Assembly (NCBI GenBank): GCA_944325945.1
Contig: CALVBW010000005.1
Coordinates: 1 to 55,575 of the forward strand
Reading direction: 5' to 3'
DNA: 55,575 nt
DNA from: Candidatus Gastranaerophilales bacterium
GTDB lineage: Bacteria; Cyanobacteriota; Vampirovibrionia; Gastranaerophilales; Gastranaerophilaceae
This document shows positions 1 to 55,575 of this stretch, piece after piece (position 1 is the stretch's first letter; each line of letters opens with the position of its first letter). Made by a program: the position numbers and the translations under genes. The notes below the pieces were generated by a model. That model did no database searches. It worked only from the letters and a program-made list of their open reading frames with translations, and had not been told where the DNA came from.

Positions 1-50
1 GCGTCGGTCTCCGAAGCCGAAGGTCACGGGTTTGACTCCCGTCAGGCATA
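1..50 (+). tRNA. tRNA-Arg (anticodon CCG), 5'-truncated by window edge
   Basis: This is the 3' part of a tRNA. A five-pair anticodon stem (TCGGT/GCCGA) closes the loop CTCCGAA, which gives anticodon CCG (Arg, codon CGG). A T-arm (ACGGG / TTTGACT / CCCGT) and the 3' acceptor strand follow, and no CCA is encoded. The acceptor 5' strand and D-arm lie outside the window. It sits one base before the next tRNA, so the two are probably co-transcribed. Confidence 0.8.
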
Positions 51-51
51 A

Positions 52-125
52 GGGTTCGTAGCTCAGTAGGATAGAGCAACGGTTTCCTAAACCGGAGATC
101 GCGGGTTCGACTCCCGCCGGGCCCT
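52..125 (+). tRNA. tRNA-Arg (anticodon CCT)
   Basis: A complete cloverleaf can be folded. The acceptor GGGTTCG pairs with CGGGCCC (two G-U pairs), the D-stem is GCTC/GAGC, the anticodon loop TTCCTAA gives CCT (Arg, codon AGG), and the T-arm is GCGGG-TTCGACT-CCCGC. The first anticodon-stem pair is an A-G mismatch. CCA is not encoded. It decodes a rare Arg codon and lies immediately after tRNA-Arg(CCG). Confidence 0.9.
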
Positions 126-159
126 GACTTTAATAATTAAGAATAAACAGGAGTGAAAT

Positions 160-1620
160 ATGTTTCTAAGAATCTTAAATGCAATAAAAAATATCGGATT
201 GACAAGTATTATAGCAATAGTCTTTATACTTGGCATACTAATCTTTTCAGTATTGGTATGGCAGACTCCGCGTCAAATCTATGCATTTCCGTCAGCCGAA
301 GGTTACGGAGCATTCGCTACAGGCGGAAGAAGCGGTGTCGTTTATCATGTAAGGACGCTTGAAGATAAAAATGAACTGGGAACTTTAAGATATGCAATAA
401 ACCAAAAAGGTCCCCGAACTATTATATTTGATGTATCAGGAATTATAGAATTAAAATCACCTCTTGTAATTACAAACAGCGACCTGACAATCGCCGGTCA
501 AACAGCACCTGGCGATGGCATTTGCATTAAAGATTTTCCCGTAATAGTTAATGCAGATAATATAATTATAAGATTTATACGATTCAGACTTGGCGATAAA
601 ACAAACGGAAGCGCATTAATAGTCAAAAACAGACACGATATAATTATTGATCACTGTTCAATGAGCTGGGCTGCTGATGACAACGCCACTTTATACAATA
701 ACCGAAAATTAACAATGCAGTGGTGTATATTAAGTGAAGCCTTAAATAAAGGTAATAATAACGGACTCGGTGCTACGCTCGGTGGTTACAGCGCGTCTTA
801 TCACCATAATTTATTCGCCAATAACAGAACAAACAATCCCGCATTCTATAAATCTTCACATACAAACCTTTTAGATATAGAAAGCGTTGATTTCAGAAAT
901 AATGTTCTTTATAACTGGGGAACATCTTCAATTAACGGTGCAGAAAGCGGTAATTATAATATCATAAATAACTATTTTAAATTTGGTCCGGCAACCCAAA
1001 TTCCCGCAAGAAGCCAAATTCTTGAAATACCAAATGCGAATAAAAAGGGTTATGTGTACGTAAACGGAAACTATGTACATACAAACCCTCTTCAGACAAA
1101 CGATAACTGGATGGGTGTTTATCCTAATATGGACTACATAAGAACTTCAAAAAACCCTGTTCTCACACGTTCCGAATTTGAACACGAACCTGTGACATTA
1201 CATTCAGCAATAAGAAGTTTTGACAATGTTATAAAATATGCCGGAGCATCCGACAAACGCGATTTTGTTGACAACCGAATTACACAAGCCGTTGCAAATT
1301 ATATGTCAGGAACACAAAGCGGCAAAGGATTAATCAGCTCTCCTAATGATGTTGGCGGCTATCCCGAATATAAAAATGATGTTCCTGCTCTTGATTCTGA
1401 CGGCGACGGAGTACCCGATGAATGGGAATTCAGCCATAACCTTAACCCGTATGACGGCGGAGACGGAAAAAGCATGACTGAATCAGGCTACACTAATCTT
1501 GAAATTTATCTCAACGAACTTGTTGACGACATAGTAAAACAGCAAAATCAAAAATCAATTCCTACAATTGATACAATAAAAATGCTTGTTCAGGCAACAG
1601 CAAACAAAATTAAAAAATAG
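160..1620 (+). CDS. Exported or membrane-anchored pectate lyase-like protein (PL1-type beta-helix)
   Basis: 486 residues. A hydrophobic segment at about residues 12-34 acts as a signal peptide or anchor, and the mature part opens with PSAEGYGAFATGGR. That motif, the following LGTLRYAINQKGPRTIIF and the later IIDHCSMSW match the right-handed beta-helix of polysaccharide lyase family 1 (pectate/pectin lyases), which cleaves polygalacturonate by beta-elimination with Ca2+. Near residue 410 the motif DSDGDGVPDEWE is a thrombospondin-type-3-like calcium-binding loop. The start is set by AGGAG seven bases before ATG 160. A hairpin terminator follows. The family call is firm, but substrate and activity are inferred; catalytic residues beyond the DHCS region were not individually verified. 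Confidence 0.85.
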   Translation: MFLRILNAIKNIGLTSIIAIVFILGILIFSVLVWQTPRQIYAFPSAEGYGAFATGGRSGVVYHVRTLEDKNELGTLRYAINQKGPRTIIFDVSGIIELKSPLVITNSDLTIAGQTAPGDGICIKDFPVIVNADNIIIRFIRFRLGDKTNGSALIVKNRHDIIIDHCSMSWAADDNATLYNNRKLTMQWCILSEALNKGNNNGLGATLGGYSASYHHNLFANNRTNNPAFYKSSHTNLLDIESVDFRNNVLYNWGTSSINGAESGNYNIINNYFKFGPATQIPARSQILEIPNANKKGYVYVNGNYVHTNPLQTNDNWMGVYPNMDYIRTSKNPVLTRSEFEHEPVTLHSAIRSFDNVIKYAGASDKRDFVDNRITQAVANYMSGTQSGKGLISSPNDVGGYPEYKNDVPALDSDGDGVPDEWEFSHNLNPYDGGDGKSMTESGYTNLEIYLNELVDDIVKQQNQKSIPTIDTIKMLVQATANKIKK

Positions 1621-1660
1621 GGGAAAGCTCTCCCTGATGACAAAATTACATAAAGCTTGT

Positions 1661-1691
1661 ATGTTGGGGTTTATACCCCAACATCTTTTTT
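1661..1691 (+). terminator. Intrinsic terminator after the pectate lyase gene
   Basis: A perfect 10-bp stem (ATGTTGGGGT / ACCCCAACAT) with a TTAT loop is followed by CTTTTTT. Confidence 0.85.
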
Positions 1692-1760
1692 GTTTGGTTG
1701 AAAGCCCAACCTACTTTTTCTATTGGCTTGGTAAAGCCGACCTACATTAATAAAACCCCA
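1692..1760. repeat. Two degenerate copies of a short GGTTGAAAGCCCAACCTAC-like unit
   Basis: Units at about 1694-1714 and 1723-1745 share the pattern TTGG..(G)AAAGCC.ACCTAC and can each form a small hairpin. They lie between the terminator and the convergent thyX gene. No coding potential or promoter is apparent in this 165-base stretch. Confidence 0.4.
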
Positions 1761-1856
1761 AGTAGGACCTGCAAAGTTCCACAAAAACCTAATATGCTGT
1801 TGTGACGGTGGCTCTCACCACAGACGCTCACAAACTTTTAATTTTTCAGGACATTT

Positions 1857-2561
1857 CTAAAAACCTAATTGTTCGCGAGTTTTCATTCTGCCGCAAGATT
1901 TATCTTCATCACAAAACCCTAGTCTTTCGCATTTTGGAACAAGATAAGGTTTTAACCACGGTTCTTCAGCAACAAGTGCATCGCACATCATCTTAACCAT
2001 TGTTCTGATTTCATACTGCGCGCGAGTACAAAGTCGGAGATTTGCAAGATGAATCATTTCTCTTAAATTCAAACTTGCGACAAGTGAACTTGCGGCAGCA
2101 TTAGGAAGTACAAACCTTGCATCTTCAGCTGGAATTCCTGCGTCAACAAATTCCTGATACTGTTCGGAAATTTTATTCATAAAATCAACAAATTTCGCCT
2201 TTAATTCATCATTTTTTTCAATAGTAGGCGGAATTATATAATCAAATTGTCCTTTTTCCTTCACATAGCGCTGAGATTTCTGCGAAAAAGACATATGTCT
2301 GTGACGCACGAGCTGATGAGTACAAGCCCTTGACACATTAGATATCGCAAAAGACACTTGAATATGTTCAATAGTCGAATAATGACCGGAAGAAATAACC
2401 CTGTTAATAAGCTTCAGCATTTTTTCTTCATCATCGGTGCTGTTATATATGTTTATAGGATAATCAGCACTGTAACAGGTTCTGCACGCCGTATAAACCG
2501 TTTTTAACATATTTTCCGGTTTAGATATCAAATTAACAACCGGTTTATTATTTTCTTCCAT
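1857..2561 (-). CDS. thyX: Flavin-dependent thymidylate synthase ThyX
   Basis: 234 residues from the preferred start. It methylates dUMP to dTMP using methylenetetrahydrofolate and FAD/NADPH. The family signature RHRxxSxxxxSxR is present as RHRHMSFSQKSQR, and the C-terminal half carries the expected LNLREMIHLANLRLC and AQYEIR segments. I chose ATG 2561 because GGGAGAG lies eight bases upstream; an in-frame ATG at 2579 adds six residues but has no SD. No thyA is seen in the window. The gene is 63 bases past rpmE's stop on the same strand. Confidence 0.95.
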   Translation of the reverse strand: MEENNKPVVNLISKPENMLKTVYTACRTCYSADYPINIYNSTDDEEKMLKLINRVISSGHYSTIEHIQVSFAISNVSRACTHQLVRHRHMSFSQKSQRYVKEKGQFDYIIPPTIEKNDELKAKFVDFMNKISEQYQEFVDAGIPAEDARFVLPNAAASSLVASLNLREMIHLANLRLCTRAQYEIRTMVKMMCDALVAEEPWLKPYLVPKCERLGFCDEDKSCGRMKTREQLGF

Positions 2562-2642
2562 AAAATTCTCTCCCATCATAAAAAATTGTAGCCGACTTTT
2601 AAAAAAGGGGCTACAATGTAAATTTTTGATAACAAACTATAA

Positions 2643-2846
2643 TTATTTTTTGCTGCCGTAACGTTTGTTAAATCTTTCAACTCTACCTTCAGAGTCAAGA
2701 ATTTTTTGTTGACCGGTATAGAACGGATGACATTTGTTGCAAATTTCAACAGTAATATTATCCACAACAGAACCGGTTTCAATCTCGTTACCGCATACAC
2801 ATTTGATTACAGTTTTTTTATAATCCGGATGTATACCTTGTTTCAT
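2643..2846 (-). CDS. rpmE: 50S ribosomal protein L31 (zinc-binding type)
   Basis: 67 residues, the usual L31 length. It binds the large subunit near the intersubunit bridge. Cysteines in IKCVCG and [15 protein letters not shown] form the CxC...CxxC zinc site of the zinc-containing L31 class, followed by the diagnostic HPFYTGQQK and the [11 protein letters not shown] tail. GAGGT lies five bases before the ATG. It probably leads the rpmE-thyX unit. Confidence 0.97.
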
Positions 2847-3063
2847 TTTCTACCTCATTTCTTTTTATCAAGATTCCAAACTTGAATATTTCGACTAATA
2901 GTATTGTATACTGCTAAATACTAAAACGCAAGTATTTTTTAAAATTCGTTAATTTTCATGCAAACGCATGAGAAAACCATGCCAATACAATATAAAAGGT
3001 TGATGCAATTTTTATAACGATTTGAAATAATATACAGGTAACCCGCTTAAATAGGAAAAACAA

Positions 3064-3231
3064 ATGAATCTGCATGAAGAATGTTTATTAAGATATTTAA
3101 AAACTCCTGATGAATTATCATACACTACCGATATATTAAAGGTAAATAACTTTATACTGGAAAAACAATTTTTGATGAAAAATTTTGTTGCCAAATCTTT
3201 AACAATCAGCTATACTGATGACATAAAATAA
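3064..3231 (+). CDS. Small hypothetical protein (55 aa) ahead of the diguanylate cyclase
   Basis: A short open frame with AGGA seven bases before the ATG; it ends 17 bases before the CHASE2-GGDEF start, in the same direction. The predicted product is charged and helical (starts MNLHEECLLRYLKTPDEL, ends SYTDDIK) with no signal peptide or membrane segment. The RBS, spacing and orientation support a real gene; no family is recognised. It could be a small partner or leader for the downstream cyclase, but this is inference. The upstream bases about 2950-2977 hold a 9-bp hairpin (TTTTCATGC/GCATGAGAAAA) without a U-tract. Confidence 0.5.
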   Translation: MNLHEECLLRYLKTPDELSYTTDILKVNNFILEKQFLMKNFVAKSLTISYTDDIK

Positions 3232-3248
3232 GATCTGGGAACTTTATC

Positions 3249-5027
3249 ATGCTAAAAAAAATAATGTATTCGCTATGGATAGCAGTGTTTTTACTATTTG
3301 TATTTTACACAGCAAAAAGTACAAATTTCAACACATTTCTTGATGCCGTTGAGAACAAAACTTTTGATTTACGTCAGAGCATAATTGTTAAATCCAAATA
3401 CAAAAAACCGAATAAAAATATTGTAATAATATCAATAGACGATGCGAGTTATGAATACATACTGGACAAATACGGCGAATGGCCGCTGCCAAGAGATACC
3501 TACGCAAAAATAATTGATTTTATAGAAGCTCAACATCCTAAAACAATAGCCTTTGATCTTATGTTTGTAAAGTCCTTGCGGACAAAACCCGGAGCTGATG
3601 CCATACTTGCAGAAGCATTTAAAAAATATAATAACATCTACACGGCAATGAATTTAGACAACCAGTCTGTCGAAGTCAGAAAACCGATTGAGCTGCCTCA
3701 AAAATTGAGTGTAAAAGTTACAAATTATTCAAAAGATATAGACTTTGATTCTTTATCATTTTTAAATTGCAGATCAATACTGCCCGAAATAATAAATAAT
3801 ACAACCAATATCGGAATGATAAATGTTTCAAGAGCTGATGACGGGATTTTAAGGAAGATGCCCGTATTTGTAAAATATCAAGGCAGATTTTACCCTCAGC
3901 TTGCCTTTAAAGTAGGTATGGGACTGATAAAACAAGAAGAAAAATACAACCCCGCTGAATTTATAATCGACAGAAATTCAAATTTAATCTTAAACAACCG
4001 GAAAATTTACATAGACCATGACGGAAGCGCCATTTTAAACTGGTACGGTCCAACTGGCACCTACCAGCAAATCCCCATCTATCGAATATTAAAAGCAATT
4101 GATTCGGGTGAAAAATTTTCTTATAACTTTTCAAATAAAATTGTCTATTTCGGAACAACCGCATCAAGCTTATTTGACATAAAAACAATTCCTGTTGCCA
4201 AAATCTACCCCGGAGTAGAAGTTCAGGCGACTTATGTAAACAACCTTCTGGATAACAATTTCATTGCAAAAGTGGACAACATGATAACCGTAATACTCGG
4301 TATATTACTGGCTGCACTTATAGGTTATCTGGTAATAAATGTCGACTCTGCCGCAATTGTTACTCTGTCTTTCGTGTCAATATATTCACTCTATATATTA
4401 TTCGCATATTTTATAATGAAATATCATAATCTATGGATAGGAATTGTCTATCCGCTAATGCTCGGAATTATAATTTTCATCTCAGCATTTGTTGTAAAAT
4501 ACATTATCAAGTCACGTGATTTTGAACAACAATACCTTCTTGCAACAACCGACGGGCTTACCGAATTGTATAACCACAGATATTTTCAGGAACAAATGAA
4601 AATGCTGGTAGAGCAATCAAAACGTTACGAAACACCGTTTTCACTGATTATTATTGATATAGACTTTTTCAAAAAATTCAATGATACATTCGGTCATCAG
4701 GCAGGCGACGCCGTTTTGCACCAAGTAGCACAGCTTTTAAAACAAAGCGTAAGATCAACAGATATCGTCTGCAGATACGGCGGAGAAGAAATGAGTATAA
4801 TTCTTCCAAATACCGCAAAAGATGTTTCTGTAACAACAGCTGAAAAAATCTGCAAACGTGTAGCTTCAAAACGATTCAAACTTAATAACTATCAAGAAAG
4901 CAACGTAACAATAAGCCTTGGAGTCGCAAGTTTTCCTGAAGACGGACAAACGCCTTCCGAAATCATTGAAGCTGCAGACAAACGCTTATACCAGTCAAAA
5001 CATGACGGCAGAAACCGTGTAACATAA
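3249..5027 (+). CDS. CHASE2-domain diguanylate cyclase (membrane)
   Basis: 592 residues. It has an N-terminal membrane segment (about 5-22), an extracytoplasmic CHASE2 sensor (about 30-330, including VIISIDDASYEYIL, GEWPLPRDTYA and IAFDLMF), three membrane helices (about 340-420) and a C-terminal GGDEF domain (about 425-590). The active-site motif reads GGEEM (about residue 511) within CRYGGEEM, a GGEEF variant expected to be active. RSTD sits five residues upstream, the RxxD product-inhibition I-site. It should synthesise c-di-GMP from two GTP in response to an external cue. The downstream exported and TPR proteins are close enough to be co-transcribed. Confidence 0.92.
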   Translation: MLKKIMYSLWIAVFLLFVFYTAKSTNFNTFLDAVENKTFDLRQSIIVKSKYKKPNKNIVIISIDDASYEYILDKYGEWPLPRDTYAKIIDFIEAQHPKTIAFDLMFVKSLRTKPGADAILAEAFKKYNNIYTAMNLDNQSVEVRKPIELPQKLSVKVTNYSKDIDFDSLSFLNCRSILPEIINNTTNIGMINVSRADDGILRKMPVFVKYQGRFYPQLAFKVGMGLIKQEEKYNPAEFIIDRNSNLILNNRKIYIDHDGSAILNWYGPTGTYQQIPIYRILKAIDSGEKFSYNFSNKIVYFGTTASSLFDIKTIPVAKIYPGVEVQATYVNNLLDNNFIAKVDNMITVILGILLAALIGYLVINVDSAAIVTLSFVSIYSLYILFAYFIMKYHNLWIGIVYPLMLGIIIFISAFVVKYIIKSRDFEQQYLLATTDGLTELYNHRYFQEQMKMLVEQSKRYETPFSLIIIDIDFFKKFNDTFGHQAGDAVLHQVAQLLKQSVRSTDIVCRYGGEEMSIILPNTAKDVSVTTAEKICKRVASKRFKLNNYQESNVTISLGVASFPEDGQTPSEIIEAADKRLYQSKHDGRNRVT

Positions 5028-5040
5028 AAGTGAGGACATT

Positions 5041-5721
5041 ATGAAAGTATTATCATTATTATTAAGTATTATTTTAACGGCACAAATAGCACTTGCAGGT
5101 CCTTTTAATGCAAATGCAAAAACAAAAAGAATTCCTGCAGGTACAAAACTTGAAATGAAATTACTTACACCGTTATCGACGTCAGCAGGTGTTGAAGGTA
5201 TGGGATTTTCAGCAATGCTGATAACGGATCAAACATCCGATAATGACGTAATTTTACCAATGGGCTCTGTTGTCAGAGGTACAATAAAAAAAATCATTCC
5301 TGCAAAAAGAATGTCTAAAGGTTCCATAATCTACATGGATTTTGACCATGTTGTAACCCCGAATGGACGCCAATTACCGCTTTCGCTTAACATAACAGGC
5401 AGAACTGATTTAACTTATGACGGAGGGATAACTACCACCAGAGGTTACGGAGATGCGTTCAAACAAACATGCCAAAAATCCGGTGAGATAGCCAGAGAAT
5501 CAACTCAATGGGGATTTGATGTAGGAGAAGACTACTGGAACGGTTATATGCAGATTATCACCGTACCTGTAGGTATAATAGGTGCCGGACTCGGCACTGC
5601 AGGATATTTTATATACGACAGTATTGCTGATATGATAAGAAAAGGAAAAGATGTTGAATTGAATAAAGGTGAAATATTCAACGTAATTTTAACTGACCCT
5701 ATTGATGTTCCGGTAATTTAA
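5041..5721 (+). CDS. Exported protein of unknown function with an IPAGT-type beta domain
   Basis: 226 residues with an 18-residue cleavable signal peptide (LLSIILTAQIALAG). The mature part begins with RIPAGTKLEMKLLTPLST and continues with DVILPMGSVVRGTIKKIIPAK and VVTPNGRQLPLSLNI. The same order of motifs (IPAG...L...S...G..F.A...NKG.VLKG...) appears in the C-terminal third of the SLH protein at 37822-38967. The pattern recalls the C-terminal beta domain of TrbI/VirB10-like envelope proteins, but the similarity is weak and no function is assigned. It lies between the diguanylate cyclase (13-base gap) and the TPR gene (1-base gap), suggesting an envelope-associated operon. Confidence 0.75.
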   Translation: MKVLSLLLSIILTAQIALAGPFNANAKTKRIPAGTKLEMKLLTPLSTSAGVEGMGFSAMLITDQTSDNDVILPMGSVVRGTIKKIIPAKRMSKGSIIYMDFDHVVTPNGRQLPLSLNITGRTDLTYDGGITTTRGYGDAFKQTCQKSGEIARESTQWGFDVGEDYWNGYMQIITVPVGIIGAGLGTAGYFIYDSIADMIRKGKDVELNKGEIFNVILTDPIDVPVI

Positions 5722-5722
5722 G

Positions 5723-6652
5723 ATGTCACAGCTTGATAAAATAGAAGAATTACAGAATATTTTAAAAGATGATCCGTCAAATTTTCAAGTACGGAGACAA
5801 TTGGCAGTGCTTTTGCTGGATACAGGATACGCAAAAGAGGCTCTGCAGCATTTTTTATACCTGTCGCAAATATTTCAGAAAGACAGCGGAATTTATTATA
5901 ACCTCGGAATTACATATGAAAAACTGAAAGATTTAGACAAGGCTGAAAATGCATATTTAAAAGCCTTTGAATATGCGCCTGAAGAGGTTGATGCAATGTA
6001 TAATCTGGGGCTTGTATATATTGAAAAACAAGAATATAACAAAGCTATTCAATGCTTTGAAAAAGTTTTGGAATCCGATAATCAAGATTCCAACTCCTAT
6101 TTCAATATCGGTATTGCGAACTTCAAAAAAGGCGACCTTATTCAGGCCATGGATAATTTTCAGCATACCGTAGACTTGAATGATGAAGATATCTACGCAC
6201 ATTTTTATATTGGAAATATTTACAAAGAATTCGGCGACAATGATTCTGCAAGAGAAGAATTCAAAAAAGTTCTGGCAATATCCCCGGATTACAGCTGGGC
6301 GTATTATAACTTAGGTGTAATTGATTTTGAGGAAGGGAATATTGAAAAGGCGCTGTATAACCTTGAAAAAACGCTTGAACTTAATCCTAAAGACGTTGAA
6401 GCATACGAAATTTACATAAAAATAATCGTTAAAAACGGCGACTATCAAAGAGCCAACGACCTTGTCAAAACCGCACTAAAAAATTGCGGTTCAAACGGTG
6501 ACCTGTTCTATATTTACGCAAGAATTAAAAAACTTATGAACGATAACGATTCATACATAAAATACCTGAATAAAGCACTTGAAAATAATGATACACTATC
6601 TGTCACCCCAAAAATTGTAAAGCAGGAAATAGATAAATTCTTGGCACAATAA
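5723..6652 (+). CDS. Tetratricopeptide-repeat protein
   Basis: 309 residues made almost wholly of 34-residue TPR units (for example YYNLGITYEKLKDLDKAENA and MYNLGLVYIEKQEYNKAIQC), about eight in number, with no signal peptide or membrane helix. TPR superhelices bind peptides or protein partners; the partner cannot be told from sequence. The start codon follows the previous stop by one base, so it is translationally linked to the exported protein. Its cytosolic location beside a c-di-GMP synthase suggests a scaffold, which is inference. Confidence 0.88.
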   Translation: MSQLDKIEELQNILKDDPSNFQVRRQLAVLLLDTGYAKEALQHFLYLSQIFQKDSGIYYNLGITYEKLKDLDKAENAYLKAFEYAPEEVDAMYNLGLVYIEKQEYNKAIQCFEKVLESDNQDSNSYFNIGIANFKKGDLIQAMDNFQHTVDLNDEDIYAHFYIGNIYKEFGDNDSAREEFKKVLAISPDYSWAYYNLGVIDFEEGNIEKALYNLEKTLELNPKDVEAYEIYIKIIVKNGDYQRANDLVKTALKNCGSNGDLFYIYARIKKLMNDNDSYIKYLNKALENNDTLSVTPKIVKQEIDKFLAQ

Positions 6653-6691
6653 TTTTCAGCATGGTAAAATGGGACAAAGAGGTAATATATT

Positions 6692-8455
6692 ATGAAAATG
6701 TCAAAATTATTTGTGCAAACATTAAGAGAGTATCCTTCCGATGCGGAAGTAGTATCCCATAAAATGCTTGCACGTGCAGGTTATATAAGAAAACTCACAT
6801 CCGGCGTTTATAATTTTTTGCCGTTAATGTGGAGAGTTTTGAAAAAAATAGAAACAATTGTTAGAGAAGAAATGGACGCAGCAGGTGCACAGGAACTTTT
6901 AATGCCGTTTGTACAGCCGAAAGAGCTCTGGGAAGAATCCGGCAGATGGGACGCATACGGTAAGGAACTTATGCGGCTGAAAGACCGCCACGACAGAATT
7001 ATGTGTCTCGGACCGACTCACGAAGAAGTAATTACGGCAATAGCAAGGGACGGTTTAAAATCCTACAAACAATTACCTGTAAATTTATATCAAATTCAAT
7101 CCAAATTCCGTGACGAAGTCCGCCCCAGATACGGTCTTTTAAGAGGGCGTGAATTTATTATGAAAGATGCTTACAGCTTTGATACGGATGAGGCGGGGCT
7201 TGACAGAGAATACGAAAATATGGCACGTGCATATAAAAGAATTTTTGACCGCTGCGGGCTTGATACAAAAATGGTTCAATCCGATTCCGGCGCAATTGGC
7301 GGTTCCGTATCGCATGAATTTATGGTAATTACAGATACAGATGCAGGTGAAAATGACGTTTTCTACTGCAACAATTGCGATTATTCGGCAAACTCCAATC
7401 ACGCAGTATCAAAACTTCCGCCTGCAGTTGTTGACGGCAAAGAATATTTTTCCAAAACCGAAATCATTGACACGCCCAATACTCATTCAATTGAAGAATT
7501 AAGCAAATTTTTAAATATTCCGTCAACTTTGATTTTAAAAACACTTGTTTATATTGTAGACAAAAAACCTGTTCTGGCTTTAATCAGAGCAGACCGAACA
7601 GTTGAAGAAACAAAATTAATGAACGCAGTCGGCGGAATTGAAATAAGAATTGCCTCAAGCGCAGAGATTGCAGAATTAATGTCTGACCATGGCTTTGATG
7701 CAGTTCCCGGTTTTATCGGTCCAAAAGGTATGACGGACGTAAAAATTATTGTTGATGAAACCGTACGCGACATGAAAAATTTCGTAGTCGGGGTAAACAA
7801 AACCGACAAACACCAAGTTGGCGCAAACCTTTCTGACTTAGGACTGGATAGTCATCCTGAGGCGGCTGACGGAGGATCTATAATTTACCATGACATCCGT
7901 CTTGTTGAAGAAGGCGACATCTGTCCCGAATGCGGCAAACCGCTTTTTGTAACAAAAGGTATTGAAGTCGGAAATATTTTCAAACTCGGAACTAAATATT
8001 CAAAACCGATGAACGCAGTTTATACAGACATAAACGGTGAAATGAAGCCGTATATTATGGGCTGCTATGGAATAGGAATTTCAAGGACAGCTGCCGCTGC
8101 AGTTGAAGCTCACCACGACGAATTCGGTATTAAATGGCCGATTGCAATTGCACCATATCATGTCGTTGTTGTACCTGTAAGCACAAATGACGAAACACAG
8201 ATGTCAACAGCTGAAAAAATCTACGAAGATTTACTAAATTCCGGCGTAGAAGTAGTTCTGGATGACAGGGATGAAAGGGCAGGCGTTAAGTTTAAAGACG
8301 CTGACTTAATCGGATTTCCTTATAGAATTACGGCAGGAAAAACTCTCGCTGAGGGGCTTGTTGAATGTAAAATTCGCGAAACAGGCGAAGTTTTAAAACT
8401 TACACCGGAAAAAGCCGTTGAATTTGTCAAAAATGCAGTAGCAAATATCAAATAA
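6692..8455 (+). CDS. proS: Prolyl-tRNA synthetase (bacterial type, with editing insertion)
   Basis: 587 residues. A class II synthetase that charges tRNA-Pro. The N-terminal catalytic part shows motif 1 and 2 features (LTSGVYNFLPLMWRVLKKIE, LGPTHEEVIT, FRDEVRPRYGLLRGREFIMKDAYSFD). A YbaK-like INS editing domain lies at about 240-400 (KTLVYIVDKKPVLALIRADR, GPKGMTDVKIIVDETV), followed by motif 3 (MGCYGIGISRTAAAAVE) and the C-terminal anticodon-binding domain. Having the INS domain places it in the bacterial, not the archaeal-like, class. GAGGT precedes the ATG. Confidence 0.97.
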   Translation: MKMSKLFVQTLREYPSDAEVVSHKMLARAGYIRKLTSGVYNFLPLMWRVLKKIETIVREEMDAAGAQELLMPFVQPKELWEESGRWDAYGKELMRLKDRHDRIMCLGPTHEEVITAIARDGLKSYKQLPVNLYQIQSKFRDEVRPRYGLLRGREFIMKDAYSFDTDEAGLDREYENMARAYKRIFDRCGLDTKMVQSDSGAIGGSVSHEFMVITDTDAGENDVFYCNNCDYSANSNHAVSKLPPAVVDGKEYFSKTEIIDTPNTHSIEELSKFLNIPSTLILKTLVYIVDKKPVLALIRADRTVEETKLMNAVGGIEIRIASSAEIAELMSDHGFDAVPGFIGPKGMTDVKIIVDETVRDMKNFVVGVNKTDKHQVGANLSDLGLDSHPEAADGGSIIYHDIRLVEEGDICPECGKPLFVTKGIEVGNIFKLGTKYSKPMNAVYTDINGEMKPYIMGCYGIGISRTAAAAVEAHHDEFGIKWPIAIAPYHVVVVPVSTNDETQMSTAEKIYEDLLNSGVEVVLDDRDERAGVKFKDADLIGFPYRITAGKTLAEGLVECKIRETGEVLKLTPEKAVEFVKNAVANIK

Positions 8456-8479
8456 AAATACGGCAGAAAATTTTTACAC

Positions 8480-8505
8480 GCCGTCATTACTATGACGGCT
8501 TTTTA
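8480..8505 (+). terminator. Intrinsic terminator after proS
   Basis: An 8-bp perfect stem GCCGTCAT / ATGACGGC with a TACT loop is followed by TTTTT. It lies across the 3' end of the convergent gtrA-like gene. Confidence 0.8.
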
Positions 8506-8903
8506 AACGCAAAGTATTTAAATAACACATAAGTTATGACAGATACCAGAAATATTGAGATAAATTGTGCTATATAGGCGTTTTTAAACACGAATTTCAT
8601 CAGCACTTCAAGGATAATAACATTTACTAAATAGCTTACAAGCCATGTAGTGCAGCATTTAAGGTATTCTTTAACATAATTACCTTTAGTACAAAAAACA
8701 AAAAATTTCTGATTTAAATAAGAAAAAATTGACGAAATTCCCCACTGCAATGCGACGCAGATCTGATAATAAGCTTCACCGATTATAAAAAGTGCAGCAG
8801 CAAAAATAACGTAAGAAATTGCAGCATTCAAAGCCCCAATAATCAAAAATCTTATCTTATCATCAATTTTGCACCACATGGAATATAAATCTGAAAATTT
8901 CAT
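8490..8903 (-). CDS. GtrA-like membrane protein
   Basis: 137 residues with four predicted membrane helices. The typical GtrA pattern is present: KIRFLIIGALNAAISYVIF at the start, then a central FSYLNQKFFVF. GtrA proteins are linked to translocation of lipid-linked sugars for cell-surface polysaccharide or teichoic-acid glycosylation. The start ATG (8903) overlaps the TGA of gatD (TGATG), so translation is coupled. A GtrA paired with peptidoglycan-amidation GatD suggests an envelope role. Confidence 0.85.
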   Translation of the reverse strand: MKFSDLYSMWCKIDDKIRFLIIGALNAAISYVIFAAALFIIGEAYYQICVALQWGISSIFSYLNQKFFVFCTKGNYVKEYLKCCTTWLVSYLVNVIILEVLMKFVFKNAYIAQFISIFLVSVITYVLFKYFAFKKPS

Positions 8904-9637
8904 CAATAAGCCTTATCCACAAGCGTTTCATGCGCCTTATTTTCCAGAGTATCATCAAGGTTAGACAATTTAATTTTTTCACCGTAACGCTTTTCAAGCG
9001 CACGTTCAATCAAAAAATCTGCAAAATGCGGATTTTTAGGTAAAAAAGAACCGTGCAGATAAGTACCGAAAACATTTTTATAATATGCTCCCTCAGTCTT
9101 ATCCTTGCCATTATTGCCGTTACCGGTCGAAACAATTGCAAGCGGCTTAGTATCACCTTGAATAAAAGTAAGCCCGCTGTGGTTTTCAAAGCCCACAAGG
9201 GTATCCGGAGACACAAGATTAGTTTTTGCCGTAACGTTCCCGATAAAACGTTTTTTTCCCGCTACAGTATATGCATCCAGCAAAGAAATACCTGAAAGTT
9301 TTTCCCTGTCAAACGGCTGATAATAATGTCCAAAAAGCTGATATCCTCCGCAAATTCCTAAAAACACCGCACCGTTATCTCTTTGCTCAATCAAAGTTTC
9401 CTTATTCTTATAAAGTTCATGCGCGACATCTTCCTGCTGTTTATCCTGACCTCCGCCGATAAAATACAAATCATGGTCATTTATAGAATCCCCGATATCT
9501 ATTTCATCAAACTCAACTTCAATACCGCGCCATTCACAACGTTTTTTAAGAGTAATAATATTCCCGATATCGCCGTATAAATTAAGTAATTTTGGATATA
9601 AATGCGCAATTGATATTTTTAAATTTTTCTCTTCCAT
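8903..9637 (-). CDS. gatD: GatD-type glutamine amidotransferase (lipid II isoglutaminyl synthase glutaminase subunit)
   Basis: 244 residues from ATG 9637. It is a class-I glutamine amidotransferase with CobB/CobQ-like architecture. The nucleophile elbow is FLGICGGYQLFG and the catalytic His lies in GTYLHGSFLPKNP. The opening IAHLYPKLLNLYGDIGNI is the hallmark of GatD, partner of the MurT ligase that amidates D-Glu of lipid II. No murT is within the window. The frame is open further upstream, but ATG 9637 matches GatD N-termini. There is no SD; a TATAAT ends six bases before the ATG, so the mRNA is probably leaderless. Confidence 0.88.
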   Translation of the reverse strand: MEEKNLKISIAHLYPKLLNLYGDIGNIITLKKRCEWRGIEVEFDEIDIGDSINDHDLYFIGGGQDKQQEDVAHELYKNKETLIEQRDNGAVFLGICGGYQLFGHYYQPFDREKLSGISLLDAYTVAGKKRFIGNVTAKTNLVSPDTLVGFENHSGLTFIQGDTKPLAIVSTGNGNNGKDKTEGAYYKNVFGTYLHGSFLPKNPHFADFLIERALEKRYGEKIKLSNLDDTLENKAHETLVDKAY

Positions 9638-9643
9638 AATTTT

Positions 9644-9649
9644 ATTATA
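9644..9649 (-). promoter_or_regulatory. -10 element of gatD; leaderless start
   Basis: TATAAT on the minus strand with exactly six bases to the ATG at 9637, so the expected transcription start is at or next to the A of the ATG. No SD is present. Confidence 0.7.
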
Positions 9650-9669
9650 TAACAAACGCAGCTTTATGC

Positions 9670-9675
9670 TATAAT
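9670..9675 (+). promoter_or_regulatory. -10 element of tatD; leaderless start, extended -10
   Basis: TGCTATAAT (extended -10) with exactly six bases to ATG 9682. The divergent gatD promoter lies 20 bases away; both genes appear leaderless. Confidence 0.7.
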
Positions 9676-9681
9676 TTGCGT

Positions 9682-10443
9682 ATGACAAATTATCTGATTG
9701 ATACTCACGCACATATTGACATGCTTGAAGATATGGAAATCGCCATTAAAAAAGCCGCTGACAACGGTGTGAATAAAATTATTCTGCCCTGCGCGTATCC
9801 GAAAGATATTGAAAAAATTCATGAAATTTCAGAAAAATATGAAAATGTATTCGGGCTCTTAGGAGTTCATCCGACAGAAGCAAATGACTGGGACGATACA
9901 ATTCTTGATAAAATAAAACACCTTGCGCAAAGTCCAAAAATCGTCGGCATAGGCGAAATAGGGCTTGATTACTACTGGGATAAAAGTTTTAATGATCTTC
10001 AAAAAGATATTTTTATAAAACAAATTGAACTCGCAAACGAAATGAATCTTCCGGTATGCGTCCACGACAGAGATGCTCACAAAGACACTTTTGATATTTT
10101 GAAAGAACACAATAAAAATTCAAAAGTTGTAATGCACTGTTTTTCCGGAAGCGTTGAATTTGCGAAAGAATGTATCAAAGAAGGCTGGTATCTTGCGCTC
10201 GGAGGTGTTGTCACATTCAAAAACGCAATCAAAATGAAAGATGTAGCAAAAGATATTCCGCTTGATAAACTGCTTTTGGAAACCGATTCACCGTATCTGA
10301 CGCCGGTACCTTTCAGAGGAAAAGAAAACCAGCCGGCATACGTCAAATACGTTGCGGAAGAAATCGCTAAACTCCGCGGAATCACTTTCGATGAAATAGC
10401 CGATGCAACAACTCGCAATGCAGAAAAGGTCTACAAAATATGA
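9682..10443 (+). CDS. tatD: TatD family metal-dependent hydrolase (DNase)
   Basis: 253 residues. The TIM-barrel amidohydrolase fold is shown by the metal ligands in DTHAHIDML, the IGEIGLDYYWD motif, VCVHDRDAH, VMHCFSGS and LLLETDSPYLTPVP. TatD proteins are 3'-5' exonucleases or DNases. ATG 9682 is preferred over an upstream TTG at 9676 because it begins the conserved NYLIDTHAH segment. The stop overlaps the tlyA start (ATGA), a coupled pair. Confidence 0.93.
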   Translation: MTNYLIDTHAHIDMLEDMEIAIKKAADNGVNKIILPCAYPKDIEKIHEISEKYENVFGLLGVHPTEANDWDDTILDKIKHLAQSPKIVGIGEIGLDYYWDKSFNDLQKDIFIKQIELANEMNLPVCVHDRDAHKDTFDILKEHNKNSKVVMHCFSGSVEFAKECIKEGWYLALGGVVTFKNAIKMKDVAKDIPLDKLLLETDSPYLTPVPFRGKENQPAYVKYVAEEIAKLRGITFDEIADATTRNAEKVYKI

Positions 10444-11252
10444 AAAAAGAACGACTTGACAAATACCTTACTGATTTAGGTTATTTTGAGACAAAAAGCA
10501 AAGCCTCTGCGGCAATTCTTGCAGGTCAGGTAAAAATTGATGATGAATATATAACAAAAGCCGGATTTCAAATAAATATTGAAAAAGAACACGATATTAC
10601 GGTTAAATCAATGCCATATGTATCCCGCGGCGGATTTAAGCTCAAAAAAGCACTTGACACCTTTCCTGTAATAGTTAAAGACCGAATTTGCCTTGATGCC
10701 GGAGCTTCAACCGGAGGTTTTACGGACTGTCTTTTACAAAACGGGGCAAAATTTGTTTATGCTGCGGATGTCGGATACGGTCAACTGGATTGGAAAATCC
10801 GGTCGGATAAAAGAGTTAAAACAATTGAAAAAACAAATCTTAAAATATGCACATATTCTGATATTTATGACGATAACGAACCCGCCGCCAATCTTCTGGT
10901 AAGCGACCTGTCCTTTATTTCTTTGACAAAAGTTTTACCGAATCTCAAGACACTTTTAGCACCTGAATTTCATGAAATGATTTGTCTTATAAAACCGCAA
11001 TTTGAAGCCGGTAAAGAAAACGTTGAAAAAGGCGGTGTTGTAAAAGACCCGAAAGTTCATCATGAAGTAATAAAAAATGTTATAAATTGTGCCGCCAATC
11101 TTGAATATTTTATAAAGGGACTGACGTATTCAGCCATAAAAGGTCCCTCAGGAAACATTGAATATCTCATATGGTTGTCGACAAAACCTGATACTTGTAC
11201 ATACGATATATCACAAACAATACATGAAGCGTTTAGTATACTAAATTCATAG
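10440..11252 (+). CDS. tlyA: TlyA family rRNA 2'-O-methyltransferase (S4 + FtsJ-like)
   Basis: 270 residues. An N-terminal S4 RNA-binding domain (about 1-60; RLDKYLTDLGYFETKSKASA, AGQVKIDDE) is followed by a Rossmann methyltransferase with the SAM-binding LDAGASTGGFTDCLL and motif KPQFEAGKE. TlyA enzymes methylate ribose of 16S/23S rRNA cytidines; the older name is haemolysin TlyA. It starts inside the tatD stop and ends six bases into the convergent hypothetical gene at 11247-11669. Confidence 0.92.
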   Translation: MKKERLDKYLTDLGYFETKSKASAAILAGQVKIDDEYITKAGFQINIEKEHDITVKSMPYVSRGGFKLKKALDTFPVIVKDRICLDAGASTGGFTDCLLQNGAKFVYAADVGYGQLDWKIRSDKRVKTIEKTNLKICTYSDIYDDNEPAANLLVSDLSFISLTKVLPNLKTLLAPEFHEMICLIKPQFEAGKENVEKGGVVKDPKVHHEVIKNVINCAANLEYFIKGLTYSAIKGPSGNIEYLIWLSTKPDTCTYDISQTIHEAFSILNS

Positions 11253-11669
11253 ATTTGTTTTGATACTAACAGGACGCTCAGCAATATTTAAATCAATATA
11301 ACGAAAAATATTAAGTACAATACCGGGTTGAAAATAATAGACATTATTTGTTGGCGTAATTCTTAATAAAGAAGTTTTATTGTCAAATTTTACAACAGAA
11401 GCTAAAAATTCTTTATTAACCGCATTAAAAAGTATATATCCCGTTTTAGATTGTATTTCATCAATCTGGAAACGATTAGCATTAATACTTGCTATAGTCA
11501 GATAAAAAAGATTTTCCGCGCTCATATTAAAAACATGCGTACAATCTTCAAAAGGAACATTTTGCACCGTAACAAGTGTGCTCAAGCTTACAGACTGTGT
11601 TTGCGGCAAAACAGCTGAAGGAATTAATAAAAATACTGCTGTAATAAACAACCTGATCATTCTTGCCAT
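11247..11669 (-). CDS. Exported hypothetical protein downstream of polA
   Basis: 140 residues with a signal peptide (MIRLFITAVFLLIPSAVLPQ). The mature domain (VPFEDCTHVFNMSAENLFYL ... SKTGYILFNAVNKEFLASV) is a compact alpha/beta segment with one cysteine; no family is recognised. ATG 11669 has AGGTG upstream. A second in-frame ATG at 11660 overlaps the polA stop as ATGA, so either start gives coupling to polA. It is the last gene of the tig-clpP-clpX-polA operon. Confidence 0.65.
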   Translation of the reverse strand: MARMIRLFITAVFLLIPSAVLPQTQSVSLSTLVTVQNVPFEDCTHVFNMSAENLFYLTIASINANRFQIDEIQSKTGYILFNAVNKEFLASVVKFDNKTSLLRITPTNNVYYFQPGIVLNIFRYIDLNIAERPVSIKTNL

Positions 11670-14518
11670 GTTTCACCTACACTAACATCAACTACAAGAG
11701 GTACCGCTAACGGTTGATGCAATTCCATAGACTCGTGTACCAGTTTTTTAACAATTTCAAGCTCATCTTTATAAACCTCTAGCACAAGTTCGTCATGCAC
11801 CTGTATAATAAGCTTTGATTTTAAATTATGAGAATGCATTTTATTATCCAGATCTACCATTGCCATTTTAATTAAATCAGCCGCAGTACCTTGCATTGGA
11901 TGATTAATAGCAGCACGCTTTGCAAAATCTCTCACCATACCGTTTGAGCTGCTCAATTCGCCTTTAAGATATCTTTTTCTCCCGAAAATTGTTTCGACGT
12001 AGCCTTTTTCACTAACCGTTTCAACCATTTCTTCCATATATTTTTTTACATTCGGATAAGTTGCAAAATACCTGTTAATAAAATTCTCTGCATCTGATAT
12101 TTGAATATTTAAGGCTTTAGCAAGACCGTATTTACTTTGTCCGTATACAATACCGAAATTTACAGCCTTAGCCTTATAACGCATTTCTCTCGTAACCTTT
12201 GACATCGGAACATCAAAAACTTTTGAGGCAGTAATTGTATGGATATCTTCACCGGATTTGAATGCTTCAATTAAATGTTCATCGCCAGAAACATGCGCAA
12301 GAAGTCTTAATTCAATCTGCGAATAGTCTGCAGACATTATAACGGCATTTTCTCTGTCTTTAGGAATAAAAGCTTTACGAATTTTATTTCCTTCTTCCGT
12401 CCTGACAGGAATATTCTGCAAATTAGGTCTTGATGATGACAAACGCCCCGTCGCAGTTGTTGTCTGATTATAAGTAGTATGAATACGTCCGTCAACAGGA
12501 CTTATCAATTCAGGCAAAGCATCCGTATATGTAGACTTTAATTTGGCATATTTTCTTGATTGAAGAATAAGACGTGCAATTTCATGTTCTTCTGCCAGCT
12601 CTTCCAGTACTGCTGCACTTGTGGAATATTTTGTCTTTGTACGTTTTTTAACAGGCGTTATATGTAATTTATCAAACAAAATTTCGGATACCTGTTTGGG
12701 TGATGCGACATTGAATGCTTCACCTGCTATTTTATAAATTTTAAATTCTACTGATCTCAAAGAATCTGTCATTGATTTTGACAGCGCATTTAAATAATCA
12801 ACGTCAACAGATATACCATCATATTCCATATTAGCAAGAACAACAGCTAACGGCACTTCCATATCATATAAAATCTTCAACTCATTTGCATCCAATCTGT
12901 TGATCCAAAACTTTGTAAGCTCAAATATTGTTGAGAGTATATCTGACACAAATACAAGTGCCTTTTCTATAGAAACACTCAAAATAGTTGTATTTGTTTT
13001 TGAGGCTCTGGATATTGGAACAATATCACTCATAACATGATCGACATTTTCAATAGACTGAATATCCAGAGAATGAGTTCGACTGGAATCCTTTACATAG
13101 CTGGCAAGTAAAGTATCAAAAATTATTCCCTTAACATTAATTCCCTGAGTAAGTAAAAAATTATGTTCAACTTTTGCATCATGGGTAATTTTTTTAATAT
13201 TTTCATCTTCAAACAAAGGCTTTAATACTTTAATTACATCCTCTTGTTTCAAATGATTATCAATATAATGTTCTATCGGAATATAAAATGTCTTTGTAAT
13301 ATTGCCATTATCTTCAAACCTAATTCTGTCATCTGCAGAAAAATTATCATTATAAGCAATTGCTATACCAAACAAAGTGCCATTTACAGCACTTTTAATA
13401 TCACCTTCGGTTCTGAATGCAAAAACCTTTTTTGATTTTAAGATATTGGCAAGCTCGTCAAAATCAGCGCTATCAGTTATTAATTTTGACTCAAAATCAA
13501 AACTTACTTTATTAATTTCAGCTTTTACAGCCTCAGAAAACAAACCCAATTGTCTTTGTTCTGTTTGATACATCATAATACTTGAAGCTGGCAATACACT
13601 CAAATCCGTTTTTGATTCTCTGTCAAAAGAAGAAAGTATTGAATCAATATTTTTCAAAAAACTAAAAAATTGCATTTTTTTAAGAAATGCTGTAACCCTT
13701 GCAAGATCAGGCAGGTCGATTTTAGCACTTGCAAAATCGAAATCAATATCAAGATCACGTACGATTGTTGCCAAGAAATAACTCAATTTAGCAGTTTCGA
13801 TATTAGAACAAAAACAGGTTTTTATATTTCTTTCAACAATATCATCGGAATGGTCAATAATATTCTGCAAATGACCAAATTGTGCAAGAAGCTTTATTGC
13901 ACTTTTTTCGCCAATACCTTTAACACCGGGAATATTATCCGATGAGTCACCGCGAAGGCTTTTATAATCTACAATCTGATCCGGATAAACCCCTATTTTT
14001 TCATAGACTTTATTCCAGTCATATTCATTCAAATCACCCTTTGCAGGAATAATAACTTTTACGCATCCGTCTTTATCAATCAATTGAAAAGCATCCTGAT
14101 CACCTGTCAAAATCAAAACCTTATGTCCGAGTTCACAAGCCTTTTTAGAAATTGTGCCGATAACGTCATCTGCTTCATAACCTTGTTTTGTATAAATAGG
14201 AATATTGAAAGCGTCCAAACCTTCATATATCAAATCCATCTGGGTACGCATAGAGTCAGGCATAGCTTCTCGATTAGCCTTATATTCGGGGTATTTTTCA
14301 ACCCTGAAAGTATCATGACTCACGTCAAAGGCGACACAGATAGCATCCGGCTTCAGCTTACGATTTTTCAACAAATCAAAAATTGCTTTAAAAAATCCAA
14401 ATACAGCCCAGGTAGGAACACCGCTTGAAGTTCTCATATTAGTCCGTTCAAGAGCAAAAAATTGTCTGAATGCCAAGGCATGACCGTCAATCAATATTAA
14501 AGTTTTTTGATTTTCCAT
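11657..14518 (-). CDS. polA: DNA polymerase I
   Basis: 953 residues. The 5'-3' exonuclease domain is N-terminal (1-290; TLILIDGHALAFR, GYEADDVIGT, LRGDSSDNIPGVKGIGEKSA). A 3'-5' exonuclease-like domain spans about 330-530. The polymerase domain is C-terminal (TATGRLSSSRPNLQNIPVR, SADYSQIELRLLAHVSGD, KAVNFGIVYGQS, IIQVHDELVLE). The proofreading motifs look degenerate: the usual FDTET reads FRTEG, and the second motif reads KVEHNF. The polymerase motifs are intact. It fills gaps and removes primers. It lies 16 bases after clpX on the same strand. Confidence 0.97.
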   Translation of the reverse strand: MENQKTLILIDGHALAFRQFFALERTNMRTSSGVPTWAVFGFFKAIFDLLKNRKLKPDAICVAFDVSHDTFRVEKYPEYKANREAMPDSMRTQMDLIYEGLDAFNIPIYTKQGYEADDVIGTISKKACELGHKVLILTGDQDAFQLIDKDGCVKVIIPAKGDLNEYDWNKVYEKIGVYPDQIVDYKSLRGDSSDNIPGVKGIGEKSAIKLLAQFGHLQNIIDHSDDIVERNIKTCFCSNIETAKLSYFLATIVRDLDIDFDFASAKIDLPDLARVTAFLKKMQFFSFLKNIDSILSSFDRESKTDLSVLPASSIMMYQTEQRQLGLFSEAVKAEINKVSFDFESKLITDSADFDELANILKSKKVFAFRTEGDIKSAVNGTLFGIAIAYNDNFSADDRIRFEDNGNITKTFYIPIEHYIDNHLKQEDVIKVLKPLFEDENIKKITHDAKVEHNFLLTQGINVKGIIFDTLLASYVKDSSRTHSLDIQSIENVDHVMSDIVPISRASKTNTTILSVSIEKALVFVSDILSTIFELTKFWINRLDANELKILYDMEVPLAVVLANMEYDGISVDVDYLNALSKSMTDSLRSVEFKIYKIAGEAFNVASPKQVSEILFDKLHITPVKKRTKTKYSTSAAVLEELAEEHEIARLILQSRKYAKLKSTYTDALPELISPVDGRIHTTYNQTTTATGRLSSSRPNLQNIPVRTEEGNKIRKAFIPKDRENAVIMSADYSQIELRLLAHVSGDEHLIEAFKSGEDIHTITASKVFDVPMSKVTREMRYKAKAVNFGIVYGQSKYGLAKALNIQISDAENFINRYFATYPNVKKYMEEMVETVSEKGYVETIFGRKRYLKGELSSSNGMVRDFAKRAAINHPMQGTAADLIKMAMVDLDNKMHSHNLKSKLIIQVHDELVLEVYKDELEIVKKLVHESMELHQPLAVPLVVDVSVGETWQE

Positions 14519-14534
14519 ACACTATCCCAACGAA

Positions 14535-15845
14535 TTATGCGATAATTTCTTCAGTGCCGTCATTTCTTTTTGTCGGCAAAGGAATCAATTCTGCCGAATT
14601 TCTGTTTTTAACAGCGTCTGCCGTTACAACATATTTATCCATATTTTCTTTAGTAGGAACATCATACATAACATCCAGCATAATTTCTTCTACAATAGAT
14701 CTCAAAGCTCTGGCGCCTGTTTTACGTTTCATTGCTTCCTGTGCGATCAAGTCAATAGCTTCCGGTTCAAATTCCAAATCCACACCGTCCATTTTTAATA
14801 AGCACTGATATTGTTTAACAATAGCATTTTTAGGCTCTGTCAAAATCATTTTCAATGTTTTTTCATTTAATTGATCCAACACGGCATAAGTTGGAATACG
14901 ACCGATAAATTCAGGGATTAAACCAAATTTCAACAAGTCTTCCGGCTGCAGCTTTTTAAGCAGCTTGTTAGCATTAGCCTCTTTTTCAGCCTGAGACATC
15001 GGAGCTTTAGCACCGAAGCCGACAGTATTGCCTTCACCGGCCCTGCGCTCTACAATTTTTTCCAACCCTACAAACGCACCGCCGACAATAAATAAAATAT
15101 TGCTGGTATCAATCTCAATAAATTCCTGATGAGGATGTTTTCTTCCGCCCTGAGGAGGTACATGTGCAACCGTACCTTCTATCATCTTTAACAAGGCCTG
15201 CTGAACACCTTCTCCAGATACATCACGGGTGATTGAAGTATTCTCAGATTTTCTTGAAATTTTATCAATTTCATCAATATAAATAATTCCTCGTTCAGCT
15301 TTAGACGCGTCAAACTCGGCATTTTGATACAATCTTAAAAGAATATTTTCAACATCATCACCAACGTATCCTGCCTCGGTCAAAGTAGTGGCGTCTGCAA
15401 CCGCAAACGGCACATCCAGCATTTTAGCCAGAGTCTGAGCCAACAAAGTTTTACCTGAACCTGTAGGACCAACCAACAAAATATTGGACTTTTGTATTTC
15501 CACATCGTCCTTTGAATTGGCAGACTTATTGTGTTTTAAACGCTTATAATGATTGTAAACAGCAACTGACAAAACCTTTTTAGCCTCATCCTGACCTACT
15601 ATATACTGATCAAGATATTCTTTAATTTCATGAGGTTTAGGTATCGGCTTTTCAGAGACGTTTTCTTCATTGCCGGAATTTTCCTTATCTTTAGATTCAA
15701 AAAATTCCTCATCAAGAATCTCATTACAAAGTTCAACGCATTCATCGCAAATATAAACCTCAGGTCCGGCTATCAATTTTTTAACCTGATCCTGCGATTT
15801 ACCGCAAAATGAACATTTTAATCTGCTGTCATCATGTTTTGGCAT
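14535..15845 (-). CDS. clpX: ClpX, ATP-dependent unfoldase subunit of ClpXP
   Basis: 436 residues. The N-terminal zinc-binding domain has CSFCGK...CDECVELC. The AAA+ core has Walker A GPTGSGKT, the pore-loop region [13 protein letters not shown], Walker [10 protein letters not shown] and sensor motifs. An IGF-type ClpP-binding loop is not cleanly identified, but VGFGAKAPM occupies that region. It sits 20 bases after clpP, giving the usual clpP-clpX order, with GGAG before the start. Confidence 0.98.
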
Positions 15846-15865
15846 TATTTATATTCTCCGAAATC

Positions 15866-16459
15866 TTAACCTTTAACAACATCTCTTGAAACAACTTTGT
15901 CGATCATACCGTATTCAAGAGCTTCCTGAGGTGTCATAATGTAATCACGATCTGTATCTTTTTCAATTTTTTTCAAAGACTGACCTGTATTATTAGCTAA
16001 AATTTCATTCAAGCTTTTCTTAATTCTCACAATTTCAGCAGCCTGAATTTCAATATCGGTTGCCTGACCCTGTGCACCGCCTAAAGGCTGGTGGATTAAA
16101 ACTCTTGAATGAGGCAAAGCCATCCTTTTGCCTTTTGTTCCTGCAGCCAGCAAAAATGCACCCATAGAAGCTGCCTGACCGAGACATATCGTAGAGACAT
16201 CCGCTCTTATATGCTGCATAGTATCATAAATTGCAAATCCCGCAGTAACGCTGCCGCCCGGACTGTTAATATATAACATAATATCTTTTTCCGGATTTTC
16301 ACTGTCTAATAATAACATTTGAGCAACAACCAAATTTGCAACCATGTCATCTATTGGAGTTCCCAAGAATATAATTCTCTCTCTTAAAAGTCTTGAGAAT
16401 ATATCAAATGAACGCTCGCCGCGACTTGATTGTTCAATTACCACAGGTACAAAACTCAT
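15866..16459 (-). CDS. clpP: ClpP protease subunit
   Basis: 197 residues, normal length. The catalytic Ser is in [11 protein letters not shown], the His in [10 protein letters not shown] and the Asp in [13 protein letters not shown]. It forms the tetradecameric serine protease chamber that degrades proteins unfolded by ClpX. AAGGA precedes the ATG. It lies 38 bases after tig. Confidence 0.98.
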
Positions 16460-16497
16460 GATTAAATTTCCTTTCTTATACTATTATAACTTTTAAT

Positions 16498-17823
16498 TTA
16501 TTTAGATTCAACCTTTTGTTTTTTAGGCGGAACAATTTCGACATTATTATTACCGACAAGAAAATCTCTTACTTTGTCATTTAACGCCTGCTGAGAAATG
16601 GAACCCAGCATATCCGGATTTTGTCCGATTTGTTTTAAAATATCAGGCTGCTGCAATCCGTAAATAGCTGACAATTCAGCAAATTTATGTTCCAAATCTT
16701 TCGGTTCAAGCTTAATATCTTCAGTTTTTGCGATCTTATCAATAACAAGTGAATTTTTAATTCTGCGGATAGCATCTTCTTTCAATGTTTCTTCCAGATG
16801 GTCAACACCACCTTGAGATTTAACAAGGGTTTCCCAATCAATTCCCTGATAAGCAAGTCTTTGTTTATAGTCAGCTTTTAAAGATTCGACTTCTCTTGCA
16901 ACCATTGATTCAGGAATATCCACTTTTGCAGACTCAATTACAGTTTTGAATAATTCATTTTCAATATTTTGTTTATTTGTTCTTTCACGTTGAGATTCTA
17001 AATATTTTTTAACATCAGCTTTCAAATCATCCACGGTTTTGAAAGGTCCTACTTTTTGTGCAAATGCATCATTCAATTCAGGCAAAATTCTTTCTTTAAT
17101 TTCATGAATTTTAATTTTAAATACAGCCGGCTGACCTTTTAATTTTTCATCATGGTACTCGTCTGGGAATTTAACATTAATTTCAAATTCATCATTTACG
17201 CTTTTACCTACAATTTGCTCGGCAAAGCCGGGGATAAAATTAGAATGTCCCAAATCAAGCGGATAATTCTTGCCTTCTCCGCCCGCAATTTTTTCACCGT
17301 TTACAAAACCTTCAAAATCAATTACAGCAGTATCTGTATCTTTTGCAGGTCTGTCAACAACCAATTCCAAAGTAGAATGCTGTTCCAGAAGGTTATCAAT
17401 TGATTTCTGTTCTGCATCTTCAGCTATCGGAGAATCTTCAACTTTTAAATTTAAGCCTTTATATTCACCGAGAGTAACTTCCGGACGGGTTTCAACTCTT
17501 ACATTAACCGTCAAATCCTTACCTATTTCAAAGTCATAAGACGTAATTGAAGGTTGAGTTATAACATCAAGCTTATTTTCTTGAATAGCCTGAGAAATAG
17601 TTTTTGGCATTAATGTTTCTATAGCTTCAATTTTAATTCTTTCGACACCGACATGTTTTTCAATAATAGAACGCGGAGCCTTACCTTTTCTGAAACCATC
17701 TATATTTACGTAATGCGAAATTTTTGCAGCAGCCTTATTATAAGCCTCTGCTGCCTCTTTTGCCGGTATCACAATATCTAAATCAACTACATTATCTTTT
17801 CCGTTTTTCAAAGTAACTTTCAT
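16498..17823 (-). CDS. tig: Trigger factor
   Basis: 441 residues. The ribosome-binding N-terminal domain carries GFRKGKAPRSIIEKHVG (the GFRxGxxP signature). The PPIase (FKBP) domain is at about 150-245 (DTAVIDFEGFVNGE, DLGHSNFIPGFAEQIVG), followed by the helical C-terminal chaperone arms. It is a ribosome-associated folding chaperone. It is the first gene of the tig-clpP-clpX-polA operon and has AAGGA before the ATG. Its C-terminus is basic (PPKKQKVESK). Confidence 0.97.
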   Translation of the reverse strand: MKVTLKNGKDNVVDLDIVIPAKEAAEAYNKAAAKISHYVNIDGFRKGKAPRSIIEKHVGVERIKIEAIETLMPKTISQAIQENKLDVITQPSITSYDFEIGKDLTVNVRVETRPEVTLGEYKGLNLKVEDSPIAEDAEQKSIDNLLEQHSTLELVVDRPAKDTDTAVIDFEGFVNGEKIAGGEGKNYPLDLGHSNFIPGFAEQIVGKSVNDEFEINVKFPDEYHDEKLKGQPAVFKIKIHEIKERILPELNDAFAQKVGPFKTVDDLKADVKKYLESQRERTNKQNIENELFKTVIESAKVDIPESMVAREVESLKADYKQRLAYQGIDWETLVKSQGGVDHLEETLKEDAIRRIKNSLVIDKIAKTEDIKLEPKDLEHKFAELSAIYGLQQPDILKQIGQNPDMLGSISQQALNDKVRDFLVGNNNVEIVPPKKQKVESK

Positions 17824-17948
17824 CTATATTTTTCCTTTTTTTAACACTACATCTTTTCAAATTATACATCAAAAAAGAATATGTGCAAGTCATTCAAAGG
17901 GATGAAATAGAATATTCACAAGCTTGAACATGCCTTTATTTTTCATGA

Positions 17949-17954
17949 TACAAT
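17949..17954 (+). promoter_or_regulatory. -10 element, near-leaderless start of the acyltransferase-like gene
   Basis: TACAAT with seven bases to ATG 17962 and no SD. Confidence 0.55.
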
Positions 17955-17961
17955 ATAAAAT

Positions 17962-18633
17962 ATGGTCAGACTATTTAACAACCAAAATATTGATAAAGTT
18001 GCAAATCTGGTGCACTGTATACTAAATATACAAAGAATTTTCACACACATAAAAGAAATCGGAAATCCGTCAATTAAACCATGCATTTATGCAATGTGGC
18101 ACGAAAATCAATTTTGTATATACGGGATAGAAAATTGGCAAAACTTGAATGTTCTAATAAGCAACTCGGCTGACGGAGAAATAATTGCACGAACGGTAGA
18201 ACGATGGGGATTTAAAGTCGTCAGAGGATCTTCTGCCCGAAAAGGCTGTGTAAGTTCGACAATGCAATTAATAAGCAGATTAAAAGAAGGTCAGTGTGCC
18301 GCACTAATGATAGATGGTCCGAGAGGTCCTTTGCACAAAGTTAAAGGCGGAGCTATTAAACTTGCAAAAGAAACCGGTGCACCTATTATTCCGGTTCACT
18401 GGTATTCAGCTGAAAAAACATTTATAACACTCCCTTCCTGGGACAAAATGAAAACACCGTTCGGAAATTGCCATATAATTAACCTGTATGGTAATCCTAT
18501 CTACGTCAAGCCGGAAGATGATGAAGCTGAAATTGCCGAACGAATAAAAGCATCTTTGGAAGATTTGGAAAAACGTGCGCCGGAAGAATTTATAAAGGCG
18601 AAAAAACTTAAATTATGGAAGAAAAAAAGATAA
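17962..18633 (+). CDS. Lysophospholipid acyltransferase-like protein (DUF374 family)
   Basis: 223 residues. It has the DUF374/LPLAT pattern: IYAMWHENQF near residue 50 (a WHE variant of the HxxxD region), ISNSADGEIIA, VVRGSSARKG and ALMIDGPRGPLHKVKGGAIKLA. Members are thought to transfer acyl chains in envelope lipid synthesis; substrate unknown. It overlaps the following nitrilase gene by 19 bases, so the two are translationally coupled. The absence of an SD and the close -10 point to a leaderless mRNA. Confidence 0.85.
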   Translation: MVRLFNNQNIDKVANLVHCILNIQRIFTHIKEIGNPSIKPCIYAMWHENQFCIYGIENWQNLNVLISNSADGEIIARTVERWGFKVVRGSSARKGCVSSTMQLISRLKEGQCAALMIDGPRGPLHKVKGGAIKLAKETGAPIIPVHWYSAEKTFITLPSWDKMKTPFGNCHIINLYGNPIYVKPEDDEAEIAERIKASLEDLEKRAPEEFIKAKKLKLWKKKR

Positions 18634-19427
18634 CTCTTTCTGCGGTTCAAATGTGTGCCGCAATCGGGGATAAAGAAAAAAACTTCAAAAAAATTAAAGA
18701 ACTTATAACAGGGATTAAAAATACTGATGTAATTATCCTGCCCGAAGTCTGGAATGTCGGCTGGTCATGCAAAGATTTCATATCTAATGCAGAATATATT
18801 AAAAACTCACAAACACTATCTTTTCTGTCTGATATTGCAAGAGAAAAAAATTCAAACATTATTGGCGGAAGCTTTATCCAAAAAGTTGATGAAAGAACTT
18901 ATTATAATACATGCCCCGTGATAGACCGGAAAGGTAATTTAAAAGCGCTTTATAATAAAAACCACCTTTATTCATATTACGGATGTAACGAAAGCCGCTA
19001 CATAACACCCGGAGATTCACCGGTCATGGTTAATATTGAAGGTATAAAATTCGGACTGACAATTTGCTATGATATACGATTTCCTGAAATATACAGAACT
19101 TACAGAAAAGCCTCCTCAGATGTTTTAATAAATTGTGCCGCATGGGCTTCAACCAAACCTATCCCGTGGGAGATGATGACAAAAGCAAGAGCTATCGAAA
19201 ATCAAACTTTTATGGCTGCCGTCAATCAATTCGGTCCGATGAAAAATAACGAAACAAATCTTGGTCATTCAAGAATTATTGATTATAATGGAAATGTCCT
19301 TTCTGAAATTTTGTCGGGAGAAGGTGTCATTCAATCCGAGTTAAATCTAACTGAAATGTATAAATTTAGAGAAAAGTGTACTATACTAAATGATATCAAA
19401 GAGTCTTATGAGGTAAAAAACATATGA
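18615..19427 (+). CDS. Carbon-nitrogen hydrolase (nitrilase superfamily, Nit2/omega-amidase-like)
   Basis: 270 residues. The Glu-Lys-Cys triad is visible: Glu in IILPEVWNVGW, Lys in YNKNHLY and Cys in LTICYDIRFPEIYR. The RFPE following the nucleophile and the LINCAAWAS segment resemble the omega-amidase/YafV branch, which hydrolyses 2-oxoglutaramate-type amides. The exact substrate is not determinable. It starts inside the preceding gene and ends overlapping dacB by four bases. Confidence 0.9.
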   Translation: MEEKKITLSAVQMCAAIGDKEKNFKKIKELITGIKNTDVIILPEVWNVGWSCKDFISNAEYIKNSQTLSFLSDIAREKNSNIIGGSFIQKVDERTYYNTCPVIDRKGNLKALYNKNHLYSYYGCNESRYITPGDSPVMVNIEGIKFGLTICYDIRFPEIYRTYRKASSDVLINCAAWASTKPIPWEMMTKARAIENQTFMAAVNQFGPMKNNETNLGHSRIIDYNGNVLSEILSGEGVIQSELNLTEMYKFREKCTILNDIKESYEVKNI

Positions 19428-20764
19428 AAAAATGCTTAAATCTTTTATTCGCACTCTTACTAACCATATCCGCAGCAAATGCGGAAAGTATTAACAAAGC
19501 CATTTCTGATTCAAGAATAAATAAAGGTGCTGTATCAGTGTCCGTCAAAGATATTGAAACAGGCAAAACTCTTTATGAACTTAACAGCGACAAGCCTGTA
19601 GCACCTGCGTCAACCCTAAAAGCAGTTTCATTTGCAGCGGCTTTAAACGAACTCGGCAAAGACTATGAATTTACAACCACACTCTATAAAAATACCAATA
19701 ATGAATTAATTTTAAAACTGGGAGCTGATCCTTTTTTAAAATCCAATAACCTCAGGACTCTGCTAAAAGCAGCAAAGGACAAAAAAATAACAGAACCCAA
19801 GGCATTTTATATAGATGATACAATTCTGGATAAAACCGAATGGGGCGAAGGCTGGCAATGGGATGACGATTTAAACCCTCTTATGCCGAAATTCGGCGCA
19901 TATAATCTTGACAGCAACCTTCTGACAATAACTTTTGCACCAACAATAAAAGAAGCTCCGGCAGAAATTAAATTTGATGTGTTCTATCCTACGACTTTTG
20001 TAAATATGGTTACAACTGGTAATACCAACAATATAAAAATAACCAGAAACAATAATATTGCGCCTGATGTATTGAATGTTGAAGGTACAATTGCTAAGCA
20101 GGAACAAAGAAAAATTCCGATAAATCATTTAAAAAGATATTTTATCCTCAGACTTGAAGATGCAATACGTGCTGAAAAAATTGAATACTACGGGAATTTT
20201 ACAGATAAAAAGCTTTCCGGAGAAAATGTATATGAAGTCGCTAAAATTACAAATCCCATAGAAAAAGCAACGAAAGCTATAATGAATGACAGCAATAATA
20301 TGGTGGCAGAAACAGTATTTAAAATTGCCGGCGGACATTATATTCAAAATACAGGCAGTGCTGAAGCTGCCGTAAAAATGCTGACTGATTACTGCAAACA
20401 TATCGGAGTAAATACCAATAATATAAAATTTGTCGACGGAAGCGGAGTTTCAAAAAATAATCTGGTGACCGCCGATTTTATGACCTCATTTTTGACTGCA
20501 CAATACAAAAAAGACGAAAGCTATAAAGATATATTCAGCAGTGCAGGTGAAGGAACACTTAAAAACAGAATGCTGTATTTTAAAGATAATCTCAAAGCTA
20601 AAACAGGTACACTTTCTGATATAAGTGCGATTACCGGATATCTTACAACTGCAAAAGGGAAAAATGTTGCTTTTGATATTATGATTAATGATCCAACTGC
20701 CAAAAACTCTGACAGGAAAATGCTTGAAGAGTATATTTTACGCGCAATTCATTCTTCATATTAA
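19424..20764 (+). CDS. dacB: D-alanyl-D-alanine carboxypeptidase/endopeptidase (PBP4, peptidase S13)
   Basis: 446 residues with a signal peptide (CLNLLFALLLTISAANA). The penicillin-binding motifs are in order: SxxK as STLK in APASTLKAVS, SxN as SNN in NDSNNMVAE and KTG in LKAKTGTLSDIS. It trims or cleaves peptidoglycan peptide cross-links in the periplasm. Its ATG overlaps the nitrilase stop (ATGA). Its presence with AnmK supports a diderm-type cell wall recycling set. Confidence 0.94.
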   Translation: MKKCLNLLFALLLTISAANAESINKAISDSRINKGAVSVSVKDIETGKTLYELNSDKPVAPASTLKAVSFAAALNELGKDYEFTTTLYKNTNNELILKLGADPFLKSNNLRTLLKAAKDKKITEPKAFYIDDTILDKTEWGEGWQWDDDLNPLMPKFGAYNLDSNLLTITFAPTIKEAPAEIKFDVFYPTTFVNMVTTGNTNNIKITRNNNIAPDVLNVEGTIAKQEQRKIPINHLKRYFILRLEDAIRAEKIEYYGNFTDKKLSGENVYEVAKITNPIEKATKAIMNDSNNMVAETVFKIAGGHYIQNTGSAEAAVKMLTDYCKHIGVNTNNIKFVDGSGVSKNNLVTADFMTSFLTAQYKKDESYKDIFSSAGEGTLKNRMLYFKDNLKAKTGTLSDISAITGYLTTAKGKNVAFDIMINDPTAKNSDRKMLEEYILRAIHSSY

Positions 20765-20845
20765 TTTTTTCAGAATCAACTGCTATAATTTAATATATTT
20801 TTACAATTGGGCAAGATTAAAATATTATGATAAACTGAAATACGT

Positions 20846-21697
20846 ATGGAACCTTTAGTTAGCATAATTACAACAACTCATAATATAGTGGAAAAAGGTC
20901 AAGCAGATGATTTCAGCCTTCTGGTGACTTTACTTGACATGCAAACATACCCGAATATCGAACATATAATTATTGATAATGCATCTACTGATGACACTGT
21001 TGTTCTGTTAAAAGATTACAAAAATAAAGGTTTCATTCAATTTTATTCAGAACCGGACACCGGCAAATTTAATGCATTTAACAAAGGTATTTTAAGAGCT
21101 AAAGGTAAATATATATCATTTATAAGTTGTGATGACTTTTACCATGATATTACGGCAATACAGGATCTTGTAAACCTGATGGAAGCAGAAAACGGTGATT
21201 TTTCATTTTCTCCGTCATATTGCAGACATTCAGAAGGCTTTGTATTTCTGTTTGTTCCGTCAATGTATAATGCTTTTCAGGTGATGCCATGCCCGCGGCA
21301 GTGCATGTTTTTTAAAAAATCCGTGCTTGAAAAAGAAAATTATTTTGACGAAAAATTCAAACTTATGTCGGATTATGATCTTATTGTAAGATTAATGATG
21401 AAAAAATATAAACCGGTATTTTTTAACCAGAATTATACCACGTATAAGGTCGGGGAAAAGCTTACGGCGAACCCTCAGGCTGAAAATAATGAAGCTAAAG
21501 CGATTTTCTTCAAAAATTACAGAAATCTTTACCCTCTCAATGAAGAACTTCTTGACCGAATGGTAAAACTCTCCGATTTTCCGAAAGAATTGCTGGATAA
21601 ACTTGTCACAAATTTTCCGGAGGAAGATAAAGACTTATTTTACGAACGATGCGAACAAATGCATCAGTTAAGATTGAATGCTCAGCAAAATCAATAA
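20846..21697 (+). CDS. Family 2 glycosyltransferase
   Basis: 283 residues. The GT-A fold is shown by PLVSIITTTHN, IDNASTDDTV, SEPDTGKFNAFNKGILRAKG and the DxD-like SCDDFYHD. After the nucleotide-binding half comes an acceptor part with CPRQCMFFKKSVLE. The enzyme likely adds a sugar to a cell-surface glycan. The start ATG lacks an SD; TATGAT lies 14 bases upstream and a TGCTATAAT sits around 20781-20789. It is followed after 38 bases by a sugar oxidoreductase-like gene. Confidence 0.9.
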   Translation: MEPLVSIITTTHNIVEKGQADDFSLLVTLLDMQTYPNIEHIIIDNASTDDTVVLLKDYKNKGFIQFYSEPDTGKFNAFNKGILRAKGKYISFISCDDFYHDITAIQDLVNLMEAENGDFSFSPSYCRHSEGFVFLFVPSMYNAFQVMPCPRQCMFFKKSVLEKENYFDEKFKLMSDYDLIVRLMMKKYKPVFFNQNYTTYKVGEKLTANPQAENNEAKAIFFKNYRNLYPLNEELLDRMVKLSDFPKELLDKLVTNFPEEDKDLFYERCEQMHQLRLNAQQNQ

Positions 21698-21735
21698 TTT
21701 TGTTATATGATTAATAATAAAGGGATGATAAACAA

Positions 21736-22740
21736 ATGAAAGAACAAAAAATAGCAGTTATAGGTTGTGGATTATGGGGAAGAAACATTGTAAGAAATTT
21801 TTATAATCTGAATGTTTTAGAAATGGTTTGTGATCTTGATGACGACAATATTGCAAAAATAAAAGAATTATACCCGAATTTAACCATTACAAAAGATTTC
21901 CATGACATAATCAATAATCCTAAAATTACATCTGTTGCAGTTGTAACACCCAGTCATACGCATTACAAAATGGTTAAAGCAATGCTTGAATCAGGCAAAA
22001 ATGTTTACGTTGAAAAACCGATTTCAACCGTAGCACAGGAAGCAAAAGACCTGAAAGAACTTGCAGACAGCAAAGGGCTTGTTTTAATGGTCGGACATCT
22101 TCTTTTATACCATCCTGCTGTCAACAGATTAAAAATGCTTATTGAAGAAGGTGCTTTAGGTGACATTGTTTATGCTCAAAGCGACAGATTAAACGTAAAT
22201 TATTTCAAAAATGACAGAAGCGTTATGTGGGATTTAGCACCTCATGACGTTTCAATGATGAGCTACGTAATAGGCAAGGAGCCTGTCCGAATAATTTCGG
22301 CTATCGGAAGTTCAACCGACAGGAATGATATTATGGATATTACCCATCTTGGAATTGAATTTGAGGACGGCGTAATAGGTCATATTACAGACAGCTGGAT
22401 AACGCCCAGAAAACATGTTCAGTTATTAGTCAGAGGAACAAAGGCGACGGCTATTTTGGATGACACTCTGCCCGAACATAAATTAACAATTTATGATAAT
22501 TATGCGGCTGATAATACCAAAAATATTACGCTTGATTATCTTGAAATTGAACCTTTAAAACTTGAATGCCAGCATTTTATAAGCTGTTGCGAAACAGGTA
22601 AAAAAGCTCGTTCAGACGGAGATAACGGTTTTATGGTAACAAAAATTCTTGAACAGGCAGAAAAAATGATGCTTGGTGACAGAGCTAAAAAACTTGATGA
22701 AGTTGATTTCGGACTTTCAAGAGTAAAACAACATTTATAA
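21736..22740 (+). CDS. Gfo/Idh/MocA family oxidoreductase
   Basis: 334 residues. An N-terminal Rossmann NAD(P)-binding motif (IAVIGCGLWGRNIVRNFY) is followed by VAVVTPSHTHY and the family motif NVYVEKPIS with its catalytic-type EKP lysine, then an alpha/beta C-terminal domain (WDLAPHDVSMMSYV). It may oxidise a nucleotide-linked sugar at C3; substrate unknown. AAGGGATGATAA gives an acceptable SD. Next to a GT2 gene, it may supply a modified sugar. Confidence 0.9.
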   Translation: MKEQKIAVIGCGLWGRNIVRNFYNLNVLEMVCDLDDDNIAKIKELYPNLTITKDFHDIINNPKITSVAVVTPSHTHYKMVKAMLESGKNVYVEKPISTVAQEAKDLKELADSKGLVLMVGHLLLYHPAVNRLKMLIEEGALGDIVYAQSDRLNVNYFKNDRSVMWDLAPHDVSMMSYVIGKEPVRIISAIGSSTDRNDIMDITHLGIEFEDGVIGHITDSWITPRKHVQLLVRGTKATAILDDTLPEHKLTIYDNYAADNTKNITLDYLEIEPLKLECQHFISCCETGKKARSDGDNGFMVTKILEQAEKMMLGDRAKKLDEVDFGLSRVKQHL

Positions 22741-22772
22741 ATACGGCACCCGCAGGGAATAAGGAGACATTT

Positions 22773-23372
22773 ATGGCAAACTTTGTATCAATATTTAGAA
22801 TTTTCGTAGCATTTTTTGCAATATATTTACTTTTTATACCGACAACATGGTCATATTTACTTGCATTTATCCTGACGATAATTGCATTTATACTTGACGG
22901 AGTTGACGGATATCTTGCAAGAAAGTTCAACGAAGCATCCCAGTTAGGCTCAGTTCTGGATATTATGGGCGACAGAATTGTAGAAGCATCATACTGGATT
23001 ATATTTGCCGTTCTCGGCTGGCTTAGCCCTATTTTCCCGATAATCTGCGTAACAAGAGCATTCACGACTGACAGTATAAGAAGTGTTGCATTAGCTCAAG
23101 GCTACACCGCATTCGGCGACACATCAATGCAGTCTAGTAAAATCGGAAAATTTATATGTGCATCAAAATTTATGCGAATAAGCTATGCCGTTGCAAAAGT
23201 TGTTGCATTCATTCTTATAATATTTGCACATACACCGGGGCTTGAGATTTATCCGGCATTCGGCATAATGAACACAATTGCCGTAATATTTGCATGGATT
23301 GCGATTATATTCTGTGTTGTAAGAGCGATTCCGGTTGTAGCGGAAAGTAAAAAACTTTTTGAGAAAAAATAA
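22773..23372 (+). CDS. CDP-alcohol phosphatidyltransferase
   Basis: 199 residues with about five membrane helices. The family signature DG(x)2AR(x)8G(x)3D(x)3D is complete, as DGVDGYLARKFNEASQLG followed by SVLDIMGDR. It condenses CDP-diacylglycerol with a small alcohol, most often glycerol-3-phosphate (PgsA) or inositol phosphate; the acceptor cannot be told here. AAGGAGA precedes the ATG. The stop sits next to the trmL start. Confidence 0.9.
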   Translation: MANFVSIFRIFVAFFAIYLLFIPTTWSYLLAFILTIIAFILDGVDGYLARKFNEASQLGSVLDIMGDRIVEASYWIIFAVLGWLSPIFPIICVTRAFTTDSIRSVALAQGYTAFGDTSMQSSKIGKFICASKFMRISYAVAKVVAFILIIFAHTPGLEIYPAFGIMNTIAVIFAWIAIIFCVVRAIPVVAESKKLFEKK

Positions 23373-23373
23373 A

Positions 23374-23817
23374 ATGTTTAATATTGTTTTATATGAACCT
23401 GAAATCCCGCAAAACACTGGGAATATAGCAAGACTTTGCGCCTGCACAGGAGGAAGACTGTATCTTGTAGGCAAACTCGGCTTTTCACTTTCGAGTAAAT
23501 ACACAAAACGAGCAGGTTTAGATTACTGGGACAGTGTAGATATCCAGAAAATTGATACAATGGACGAATTGCTTACCGCAAACAAAGATGCTAACTTCTA
23601 TTATTTGACGACAAAATCAAAAAAATTATATACAGATATAAATTTCAAAGACGGAGATTTTCTTGTATTCGGACCTGAAACGCGAGGGCTTCCCGATAAA
23701 TATGTCAAAGACCCGAATGCCATAACAATTCCGATGAAAGAAGGTCAGAGAAGTTTAAATTTATCAAATTCAGTTGCTATAGTAGTTTATGAAGGGATAA
23801 GACAAAATGGAATTTAA
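23374..23817 (+). CDS. trmL: tRNA (cytidine/uridine-34 2'-O)-methyltransferase
   Basis: 147 residues, the usual TrmL length. It has SPOUT fold knots: NIVLYEPEIPQNTGNIARLC at the N-terminus, LVFGPETRGLP and the C-terminal IPMKEGQRSLNLSNSVAIV. It methylates the ribose of the wobble base in tRNA-Leu. ATG 23374 is preferred to TTG 23359 because the conserved segment begins there. It overlaps the nnrD start by 11 bases. Confidence 0.94.
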   Translation: MFNIVLYEPEIPQNTGNIARLCACTGGRLYLVGKLGFSLSSKYTKRAGLDYWDSVDIQKIDTMDELLTANKDANFYYLTTKSKKLYTDINFKDGDFLVFGPETRGLPDKYVKDPNAITIPMKEGQRSLNLSNSVAIVVYEGIRQNGI

Positions 23818-24607
23818 CTTACCCGAAAGGGCACAAAATTCACACAAAGGTACATTCGGAAAAGTTTTAAATATAGCAGGCTCACGCTACATGCCTGGTG
23901 CTGCATATTTATCAAGTGTTGCCGCGTTGAAAATCGGTGCCGGATACTGCTTTCTGGCTGCTGAAAATAACGTGATAAACGCAGTTGCGGCACAAACTCA
24001 AAACGTTGTATTTTTACCCGAATTTTCCTGGGTTGACCATATTGAAGATTTTGGTGTTATATCAATCGGCTGCGGACTTTCAACGTCAAAAGATGCAAAA
24101 TGGAATGTAGAAAAAGTTCTTAAATATTCCAAGGTGCCCACAGTTATAGATGCGGACGGGTTAAACATTTTAGCAGGCTTAAAGCTGCCTGACATACCTG
24201 CAAACACAATTTTGACCCCGCATCCTGCAGAGGCGGCAAGACTTTTGCGCACTACAGTTGACGATATTACAAGAGATTTAGAAAAAAATGCAAAAAACAT
24301 ATCGGAAATATACAATTGTGTTACTGTTCTAAAATCCCATAACACAGTTGTATGCTCAAAAGATTTGGAAATCTATGTAAACCATACAGGAAACAGCGCA
24401 CTGGCAAAAGCCGGCAGCGGGGACGTTTTGACAGGCATAATTGCAGGACTTCTTGCGCAAAAAGCCGCACCTTATGATGCGGCCAAACTTGGAGTTTATA
24501 TTCATGGTCTTTGCGGTGAATCTGCGTCTAAAAAACTTAGCGAATATTCGGTTATGGCCTCAGATTTAATTGACGAGATTCCAAATGTTATTAACCAAAA
24601 TAGTTAA
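23807..24607 (+). CDS. nnrD: ADP-dependent NAD(P)H-hydrate dehydratase (NnrD)
   Basis: 266 residues. It is a ribokinase-like fold that repairs hydrated NAD(P)H using ADP. Motifs are HKGTFGKVLNIAGS, GAAYLSSVAALKIGAGY, VIDADGLNIL, LTPHPAEAARLL and the catalytic NTGNSALAKAGSGDVLTGII-like stretch. Only the dehydratase is encoded; the NnrE epimerase domain that is often fused N-terminally is absent. It overlaps trmL at the start and a convergent small gene at its end. Confidence 0.93.
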   Translation: MEFNLPERAQNSHKGTFGKVLNIAGSRYMPGAAYLSSVAALKIGAGYCFLAAENNVINAVAAQTQNVVFLPEFSWVDHIEDFGVISIGCGLSTSKDAKWNVEKVLKYSKVPTVIDADGLNILAGLKLPDIPANTILTPHPAEAARLLRTTVDDITRDLEKNAKNISEIYNCVTVLKSHNTVVCSKDLEIYVNHTGNSALAKAGSGDVLTGIIAGLLAQKAAPYDAAKLGVYIHGLCGESASKKLSEYSVMASDLIDEIPNVINQNS

Positions 24608-24809
24608 TTATATTACCAACTAAATTCCCTACATTTTCAGCTTCTTGTTCTTTGCTTATTTCTTCAGCAGTTTTTTTAATATTATCTGAAATAAGTGAAG
24701 TTTCAGGGAAAAAATCGTCAATTTCTTTAGAAACGGTCTTTTTAGCAGGTACCAAACAAGTATCTAACACTACGTCGGAACCTCTTTTTGCTATTGCACA
24801 TACATTCAT
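24591..24809 (-). CDS. Small hypothetical protein (72 aa)
   Basis: Start ATG 24809 is fixed by AAGGAG eight bases upstream; an upstream in-frame ATG gives ten extra residues without an SD. The product starts MNVCAIAKRGSDVVLDTCL and has an acidic helical middle (EIDDFFPETSLISDNIKKTA, EEISKEQEAENVG) and a C-terminal hydrophobic helix. There is no known family. It is convergent with, and overlaps, nnrD by 17 bases. It resembles in size the other lone small genes of this window (37463, 46628). Confidence 0.65.
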   Translation of the reverse strand: MNVCAIAKRGSDVVLDTCLVPAKKTVSKEIDDFFPETSLISDNIKKTAEEISKEQEAENVGNLVGNIINYFG

Positions 24810-24921
24810 TTGTTTATCTCCTTTGCTATTTATAAACATTAATGCTCATAAATTTACGAATTGCTAAAAACGTAAATTAAAATTTACAATCGTTAATAAT
24901 ATATACCCGAAAGAATAATAA

Positions 24922-26037
24922 TCAATTAGCCAACTTACCTAATACAACACGTTTTGAGGCGCCGGTACAGGACGGAAGATTTGAGGGTATGTTATAATAG
25001 CGGCAATAACCCAAGAGCGCAAATGCCATTACTTCTTTAAAATTATTTGATATTCCGTAATCCTCATGAGTTTTAAGCTTAATATGTTTTGGTAAAAATA
25101 CTCTCAAGAATTTCATAATAGCAGGATTATAAGCCCCACCGCCGCCAACAATGACTTCATCTATATCCGTAACAGGGTAGACAAAATTTTCATAAGCTCT
25201 GGCAATAGTTTTTGCCGTAAGCGCAGTAACTGTTGCAATAATATCTGCCGGAGCATCAGGAGCAAATTTAAGCGCATTTTCAATATACGCAGAGGAAAAA
25301 TACTCTCTGCCGGTTGTTTTAGGCGGATTTTTAAAATAATATTCATCCTGCAACAGACATTCCAGCCAACTGTCGCAGATTTTACCAGAATTTGCCACTT
25401 CACCATTCTTATCAAAAGGTTTTCCGAAAAATTTATTCATACAATAATCAATTATTACATTTCCCGGTCCTGTATCAAATCCGAACGTATCATTGGACAC
25501 AACAGTAACATTTCCTATACCGCCAATATTTTGGACTGCAGCATTTTTTCCCTTAAACCACTTATCATCAGCAAAACATACTAAAGGCGCGCCTTGTCCG
25601 CCTGCTGCAATATCAGCTTCTCTGAAATTTGAAATAACCGGACATCCTGTTTCATATGCAATAACAGAACTCTCGCCGATTTGTAATGTACTTTTCAAAG
25701 ATATATTGTCCAATTTTTCATCAAACGGATAATGATAAACAGTCTGCCCATGACTTGCAATAAAATCAGGCTTGCCAAATTCCGATATCAAAACCTTACA
25801 TGCCTCAGCAAAACATTTTCCTATAGCAAAATTCATCTGACAAATATCTTTTATTGAAGCATCCGCTGAAAAGAGCTGAAAAATTTTTGCTCTTATATGA
25901 TCCGGATATTTATAATTAATTCCTGATATCAATCTGCATGATAAATCCGGCATGACTTCGCACAAACCTGCGTCAATAGAATCACATGACGTACCTGACA
26001 TAAGTGCAATAACTTTTTTAGGTTGCAAATCTTCCAT
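24922..26037 (-). CDS. anmK: Anhydro-N-acetylmuramic acid kinase
   Basis: 371 residues. It recycles peptidoglycan by hydrolysing and phosphorylating 1,6-anhydro-MurNAc to MurNAc-6-P. The ASKHA-type phosphate loops are VIALMSGTSCDSIDAGL at the N-terminus and FGFDTGPGNVIIDY, followed by NGEVANSG and VGGGGAYNP. No murQ is nearby. There is no SD: TATTAT ends exactly six bases before the ATG, and a terminator for an upstream RNA sits immediately ahead of it. Confidence 0.95.
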   Translation of the reverse strand: MEDLQPKKVIALMSGTSCDSIDAGLCEVMPDLSCRLISGINYKYPDHIRAKIFQLFSADASIKDICQMNFAIGKCFAEACKVLISEFGKPDFIASHGQTVYHYPFDEKLDNISLKSTLQIGESSVIAYETGCPVISNFREADIAAGGQGAPLVCFADDKWFKGKNAAVQNIGGIGNVTVVSNDTFGFDTGPGNVIIDYCMNKFFGKPFDKNGEVANSGKICDSWLECLLQDEYYFKNPPKTTGREYFSSAYIENALKFAPDAPADIIATVTALTAKTIARAYENFVYPVTDIDEVIVGGGGAYNPAIMKFLRVFLPKHIKLKTHEDYGISNNFKEVMAFALLGYCRYYNIPSNLPSCTGASKRVVLGKLAN

Positions 26038-26043
26038 TTCTAT

Positions 26044-26049
26044 ATAATA
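26044..26049 (-). promoter_or_regulatory. -10 element of anmK; leaderless start
   Basis: TATTAT with six bases to ATG 26037. A possible -35 TTGTAT (26072-26067) at 17-bp spacing lies inside the terminator hairpin of the upstream RNA, so the terminator and the promoter overlap. Confidence 0.6.
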
Positions 26050-26050
26050 T

Positions 26051-26075
26051 AAAAAAGCCTGTAAAGATACAAGCT
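26051..26075 (-). terminator. Intrinsic terminator of the small RNA upstream of anmK
   Basis: On the minus strand, AGCTTGTA-TCTT-TACAGGCT forms an 8-bp stem (one G-U) followed by TTTTT. Confidence 0.8.
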
Positions 26076-26188
26076 TTTAATAACAACTAATCCTTATCTT
26101 CCCAAATAATATCCCTCAATCTTTTACAGCTATTAAACTGTCTGTGCCATCACCTCTACTTTCAACCTTCCGGTAGCCATCTCCTACT
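26051..26188 (-). ncRNA. Candidate small RNA of about 138 nt, unknown family
   Basis: It is bounded by a good sigma70 promoter (TTGTCA-17-TACATT) and an intrinsic terminator, with no open frame of note. The RNA is purine-rich and carries five GGA-containing sites. One lies in a GGAA loop closed by ACC/GGT; the 5' part also repeats AGTAGGAGATGGC as AGTAGAGGTGATGGC. It does not fit SRP RNA (no CAGG...AGCA internal loop), tmRNA or the riboswitches I can recall. It could be a 6S-like RNA, a CsrA-type protein-sequestering RNA or a base-pairing regulator; none of these is shown. Confidence 0.6.
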
Positions 26189-26194
26189 GATATA

Positions 26195-26223
26195 AATGTA
26201 AAACTAAGTTAAAAGTTTGACAA
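26195..26223 (-). promoter_or_regulatory. Sigma70-type promoter of the candidate small RNA
   Basis: TTGTCA at 26223-26218, a 17-base spacer and TACATT at 26200-26195; the predicted transcription start is about 26188. Confidence 0.7.
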
Positions 26224-26406
26224 GCAAAAAAAAATTATTATTTTTTTACAATAGACCATGCCCCGAGTATTTATAAGCAAAAATTCAAGTTCTTAAATCT
26301 TAATGAAGAAAATTTAATGAAATTACGTTAAAATTAAGATAATTTTTAATTGACAATTAAAAATTACGGATAAAAGAAAAAGCATGCCTAAAGAAAAAAT
26401 TTGTAG

Positions 26407-26412
26407 TAAAAT
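26407..26412 (+). promoter_or_regulatory. -10 element of the first WYL gene; leaderless start
   Basis: TAAAAT with exactly six bases to ATG 26419; no SD. The region 26224-26400 is otherwise AT-rich and without a recognisable gene. Confidence 0.55.
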
Positions 26413-26418
26413 ATAAGT

Positions 26419-27363
26419 ATGAAAGAATTTATGAAAACAAAAAAAGTGACATACAATCTTATGTCATTTACAGGCTTTAAATCAATGCTTCTTTTTTCAT
26501 ATCTTTTAGAAGCGCCCAGATCATATGAAGAAATCAAACAATATTTTATGGAAAATGAATTTATACATGAATCAATTTCTATAGATACCTTGAGAGTGTA
26601 TATAAATTCACTGGAAAGATTAGGCTGTGAAATAAAACGCGGCAAAAAAGCGGAAGGTTCAAAATACAAACTTCTCAAGCATCCTTTTGAACTGGCATTG
26701 ACTGATAATCAAATTAAAAGCCTGATAAAAGTATTCAAAACAATAGTCAAAACCATTGACGTGGAAGACCTTTTATCAATAACAAAATTTTTTGAAAAGA
26801 TATCACATGGAATTACTAATACAGAATTAAAACTAACGCTGGAGAATATTTCACCGTTAAAGAAATTAAATTCCGACATATTGGAATCCTTAATAAATGC
26901 GTGCCGGCGTAATGACGAAATAACAATTTTATACAATTCACCTGCATCAGGAGCTAAAAAAATTGATATTTTGGCAGAAAAACTTACTATTTTAAATAAT
27001 AAAGTATACCTGCAGGGAATAAGTCCTCAATATCCGGACTCAAAAGCAAGACTTCTTGTTTCGAGAATACTGGAACAGCCTGTAATAAAACTGACGAAAA
27101 CAATTACACAAAATATTGAACCGCTTGTTATAACGTGTGAAATTTATGATAATAATATACCGCTCGAGGATAATGAAAAAGTCATCTCTAACGATGATGA
27201 TAAACGTTTGATTGAAATAACATCAGATAACAAATTTCTTACAACACAAAGAATATTATCAATGGGCAGCAGTTGTAAAGTTTTAGAACCGGAATCATTC
27301 AGAAATGAAATTTATTCTGTCCTCAAAAAAATGAAGGAGGAATACATTGCAGAAAAAATTTAA
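26419..27363 (+). CDS. WYL-domain transcriptional regulator, first of a tandem pair
   Basis: 314 residues. An N-terminal winged-helix part (about 15-90; SYEEIKQYF, ISIDTLRVYINSLERLGCEIKR) is followed by a linker and a WYL ligand-sensing domain (about 155-225; NDEITILYNSPASGAKKIDI, NNKVYLQGISP), then a WCX-like extension. Architecture and pairing resemble PafB/PafC, a heterodimeric regulator of DNA-damage genes in actinobacteria; function here is unproven. It overlaps the second WYL gene by 17 bases and lies upstream of dnaE. Confidence 0.8.
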   Translation: MKEFMKTKKVTYNLMSFTGFKSMLLFSYLLEAPRSYEEIKQYFMENEFIHESISIDTLRVYINSLERLGCEIKRGKKAEGSKYKLLKHPFELALTDNQIKSLIKVFKTIVKTIDVEDLLSITKFFEKISHGITNTELKLTLENISPLKKLNSDILESLINACRRNDEITILYNSPASGAKKIDILAEKLTILNNKVYLQGISPQYPDSKARLLVSRILEQPVIKLTKTITQNIEPLVITCEIYDNNIPLEDNEKVISNDDDKRLIEITSDNKFLTTQRILSMGSSCKVLEPESFRNEIYSVLKKMKEEYIAEKI

Positions 27364-28261
27364 AGAAAAATATAACGAAAGCTGCATAAGAATATTTACT
27401 CTTTATAAATTATTGTATGAAGACAAAGCTTATTATAAAGATGTAATGAAAATTTTTACAGAAGATGAAAATGATAAAGAACACGTAACTCTGAACAAAT
27501 ATTTGAATACATTGAAAGTGTTCGGAATAAAAGTTAAAAAAGAAAACCACAAATTTGTAATGCTTAACAATTCTTTCGGGCTAAATTTTGATGTTGATGA
27601 CGTAAAATCTGTCAATATTTTTGAGCATGCCGCACAATTCCTTCCGAACGGCAAAACAAAGAATAACATGGAAGCATTTATACAAATGATGTTTTCAAGA
27701 TTTGATGACAAAACAAATGAATTATATACAACAATCAATTCAACAACAAATTCGGATTTTTCATTCTATTTCAGCGATTTGCGCGAACAAATCGAAAAAT
27801 GTGAAAGCATGTGTCAGGGAGATCTGAATATAGAAATAAAGTATTTGCACAAAGGACAAACTTACAAAAATTATGCAAAAGCCAAACAGGTAATTTATGA
27901 TAACAAAAACGCATATTTACAAATATATAAATTAGATGATTCACAGCTGCTAAATGTTTTAATCCCGAATATTCTTTATCTGGAACAATCAAGCGGCAAA
28001 GTCAATCCAATGGAAATTGTACCTACGGTTACATACAAAATATCAGGACGTCTGGCTAAAGCATATACTCTTAAAGAAACCGAATACGTAAGCGAAACAT
28101 GTGAAGACGGTTCAAAAATAATCGTTAATAAAAACGAGCCGACCGACCAAATTTTGCAAAGATTAATACGCTACAGAAATGAATGTGTAATTTTAACCCC
28201 GAACACTTTAAAAAATAAAATGATTGATATGATAAATGATACGCTAAAACATTACGAATGA
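27347..28261 (+). CDS. WYL-domain-like regulator, second of the pair (TTG start)
   Basis: 304 residues. It has the same layout as its neighbour: helical DNA-binding N-terminus (TLNKYLNTLKVFGIKVKKE), middle linker and a WYL-like domain (GDLNIEIKYLHKGQTYKNYA, NKNAYLQIYKLDDSQLLNV). A TTG start is assigned at 27347 because AAGGAGG lies seven bases upstream within the end of the first gene, and no ATG fits the conserved N-terminus. The two proteins probably act as a heterodimer, by analogy with PafBC. Confidence 0.75.
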   Translation: MQKKFKEKYNESCIRIFTLYKLLYEDKAYYKDVMKIFTEDENDKEHVTLNKYLNTLKVFGIKVKKENHKFVMLNNSFGLNFDVDDVKSVNIFEHAAQFLPNGKTKNNMEAFIQMMFSRFDDKTNELYTTINSTTNSDFSFYFSDLREQIEKCESMCQGDLNIEIKYLHKGQTYKNYAKAKQVIYDNKNAYLQIYKLDDSQLLNVLIPNILYLEQSSGKVNPMEIVPTVTYKISGRLAKAYTLKETEYVSETCEDGSKIIVNKNEPTDQILQRLIRYRNECVILTPNTLKNKMIDMINDTLKHYE

Positions 28262-28309
28262 TTTTTGCAATTTTTTTTAACATTAAACGTAATTTACAAT
28301 AAAGCATGC

Positions 28310-28315
28310 TAACAT
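28310..28315 (+). promoter_or_regulatory. Extended -10 of dnaE; near-leaderless start
   Basis: TGCTAACAT (extended -10 TGN plus TAACAT) lies seven bases before ATG 28323; no SD. Confidence 0.45.
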
Positions 28316-28322
28316 ATTAAAT

Positions 28323-31300
28323 ATGAGCACAGCATACGTACCACTGCATTTACACAGCGAATATTCACTACTGGACGGGGCAATAAGGGTAAAAGAATTA
28401 TGCGAATTTGCAAAAGCAAATAACATGCCTGCCGTTGCAATTACCGACCACGGGGTTATGTATTCTGCAATAGAATTTTACAGAGTTGCGAAAGAAACAG
28501 GGATAAAAGCTCTTATCGGATGCGAATTTTATGTCCATGACGGCGACATACATGAAAAAAATCCGTCACACAACCCTTTATACCACCTTGTTTTGATAGC
28601 GAAAGACAAAACAGGCTACATGAACCTTGTAAAACTTGTGTCTATCGCACACTGCGAGGGTATGTACTATAAACCCAGAATAAATTTTGAACTTCTTGAA
28701 AAATACCATGAAGGACTTATATGCTGTTCTGCATGCCTTGGCGGAGAAGTTCTGCAAAATTTGCTGAAAAAAAATTATGAAGGCGCAAAAGCTGCTGCAC
28801 AAAAATATAAAGATTTATTTGGCGAAGATTACTATATCGAGCTTCAAGACCACGGGCTTGACGAACAAAAACGAACAAATCCCGACTTAATCAAAATAGC
28901 AAAAGAACTTAATATAAAAATGGTCATTACAAATGACTCACACTATTTAAGGAAAGAAGATGCGGACTGGCATGATACACTGCTGTGCCTGCAGACAAAC
29001 GCGCTAAAAGATGAGCCGAACAGATTTCACTTTCCTAATAATGAATTCTACTTAAAAACACCGGACGAACTGAGAGATGCATTCCGCTGGATGGACAGCG
29101 AAATGTTTGATGAATGCATTAAAAACACGGTTGATATAGCAGAAAAATGCCACCTGACACTTTTAGGCGACAAAAGCCCGCTTCCTCATTATGAAGTACC
29201 CTCAGGTCATACGGTTGAAAGTTATCTTGATTTAAAAGTACATGAAGGTTTGAAAGCCCGATATGGAGATGTTCCGCCAGATATTGAAAAACGTGTAAAA
29301 TATGAACTCGGGATTATAGAACAAATGGGGTTCTCTGCATACTTTTTAATCACATGGGATTTCATCCATTTTGCAAAAACCCACGATATACCGGTCGGAC
29401 CGGGCAGAGGTTCCGCCGCAGGTTCAGTTGTCGCATATGCACTCGGAATTACGGAACTTGACCCGATTGAACACCATCTGTTGTTTGAAAGATTCTTGAA
29501 TCCGGAAAGATACAGCATGCCTGATGTCGATATCGACTTTTGTATTGAACGCAGAGGGGAAGTTATAGATTACGTGACACAAAAATACGGCGAAGATAAA
29601 GTCTGCCAGATTATAACCTTTGGAACTTATGCTGCAAAAGCCGCATTAAAAGGAGTTGCAAGAGTTCTTGACATACCTTTTGCACGAAGCAATTACCTTT
29701 CTTCATTAATCCCGTCAGAACCCAAAGCAAAAATTGAAGACGCACTGCAACCGGGTATGGAGCTTAAAAAACTTTATGATGAAGATCCTGAAGTTAAAAA
29801 ACTTGTGGATATGGCGCAAAAAATCGAGGGGATAAAAAACAATGTCGGCACCCACGCGGCAGGTGTAATTATCGCACACAAACCGCTAAATGAAATTGTG
29901 CCTGTTCAGCCTTCAAAAGACGGAATTATCGTAACAGAATACCCGATGGCGGATTTGGAAAAACTCGGGCTGTTGAAAATGGACTTTTTGGGCTTGAGAA
30001 ACCTTACAATGATTTCAAAAACCATGAAATTAATCAAAAAGCGCCGCGGCATAGAATTTGATATAAACAAAATTCCTCTGGATGACAAACCGACCTATGA
30101 GATGCTTTCAGAAGGGGATACCGACGGAGTTTTCCAGCTTGAATCAGCCGGTATGAAACGACTTGTAAAAGATTTAAAACCGGACGTATTTGAAGATTTG
30201 GGCGCACTTGTGGCACTATTCAGACCCGGGCCTCTGGAATCCGGCATGGTTGAGGATTTTGTAAAAAGGAAACACGGTGAACAAAAAATAACATACGCAC
30301 ACCCGTTATTGGAACCGGTATTAAAGGATACCTACGGAACAATTGTATATCAAGAACAAATCATGCAGGTATTTCAGGTTCTTGCTGATTATACATTGGG
30401 TCAAGCAGACATGGTACGCCGTATGATGGGTAAGAAAAAGCTTGACGAAATGGCGCAGCAGAAAGGCAAATTCATAGAAGGTGCCGCACGGCACGGGATG
30501 AATGCTAAAGATGCGGCAGCATTGTTTGAACAGATTGAAAAATTTGCATCATACTGCTTTAACAGGTCGCACTCAGCGGCTTATGCATTTGTCGCATACC
30601 AGACAGCTTACCTCAAGTGCCACTATAAGGTAGAATATTTATCATGTCTTTTGTCAAGTGTTTCCGGAGATCAGGACAAAACCCAATTATATATAGAAGA
30701 AGCCCAGAAAAACGGCATAAAAGTCATGCCGCCGGATATCAACAAATCCTACGCGGAATTTGCACCTGACGGAGATAACATAAGATTTGGACTTGCATCT
30801 ATAAAACAAGTAGGAGACGTCGTCGTTGAAAGTATTATAAGAGAACGCGAAGAAAACGGCGAATTCAAATCAATTTATGATTTTTGCAAAAGAGTTGATC
30901 CCAAATGCACCAATAAACGCGTGCTTGAAGGATTAATAAAATCCGGAGCGTTTTCAAATATAGAAAAAAGCAGAAAACAGCTTTTGGAAAACATGGAATA
31001 CATAGTTGCGACGGCGAATAAAGAAGCTCAGGCAAAAGAGCTGGGACAGGTAAGCCTTTTTGCGGGACTTGAAGATAATGCTGATTTTTCGGGTACACAA
31101 TTCCAGCTTGCGGGAAGTGACGAAGAATTTGATCAAAGACAACTGCAAATTTTTGAAAAAGAATTTCTGGGATTTTACGTAACCAGCCACCCGCTTTCAA
31201 CAATTCGGGACAAATTGCCGTTTTTAATGACGCATAAAATTTCAGAGATTCCAGATTTGCCGAATGATAAAGTTGTAACCATTTGCGGGCTTATAACAAC

Positions 31301-31796
31301 AACAAGGCAAATTCCGACCAAAAAAGATCCGACAAAATTCATCCGATTTGTAACGGTTGAGGATTTGTCCGGAAAAATTGAAACAATATGCTTTAACGGA
31401 AAAATTGCGGAATTCGGGACATTTTTAGAGCCGGAACAAAGGGTAATAATTTCAGGCAAAGTAAACAGACGCAACGAAGAAGAAGCCCCGTCAATAATAA
31501 TTGACAGTGTTAAGCCGGTTGATAACTCAAATATTTTCACAATAGTATTAAAAGACGAGTTAAAATATGAGGAGCTTGTATTATTAAAACAAATTTTATG
31601 CAAATATGCAGGTTCAGACCCTGTAATGTTAAAATTAAGGGATGAATTGGGCGAGGTAAAAATTCTTGCAGCATCAATATTCTGGGTAGATTCTTGCAAT
31701 GATCTGGTAAATGAAATTGAGCACAGGTTTAAGGACAGAATTGCAGTAAACATAAAGTCATTGGACAACAATACGGAAGAAACGGCAGCAGCATAA
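28323..31796 (+). CDS. dnaE: DNA polymerase III alpha subunit
   Basis: 1157 residues, the replicative polymerase of the C family. The PHP domain is N-terminal with its metal-type motifs intact (PLHLHSEYSLLDGAI, AITDHGVMYSA). The catalytic core shows GPGRGSAAGSVVAYALGI, the active-site aspartates in PDVDIDFCIERRGEVI and GVFQLESAGMKRL. HhH and OB-fold segments (VVTICGLITTTRQIPTKKD) follow. DnaE1-type length. A 183-bp inverted-repeat element begins 11 bases after its stop. Confidence 0.98.
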   Translation: MSTAYVPLHLHSEYSLLDGAIRVKELCEFAKANNMPAVAITDHGVMYSAIEFYRVAKETGIKALIGCEFYVHDGDIHEKNPSHNPLYHLVLIAKDKTGYMNLVKLVSIAHCEGMYYKPRINFELLEKYHEGLICCSACLGGEVLQNLLKKNYEGAKAAAQKYKDLFGEDYYIELQDHGLDEQKRTNPDLIKIAKELNIKMVITNDSHYLRKEDADWHDTLLCLQTNALKDEPNRFHFPNNEFYLKTPDELRDAFRWMDSEMFDECIKNTVDIAEKCHLTLLGDKSPLPHYEVPSGHTVESYLDLKVHEGLKARYGDVPPDIEKRVKYELGIIEQMGFSAYFLITWDFIHFAKTHDIPVGPGRGSAAGSVVAYALGITELDPIEHHLLFERFLNPERYSMPDVDIDFCIERRGEVIDYVTQKYGEDKVCQIITFGTYAAKAALKGVARVLDIPFARSNYLSSLIPSEPKAKIEDALQPGMELKKLYDEDPEVKKLVDMAQKIEGIKNNVGTHAAGVIIAHKPLNEIVPVQPSKDGIIVTEYPMADLEKLGLLKMDFLGLRNLTMISKTMKLIKKRRGIEFDINKIPLDDKPTYEMLSEGDTDGVFQLESAGMKRLVKDLKPDVFEDLGALVALFRPGPLESGMVEDFVKRKHGEQKITYAHPLLEPVLKDTYGTIVYQEQIMQVFQVLADYTLGQADMVRRMMGKKKLDEMAQQKGKFIEGAARHGMNAKDAAALFEQIEKFASYCFNRSHSAAYAFVAYQTAYLKCHYKVEYLSCLLSSVSGDQDKTQLYIEEAQKNGIKVMPPDINKSYAEFAPDGDNIRFGLASIKQVGDVVVESIIREREENGEFKSIYDFCKRVDPKCTNKRVLEGLIKSGAFSNIEKSRKQLLENMEYIVATANKEAQAKELGQVSLFAGLEDNADFSGTQFQLAGSDEEFDQRQLQIFEKEFLGFYVTSHPLSTIRDKLPFLMTHKISEIPDLPNDKVVTICGLITTTRQIPTKKDPTKFIRFVTVEDLSGKIETICFNGKIAEFGTFLEPEQRVIISGKVNRRNEEEAPSIIIDSVKPVDNSNIFTIVLKDELKYEELVLLKQILCKYAGSDPVMLKLRDELGEVKILAASIFWVDSCNDLVNEIEHRFKDRIAVNIKSLDNNTEETAAA

Positions 31797-31807
31797 AAAA
31801 AGTAATA

Positions 31808-31990
31808 ACAAATTTCCACTAAATATGCGTAATACTGTCATGCTAAACTTTACAAAGCGAACCAACGAGGCACGAGTTGTGTGAGCCTGTATCCGTCGGC
31901 GTAGCCGGTAGGTGTTTCAGCATCTCAAAACGGCGAGACCCTGAAACGAGTTCAGGGTGACAATTCTAGCCATTTTTAGTGGAATTTGCT
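31808..31990. mobile_element. MITE-like inverted-repeat element after dnaE (about 183 bp)
   Basis: The ends are imperfect inverted repeats of about 33 bases. The left end begins CAAATTTCCACTAAATATG and continues to TGTCA; the complement of the right end reads GCAAATTCCACTAAAAATG and continues to TGTCA. The interior is GC-richer than the surroundings and contains GAGACCCTGAAACGAG plus TTCAGGGTGAC (31935-31961). That segment recurs in reverse complement at 44331-44357 with one mismatch. No transposase is encoded. Confidence 0.55.
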
Positions 31991-32060
31991 ACATAAGTCC
32001 TTAAAAAAAACACTTGCAAAAAAAAATTGCTCATGTATAATAAAAATACGGCAAAAAAAT

Positions 32061-32135
32061 GCGGGGGTAATTCAGTGGTAGAATGCTTCCTTGCCAAGGA
32101 AGATGTCGCGAGTTCGAGCCTCGTCTCCCGCTCCA
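32061..32135 (+). tRNA. tRNA-Gly (anticodon GCC), CCA encoded
   Basis: The acceptor GCGGGGG pairs with CTCCCGC, the anticodon loop TTGCCAA gives GCC, the T-loop TTCGAGC is standard and the discriminator is U, as usual for tRNA-Gly. Unlike the other tRNAs here it carries a genomic CCA (32133-32135). Confidence 0.95.
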
Positions 32136-32141
32136 TAAAGA

Positions 32142-32168
32142 AGCTCCACCATCGGTGGGGCTTTTTTA
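32142..32168 (+). terminator. Intrinsic terminator after tRNA-Gly
   Basis: AGCTCCACC-ATC-GGTGGGGCT forms a 9-bp stem (one G-U) followed by TTTTT. Confidence 0.85.
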
Positions 32169-32205
32169 TGGACAGAGATAATGGCAGGGACTCGCCAATT
32201 GCGCA

Positions 32206-32304
32206 GTTCGAGCGCGAGCGAGCTGAGGCTGGAGCGCTTTTGCGGTTGTGTTGAAAACACATTAGCAAAACGCGGAATGCCGTTAAACGCGAGCGAGCAA
32301 GACA
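32206..32304 (+). repeat. tRNA-associated structured repeat, copy A (99 bp)
   Basis: It runs from GTTCGAGCGCGAGCGAGCTG to GCGAGCGAGCAAGACA. It is identical to copy B (34624-34717) except for a 5-base insertion in the central loop. The core pairs GCGCTTTTGC with GCAAAACGCG, and AGCGCGAGCGAGC recurs at both flanks. Just downstream, GCCGTTAA can pair with TTAACGGC before TCTTTTTT, forming a further terminator-like stem ending near 32328. No gene is seen in 32136-32470. Confidence 0.8.
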
Positions 32305-32443
32305 GCCTCGTATTAACGGCTCTTTTTTATTAGCTTGATGACAATGGCGAGAACTCCAGTACCGAAGCACTGTCCCGGGTTCGGCGTCACAATTATAAAT
32401 AAATTTTAATTTTTTTTACAAACGGGACTTTTTTAAATAAATA

Positions 32444-32463
32444 CCTTAAAATATATTTTAAGG
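32444..32463 (+). promoter_or_regulatory. Perfect 20-bp palindrome overlapping the RBS of the 586-aa protein
   Basis: CCTTAAAATATATTTTAAGG is fully self-complementary. Its last bases are part of the SD AAGGAG (32460-32465) seven bases before ATG 32471. It could be a repressor operator or an RNA hairpin masking the SD. Confidence 0.6.
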
Positions 32464-32470
32464 AGAATGT

Positions 32471-34231
32471 ATGAAGAAATCAAAAAAATTCAAAAAAATA
32501 AAACTTATACTTATTACAATTATATTACTCATTGCGGTTGTTTTTGGAGTTAAATATATCAAAGACAATCACTACATATTTTTATATATAAACCCCAATA
32601 ACAATACAAACACATATCCGTATATATCAAAAGCTACAAACCAAATCAACGAACTTTTAAATACAGCCGCCAAAAATCTTAGTATTACCTGTCCTGATGT
32701 AAAAATAGTATATACAAACGGTTATGGCTCAGGCTTTTTAAAGAATAATATTACAGCCAGCGATTACGATTACGGTGCAGGAGTATACTTAGGCAAATAT
32801 GAATATGACGGAACGAATTCTTTAGAAATTTCAGAAAAATTACTTAAAACCATAGCACTTTATCAAGCCAATATTTACAGCACTGCAAAAAATTTAGAAG
32901 GTGAATTTTATATACAGCGCCTTACAAAAGAACGAATATACGGAATCAAAGACACCGAAGATACCGACACTGCCTTGATGGCGAAATCAATTGATTTTGC
33001 TCTAAAAGGTAAGCCTTATAAAATGCAGGTTGAAACAGAACTGTTTTTACTACAGCCTAATGAAATAGTTCTTCCGAATTATAATTTTATTAAACTTTAC
33101 AATAAAAATATATCATATTACCCGAAATATCGAAAAATGTTACGGGAATGCACTATCACAATAAACTATTCTGTTGACATTGTAGACACAAAAGAAAATA
33201 AAACTTATCCACTGACATTAATTTCATCTGTAGGGGACGGACAAAGATTATACCAGGAAGAATTCAGATGTTTTGTCCCGAATGTTTATACAAGCGCAAA
33301 ATCTTACAAATTTGTAAACGAACTCATAACAAAACTTGATGATGAACAATATATTAATTTCAAACTGACGAATTATTTTCACCACTATACACTCCTATCA
33401 TACGGAAACAGTCAAAATTCCGGCAGTCCTTTAAAAGCCGTAAAAAGACTCCTGCAATGTACGGATATTCTGGCACCTATACTACCTAAAGATGTTGTTG
33501 AAAAAATTCATAATTATACATATTCAATTCTGGGAAGTCCTACAATTGCGCTTATTAACGACTACTACATAGCCAACGGCATTTTATATAATATAACCAA
33601 AGCTACAAGTTTTTATGAAGAAATTGAAAAAAATAAAGAAGTATCTAACCACATTAAGAATATGGAAGCCATTCTGGCGGATATGATTAATGACCCGCTA
33701 ATCAATTACAGTGAGTTGAAACCATTGTTTGAATATCAAAAAGAATTAAACGATGCAAAATCTGACGTAGCAAGTCTGCAAAAAATAATGAAAGAAAAAT
33801 CTTTAGATATAAATCATTATGTTGACAAGTTAATGTTCCAAAAAATGCCTAACAACAAAAAAATAACACTATACATGACGTATTTAAACAAAGTACTGGA
33901 AACCGGCGGGCTTTACAATATCAAATTTTATAAAAATAATCCTGATCACATATATGTATTCAAAGACAATTTTACCAAAAAACTTGATCTTAATAAAATA
34001 AATGAATTAAAAATAATGAACGGATATTATACAATCAGTTATGATAAAAATACAAAATTTGAATATATGAACCCTGCAGATTATCACGGGGATGCACGAA
34101 GGATAACAAACGGCTGGGTAAGATACAACACTACAGAACTGCAAAATACAGTATACAACGACATAAAAACATTTATGTTAAAAGACAGACCAACGTATAA
34201 CCTGAAAATAAGAGCCGGATTAACAAGATAA
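32471..34231 (+). CDS. Large orphan membrane-anchored protein, unknown function
   Basis: 586 residues. A basic N-terminus is followed by one hydrophobic helix (about 12-28, LILITIILLIAVVFGVKYI), so the bulk should be extracytoplasmic. The rest is AT-codon-rich, Asn/Lys/Tyr-rich and mostly mixed alpha/beta, with a helical stretch near 385-450 (NHIKNMEAILADMI, LQKIMKEKSLDINHY). No family is recognised. It has a strong AAGGAG inside a palindrome. The gene is alone between tRNA-Gly and the Thr-Thr-Tyr tRNA cluster and is flanked by direct copies A and B of a structured repeat, hinting at acquired DNA. Confidence 0.8.
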   Translation: MKKSKKFKKIKLILITIILLIAVVFGVKYIKDNHYIFLYINPNNNTNTYPYISKATNQINELLNTAAKNLSITCPDVKIVYTNGYGSGFLKNNITASDYDYGAGVYLGKYEYDGTNSLEISEKLLKTIALYQANIYSTAKNLEGEFYIQRLTKERIYGIKDTEDTDTALMAKSIDFALKGKPYKMQVETELFLLQPNEIVLPNYNFIKLYNKNISYYPKYRKMLRECTITINYSVDIVDTKENKTYPLTLISSVGDGQRLYQEEFRCFVPNVYTSAKSYKFVNELITKLDDEQYINFKLTNYFHHYTLLSYGNSQNSGSPLKAVKRLLQCTDILAPILPKDVVEKIHNYTYSILGSPTIALINDYYIANGILYNITKATSFYEEIEKNKEVSNHIKNMEAILADMINDPLINYSELKPLFEYQKELNDAKSDVASLQKIMKEKSLDINHYVDKLMFQKMPNNKKITLYMTYLNKVLETGGLYNIKFYKNNPDHIYVFKDNFTKKLDLNKINELKIMNGYYTISYDKNTKFEYMNPADYHGDARRITNGWVRYNTTELQNTVYNDIKTFMLKDRPTYNLKIRAGLTR

Positions 34232-34276
34232 ACTCTTGACATAGAATTATGTTCTTAATAGAATAAGACATGTGAC

Positions 34277-34348
34277 GCCGGCATAGCTCAACGGTAGAGC
34301 AACGGTTTTGTAAACCGTAGGTTGTAGGTTCGATTCCTATTGCCGGCT
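34277..34348 (+). tRNA. tRNA-Thr (anticodon TGT)
   Basis: The acceptor GCCGGCA/TGCCGGC, D-stem GCTC/GAGC, anticodon loop TTTGTAA (TGT) and T-arm with TTCGATT complete the cloverleaf. No CCA is encoded. First of a three-tRNA cluster. Confidence 0.95.
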
Positions 34349-34361
34349 ATTTGCCTAATAA

Positions 34362-34433
<72 letters not shown>

Positions 34434-34468
34434 GATTTTAAACCTCTGAGCGAATGAAAACTAAATAC

Positions 34469-34551
34469 GGGTAGGTGCCCGAGTGGCTAAAGGGAGCAGA
34501 CTGTAAATCTGCCGTCGCGAGACTACGGTGGTTCGAATCCACCCCTGCCCA
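34469..34551 (+). tRNA. tRNA-Tyr (anticodon GTA)
   Basis: The acceptor GGGTAGG/CCTGCCC, anticodon stem GCAGA/TCTGC with loop CTGTAAA (GTA), and a long variable arm as expected of bacterial tRNA-Tyr. No CCA is encoded. Last of the cluster. Confidence 0.95.
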
Positions 34552-34554
34552 AAT

Positions 34555-34592
34555 AAAATAAGGATAGATTCTTTCTATCCTTATTTTATTTT
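34555..34592 (+). terminator. Intrinsic terminator of the Thr-Thr-Tyr tRNA cluster
   Basis: A perfect 14-bp stem AAAATAAGGATAGA / TCTATCCTTATTTT with a 5-base loop and a trailing T-rich run. Confidence 0.85.
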
Positions 34593-34623
34593 AACTGGGA
34601 ATGATGAGAAGTACCTGATGGTG

Positions 34624-34717
34624 GTTCGAGCGCGAGCGAGCTGAGGCTGGAGCGCTTTTGCGGTTGTGTTGACATTAGCAAAACGCGGAATGCCGTTAAA
34701 CGCGAGCGAGCAAGACA
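34624..34717 (+). repeat. tRNA-associated structured repeat, copy B (94 bp)
   Basis: It matches copy A base for base except that it lacks five bases in the central loop. It begins at GTTCGAG, the same bases as a tRNA T-loop, and follows a tRNA terminator, as copy A does. Confidence 0.8.
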
Positions 34718-34740
34718 ATCCACTACTGCCCACCACTTTA

Positions 34741-34764
34741 AAAAGACCGCAAGGTCTTTTTTTT
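34741..34764 (+). terminator. Intrinsic terminator between repeat copies B and C
   Basis: AAAAGACC-GCAA-GGTCTTTT with a GNRA loop is followed by TTTT. No obvious gene ends here, so the transcript it ends may be the repeat itself. Confidence 0.7.
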
Positions 34765-34803
34765 GTGTAGATGAGAACCACACAAAGCAAAGCTTTGTCC
34801 GTG

Positions 34804-34900
34804 GTTCGGCGACCAGCGAGCTGAAGGCGGAGGTCTTTCTTTGCAGCAAGTACAACTTGCAAAAAGGAAGACCGTAGTCCTGTTAAACGCGAGCAAGACA
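34804..34900 (+). repeat. Diverged copy C of the structured repeat, with swapped stem sequence
   Basis: The outer frame is kept (GTTCG...AGCGAGCTGAAGGCGGA ... GTTAAACGCGAGCAAGACA). The central stem is different but still self-complementary (GGTCTTTC... / ...GGAAGACC with ACTTGC/GCAAGT inside). A second hairpin (GAACCAC...GTGGTTC, about 34776-34808) precedes it. Nothing coding is seen in 34552-34908. Confidence 0.6.
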
Positions 34901-34908
34901 AATTATGA

Positions 34909-35358
34909 TTATTTTATTTTTATAATTATTTTTATACAAAATGATACGAAAAGTAATAAATATATTATTAAAATAATATATGTCACCAGTCTAAAAAAAT
35001 CATTCACCTGCGAAAATATCCAATATATAATAAAAATATTAAAGATATAAAAAATTATTGAAATTACTTCAAAAATTATTTTTATTATATCCGTTAATTT
35101 TTTCTTCTTAACAACAGGTACTTGATTATTGGTCAAATCATATAACATGGTAAAAAATAGTACCACACAAGAAACTGCTAAAGTAATAAACCATGCAATA
35201 CCCGCCAATATATGGATAAACGGAAGATTATTCAAAAGACAAAACACTACTGGCAGAAAAAGCACCGTAATTATTATACCGCTATAAAAAGCATGGGCAT
35301 AAGTTAAGGTATTCCGAAAAAAATCTAAATATTTGTCATATGTAGTAAACGTATCCAT
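34909..35358 (-). CDS. Hypothetical four-helix membrane protein
   Basis: 149 residues with four hydrophobic stretches (about 22-42, 46-70, 90-115, 122-146) separated by a basic loop VVKKKKLTDII. No family is recognised. Codon use is extremely AT-rich. There is no SD; a weak TAAACT lies six bases before the ATG and a TATAAT lies further upstream. It stands alone between the repeat cluster and the guanidinium exporter. Confidence 0.6.
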   Translation of the reverse strand: MDTFTTYDKYLDFFRNTLTYAHAFYSGIIITVLFLPVVFCLLNNLPFIHILAGIAWFITLAVSCVVLFFTMLYDLTNNQVPVVKKKKLTDIIKIIFEVISIIFYIFNIFIIYWIFSQVNDFFRLVTYIILIIYLLLFVSFCIKIIIKIK

Positions 35359-35419
35359 ATAAATAGTTTACCATTCAAATTATAAACTAATCAACTTTAT
35401 ATTTTGTATAAATGTTGAC

Positions 35420-35737
35420 CTAATGCGTAATCAACTTTAAACCTGTAATTCCGCACACAATCAATCCGATACAAATAAGCCGCAGTGCAGTCACAGGTTC
35501 TTTGAATAATAAAATACCTAATATTACCGTTCCAAGAGTGCCAATTCCAGTCCAAACAGCATAGGCAGTACCCAATGGCAGACTTTTAAGAGCCAGCGCA
35601 AGAAAATAAAAACTTGCGACCATACAAATTATTGTAATTACAGTCGCCAATGGCTGGGTAAAGCCATGCGACAGCTTTAAACCTATTGCCCAGCTTATCT
35701 CAAACAACCCTGCAATTAATAAAATAATCCATTCCAT
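35420..35737 (-). CDS. gdx: Guanidinium exporter, SMR family (Gdx/SugE type)
   Basis: 105 residues with four membrane helices, standard small-multidrug-resistance size. The proton-coupling Glu is residue 13 (MEWIILLIAGLFEISWAIG). The LKLSHGF and SLPLGTAYAVWTGIGTLG motifs match the SugE/Gdx subgroup, which exports guanidinium by proton exchange, rather than EmrE. ATG 35737 has AAGGA upstream. Its leader holds a guanidine-I riboswitch, which independently supports the substrate. A MerR regulator gene is divergent. Confidence 0.93.
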   Translation of the reverse strand: MEWIILLIAGLFEISWAIGLKLSHGFTQPLATVITIICMVASFYFLALALKSLPLGTAYAVWTGIGTLGTVILGILLFKEPVTALRLICIGLIVCGITGLKLITH

Positions 35738-35769
35738 AATTTTTCCTTTCATATACAAAACAACCCTGA

Positions 35770-35866
35770 GAGAAATTATCTCCCGGGCTTTTATCCCTCC
35801 GTGTACAAAGACTATGCGCCTTTGCGTTTTCTCTCGGACCAATACTGCGGAACCCTAGAAAACTTT
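35770..35866 (-). promoter_or_regulatory. Guanidine-I (ykkC) riboswitch in the gdx leader
   Basis: The minus strand shows the conserved ykkC blocks in order: TCTAGGGTTCCG, then TTGGTCCGAGAGAAAACG, then ACGGAGGGATAAAAGCCC followed by GGGAGA. These are the ligand-binding segments of the class I guanidine aptamer. The 3' end can form a CCC-GAGA/TCTC-GGG stem followed by TTGTTTT, a possible terminator that ligand binding would disrupt. The gdx start follows after about 35 bases. Confidence 0.93.
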
Positions 35867-35872
35867 TCTATT

Positions 35873-35901
35873 ATTATACAATAAAATAAATTTTTACACA
35901 A
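35873..35901 (-). promoter_or_regulatory. Promoter of the gdx riboswitch transcript
   Basis: TTGTGT (35901-35896), a 17-base spacer and TATAAT (35878-35873), ending a few bases ahead of the aptamer. Confidence 0.75.
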
Positions 35902-35963
35902 TATTAGAGAAACTCTCAAGTTGAATTTTTATGCTAATATAAAATTACAGGAGGGATATTAAA

Positions 35964-36371
35964 ATGTTCACGGTTAAAGAAGTTTCAGAAAAAATGAATG
36001 TTTCTGAACATACATTAAGATTTTGGGCAAAAAGCGGATTTTTCCCTTTTGTTCAGCGCGATAAGAATAATATAAGACAGTTCACGGAAGATGATTTAGG
36101 CTGGGTAAAAATAGTTAAATGTCTGCGTTCTGTCGGTACTGATAATAAATCAATCAAACGCTATATAGATTTGTGTATTGAAGGTGACTCAACTATAAAA
36201 GAAAGATACGAAATTATTCATACAACACGACAAAAAGCTCAAGCACAGATTAAAGAATTAACCCACCAGCTTGAACTTCTTGATTATAAAGAAAACTACT
36301 ATCAAGATTTGATAAAAAACAATCGCGCGGATATCTGGAATCCGATGAACAAACAACTTTCCATTAAATAA
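35964..36371 (+). CDS. MerR family transcriptional regulator
   Basis: 135 residues. The winged-helix N-terminus FTVKEVSEKMNVSEHTLRFW is MerR-type, with a following dimerisation coiled coil (about 80-120). No cysteine cluster is present, so it is not a metal sensor of the MerR/CueR kind. The start follows a strong AGGAGGG. Upstream, AGAG-AAA-CTCT and an extended TGCTAATAT element may form its promoter/operator. It diverges from gdx, so regulation of gdx is possible but unproven given the riboswitch. Confidence 0.9.
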   Translation: MFTVKEVSEKMNVSEHTLRFWAKSGFFPFVQRDKNNIRQFTEDDLGWVKIVKCLRSVGTDNKSIKRYIDLCIEGDSTIKERYEIIHTTRQKAQAQIKELTHQLELLDYKENYYQDLIKNNRADIWNPMNKQLSIK

Positions 36372-36400
36372 AAGGTATTCCTTTCGGAATACCTTTTTTA
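36371..36400. terminator. Bidirectional terminator between merR and ddh
   Basis: AAAGGTATTCC-TTTC-GGAATACCTTT, an 11-bp perfect stem with T and A runs on either side, lies between two convergent genes. Confidence 0.85.
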
Positions 36401-37381
36401 TTACAACATTGTTTTTCTTAATTCTTCGGCTGATTTCGGACTTAAATATGCCGGAGGAACATCAAAAACGGTTTTGCAACCTGTCTGACCTTCTTTATAC
36501 ATTCTAAATGCCGCTCTGGCATAAGCTAATAGAACACTTGAAGTAAATCCGGGATTTGAATCAAGTTTCAAGCTGTATTCAATAATATGTTTTTCTTCTT
36601 TATTGAAGCCTGTCACACCGGATCTCAAAACAAAACCGCCGTGCGGAATACCGCTGTGATTTTTCTTAAATTCATCTTCAGAAATAAAATGAACGGTTGT
36701 GTCATAATCCGCAAAATAATTCGGCATAGTGACTATATCATGCTCAACCTGTTTCGGGTCAGCGCCTTCTTCCAAAACAACATAACATTCTCTTGTATGT
36801 TTTTCACGAGTTGAAAGAACTGGATTTTCGCCGTTTTTAACAGCTTGAAGAGCTTTTTCTACAGGAACTGTATACTGTTTAGCGTTTTTAACACCTTTGA
36901 TACGTCTTACAGCATCAGAATGTCCCTGACTAACTCCTTTACCCCAGAATGTATAATCATTACCTTCCGGCAAAATCGCATTTGCATACATTCTGTTCAA
37001 AGAGAATAAACCCGGATCCCAGCCAACAGAAATAATTGCCACTTTACCGCCTTCTTTTGCGGATTTGTCAACATTTTCAAAGTGTACGGGGATATTTGCA
37101 TGAGTGTCAAAACTGTCAATACAATTGAACATTTTTGCATATTTTGGGGTTTGTTCGGGCAAATCAGTTGCACTTCCGCCGCAAAGAATTAGAACATCAA
37201 TTTTATCTTTCCAATTCTCAATTTCATCGACACTTAAAACTTTTGCAGAATCTGTTTGAATTTTAACATCAGCAGGATTTCTGCGAGTAAATACCGCAAC
37301 AAGTTCAGTATCGGGATTTTGTCTAACAGCAGCCTCAACACCTCTACCTAAATTTCCGTAACCTAAAATACCAATTCTCAT
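36401..37381 (-). CDS. ddh: meso-Diaminopimelate D-dehydrogenase
   Basis: 326 residues, usual length. It has a Rossmann NADP-binding start (RIGILGYGNLGRGVE). The substrate-domain signatures include CIDSFDTHANIPVHF, VGWDPGLFSLNRMYA, FWGKGVSQGHSDAVRRI and HGGFVLRSG. It aminates tetrahydrodipicolinate directly to meso-DAP, the one-step branch of lysine and peptidoglycan precursor synthesis. ATG 37381 has AGAGGTG upstream; the frame extends further but without support. Confidence 0.96.
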   Translation of the reverse strand: MRIGILGYGNLGRGVEAAVRQNPDTELVAVFTRRNPADVKIQTDSAKVLSVDEIENWKDKIDVLILCGGSATDLPEQTPKYAKMFNCIDSFDTHANIPVHFENVDKSAKEGGKVAIISVGWDPGLFSLNRMYANAILPEGNDYTFWGKGVSQGHSDAVRRIKGVKNAKQYTVPVEKALQAVKNGENPVLSTREKHTRECYVVLEEGADPKQVEHDIVTMPNYFADYDTTVHFISEDEFKKNHSGIPHGGFVLRSGVTGFNKEEKHIIEYSLKLDSNPGFTSSVLLAYARAAFRMYKEGQTGCKTVFDVPPAYLSPKSAEELRKTML

Positions 37382-37462
37382 AGTTGCACCTCTTCTTTCG
37401 TGTAAAAATAACACTTAAATATAACATGAAAGAAATACGCGCAACAAAAATATTAAGAAATA

Positions 37463-37672
37463 TTATTCTTCAATCAAAATATTATCCTGAACAGCAGCAA
37501 AGATGCCTAAAATATGCTGTTCCTCACCTGTAAACGGTGTATTCGGAACAAATTTATTGTTTTGACCGCCTACAAACACACTGTTAATCGTTTCAGGACC
37601 TTTAACATTTTGAGTCGCGGAAACTTCACCTGCACCAAACATTTTACCGATATTATTAACATTAAATTCCAT
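37463..37672 (-). CDS. Small hypothetical protein (69 aa)
   Basis: It starts MEFNVNNIGKMFGAGEVSAT and has AAAGGA eight bases upstream. It is Gly/Asn/Val-rich, with a short hydrophobic tail segment (ILGIFAAVQDNILIEE), and no signal peptide. The family is unknown. It stands alone, 81 bases upstream of ddh on the same strand. Confidence 0.65.
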   Translation of the reverse strand: MEFNVNNIGKMFGAGEVSATQNVKGPETINSVFVGGQNNKFVPNTPFTGEEQHILGIFAAVQDNILIEE

Positions 37673-37821
37673 AGAGGCATCCTTTCAATTAATATATCGG
37701 ATGACATAAAAAAAATCTTTAGCCTGTCAGCACAAATATTAACTAATGTTTACAATTAATTGCGATAATCAAAATTTACCTGTATTATAAAAATGTTACA
37801 GGGTTATATAGGAGTAATTAT

Positions 37822-38967
37822 ATGAAAAAAACATTTAAAGGATTATTATCCGTAATTGCTGTTGCTTTCACAATTACGGCGGCGAATGCATTTCCGGATG
37901 TTGCGGACAGCTACTGGGCAGCACCGCAGATTAAAGAATTATCCGAGCAGGGCGTGATTGTCGGATATCCTGACGGGACATTTAAACCTGATGAAAATGT
38001 AACACGTGCCGAATTTGCGTCAATGGCAATAAAAGCACTCGGGCAGCAGAATACAAAAGTTGTCCAGCCTGTCAAATTTTCAGACATAGATACTGAATTC
38101 TGGGCTTATGACGCAATCCAAAAGGCAATTTATTTTGATTTAGTATCAGTACCTGAAGAAGGAGAGCTATTCAGACCGGATGACAGCGTATCCAGAGCGG
38201 AATCTTTGTCAGTAGCTGTCAATGCGCTTACAACAGAACAGATAAGCGAACAAAAAGCAAAAGAAGTTTTAGAAAAAGTATACATTGACACACACACAAT
38301 TCCTGAATGGTTTTTAATACCGGCAGGCAAGGCGGAAATTTTGGGCATGATGGTAATTATGCCGAGCGCCGATAAGGCAAAAGTAGAAGCTGAAAGACCT
38401 GCGACCCGTGCGGAAGTTGCCGCAATATTATTCAAAATGATGGAACAGGCAAAATTAAATCCGAATGCCAAATTAGCAGAAGCAATGCGCAAAAAAACAG
38501 GTGACGGGTTTGTAATAGAAAACGCAACGGTTCAGGGAAGCGTAGGAACAATTCCGGCGGGTTCAATAGTCCCTGTAGAATTGACAAAATACATAAGCTC
38601 ACAAACGTCTGAGCCGGGCGATTTATTTGCAGGTGTTGCTGCGCAAAATTACGTAACAAAAGAAAAATTCATTCTTGTAAATAAAGGCGCAGTATTGAAA
38701 GGGCAATTAGTCGATGTCAGACCCGGAAGATGGTTTGTAAGAAACGGAGTGCTTGTGCTTGACAATTCACTGATTACAACCAATAACGACCAAACGACAA
38801 ATTTCAATGCAGTTGCAAATATTAAAAAAGACCGCAACTGGTTTATGAAATTTGTAAGATTCTGCTTTAAAGGTGAAAAACTTGAAGTTCAAGCTCAGGG
38901 CACGGTAAATATGAAACTTTTAAAACCTGTTGTTGTCGATTTGACCAACGGCTGGATTCTTGAATAA
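37822..38967 (+). CDS. S-layer homology (SLH) domain envelope protein
   Basis: 381 residues with a signal peptide (LLSVIAVAFTITAANA). Three SLH modules follow: FPDVADSYWAAPQIKELSEQ with GYPDGTFKPDENVTRAEF, FSDIDTEFWAYDAI with RPDDSVSRAES, and a degenerate third ending ATRAEVAAILF. SLH modules bind pyruvylated or other cell-wall polymers. The C-terminal third (about 230-375) is a beta domain similar to that of the exported protein at 5041-5721 (IPAGSIVPVEL, VNKGAVLKGQLVDV). It has AGGAG before the ATG and a CCTGTA/TACAGG hairpin in the leader. Confidence 0.9.
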   Translation: MKKTFKGLLSVIAVAFTITAANAFPDVADSYWAAPQIKELSEQGVIVGYPDGTFKPDENVTRAEFASMAIKALGQQNTKVVQPVKFSDIDTEFWAYDAIQKAIYFDLVSVPEEGELFRPDDSVSRAESLSVAVNALTTEQISEQKAKEVLEKVYIDTHTIPEWFLIPAGKAEILGMMVIMPSADKAKVEAERPATRAEVAAILFKMMEQAKLNPNAKLAEAMRKKTGDGFVIENATVQGSVGTIPAGSIVPVELTKYISSQTSEPGDLFAGVAAQNYVTKEKFILVNKGAVLKGQLVDVRPGRWFVRNGVLVLDNSLITTNNDQTTNFNAVANIKKDRNWFMKFVRFCFKGEKLEVQAQGTVNMKLLKPVVVDLTNGWILE

Positions 38968-38969
38968 TA

Positions 38970-38996
38970 AAAAGGGGGCATTTAAGCCCCTTTTAT
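38970..38996. terminator. Bidirectional terminator between the SLH gene and the umuC-like gene
   Basis: A GGGGGC-ATTTAA-GCCCC stem with an A-run before and TTTT after. Confidence 0.8.
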
Positions 38997-40162
38997 TTAT
39001 CTTTTACAAACCCGATTTGTACGATATCTTTGCCAAATTTTGCCTCTAATTTATCAAAACATTTTGAGAGTTTGTCTTTTTTGGAATCTAAAACATCATC
39101 CGAAAATAAAAACAACTGTTCTTCACTGTTTGCGCGTAAATTATCCAGAATTATACCTGTACTGCGATAAATGACAGACGGTGAATAAATCTTCTCCAGC
39201 AACGAAAACGCTATGTCCGAAATTTCCATCTCAAATGATGTAGGTACAGAGAGAGCCTTTTTTTCATAGATAACTCTGAAATCTTTTGTTCTCAGCATAA
39301 CACCGATTATTTGGGCTTTGCAGTCGATTTTTCGTAATTTACGGCATGCCGAATGTATATGATAATTCAACTGGTTTTTAATAAAATCCAAATCAGACGT
39401 AAAAATTCCGAACGCGCTTGTTTTCTGGATTGATTTCGGAAGTTTTTCTTCGTTCACAACAGGTGACACGACTTCTCCGAGCAATTCATGTTTCATCTCT
39501 AAAGCTCTTATACCGACTTTTTTATCAAGCCAGACATCATCTTTTGCGACCAGATCCGCAGCTGATAAAATTCCGGCTTTTTTAAACAAAATAGTCAAAT
39601 TTTTACCGATTCCCCAGATTTCCTCAATTTTGGTATTTTCAAGCTCTGGCATGATTTTCTTATTTGCAATCATATAAACGCCCGTATCCGACTTTTTTGC
39701 CTTGTCTGAGGCAAGTTTGGCAAGCGTTTTGGTGGAACTTACGCCTATTGATACCGGAATATCAACCCTTTCATTTATCTGTTCTCTTATAAACTGCGCA
39801 AGTTCAAGGTAATTTTTCTTATAAAGTCTTTTTAATCCTATCAGTTCAATAAACGCCTCATCAACGGAATACACCTGAACATTCGGACTGAATTCCCTCA
39901 AAACCGCCATAACCTCGTCCGAAATTTCACCGTACAAATCATGATGACAGGATACGTAAATCGCGTCGGGGAATTCATCTTTTGCAAGAAAATACGGCTG
40001 TCCCATTCTGACACCCATTTTCTTTGCCTCTTTTGAACGCGAAATCACACACCCGTCCTTATTCGAAAGCACACAAACCGGTTTTCCTTTCAACTCCGGA
40101 TTGACCTTTTGTTCGCAGGATACAAAGAATGAATCACAATCCACAAGCGCAATAACTTTCAT
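38993..40162 (-). CDS. Y-family DNA polymerase, UmuC (Pol V catalytic subunit) type
   Basis: 389 residues. The catalytic Asp is in ALVDCDSFFVSCEQ and the Asp-Glu pair in YSVDEAFIEL. The fingers segment GKPVCVLSNKDGCVISRSKE with MGQPYF is diagnostic for UmuC rather than DinB. A helix-hairpin-helix (IEEIWGIGKNLTILFKKAG) and little-finger domain follow. It carries out error-prone translesion synthesis. No umuD partner is adjacent. The C-terminus (QIGFVKDK) has no obvious clamp motif; EQLFLF near residue 350 is a plausible beta-clamp peptide. Confidence 0.92.
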   Translation of the reverse strand: MKVIALVDCDSFFVSCEQKVNPELKGKPVCVLSNKDGCVISRSKEAKKMGVRMGQPYFLAKDEFPDAIYVSCHHDLYGEISDEVMAVLREFSPNVQVYSVDEAFIELIGLKRLYKKNYLELAQFIREQINERVDIPVSIGVSSTKTLAKLASDKAKKSDTGVYMIANKKIMPELENTKIEEIWGIGKNLTILFKKAGILSAADLVAKDDVWLDKKVGIRALEMKHELLGEVVSPVVNEEKLPKSIQKTSAFGIFTSDLDFIKNQLNYHIHSACRKLRKIDCKAQIIGVMLRTKDFRVIYEKKALSVPTSFEMEISDIAFSLLEKIYSPSVIYRSTGIILDNLRANSEEQLFLFSDDVLDSKKDKLSKCFDKLEAKFGKDIVQIGFVKDK

Positions 40163-40168
40163 AATAAA

Positions 40169-40174
40169 ATTATA
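40169..40174 (-). promoter_or_regulatory. -10 element of the umuC-like gene; leaderless start
   Basis: TATAAT with exactly six bases (TTTATT) to ATG 40162; no SD. No LexA-type palindrome was recognised. Confidence 0.7.
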
Positions 40175-40177
40175 CCA

Positions 40178-41596
40178 CTAATCTATTACAATTTCTTTTT
40201 CATGAGAATACGTAACATAACCCAAATTAGCCTTTGGCGGCTTTTTAAGATATTTTGCTTTTGTATAGATAACGCCTATTTTAGAAGACTTTGCACCGCT
40301 TGAATTTTCTTTTGCAAGTTTTGCACATTCTAAAATCAATTTATCCGTCGTATTTTGGCTGCGCAAAAGCACATGAGATCCCGCGCAATCACGCGTATGA
40401 AACCATAAATCATCATCTTTTGCCAATTTTGAAACAATGTAATCATTTTGCTTATTATTTTTGCCGATAAAAATTGTATAATCGTCCGTTTTAATTTCTT
40501 TTGGCATAATCGCGGACTTTTTGTCAGCTTTAACATTTTTTTCATCAGGCTCAATTTCAGAAGAAATTTCCAGTAAATCCGCAATATTTTCTGCATTTTC
40601 AACAGAATACAAAAGCTGTTCCAGATAAACTTTTTCCGCTGTTAATTCCTCGGAAAATTCCGCAAGTTTTTGGTTGGAAACCTTTGCTTTATTATAAAGT
40701 CTGTAAAAATTATTCGCGTTATCTTTAAGAGTTTTCGTTTCATCCAGCTCTATTGAAATATTTTTATTGTTTTCGTAATCAAAAACTGTAATCACAGGTA
40801 CAAAATCCTGATTATTATAGAGATTTGCCATAATTAAATCGCCGTAAAGCCTGTATTTTTCGGCTTTTTCCTTTGAAACGCTTTGTTTTTCAACCTTATT
40901 CAATGAATTTTTAACCTTTTTAAGGCGTCTTTGAACAAGCAGTTTGTATTTTTCACAAAGCTTTTTAAACTTATCTGTATAAATCGCCTCCGCAAAATAG
41001 TTGTCAATATTAACATTTACGCTGCCTGATAAATTTGAAAGAGAATTTTCACAAGAATACCAGAAATTGTTTTGCTTTGGCGGATAAACATACGGAAGCC
41101 CGCCTGCCATTTCGCGTTCGCGGCTTTTTTCGGCGCCGACATTATGGGCACATCCAATAATCACATTTGTATCATGGTTATACAAAACCACATTTGAATG
41201 TTTTCCCATAAGTTCAATTGCCAGACAGAGATAAATTTTTTCGGATAACTCGTTATAAGTTTCAATATAAAATTCCAAAATCCGCTCGAATTCCGGCTGA
41301 TTAACCTTTGAAATCCGCGAATTTTCAAGATATTTACGCAGAAGCATACAAAACATCGGCGGCTTTTGCGGAATTTCAATCAAACGTTTTTCCTCATTTT
41401 CTTTTGACATAAAACATATATGGAAAAACTGAGGATTAATATTCACATAAAATTTACGTACATCCCCGCTGTTGCGCAGAGTAAAAACAAATTCACGCCG
41501 CGTCGGCTGCTGAATTTTTTGAATTCTTGCTCCGGTTAGGAAGGAGGAATTTTCCTCAAGCCAAGATTTTAAAGTTACGCTGTCTAAAGTAATCAT
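40178..41596 (-). CDS. NFACT family protein (RqcH / fibronectin-binding-protein-like)
   Basis: 472 residues. An NFACT-N domain (ARIQKIQQPTRREFVFTLRN, ELMGKHSNVVLYN) is followed by a central coiled coil (about 215-330) and the C-terminal NFACT-R domain (KLAKDDDLWFHTRDCAGSHV, SSKIGVIYTKAKYLKKPPKA). Homologues (RqcH) bind stalled 50S subunits and add alanine tails in ribosome quality control. The conserved Asp-Arg of NFACT-N appears here as Glu-Arg (FERILEF), so tailing activity is uncertain. It lies 15 bases upstream of the umuC-like gene. Confidence 0.9.
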   Translation of the reverse strand: MITLDSVTLKSWLEENSSFLTGARIQKIQQPTRREFVFTLRNSGDVRKFYVNINPQFFHICFMSKENEEKRLIEIPQKPPMFCMLLRKYLENSRISKVNQPEFERILEFYIETYNELSEKIYLCLAIELMGKHSNVVLYNHDTNVIIGCAHNVGAEKSREREMAGGLPYVYPPKQNNFWYSCENSLSNLSGSVNVNIDNYFAEAIYTDKFKKLCEKYKLLVQRRLKKVKNSLNKVEKQSVSKEKAEKYRLYGDLIMANLYNNQDFVPVITVFDYENNKNISIELDETKTLKDNANNFYRLYNKAKVSNQKLAEFSEELTAEKVYLEQLLYSVENAENIADLLEISSEIEPDEKNVKADKKSAIMPKEIKTDDYTIFIGKNNKQNDYIVSKLAKDDDLWFHTRDCAGSHVLLRSQNTTDKLILECAKLAKENSSGAKSSKIGVIYTKAKYLKKPPKANLGYVTYSHEKEIVID

Positions 41597-41602
41597 AAAT
41601 AT

Positions 41603-41608
41603 ATTCTA
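41603..41608 (-). promoter_or_regulatory. -10 element of the NFACT gene; leaderless start
   Basis: TAGAAT with exactly six bases (ATATTT) to ATG 41596; no SD. Confidence 0.6.
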
Positions 41609-41691
41609 CTACAAAGCAATTATTAATATTGACCTTAAATACATAAATTGCTATAATTAAAATCGGAAAACATAATCGGAGGTTTTAAAAA

Positions 41692-41748
41692 ATGAGGGCA
41701 AATACGCATTACAACTATATTTCTTACAGGGGGGGGGGCAGATTTTGA
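41692..41748 (+). other. Short ORF with SD running into a G10 tract upstream of a prepilin gene
   Basis: CGGAGG lies nine bases before ATG 41692. The frame reads MRANTHYNYISYRGGGRF and stops. A run of ten G (41729-41738) covers codons 13-16. Removing one G puts this ATG in the frame of the prepilin at 41840, with no stop between. A separate promoter and SD for the prepilin lie downstream, so fused expression is only a possibility. Confidence 0.5.
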
Positions 41749-41777
41749 CGCCGCATGCCTAGCCTCCACGAATTCTA

Positions 41778-41806
41778 TTGACTTTTTAACCATTCAAAAC
41801 TATAAT
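41778..41806 (+). promoter_or_regulatory. Near-consensus promoter of the first prepilin gene
   Basis: TTGACT (41778-41783), a 17-base spacer and TATAAT (41801-41806). The -10 sits in the left arm of a 12-bp perfect inverted repeat (41796-41807 with 41819-41830) that ends at the SD GGAG. Confidence 0.8.
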
Positions 41807-41839
41807 TCTAGTATATGTAATTATAGTTTTGGAGATCAG

Positions 41840-42601
41840 ATGAAAAAACTTGGTTTCACTTTGGCAGAGGTCTTAATTACACTTGGTATTATAGGTATCG
41901 TCGCTGCGATGACTATTCCAACGCTTATCGCAAAGTATCAGGAGCGTCAAACAGTATCACAGTTGACAAAAGTATATTCAACGCTTGCAAGCGCCTACCA
42001 GATGATGCAGGCTGAATATGGTACTGTAGACACCTGGGGTATGAAAGCAACCAATACCGGAGAAGTAGATGAAGACGGTGATACGATTTATGACCATAGC
42101 GCCCAAAATTTAATTTCAAAGCGTTTAAGAAAGTATTTAAGAGTGGCAAAACAATGTGAGAAAGGGAAAATATGTTTTCCCGGTGCTTCTTATACTTTAG
42201 ACGGGATTAAACGTACTGAAGCTAATACATTACCATCGGATAAAACAGACACCCCGGTGGAAGGTAGATTTTTCCTGCAAGACGGGACTTATGTTTCCTT
42301 TGGCTGGTGGGCTGGAACGTACGGTGGAATTTATGTTATTTTACCGCAAGGAAAAGACAGTGTGCTTGGCAAAAATAGATTTTACTTTCATATTGATTCA
42401 AAAGGTTTGAGACCTTATGGAATAAAAGACGAGCCTGAAACATCTTCCCGTTCATTTAGAACATGCGATCCGTCATACGTTGGCGTAGCATCAGGTCAAG
42501 GCTGTACCGCATGGGTGATTTATAATAAGAATTTAGATTATCTGCATTGCAGAGATAAACTTTCCTGGGACGGTGCTCATAGCTGTAAGGATGCAGAATA
42601 A
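41840..42601 (+). CDS. Prepilin-like protein (type IV pilin / pseudopilin N-terminus)
   Basis: 253 residues. A short leader MKKLG precedes the prepilin peptidase site and the hydrophobic helix FTLAEVLITLGIIGIVAAMT, with Glu at mature position 5. The rest is a globular domain (about 40-250) with paired cysteines near the end (CDPSYVGVASGQGCTAWVIY, HCRD, HSCKD). It probably forms a surface or secretion pilus-like fibre. GGAG lies five bases from the ATG. Two further members of this family lie in the window (47922, 54929). Confidence 0.9.
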   Translation: MKKLGFTLAEVLITLGIIGIVAAMTIPTLIAKYQERQTVSQLTKVYSTLASAYQMMQAEYGTVDTWGMKATNTGEVDEDGDTIYDHSAQNLISKRLRKYLRVAKQCEKGKICFPGASYTLDGIKRTEANTLPSDKTDTPVEGRFFLQDGTYVSFGWWAGTYGGIYVILPQGKDSVLGKNRFYFHIDSKGLRPYGIKDEPETSSRSFRTCDPSYVGVASGQGCTAWVIYNKNLDYLHCRDKLSWDGAHSCKDAE

Positions 42602-42618
42602 CTTTAAATAATTTTTTA

Positions 42619-42648
42619 ACCCTCTCGCAATAATGCGGGAGGTTTTTG
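42619..42648 (+). terminator. Intrinsic terminator after the first prepilin gene
   Basis: CCTCTCGCA-ATAA-TGCGGGAGG, a 9-bp stem (one G-U), followed by TTTTT. Confidence 0.85.
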
Positions 42649-42728
42649 GTCTAAACATTTTAGTAATATTGTATCGTCTATTGACCAACCCTGAAATAAA
42701 TGTTAAAATTAACTAAAAGGAGAATTAT

Positions 42729-43148
42729 ATGGGCGCATGGCAAATTTTGGCAGGACTTGGTTTTATTTTTTTAATTTTGGAAATGTGTGTATCCAGCATG
42801 TTTTTCTTAAATTTTGCAGTAGGTGCATTTGTTACCGCAATCTGCGCCATATATATAGTAAATTGGTATGCCTTAATACTTATTTTTGTCGCAATTTCCA
42901 TGCTTTCGCTGACATTTTTGCGTCCGATGCTTATGAAACAAACGCATAAAAGTCAGGAAACAGGACTTGCTTCCAAATACATAGGCAAGACCGCCAAAGT
43001 TATTGAAACAATAACTCCCAACAGCGGTGCTATTTCAATATACGATGAGCGCTGGGATGCCCGTTCCGATCACGAAATTCCGCAAGGTGCAGAAGTTATT
43101 ATTGAAAGAAACGAGAGTTTAGTTATGTACGTAAAAGAAAGGGGATAA
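42729..43148 (+). CDS. NfeD-like membrane protein
   Basis: 139 residues. Two or three membrane helices fill the first half (WQILAGLGFIFLILEMCV, FAVGAFVTAICAIYIVNW), followed by a C-terminal OB-fold (about 80-139; YIGKTAKVIETITPNSGAIS, IPQGAEVIIERNESLVMYV). It is a short NfeD lacking the protease part. It ends one base before the SPFH gene; the NfeD-SPFH pairing is a conserved operon thought to organise membrane microdomains. Confidence 0.9.
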   Translation: MGAWQILAGLGFIFLILEMCVSSMFFLNFAVGAFVTAICAIYIVNWYALILIFVAISMLSLTFLRPMLMKQTHKSQETGLASKYIGKTAKVIETITPNSGAISIYDERWDARSDHEIPQGAEVIIERNESLVMYVKERG

Positions 43149-43149
43149 A

Positions 43150-44130
43150 ATGAGCTTATTTTTATTGATTTTAATTGTTGCGGCAGTAATTTTTGTAATA
43201 AAAGGTGTTATAATCGTTCAACAGGCAGAAGTTGTTATTGTTGAAAGACTAGGTAAATACGACAGGACGCTTGAATCCGGTTTGAATTACATAATCCCGA
43301 TTTTGGAAGCTCCGAGAGGAATTGCCTGGAAAGTTACCCAAAGAGGGCTTGACGGAACGACTTATTCTTACATAAAAGAACGTTCCAAAATCGACTTAAG
43401 AGAATCCGTTTATGATTTTCCCAGACAAACCGTAATTACAAAAGATAACGTATCAATAAGCATAAATGCGCTTTTGTATTTCCAGATTATTGACCCGAAA
43501 AGCGCTGTTTACGAAATCCAAAATCTTCCTGATGCCATAGAAAAATTAACTCAAACCACATTGAGAAACCTTGTCGGACAATTGGATTTGGATGAAACGC
43601 TTGTATCGCGCGACAAGATTAACAACGAACTGCGCGCAATCCTTGACGAAGCTACAAACAAATGGGGAGTAAAGGTCAACCGCGTTGAGCTGCAAGATAT
43701 TATCCCGCCTTCCGATATCCAATCCGCAATGGAAAAACAAATGAAAGCCGAACGCGACCGCCGTGCAGCTATTTTGGAAGCCGAAGGCCAGAAAAAATCC
43801 GCAATTCTTAAAGCCGAAGGTCAAAAAGAAGCCGCAATTAATCAGGCAGAAGGCGAAAAGCAGGCAGCTATCCTGAAAGCCGAAGGTATTGCACAGGCAA
43901 GAGTTATTGAAGCGGATGCCGAAAAAGAAGCTATCAGCAGAATTATTGCAGCACTTGCAGATAAAGGCAAGCCTGATCAATATCTGGTTGCGATGAAGTA
44001 TCTGGAAACAATGCAGGCAATCACAAGCGGCGAAAACAACAAAATCGTCTATATGCCTTATGAAGCAACCGGAATTCTCTCATCCGTTGACGGCATCAAA
44101 GAAATGTTCAAAGGCACAGCAGGTAAGTAA
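43150..44130 (+). CDS. SPFH/stomatin-family membrane protein (paraslipin/QmcA type)
   Basis: 326 residues. An N-terminal membrane helix (LFLLILIVAAVIFVIKGVII) is followed by the SPFH domain (about 25-190; VQQAEVVIVERLGKYDRTL, FPRQTVITKDNVSISINALL). A long helical region follows, with four consecutive 11-residue repeats of the form AILxAEGQKxx (about 215-258), a hendecad coiled coil. It is expected to oligomerise with its NfeD partner on the membrane. Confidence 0.93.
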   Translation: MSLFLLILIVAAVIFVIKGVIIVQQAEVVIVERLGKYDRTLESGLNYIIPILEAPRGIAWKVTQRGLDGTTYSYIKERSKIDLRESVYDFPRQTVITKDNVSISINALLYFQIIDPKSAVYEIQNLPDAIEKLTQTTLRNLVGQLDLDETLVSRDKINNELRAILDEATNKWGVKVNRVELQDIIPPSDIQSAMEKQMKAERDRRAAILEAEGQKKSAILKAEGQKEAAINQAEGEKQAAILKAEGIAQARVIEADAEKEAISRIIAALADKGKPDQYLVAMKYLETMQAITSGENNKIVYMPYEATGILSSVDGIKEMFKGTAGK

Positions 44131-44137
44131 AAAAAGG

Positions 44138-44163
44138 TTCCTCGCTCTCGCGAGGAATTTTTT
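44138..44163 (+). terminator. Intrinsic terminator after the NfeD-SPFH operon
   Basis: TTCCTCGC-TCTC-GCGAGGAA, an 8-bp perfect stem, followed by TTTTTT. Its T-run abuts the left end of the inverted-repeat element. Confidence 0.85.
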
Positions 44164-44712
44164 ACATAAAAACTATTATAGGAAGTTATTTTTATTTATT
44201 TTTTTATGCCTCCGGCGGGTGCTGCGCGCACGGCGGTCGCTTTTGGTGGCAAAAGCGACGCAAAACCACCGCACGCTGCGTTCACTAATAACTTGTACGC
44301 CTCAACATAGAGGCGTGTAAACTCGCTCATGTCACCCTGAACTTGTTTCAGGGTCTCTTATACTTTATCGCTCAGACAATACACGCCTATGAAGTTTGTT
44401 TCGGCTACAGTTATTGTTCACTCCGCTATCGCGGTATTTATGCTGCGTAGCAGCTCCGCGCCGTGAGTATAGGCGCGGTAAGAGATTGCAGGATTTTAGC
44501 CCCTCTCCCGTCACTACGTGACACCCTCTCCCCAAGGGGGCGATGGATAAAATACTGCAACGGCACGTATGTGCGCCCGTTAGGGCTTGAGCAATCCAAA
44601 GGATTGCAAATAAATAGCGTGTTTTTCTTTTTCGGTTCACTTTTTCTTTTTACATCGCAATAAAAAGAAAAAGTGAACAAAAAGACATACCCATAATAGT
44701 TTTTATGTAAAA
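44160..44712. mobile_element. 553-bp non-coding element with 20-bp perfect terminal inverted repeats
   Basis: The left end TTTTACATAAAAACTATTAT (44160-44179) is the exact complement of 44693-44712. Inside are several hairpins: GTCGCTTTTG/CAAAAGCGAC (about 44238-44262), ACGCCTC/GAGGCGT, ACCCTGAA/TTCAGGGT (44331-44357, shared with the element after dnaE) and an 18-bp perfect repeat GTTCACTTTTTCTTTTTA / TAAAAAGAAAAAGTGAAC (about 44635-44678). It is more GC-rich than its flanks and carries no credible gene. No target duplication could be recognised. The 100 bases on to aspS hold only its promoter and SD. Confidence 0.65.
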
Positions 44713-44812
44713 GAGTAGCCGACAGTATCTTAATAACTTTTAATTAAATCTGGTGTTTTTTTTATGTTTTTGATAGAATTTGAGGTAGAGATTTACTAGA
44801 AGAGGTATTATA

Positions 44813-46594
44813 ATGATTAAAACAAGAATGAAAGACCACAATTGCGGGGAGCTTAACCTCAATAATATTGGCGAAGAAATTACTTTATCCGGCTGGGTTT
44901 CAACAATTCGCGACCTTGGCGGAATTTTATTTATTGAATTACGCGACCGTTCAGGATTTTTCCAGCTGGTTGCAAACCCGCAGATTAACCCCGATGTTCA
45001 CAAAATTTTTGAAAAAGTCAGAAGCGAATACGTTATAACCGTTAAAGGCAAAGTAACCAAACGCCCCGACGAAACTTATAACGAAAAATACCCCACAGGT
45101 CAGGTTGAAATGTATCCTGAATCAGTTGAAATACTTTCAGAAGCTAAAACATTACCTTTTGTACTTGATGATGAAAATGTTTCCGAAGATGTCCGCTTAA
45201 AATACAGATATCTCGATATAAGACGCGATTCAATGAAATCCAAACTTGTTTTGCGCCACAACATAGTTCAGGCAGTCAGAAACTATCTGAACAATCTGGA
45301 CTTTTTGGAAGTCGAAACACCAATTTTGATTAAAACAACCCCCGAAGGTGCAAGAGATTACCTTGTTCCTTCAAGAGTTCAGGAAGGTAAATTCTATGCG
45401 CTTCCGCAATCACCGCAAATTTTCAAACAATTATTGATGGTAGGCGGTCTTGAAAGATACTACCAGATTGCAAAATGTTTCCGTGATGAAGACCTTCGTG
45501 CTGACAGACAGCCTGAATTCACGCAAATCGACCTTGAAATGTCTTTTGTTGAACAGCCGGATGTTATAAAAGTTGTTGAAGGACTTCTTGTTGACGCGTT
45601 TAAGGCAGCAGGAGTTGAGATTAAACCTCCGTTTATCCAGATTTCATGGCAGGAAGCTATGGACAGATTCGGTTCCGACAAACCGGATACCCGTTTCGGT
45701 TTGGAATTGTTTGACATAGGCGATATCATTCTTGAATCAAACTTCGATATCGTTAAAAACACCCTGCTTAATGGCGGTATAGTCCGCGGTATAAGAATCC
45801 CCGGCGGTGCTAAATTCTCAAGAAAAGATATTGACGACATTACAAAACTTGCCGTATCATTTGGCGCTAAAGCTCTTGCAAATATTATTTACCTTGAAGA
45901 CGGCTCCGCAAAATCTCCTGTCTTGAAATTTGTGACAGAAGAACAGGCAAAACAAATTCAAACCAGAGCCGGCGCTGAGGCAGGCGATATTATCTTCTTT
46001 GTCGCTGATAAGCCGAAACTTGTTTACGATATTATGGGCAGATTAAGATTACATTTCGGCAAATCTCTTAACCTGATTGACGAAAGCAAACACAATTTGC
46101 TCTGGGTTGTTGATTTCCCGATGTTTGAATGGAGCGACGAAGAAAACCGCTATATGGCAATGCACCACCCGTTCACATCACCGTGTATTGAGGATTTGGA
46201 CAAACTTGAAAGCGGTGATTTAGGAAACGTTAAATCAATTGCCTATGATATAGTTTACAACGGAACAGAACTCGGCGGAGGCAGCGTGAGAATTCACTCA
46301 TCAGAAGTTCAAAAAGCTATATTCAAAGCATTGGGTCTGACTGAGGATGAAGCCAAAGAAAAATTCGGATTTATGGTTAATGCGCTGCAATACGGTACAC
46401 CGCCGCATGCAGGACTTGCAATAGGTTTGGATAGACTTGTAGCCTTATTAGCAAGAACTGATTCAATTCGTGACGTTATCGCATTCCCGAAAAATTCCGG
46501 CGCGAAAGACCTTATGAGCGACGCACCTGGTGAAGCGTCACTACAGCAGTTGAGAGAACTGCATTTAAAAAGTACGGTTCAACCGCATAAATAA
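44813..46594 (+). CDS. aspS: Aspartyl-tRNA synthetase (bacterial type)
   Basis: 593 residues. An N-terminal OB anticodon-binding domain (1-110; ITLSGWVSTIRDLGGILFIE, LRDRSGFFQLV) precedes the class II core: motif 2 FRDEDLRADRQPEFTQIDLE, a GAD insertion (about 290-420; GGAKFSRKDIDDITKLAVSF) and motif 3 GLAIGLDRLVALLA. The FDxP-type flipping-loop segment VVDFPMFEWSDEENRY is present. Whether it also charges tRNA-Asn was not determined. AAGAGGT lies before the ATG. Confidence 0.97.
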   Translation: MIKTRMKDHNCGELNLNNIGEEITLSGWVSTIRDLGGILFIELRDRSGFFQLVANPQINPDVHKIFEKVRSEYVITVKGKVTKRPDETYNEKYPTGQVEMYPESVEILSEAKTLPFVLDDENVSEDVRLKYRYLDIRRDSMKSKLVLRHNIVQAVRNYLNNLDFLEVETPILIKTTPEGARDYLVPSRVQEGKFYALPQSPQIFKQLLMVGGLERYYQIAKCFRDEDLRADRQPEFTQIDLEMSFVEQPDVIKVVEGLLVDAFKAAGVEIKPPFIQISWQEAMDRFGSDKPDTRFGLELFDIGDIILESNFDIVKNTLLNGGIVRGIRIPGGAKFSRKDIDDITKLAVSFGAKALANIIYLEDGSAKSPVLKFVTEEQAKQIQTRAGAEAGDIIFFVADKPKLVYDIMGRLRLHFGKSLNLIDESKHNLLWVVDFPMFEWSDEENRYMAMHHPFTSPCIEDLDKLESGDLGNVKSIAYDIVYNGTELGGGSVRIHSSEVQKAIFKALGLTEDEAKEKFGFMVNALQYGTPPHAGLAIGLDRLVALLARTDSIRDVIAFPKNSGAKDLMSDAPGEASLQQLRELHLKSTVQPHK

Positions 46595-46597
46595 TTT

Positions 46598-46629
46598 AAA
46601 AAAGAGTCTCAAATTGAGACTCTTTTTTT
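46598..46629. terminator. Bidirectional terminator between aspS and a small gene
   Basis: AAAAAAGAGTCTCA-AAT-TGAGACTCTTTTTT, a long stem with A and T runs on each side, between convergent genes. Confidence 0.9.
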
Positions 46630-46957
46630 ATGCCAGATAGCCTAATTTTTCCTGTAATTGACGATCTGCAATATGTTTATTATAACGTTTTAAAGCTGTA
46701 CGCATAAATTCCTGACGTAAATTTTCAAAACCTTCATCCATAATAAGTCCGTTATACTTACCGTGTAAAAACGTGACTATACCGCCAATTTCACGCCCGT
46801 CTTCCAGTATGGTTTCAACATGCATTACATCTTTATATTGAAACATATCTTCCGGCGTCTTTTTATAAATATAGTTCATCATTGACGCAAATGTTTTTGG
46901 TAAATGTGCTTTGAATGCCGGAGTGCTATTCACCCCAACAGGTTGAATTGATAACAT
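46628..46957 (-). CDS. Small hypothetical protein with N-terminal PAFKA motif (109 aa)
   Basis: It begins MLSIQPVGVNSTPAFKAHLP with a strong AAAGGAG upstream. The body is a mixed fold (MMNYIYKKTPEDMFQYKDVM, IGGIVTFLHGKYNGLIMDEG) and a basic C-terminal helix. No signal peptide. I do not recognise a named family; from memory, short N-termini ending in a PAFKA-like motif recur in small proteins of gut Melainabacteria, which is an uncertain recollection. It stands alone. Confidence 0.7.
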   Translation of the reverse strand: MLSIQPVGVNSTPAFKAHLPKTFASMMNYIYKKTPEDMFQYKDVMHVETILEDGREIGGIVTFLHGKYNGLIMDEGFENLRQEFMRTALKRYNKHIADRQLQEKLGYLA

Positions 46958-47035
46958 TATTTTCTCCTTTAATAGAAAGTATAAATCACCTGAAAAATAT
47001 TTTTTGCCTGTTTGTAACGGTTTATTAATTTGTAT

Positions 47036-47041
47036 TATAAT
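47036..47041 (+). promoter_or_regulatory. -10 element of ribF; leaderless start
   Basis: TATAAT with exactly six bases (AAATTT) to ATG 47048; no SD. Confidence 0.7.
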
Positions 47042-47047
47042 AAATTT

Positions 47048-47935
47048 ATGCAGGTATTTTACGAATTAAACCAAAATAACAATTTAGCACTGGCGCTCGG
47101 ATACTTTGACGGAGTACACTTTGGACATCAAAAAGTTATAAAATCCGCAGTGGAATTTGCACACCAAAACAATACAAAATCCGCTGTAATTACATTTAAA
47201 GACCATCCTTGCTGTTATTTCTATGGAGTTTGCCCGAAATATATTCTTTCCAGAAAACAACGTGAAGAAGAAATTGCAAAACTCGGAGTTGATTTTTTGT
47301 ATGAATTGGATTTTGACGAAACCCTTGCAGGATTATCTGCGGAAGAATATTTGAAAAACATACTTATAAAATATTTTTCACCTGTTGCTATATCAACAGG
47401 ATTTAACCACCATTTTGGCGTAAAAAAATCAGGTGATGCTGAATTTTTAAAGAAAAATCAAAGTAAATACAGTTATAAATATTTTGAAATACCTCCACAA
47501 AAAATTCATGATGAAATTATAAGCAGCACAACAATAAGAAATTATCTGCAAAAAGGGGATATTACAAATGCCAACAAAATGTTAGGGAAAAATTTTTCAA
47601 TTATAGGAGAAGTTATTGAAGGACAGAAACTCGGGAGAAAAATCGGTTTTAGAACAGCAAACCTGATTTATCCGACAGAAATCGTGGATATACCTTTTGG
47701 CGTATACCAAGTTGAGACGACATTTGGCAAAGGCATAACAAATTTCGGCATCCGTCCGACCGTAAGCAATACGGAAAAGGCTGTTTTAGAAACTCACATA
47801 TTGGATTTTGACAAAGATATTTACGGTAAAACAATCAGAGTTGAATTTATAAAAATGCTCAGACGAGAACAAAAATTCAACTCCGTTGACGAATTAAAAA
47901 AACAAATCCAGAGTGATATTTCTAAAATTTTATAG
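47048..47935 (+). CDS. ribF: Bifunctional riboflavin kinase / FAD synthetase
   Basis: 295 residues from ATG 47048. The N-terminal FMN adenylyltransferase domain has the nucleotidyltransferase motif LGYFDGVHFGHQKVI and ISSTTIRNYLQKGDI. The C-terminal flavokinase domain has the start GQKLGRKIGFRTANLIYP, then FGVYQVE and TNFGIRPTV. It converts riboflavin to FMN and then FAD. An upstream ATG/TTG extension (to 47030) precedes the conserved region and overlaps the -10, so it is rejected. It overlaps the convergent prepilin gene by 14 bases. Confidence 0.95.
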   Translation: MQVFYELNQNNNLALALGYFDGVHFGHQKVIKSAVEFAHQNNTKSAVITFKDHPCCYFYGVCPKYILSRKQREEEIAKLGVDFLYELDFDETLAGLSAEEYLKNILIKYFSPVAISTGFNHHFGVKKSGDAEFLKKNQSKYSYKYFEIPPQKIHDEIISSTTIRNYLQKGDITNANKMLGKNFSIIGEVIEGQKLGRKIGFRTANLIYPTEIVDIPFGVYQVETTFGKGITNFGIRPTVSNTEKAVLETHILDFDKDIYGKTIRVEFIKMLRREQKFNSVDELKKQIQSDISKIL

Positions 47936-48995
47936 GATAATCTTCAGGAATCTTCCAGCCGTTACACACAATCATTGCAGTACATTCAAGTCCCTTACTA
48001 TATCCATCTACAGTTTCAGAAGCACCTTTTTTACAATTAGTTAAAAGTTTATTACGAGATATCTGTGTACTGTCACAAAATGACTTTTGCGGATAGTCCC
48101 TTGTTCCTGTTACAAAATAACCGTTATTTTCAACAATCAAATTATACGTAAACACATTTTTTCCCATAATAAGTTTATCACCGCGGCTAAGATCTAGCCA
48201 GAAAACACCTCGTCTTCTACTGGTAGTGAGTGTCCTACCGCTATTATACATAATGCCTAAACCATTACTTAAAATATATTTTTTTGAGGCATTAGAATTT
48301 ATATAATCACCTTCCGAATTATACATAGACGTCTGACAGCGTCCTTTTTGTGATACATTTGCACTTAGTATTTCTTCATGCTCACAGACATACACACCTT
48401 TTAAGTAAGGCAAAAAATATTTATCAAAAATACTATTATCCTCATTGGCAATACTCCAGGTTGACGGATTGCCGTTCTCAACAGCTGATAATTTAACCAT
48501 ATTTTGTAAAATACTATATGAAGTTTTCAAATCTGTCTCAATTTTTATTTTCTTAAAGCTTGTAATCAACGTCGGGATTGTCATTGCTGCTACTATTCCG
48601 ATTATGCCGAGGGTTATCAAGACCTCTGCTAAGGTGAAGGCGGCTTTTTTAGAAGATACTAAGTTACTAAGGCAGTACGGCACTAAGAAAGTATTTTTGT
48701 CATTCTGAGCTCTCTGCCGAGCTAAAATTACATAAAGACCCGGTGTGTTGTCGTGGCTCAGCCACCACCCCTCACCCGAATTTCTAACACTCGTCCCTCG
48801 TGTTGAAATTCTTCCCTCTCCCACAAGGGGCGAGGGGAATATTTCGCTAAAACCCTTAATAATTTCATTACCCGATATATTTTTTCCAACTTCCTGTTCG
48901 GCGGCACGCCGGCTGTCACATGATTGAGAGCAGGGGGAATGTGTCTTTGAGACTATAGCGGAGCCGGAGGTGTGAGCGTCGTCGAAAAGACACAT
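47922..48995 (-). CDS. Prepilin-like protein with an unusually long, repeat-derived upstream frame
   Basis: The recognisable protein is SSKKAAFTLAEVLITLGIIG and onward (from about 48655), then a globular domain ending in the family's Cys-containing tail (GLECTAMIVCNGW). No ATG lies just ahead of this core: GTG 48683 (leader MPYCLSNLVSSKKA) has no SD, and the first in-frame ATG is 48995, which would add over 100 residues encoded by palindromic repeats. Upstream, the frame is open to the G9 tract at 49108-49100, where one extra G would join it to an SD-led ATG at 49135. The start is therefore undecided; the gene may be interrupted or phase-variable. Confidence 0.7.
   Translation of the reverse strand: MCLFDDAHTSGSAIVSKTHSPCSQSCDSRRAAEQEVGKNISGNEIIKGFSEIFPSPLVGEGRISTRGTSVRNSGEGWWLSHDNTPGLYVILARQRAQNDKNTFLVPYCLSNLVSSKKAAFTLAEVLITLGIIGIVAAMTIPTLITSFKKIKIETDLKTSYSILQNMVKLSAVENGNPSTWSIANEDNSIFDKYFLPYLKGVYVCEHEEILSANVSQKGRCQTSMYNSEGDYINSNASKKYILSNGLGIMYNSGRTLTTSRRRGVFWLDLSRGDKLIMGKNVFTYNLIVENNGYFVTGTRDYPQKSFCDSTQISRNKLLTNCKKGASETVDGYSKGLECTAMIVCNGWKIPEDYPIKF
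48690..48838. repeat. GC-rich hairpin repeats upstream of the second prepilin core
   Basis: It contains AACACTCGTCCCTCGTGTT (a self-complementary hairpin at about 48787-48805) and CCCTCTCCCACAAGGGGCGAGG (about 48813-48834). A related CCCTCTCCC...GGGGGCGA module occurs at about 44500-44545 inside the 553-bp element. On the minus strand the whole stretch is free of stops in the prepilin frame. Confidence 0.5.
48850..48914 (-). repeat. Direct repeat unit R2 (about 65 bp)
   Basis: On the minus strand it reads in the prepilin frame as AEQEVGKNISGNEIIKGF; it pairs with R1 at 49015-49080, which reads AQQEVGENLTGYEISKGF. The units flank the 20-bp hairpin element. Confidence 0.6.
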
Positions 48996-49005
48996 TCCCC
49001 CTGCT
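48929..49005. repeat. Hairpin element with 20-bp perfect inverted repeats
   Basis: AGCAGGGGGAATGTGTCTTT (48929-48948) and its exact complement (48986-49005) enclose a 37-base spacer. The element is stop-free in the prepilin frame and contains the ATG 48995. Confidence 0.8.
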
Positions 49006-49014
49006 TGACCTTCA

Positions 49015-49080
49015 AAACCCTTGCTAATTTCATACCCAGTTAAATTTTCTCCAACTTCCTGTTGGGCGGGTCCAGCGGCT
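49015..49080 (-). repeat. Direct repeat unit R1 (about 66 bp)
   Basis: Diverged copy of R2 (48850-48914); shared blocks include AACCCTT, AATTTCAT, CCAACTTCCTGTT and CGGCT on the plus strand. Confidence 0.6.
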
Positions 49081-49087
49081 ACGCTGG

Positions 49088-49135
49088 CTAGGAGAGTCGC
49101 CCCCCCCCGATATTTTTAAACTCTTTATTTTCCAT
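49088..49135 (-). other. Short ORF with strong SD running into a G9 tract, upstream of the second prepilin
   Basis: GGAGG lies five bases before ATG 49135, which is 13 bases after the isochorismatase-like stop on the same strand. The frame reads MENKEFKNI, then three Gly codons from nine G (49108-49100), then RLS and stop. With ten G the frame would continue without a stop for 404 codons into the prepilin at 47922. Confidence 0.55.
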
Positions 49136-49148
49136 ATTTTCCTCCTTT

Positions 49149-49688
49149 TTATTTTATGAGTGCCTGTACAGGTTTAAAATCCGGATGTTTAGACGTTCTC
49201 AGCCATTCAAATAAGACAATTTCACAACAGGTAACTTTTGCACCGCACTGTTTTATTAAATCAACACCTGTCTTGAATTCATATTTATTTCTGCTTGCGG
49301 AACAATCTTTTACAAAATAAACTTCATAACCGCGTTCAATCAAATCACAAATTGTTTGATACACACAAATATGTGCCTCAATCCCGAAAATAACAACCTG
49401 CTTTTTACCTGCAGCATTAAGTTTTTCTGTAAATTCGGGAGTTAATAATGCTGAAAAACCTGTTTTTTCAATAAACACAGTATTATCAGCAAGAGAATTT
49501 TTTAAAACTTCTACAGTCTGCCCCAAACCTTTCGGATATTGTTCTGTTACTATAACAGGTATATTCAAAATTTTGGCAGCCTCAGCCAATTTACATGCCG
49601 GTTCTGCCGGTGAATATTTTCCGACGGCATTTACCAGTTTTTCCTGTATATCAATTATTACAACAACGCTATCTTCTATATTTAACAT
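49149..49688 (-). CDS. Isochorismatase-family cysteine hydrolase (YcaC-like)
   Basis: 179 residues. The catalytic triad is Asp in VVVIIDIQEKL, Lys in FIEKTGFSAL and Cys in GIEAHICVYQT, with the cis-peptide-type VIFGIEAH before the Cys. It hydrolyses an amide or related bond of a small substrate; the isochorismate specificity is not implied. ATG 49688 has AAGGA upstream within the end of the preceding gene. It is the last clear gene of the transketolase-ftsE-ftsX-regulator cluster. Confidence 0.9.
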   Translation of the reverse strand: MLNIEDSVVVIIDIQEKLVNAVGKYSPAEPACKLAEAAKILNIPVIVTEQYPKGLGQTVEVLKNSLADNTVFIEKTGFSALLTPEFTEKLNAAGKKQVVIFGIEAHICVYQTICDLIERGYEVYFVKDCSASRNKYEFKTGVDLIKQCGAKVTCCEIVLFEWLRTSKHPDFKPVQALIK

Positions 49689-49692
49689 CAAA

Positions 49693-50922
49693 TTAATCCT
49701 TTACTGACTGTTTAAATTCTTTTATAAAATCTTCTACAATTTTAGCAATCCCTTTTTGGGTAACCGCATTCAAGTTAAGACTGATTTCCTTGTTTTCGGG
49801 AGTATCTAATCCCTGATGAGTTATATATATAACAATTTTAGCAAACCCCGGATATATAATTTTTAATCTGCTTTCCCTGTCTCCGTGTTTCAGCTGAAAA
49901 ACACTCTGCAATTCATCTGTATATTGATCAATTTTAGTATGAAACAATTTTTCTTCATAAGCTTTTTGAAGCCTGAAAAATACCGGTGCTATAACTTTTT
50001 CTAATTTGTTATTATACGCATTTTGAAATAATTTAAAATTCTTTTCATCTTTTTCGTCATCATCAAGCCATTCATCAAGAGTTTTAACATGCTCTTCCAG
50101 AAATACAGACGTTTCATTTGTCTGGCAAGCTTCAGATAACGCAGAGAATGCTTCTTTTTCCAAACGTTCAAAAGTCTTATTTTCAATCCTGCAAACGCCG
50201 GCACGGACAACGAGTTTTGCTCCGAGTATATCCTGAATTTTATTAACAACAGCAAACGCACCGAGTTTATCAACATTAGGAAGAATAATATAAAACTTTC
50301 CGCCTTTCACAACTGATACAATATCATCACATCTGACGGATTTTTTTATAGCTTTTGACAACTTGTCGGCAGAAAAGCGGGTTTTACAAGAGTCATCAAG
50401 CACAAGCACTATAAACATTCCATTTTGCACTCTTTTATCTTTTATAAACTCCGCCAGAAGTTCACGGCTGTATTTGTATTTATAAAATCCTGTTTCATCA
50501 TCAATTACTCCCAGCTGCTTCAAAAGCGTCAGATTTCGTGAAAATCTGACTTTTAAAGCTCTGGATTTAAAACAATTTACTGTTCTTATTAACATTTCAT
50601 AAGATTCTGATTTAACGGAATAATAATCCGAAACTCCAAGATCATAAGCAGCGAGTATAAAATCCTGATCATATTCGTCGACCAGCAGAATGATTTCATA
50701 TTCTGCTGATATAATAGAATTTAAAAATTTCAAAGTTTTTTCTTTGTCACCGTTTTCATGCACAAGAACAATTGATACTGTTGGATTTTCAAGCATTTTT
50801 TTAGCCATCTTATAATCACATACGGCAATGCTGTCGCTTTCCCTCAAAAGTACAAGCTTAGAAAGCACCGATTCAGCGACTTCTTCATTTTCAGTTACCA
50901 GCAATATATTATCGTCAATCAT
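49693..50922 (-). CDS. Pseudo-receiver / degenerate GGDEF regulatory protein next to ftsX
   Basis: 409 residues. Residues 1-115 look like a response-regulator receiver (NILLVTENEEVAESVL, EIILLVDEYDQDFILAAYDL) but the phospho-acceptor strand reads SIVLVHENGD, without the usual Asp. Residues about 140-270 follow a GGDEF layout, with the signature replaced by VKGGKFYIILP (GGKFY), so cyclase activity is not expected. The C-terminal 120 residues are of unknown type. It starts three bases after ftsX. It may be a c-di-GMP or protein-interaction adaptor for cell division, which is inference. Confidence 0.75.
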   Translation of the reverse strand: MIDDNILLVTENEEVAESVLSKLVLLRESDSIAVCDYKMAKKMLENPTVSIVLVHENGDKEKTLKFLNSIISAEYEIILLVDEYDQDFILAAYDLGVSDYYSVKSESYEMLIRTVNCFKSRALKVRFSRNLTLLKQLGVIDDETGFYKYKYSRELLAEFIKDKRVQNGMFIVLVLDDSCKTRFSADKLSKAIKKSVRCDDIVSVVKGGKFYIILPNVDKLGAFAVVNKIQDILGAKLVVRAGVCRIENKTFERLEKEAFSALSEACQTNETSVFLEEHVKTLDEWLDDDEKDEKNFKLFQNAYNNKLEKVIAPVFFRLQKAYEEKLFHTKIDQYTDELQSVFQLKHGDRESRLKIIYPGFAKIVIYITHQGLDTPENKEISLNLNAVTQKGIAKIVEDFIKEFKQSVKD

Positions 50923-50925
50923 TCC

Positions 50926-51834
50926 TTATACCTGTAAATGCTTTTTAATACACAAGAAACTTCCGCCGGCACCGAATAAAATACCCATGGCAAACATAGT
51001 TATCACAACTATATTTTGAGCGAATAAAGGCGACGGTATCATAAAAAACTGATGCATATTATTCAAACCGTTTTGCACAATATTCAAAGGAATCAAAGCG
51101 ATTACAGAACCCATAAATCCGTAAAATGCACCTTGAATAATTAACGGGAATCTTATATACCAGTTGCTGACACCCATAAGACGCATAATCTCAATTTCGT
51201 CTTTTCTGGATTGGATTACTAGCTGAATTGTGTTGTTAATAATAGTAATAGTAAGGATTGCCATAATAATAATTACAACGACAGTAATTGAATTAACAAC
51301 TTTATTCAAAGTTTCAATCTTCTGCACCAGATCCTGAGCGTAACTCATATCTTCAACGATGGCAAGAGATTTTACATCATTAAATACTTTATCAATATTC
51401 TCAGGTTTATCAACTTTAACATGCAAAGTATCCGGAAGCGGATTTTCAATATCAGGAAGCCCCATTTCACGTTTCAAATTAACCCAGGAAACATCACGTG
51501 AAATTACTCTCACAGATTCAACATGCTCAAAATCTTTAATACGTTTTTTGGCAGCATTCGTATCTGTACCATGCTTTAAATACACGGAAATTTCCAGAAC
51601 ATTGCCCAATTCATGGGCAAAAGTTGAAACAGAAAGAGCAGTTCTGAAAAATGCACCGAATATTGTCAGAATTGCTGCCATTGTGGTAATAATAACAAGA
51701 TTTACAATTCCTGTTCGTCTGACATCATTAAATGTTTCCATTGAAATTCTGTATAATATTCTTAATTCACACAACCAATCTTTCGGGATATGTTTTTTAA
51801 CTTTTTTCTTTATTTGCATTTTTTGACTATTCAT
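50926..51834 (-). CDS. ftsX: Cell division ABC transporter permease-like FtsX
   Basis: 302 residues with four membrane helices. After the first helix (IVNLVIITTMAAILTIFGAF) comes an extracytoplasmic domain (about 60-170; VYLKHGTDTNAAKKRI). The FtsX-type RKDEIEIMRLMGVSNWYIRFP segment follows, then the last helices. With FtsE it activates peptidoglycan hydrolases at the septum. It overlaps ftsE by eight bases and has AGGT upstream. Confidence 0.95.
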   Translation of the reverse strand: MNSQKMQIKKKVKKHIPKDWLCELRILYRISMETFNDVRRTGIVNLVIITTMAAILTIFGAFFRTALSVSTFAHELGNVLEISVYLKHGTDTNAAKKRIKDFEHVESVRVISRDVSWVNLKREMGLPDIENPLPDTLHVKVDKPENIDKVFNDVKSLAIVEDMSYAQDLVQKIETLNKVVNSITVVVIIIMAILTITIINNTIQLVIQSRKDEIEIMRLMGVSNWYIRFPLIIQGAFYGFMGSVIALIPLNIVQNGLNNMHQFFMIPSPLFAQNIVVITMFAMGILFGAGGSFLCIKKHLQV

Positions 51835-52504
51835 AAGTACCTGCCTGAATATCTCTAACTATTTCGCCATTATCAAGCGTTATTACACGTTTTCTGAAAT
51901 AATCTACCATAGCATTATCATGGGTAGATACAATAACAGTAATTCCTCTTTGATTAATCTGATCCAAAATCTGCATAATTTCCATAGAATTTTTCGGATC
52001 AAGATTACCCGTAGGTTCATCCGCAATTAAAAGCGGAGGACCGTTTACTATTGCACGCGCAATTCCGACTCTCTGCTGTTCACCGCCGGACAATTCGGAC
52101 GGTTTTGCATGTTTTTTGTCATAAAGCCCGACAATCTTTAAGGCGCCTGAAACACGTGCGTTAATTTCACGGGAACTTATACCTAAAGTTCTGATAACAT
52201 ATGCTACATTATCAAAAACAGTATGGTTTTGCAGCAATTTATAATCCTGAAAAACAATTCCCATGCAGCGTCTTAAATTCGGAATTCTGTCGTTTGAAAG
52301 ATTTGCAACATTAATTCCGCCAATAGTAACAGTACCGCTTGTCGGTTTTTCTTCACTGTATAAAAGCTTCATCAATGTAGATTTACCCGCACCTGATGCG
52401 CCGACGATAAATACAAATTCCCCTGATAAAATATCAAGATTAACGTTTTTCAATGCATAGTGATCGTTATCATATTTTTTTGTAACTGAACGAAATTGTA
52501 TCAT
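51827..52504 (-). CDS. ftsE: Cell division ATP-binding protein FtsE
   Basis: 225 residues. ABC ATPase motifs are complete: Walker A GASGAGKST, Q-loop VFQDYKLL, signature LSGGEQQRVGIARAI, Walker B LLIADEPTGNLD and the switch His in VSTHD. The start shares one base with the stop of the transketolase-like gene (TAATG). It forms FtsEX with the next gene. Confidence 0.96.
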   Translation of the reverse strand: MIQFRSVTKKYDNDHYALKNVNLDILSGEFVFIVGASGAGKSTLMKLLYSEEKPTSGTVTIGGINVANLSNDRIPNLRRCMGIVFQDYKLLQNHTVFDNVAYVIRTLGISSREINARVSGALKIVGLYDKKHAKPSELSGGEQQRVGIARAIVNGPPLLIADEPTGNLDPKNSMEIMQILDQINQRGITVIVSTHDNAMVDYFRKRVITLDNGEIVRDIQAGTYE

Positions 52505-53457
52505 TATTTTTCATCCTTTAATTTAGATTTAATTCTTTTAGCGAGAGTTTCGGAGGTAAGCCCGTAATATTCCAAAAGCTCACCGGCTTCACCGCTTTGT
52601 CCGAACTCATCATGTATACCTATTCTGTAGACTTTTGCAGGATAATATCCGCACAAAGCTTCACAAACAGCAGAGCCTAATCCGCCGATTACGGAATGAT
52701 TTTCTACCGTAATTGCATAATTTGTTTTCTTAACACTGTTAATTACCGTATCTATATCAAGAGGCTTAATCACCGGAACATGGATGACTTCAGCAGAAAT
52801 TCCATCATTCTTCAATATTTCGGCAGCACCGAGAGCTTCAGCCAAAGTTTCACCGTTTGTAAAAATTGAAACGTCATTTCCTTCTTCCATGACAACAGCC
52901 TTATGAATATTAAAATGATAATTTTCACCGAAAATATCCGGCACATTGCTTCTTGCAATTCTTATATACATCGGTCCGTCATGCAGTGCAGCATATTTAA
53001 TTACCTCTTCGCATTCTTTGGAATCTGCCGGAACGATAACCGTCATATGCGGGATATTACGCATTAATGCAACATCTTCTAATGCCTGATGGCTTGCGCC
53101 GTCTTCACCAACCGTAATTCCGCCGTGTGTACCGACAATTTTTACATTAAATTCAGGATAACAAACAGAATTTCTGATTTGATCATATGTTCTTCCCGTA
53201 ACAAACATTGCAAAACTTGAAACAAAAGGTATTTTTCCTTCTGAAGCCAGACCGGCTGCAGTTGCTATCATGTCCTGTTCGGCTATCCCGCAATCGAAAA
53301 ATCTATCAGGAAATTTTTTAGCAAATGTCTGAGTTTGAGTAGAGCATGACAAATCTGCATCCATGACAACAATTTTTGGATTTATTTCGCCGGCTTCAGC
53401 CAAAGCATTACCAAAAGCAGAACGAATAGACTTTTTATTTGTTTTATCTATTATCAT
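52504..53457 (-). CDS. Transketolase C-terminal subunit (split transketolase)
   Basis: 317 residues. It corresponds to the pyrimidine-binding and C-terminal domains (FGNALAEAGEINPKIVVMDA, DRFFDCGIAEQDMIATAAGL, GTHGGITVGEDGASHQALED, TVENHSVIGGLGSAVCE). The thiamine-diphosphate-binding N-terminal half is missing and is not next to it in this window, so a partner must lie elsewhere. Split transketolases transfer two-carbon units in the pentose phosphate pathway; a DXS-like role is less likely. It leads the ftsE-ftsX operon. Only a weak GGGGA precedes the ATG. Confidence 0.9.
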   Translation of the reverse strand: MIIDKTNKKSIRSAFGNALAEAGEINPKIVVMDADLSCSTQTQTFAKKFPDRFFDCGIAEQDMIATAAGLASEGKIPFVSSFAMFVTGRTYDQIRNSVCYPEFNVKIVGTHGGITVGEDGASHQALEDVALMRNIPHMTVIVPADSKECEEVIKYAALHDGPMYIRIARSNVPDIFGENYHFNIHKAVVMEEGNDVSIFTNGETLAEALGAAEILKNDGISAEVIHVPVIKPLDIDTVINSVKKTNYAITVENHSVIGGLGSAVCEALCGYYPAKVYRIGIHDEFGQSGEAGELLEYYGLTSETLAKRIKSKLKDEK

Positions 53458-53715
53458 TATATCCCCGTCTGTAAGTGTATTTCAGGCATATTACAGCCTA
53501 CAAAAACATTATAACATAAACAAATTACCGGTTGTAATAAATTTACTCAATGTTTACAATAATTATAAGCCGAAAAAGCCCTATTAATAAGACTTTTATA
53601 AACCTATTGTTAAGATTTATTAAAAAATAAGCAAAATTAAGCAATTAAATTTCTTGAGGGACATTTAAACGGTAGAATAGAAATATGACAATATTTATTG
53701 AAAGGAAGTTTACTA

Positions 53716-54858
53716 ATGTTACAAGTTCCAAATTTACCCAGTTATCAATTACAACAGCCGAATTATAATGCTGTAAAAATTGATATTCACAACCCGACAG
53801 TAGGCACTGCGACATGTCCGATGCAGCAGCCTCAATACAATCCGCAATATGCACCTATAACAACACCTTATTATGCATATCCGCAGACACAGTTATATGA
53901 TTACCCGCAGGTATCAAACGCTCAACCATATTACCAGCCGACAATACAACCGGTAAATGTTAATGCATCAGCTAATGCATCAGCATCAGTTCAGCAACCT
54001 GTAATTCAACAACCCGTTGTTCAGCCGCAACCTGCAGTTCAACAACCGGTAGTATGTACCCCCTGCCCGCCATGTCCGGCAGTTCCGGCACCGCAAGTAG
54101 CAGAAGCAGCAGCATCTGCAGCTGCCACTGTTCAACCGGCACAGGTAAACATCAACCAGGCACCGCAGCCTGCTCCTGTTGCAACGGCACCGGCAGCAGC
54201 TCCGGCAGAAGCGCCGAAAGTTGAAGTTGTTCCTCCGGTAGAAGCTGCTCCTCAGGTTGATTTGAACGGATTTATTGCAAAATTATCAAACCCTGACTTT
54301 GAAGTTCAGGCAAATGCAATGGAAGAAATTGCCAATATGGTAAATGATGAATCTCAAAAAGCTCAAGCAACTGAATTATTAGATTCAAAAATAGTAGATG
54401 CTTTAACAAATATAATTAATACTGATTCAAGCAAATTGGCAGGACCGACACAGGAACAAATTGCCGCAAGACAAAAATTAATGGCAGGTCAGCAGATTTC
54501 AGATCAGGAAAAAGCATTAGCAACAACAATAACTCCGATGGAACAAGCTGAAAGAAATAAAAGCTATGCGATGTTCACATCAGCAATCTTAGAAAAATTA
54601 TACGCAGACGAAGTCAAAAAATTAACCGGAACAACAGTTCCATTGACTGAATTACCTGCAGCAATGACTATTGTTGACCAGTTAAAAGACAATCCGAACC
54701 CGATGGTAAGAACATCAGCAATTGAAGCATTAAGCTATATTCAAAACCCCGAATACAAAAAAGATTTAACAACTTTGTTCACAATCGCTCAAAAAGATCA
54801 GGACAAAGCAGTACAAGAAGCAGCAACAGCAGCCCTTGATAAGTTAAATCAAATCTAA
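53716..54858 (+). CDS. Pro/Gln/Ala-rich protein with C-terminal HEAT-like helical repeats
   Basis: 380 residues from ATG 53716 (AAAGGAAG upstream). Residues 1-180 are low-complexity and probably disordered: Tyr/Pro/Gln-rich, then ASANASAS, a series of QQPVVQ-like units and an Ala/Pro stretch. A Cys cluster (CTPCPPCP) sits near residue 115. Residues about 190-380 are helical with HEAT-like units (NPDFEVQANAMEEIANMV, NPMVRTSAIEALSYI, DKAVQEAATAALDKL). No signal peptide. The family is unknown; it may be a cytosolic scaffold. Confidence 0.8.
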   Translation: MLQVPNLPSYQLQQPNYNAVKIDIHNPTVGTATCPMQQPQYNPQYAPITTPYYAYPQTQLYDYPQVSNAQPYYQPTIQPVNVNASANASASVQQPVIQQPVVQPQPAVQQPVVCTPCPPCPAVPAPQVAEAAASAAATVQPAQVNINQAPQPAPVATAPAAAPAEAPKVEVVPPVEAAPQVDLNGFIAKLSNPDFEVQANAMEEIANMVNDESQKAQATELLDSKIVDALTNIINTDSSKLAGPTQEQIAARQKLMAGQQISDQEKALATTITPMEQAERNKSYAMFTSAILEKLYADEVKKLTGTTVPLTELPAAMTIVDQLKDNPNPMVRTSAIEALSYIQNPEYKKDLTTLFTIAQKDQDKAVQEAATAALDKLNQI

Positions 54859-54885
54859 ACACATAACCGAATTCCTTTCTTTAAA

Positions 54886-54918
54886 TAAAGAAGTCCTCTC
54901 CTAAAGAGAGGACTTCTT
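54886..54918. terminator. Bidirectional terminator between the HEAT-like gene and the third prepilin
   Basis: AGAAGTCCTCTC-CTAAA-GAGAGGACTTCT, a 12-bp perfect stem between convergent genes. Confidence 0.85.
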
Positions 54919-54928
54919 GTCACATAAA

Positions 54929-55575
54929 TTAAGGCAGGCACTCCCAATATCCTTTTGTGTCATCATCAGGGCACACATCATGCATTGCATACCACGAACA
55001 ACCAAGACCGTTACCACGCTGGGTAGAAGTTTTGTTACATGGTGAGCCTTTTTGATAAGCCCCGAGTTTACAAGCTTCAAGAGGAATTCCGCCTGTATTA
55101 CCATATGTTTCTTCACATTCAGTCAAAACTGCTTCTATTTCATCATTCGTATAGGACATACTTTGCTTTATCGGCTGCAAATAGTCATTATCATCCATCC
55201 AAAACGAAAATATATCATGACCTAACGCATTCGGTCCCTTTTCCGCTCCGTTAATATCAAATGTGAAACCTAATTGACTTGAATTTATCCTTATCTCATA
55301 ACAACTGCCGTCAGCAATTAATTTCGTCGGCTGTGTTACCGAACCCTTATCTGTATATGCAACAGCCTGTTTATTATATGTCATAACATCATCTTTATAT
55401 TCACAGGTACCTACTGTCTTAAAATATTTATCAAACATTGCTTTACACTCAGAAGTATGAGGATATGAGGTTCCATTATACGTTGCACAATATGACTTAA
55501 AATTTCCGTTCGTTTCACTTTTTGCAAACAATACCGCCTGCGAAATCTCAGCATATTTCTTTGTGAATTGCGTCT
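54929..55575 (-). CDS. Prepilin-like protein, N-terminus beyond the window edge
   Basis: The frame is open to the window end, and the last bases encode TQFTKKYAEISQAVLFAKSE, the segment that follows the hydrophobic pilin helix in this family; the FTLAEV core must lie just beyond 55575. The body (215 codons visible) has several cysteines and ends GLGCSWYAMHDVCPDDDTKG, parallel to the tails of the two other prepilins here. An apparent ATG at 55531 is internal. Confidence 0.8.
   Translation of the reverse strand, partial: TQFTKKYAEISQAVLFAKSETNGNFKSYCATYNGTSYPHTSECKAMFDKYFKTVGTCEYKDDVMTYNKQAVAYTDKGSVTQPTKLIADGSCYEIRINSSQLGFTFDINGAEKGPNALGHDIFSFWMDDNDYLQPIKQSMSYTNDEIEAVLTECEETYGNTGGIPLEACKLGAYQKGSPCNKTSTQRGNGLGCSWYAMHDVCPDDDTKGYWECLP

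Follow-up and report, generated by a model that had tools for sequence, protein, structure and literature searches.

Poly-G leaders before the prepilin genes of a Gastranaerophilales bacterium: a probable phase-variable pilin repertoire

Nearly every long G run in the genome of a Gastranaerophilales bacterium sits at the start of one of its approximately 76 pilin genes and in most cases leaves that gene one base out of frame. The probable explanation of this arrangement is that a large set of prepilins undergoes slipped-strand phase variation, in which the usual tract length, G9, corresponds to the OFF state.

The leaders in the window

The window, that is, the whole 55.6-kb stretch of DNA that was analyzed, has two prepilin genes preceded by G tracts (Table 1). 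The first leader begins 13 bases beyond the stop codon of an isochorismatase-family gene (49151-49149, minus strand) and is ended by a TAG (49090-49088, minus strand) after 15 codons, MENKEFKNIGGGRLS. With G10 instead of G9, ATG 49135 would open a frame of 404 codons that runs through the prepilin to 47922. The original prediction had placed a start codon with a strong SD just behind the isochorismatase stop, nine G at codons 10-12, a stop after 15 residues and a 404-codon frame with ten G; every one of these coordinates was found to be correct. The G10 site at 41729, which it had named as the leader of another prepilin, is likewise situated as described (41729-41738, plus strand, upstream of 41840-42601). 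Since this other gene has its own ATG immediately before FTLAEV, the leader may not be its sole start. These two tracts are the only G/C runs of at least seven bases in the window.

The leader motif at ATG 49135, GGGGGGGGGCGACTCCTCTA, has 41 copies in the genome at up to three mismatches, compared with none for the reversed control. It is also present in Candidatus Gastranaerophilales metagenome bins, and no match to the leader was found among viral contigs.

Directly upstream of the isochorismatase gene lies the gene for a 409-residue protein (49693-50922, minus strand) that has a weak, below-cut-off match to GGDEF. The region next to it (50926-52504) resembles FtsX and FtsE by eye.

Table 1. 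Features of the two leaders and their genes in the window, and the three leader families
Feature	Position	Strand	Description
Shine-Dalgarno (SD) sequence AGGAGG	49141..49146	-	5 bases upstream of ATG 49135
Leader frame, family A	49088..49135	-	MENKEFKNIGGGRLS, then stop; ATG, 27 bases, G9, then CGACTCTCCTAG
G9 tract, proposed slip site	49100..49108	-	Codons 10-12 (GGG GGG GGG)
Long prepeptide	48639..49099	-	Dispersed repeat modules (ATLLASVAAG...FLVPYCLSNLVSSKKAA); open in the prepilin frame only
Mature prepilin	47922..48638	-	FTLAEVLITLGIIGIVAAMTIPTLI + ~213 residues; Pfam PF07963 (N_methyl), PF20318 (DUF6613, E=3.5e-10)
Isochorismatase-family gene, upstream neighbor	49149..49691	-	Pfam PF00857, E=1.1e-34
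Second leader, family C type	41692..41748	+	ATG, 37 bases to tract, G10, TGA after 18 codons
G10 tract of second leader	41729..41738	+	Within short SD-ATG frame ahead of prepilin
Second FTLAEV prepilin	41840..42601	+	Own ATG immediately before FTLAEV
Family A leader			SD, ATG, 27 bases, G9, CGACTCYYCTAR
Family B leader			C9 on coding strand, preceded by GCGGTTCAGATAGTCG
Family C leader			ATGGGCGCAAATACGCATCACGACTACTTTTCACTCA, G11, CAGTAGCTTAACCTCC

Association of the tracts with prepilin genes

The genome has a size of 1.63 Mb and is 97.7% complete. A search for the prepilin N terminus gave 84 matches, about 76 of them clearly of the FTLAEV type. There are 65 G/C tracts of at least eight bases in the whole genome, compared with about three expected from the base composition by our own estimate. 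Fifty-six of the 65 fall 19-577 bases upstream of an FTLAEV-type prepilin, the zone within 600 bases upstream of prepilins being an estimated 3% or so of the genome, and six of the other nine are family A leader motifs close to a contig end. A tract is present at 56 of the 82 prepilins taken forward, most of the tract-free ones having an ordinary short leader, and about 60 prepilin genes of the genome carry such a poly-G leader.

The two leaders of the window are not a product of chance, because the window has no other G/C runs of this length, the number of tracts in the genome far exceeds expectation and most of these tracts precede prepilins. The original prediction, that the leader design recurs and is not accidental, is thus borne out: there are at least three leader sequence families in this genome, and the design is found in other genomes and in a second genus. 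The possibility that poly-G is not in excess upstream of prepilins is excluded by the same 56 tracts.

The proposal that all poly-G tracts of the family belong to pilins was ruled out by G077, a genome of another genus of the same family, in which there are 62 tracts and eight prepilins. The tracts examined in that genome (L214-L225) lie either between genes or within genes of other kinds, and several are inside membrane-protein-like frames. Poly-G tracts also show a strong strand bias across contigs (37 to 3 in G007, 3 to 34 in G116 and 86 to 16 in G119), which could reflect contig orientation or the replication strand.

Reading frame and prepeptides

The three leader families are unrelated in sequence and have one common design. 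The peptide between the ATG and the tract is short and divergent, having about 6-12 codons. A shift of +1 base reaches the prepilin in family A and most of family B, and a shift of -1 (or +2) does so in family C. The prediction that the leaders are out of frame by one therefore holds for the size of the offset, but not for a single direction.

The strongest evidence that translation enters from the leader is the open frame behind the tract. Taken over all loci, the prepilin frame has six stops in 4,663 codons between the tract and FTLAEV, compared with 436 and 467 in the other two frames. Translation of the gene evidently begins at the leader ATG and passes through the tract. Four of the six stops lie behind one tract, C14:7494, which is no such leader.

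The prepilins have the class III N-terminal motif (PF07963, above cut-off), and a prepilin peptidase domain, A24_N_bact, is located at C31:88816-89067. The short leader peptide that precedes the cleavage site of a type IV prepilin is not found at many loci, where the prepeptides reach about 200 residues; the shortest loci are ordinary, having about 20-25 residues. Also unusual in these genes are the long prepeptides built of dispersed repeats that keep the frame. Those at 48639-49099 (minus strand) and at about 40 other prepilin loci are mosaics of dispersed in-frame repeat modules, including FLVPYCLSNLVSSKKAAFTLAEV, VILNLFQDL, GHPEMLAEGSQ, PTLTLPLKGGRE and NYNSNMMNYKS, some of which occur in both orientations. 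The last module of the prepeptide at 48639-49099 has 49 matches in the genome. Removal of the prepeptide by cleavage may be the reason why such lengths are tolerated.

A hairpin between CTCCT or CCTCC after the tract and the SD can be seen by eye in families A and C, but it is broken by CTTCT and other variants.

State of the leaders in the genome

Of 55 loci, about 50 have the prepilin out of frame (OFF) and four have it in frame (ON). Three of the four owe this to G10 (C31:122921, C30:9604 and C14:45512) and the fourth to an additional A in its leader (C8:48162). A script tally of three ON in 54 differs by the choice of another ATG for C31:122921; both figures are far below 1/3. The ON fraction of about 4/55 compares with an expected 1/3 (P about 1e-5 or lower). 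Being out of frame is thus not a momentary condition but the default, seen at about nine-tenths of the loci.

Among about 120 leaders listed from five genomes, only a handful have an interrupted tract, although the listing was built with up to three mismatches and heavily broken tracts would escape it. The bases after the tract vary and are far less well conserved than the purity of the tract. Interrupted tracts that keep their length are found at C30:106816 (G8A), C30:13545 (AGGAG8) and L206 of G134 (G8A). The leader at C2:13456 in G000, which lies upstream of the G9 tract at C2:13196, has the start codon ATA in an otherwise intact family A sequence and is a possible locked-off copy.

Three of the features by which phase variation is recognized are present. 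A repeat tract of switchable length lies inside the frame, between the start and the body of the gene; a change of one unit flips the outcome, G9 giving 15 codons and G10 the full length; and both states are seen among related loci or genomes.

Four orthologue pairs that are OFF in both species (C13:10239, C18:60617, C25:87457 and C8:20300) have dN/dS values of 0.13-0.29, indicating that genes reading OFF are under purifying selection. Such values are not expected for genes that are never expressed, and the OFF-reading prepilins are therefore probably expressed, whether in a part of the cells or to some degree.

Tract length in related genomes

All 16 genomes of the genus contain the SD-spacer-G8 pattern; for several of them, and for the second genus, the design was confirmed by direct reading of the sequence. 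In related genomes, 84 further leaders have tracts of nine (70 leaders), ten (8), seven (4), eight (1) and eleven (1) bases, each species being represented by one genome and many of the genomes being metagenome bins, so that the tract length is a majority call. The phase is OFF at 61 loci, ON at 11 and in the third frame at one, and the four G7 leaders include two that are in frame. The distance from the ATG to the tract is 18, 21, 24, 27 or 36 bases, a multiple of three, in 71 of 73 loci, and the frame is open from the tract to the pilin at 70 of 71.

The 20 loci of G134 comprise 13 with G9, five with G10, one with G11 and one with G8A. All five G10 loci are ON, and all ten G9 loci that have a pilin in range are OFF. 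In G123, a member of the second genus, a tract is situated 29-59 bases before FTLAEV in 16 of the 21 prepilins examined. These tracts have lengths of 8-11, fall into all three frames and are followed by an open frame in 16 of 16 cases. Up to five loci are ON there, two of them only by way of an alternative ATG.

The syntenic site behind the isochorismatase gene has G9 in G000, G096 and G154 and G10 in G068 and G116; in several species it is without a prepilin. The orthologue of C23:37427, which has G9 here, has G10 in the bin of a sister species, the flanks being about 94% identical. Tract length is not invariant but varies from 7 to 11 when compared between species, and a single syntenic locus has G9 or G10 depending on the species.

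When G000 C30:83656 is compared with L274 (CASGCE), and also at C12:3758, C2:31216 and C14:34474, the upstream flank is orthologous (at most 97.7%) and the downstream prepilin is unmatched. It looks as if cassettes swap at fixed sites.

Interpretation

The leader would act as a contingency switch, in which an SD, an ATG, a short divergent peptide and a pure G tract are joined to the prepilin through a long prepeptide that can be cleaved off. At the usual tract length the ribosome would meet a stop a few codons past the tract, so that no pilin is made (OFF). Replication slippage by one additional G, or one fewer in family C, would place the prepilin in frame (ON). In this way, a small and changing share of a large store of pilins would be expressed in any one lineage. 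Direct observations are the structure of the leaders, the association of tracts with prepilins across the genome, the frame preserved from tract to pilin, the coexistence of ON and OFF loci, the differences in tract length between species and the purifying selection on genes that read OFF. Slippage of the tract would occur within the population, OFF loci would yield no protein, and the benefit would lie in variation of the surface fibers. Phase variation accounts for the position and purity of the tract, the peak at lengths of 9 and 10, the ON/OFF mixture and the species differences. By itself it leaves the strong preference for OFF and the rarity of the third frame unexplained. Free slippage alone should produce more of the third frame, so that it has to be supplemented by a strong mutational preference for nine G or by selection that favors the OFF state. 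Hypermutation through loss of MutL is not indicated, this mismatch-repair protein being present in 16/16 genomes of the genus.

The main alternative is that G9 is fixed by selection and that RNA polymerase slippage, or a ribosomal -1 shift on G GGG GGG, brings a constant share of events into the prepilin frame, giving low steady expression of all these pilins. Programmed slippage of this kind explains the fixed frame better than phase variation does: there is a strong excess of exactly G9 with the ATG frame held constant, the interrupted tracts named above keep their length, the third frame is nearly absent, and a frame-0 stop lies a few codons past the tract at most loci. It is nevertheless rather unlikely. 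The required shift is -1 in family A and most of B but +1 in C, and both occur among the paralogues of G123, so that the one fixed shift direction at a conserved site of a programmed ribosomal frameshift is not found. No common downstream stimulator is present, since what follows the tract is not alike in the different families and genera; several loci of G096 and G154 have lost the frame-0 stop (CTCCA replacing CTCTA); and in-frame G10 and G7 alleles exist in several species. A combination of the two is also conceivable, if doubtful: G9 would be a selected default from which slippage at the level of RNA or ribosome expresses the bank, and a DNA change to G10 or G7 would be a second, heritable step. 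If so, the result would be a two-layer switch over some 60 pilins at once.

That the leader is an unused relic, the tract being without effect and the prepilin being translated from an internal ATG such as 48995, is very unlikely, even though some prepilins of the genome have a short MKK-type leader and no tract, and the gene at 41840 could start directly at FTLAEV. At almost all loci the frame runs uninterrupted back to the tract, over up to about 190 codons, the tract is pure across diverged paralogues, and the frame of the ATG is conserved while the leader sequence is not. There is hardly any likelihood that the true tracts are G10 and the genes intact, with homopolymer miscalls or the assembly consensus producing the apparent G9. 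The named relatives are indeed metagenome bins that show the majority allele alone, and several contigs of this genome end at such leaders; however, lengths of 7 to 11 are called within one assembly as well as in independent assemblies, and interrupted tracts of equal total length are called too.

If phase variation of the prepilins is real, these gut bacteria of a non-photosynthetic cyanobacterial line have an unusually large phase-variable repertoire of a single family, aimed at the pilus subunits themselves and mostly kept off. A bank of this kind would account for the retention of about 76 prepilins in a 1.6-Mb genome. Gene callers probably mis-start dozens of these prepilin genes per genome.

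Comparison with known systems

In programmed frameshifting (for example in prfB) and in transcriptional slippage at homopolymers, a short leader frame runs into a slippery run with a stop right after it. The present leaders differ in that the direction of the shift is inconstant and some species have leaders that lack the stop.

Switching by poly-G/C tracts is established in Campylobacter, where tract lengths peak at 9 (53%), followed by 10 (26%), and where each C. jejuni strain has 18-39 phase-variable poly-G/C loci in several kinds of surface-modifying genes (PMC6321876). The C. jejuni phasome resembles the present system in having poly-G within the reading frame, a modal length of 9 and then 10, many loci and an early stop in the OFF frame. 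It differs in that nearly all the loci here are prepilins, with about 60 per genome, nearly all of them OFF.

Neisseria pilC also has a G tract within the reading frame of a pilus gene (PMC5953494), but there it controls one or two pilus-accessory genes, and here the tracts precede dozens of prepilins themselves. The pilE/pilS system of Neisseria is similar in keeping a store of pilin sequences and expressing few of them. Its silent copies recombine into one expression locus (PMC5953494), whereas each copy here has its own SD-ATG and tract. Replacement of prepilins in the manner of pilE/pilS may occur as well, judging from the different prepilins found behind the same upstream flank at some sites.

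A literature search gave no report on pilin phase variation in Melainabacteria or Gastranaerophilales. Mechanisms of this kind are known. Within the literature searched, the novelty lies in the lineage, the prepilin target, the number of loci and the default-off setting.
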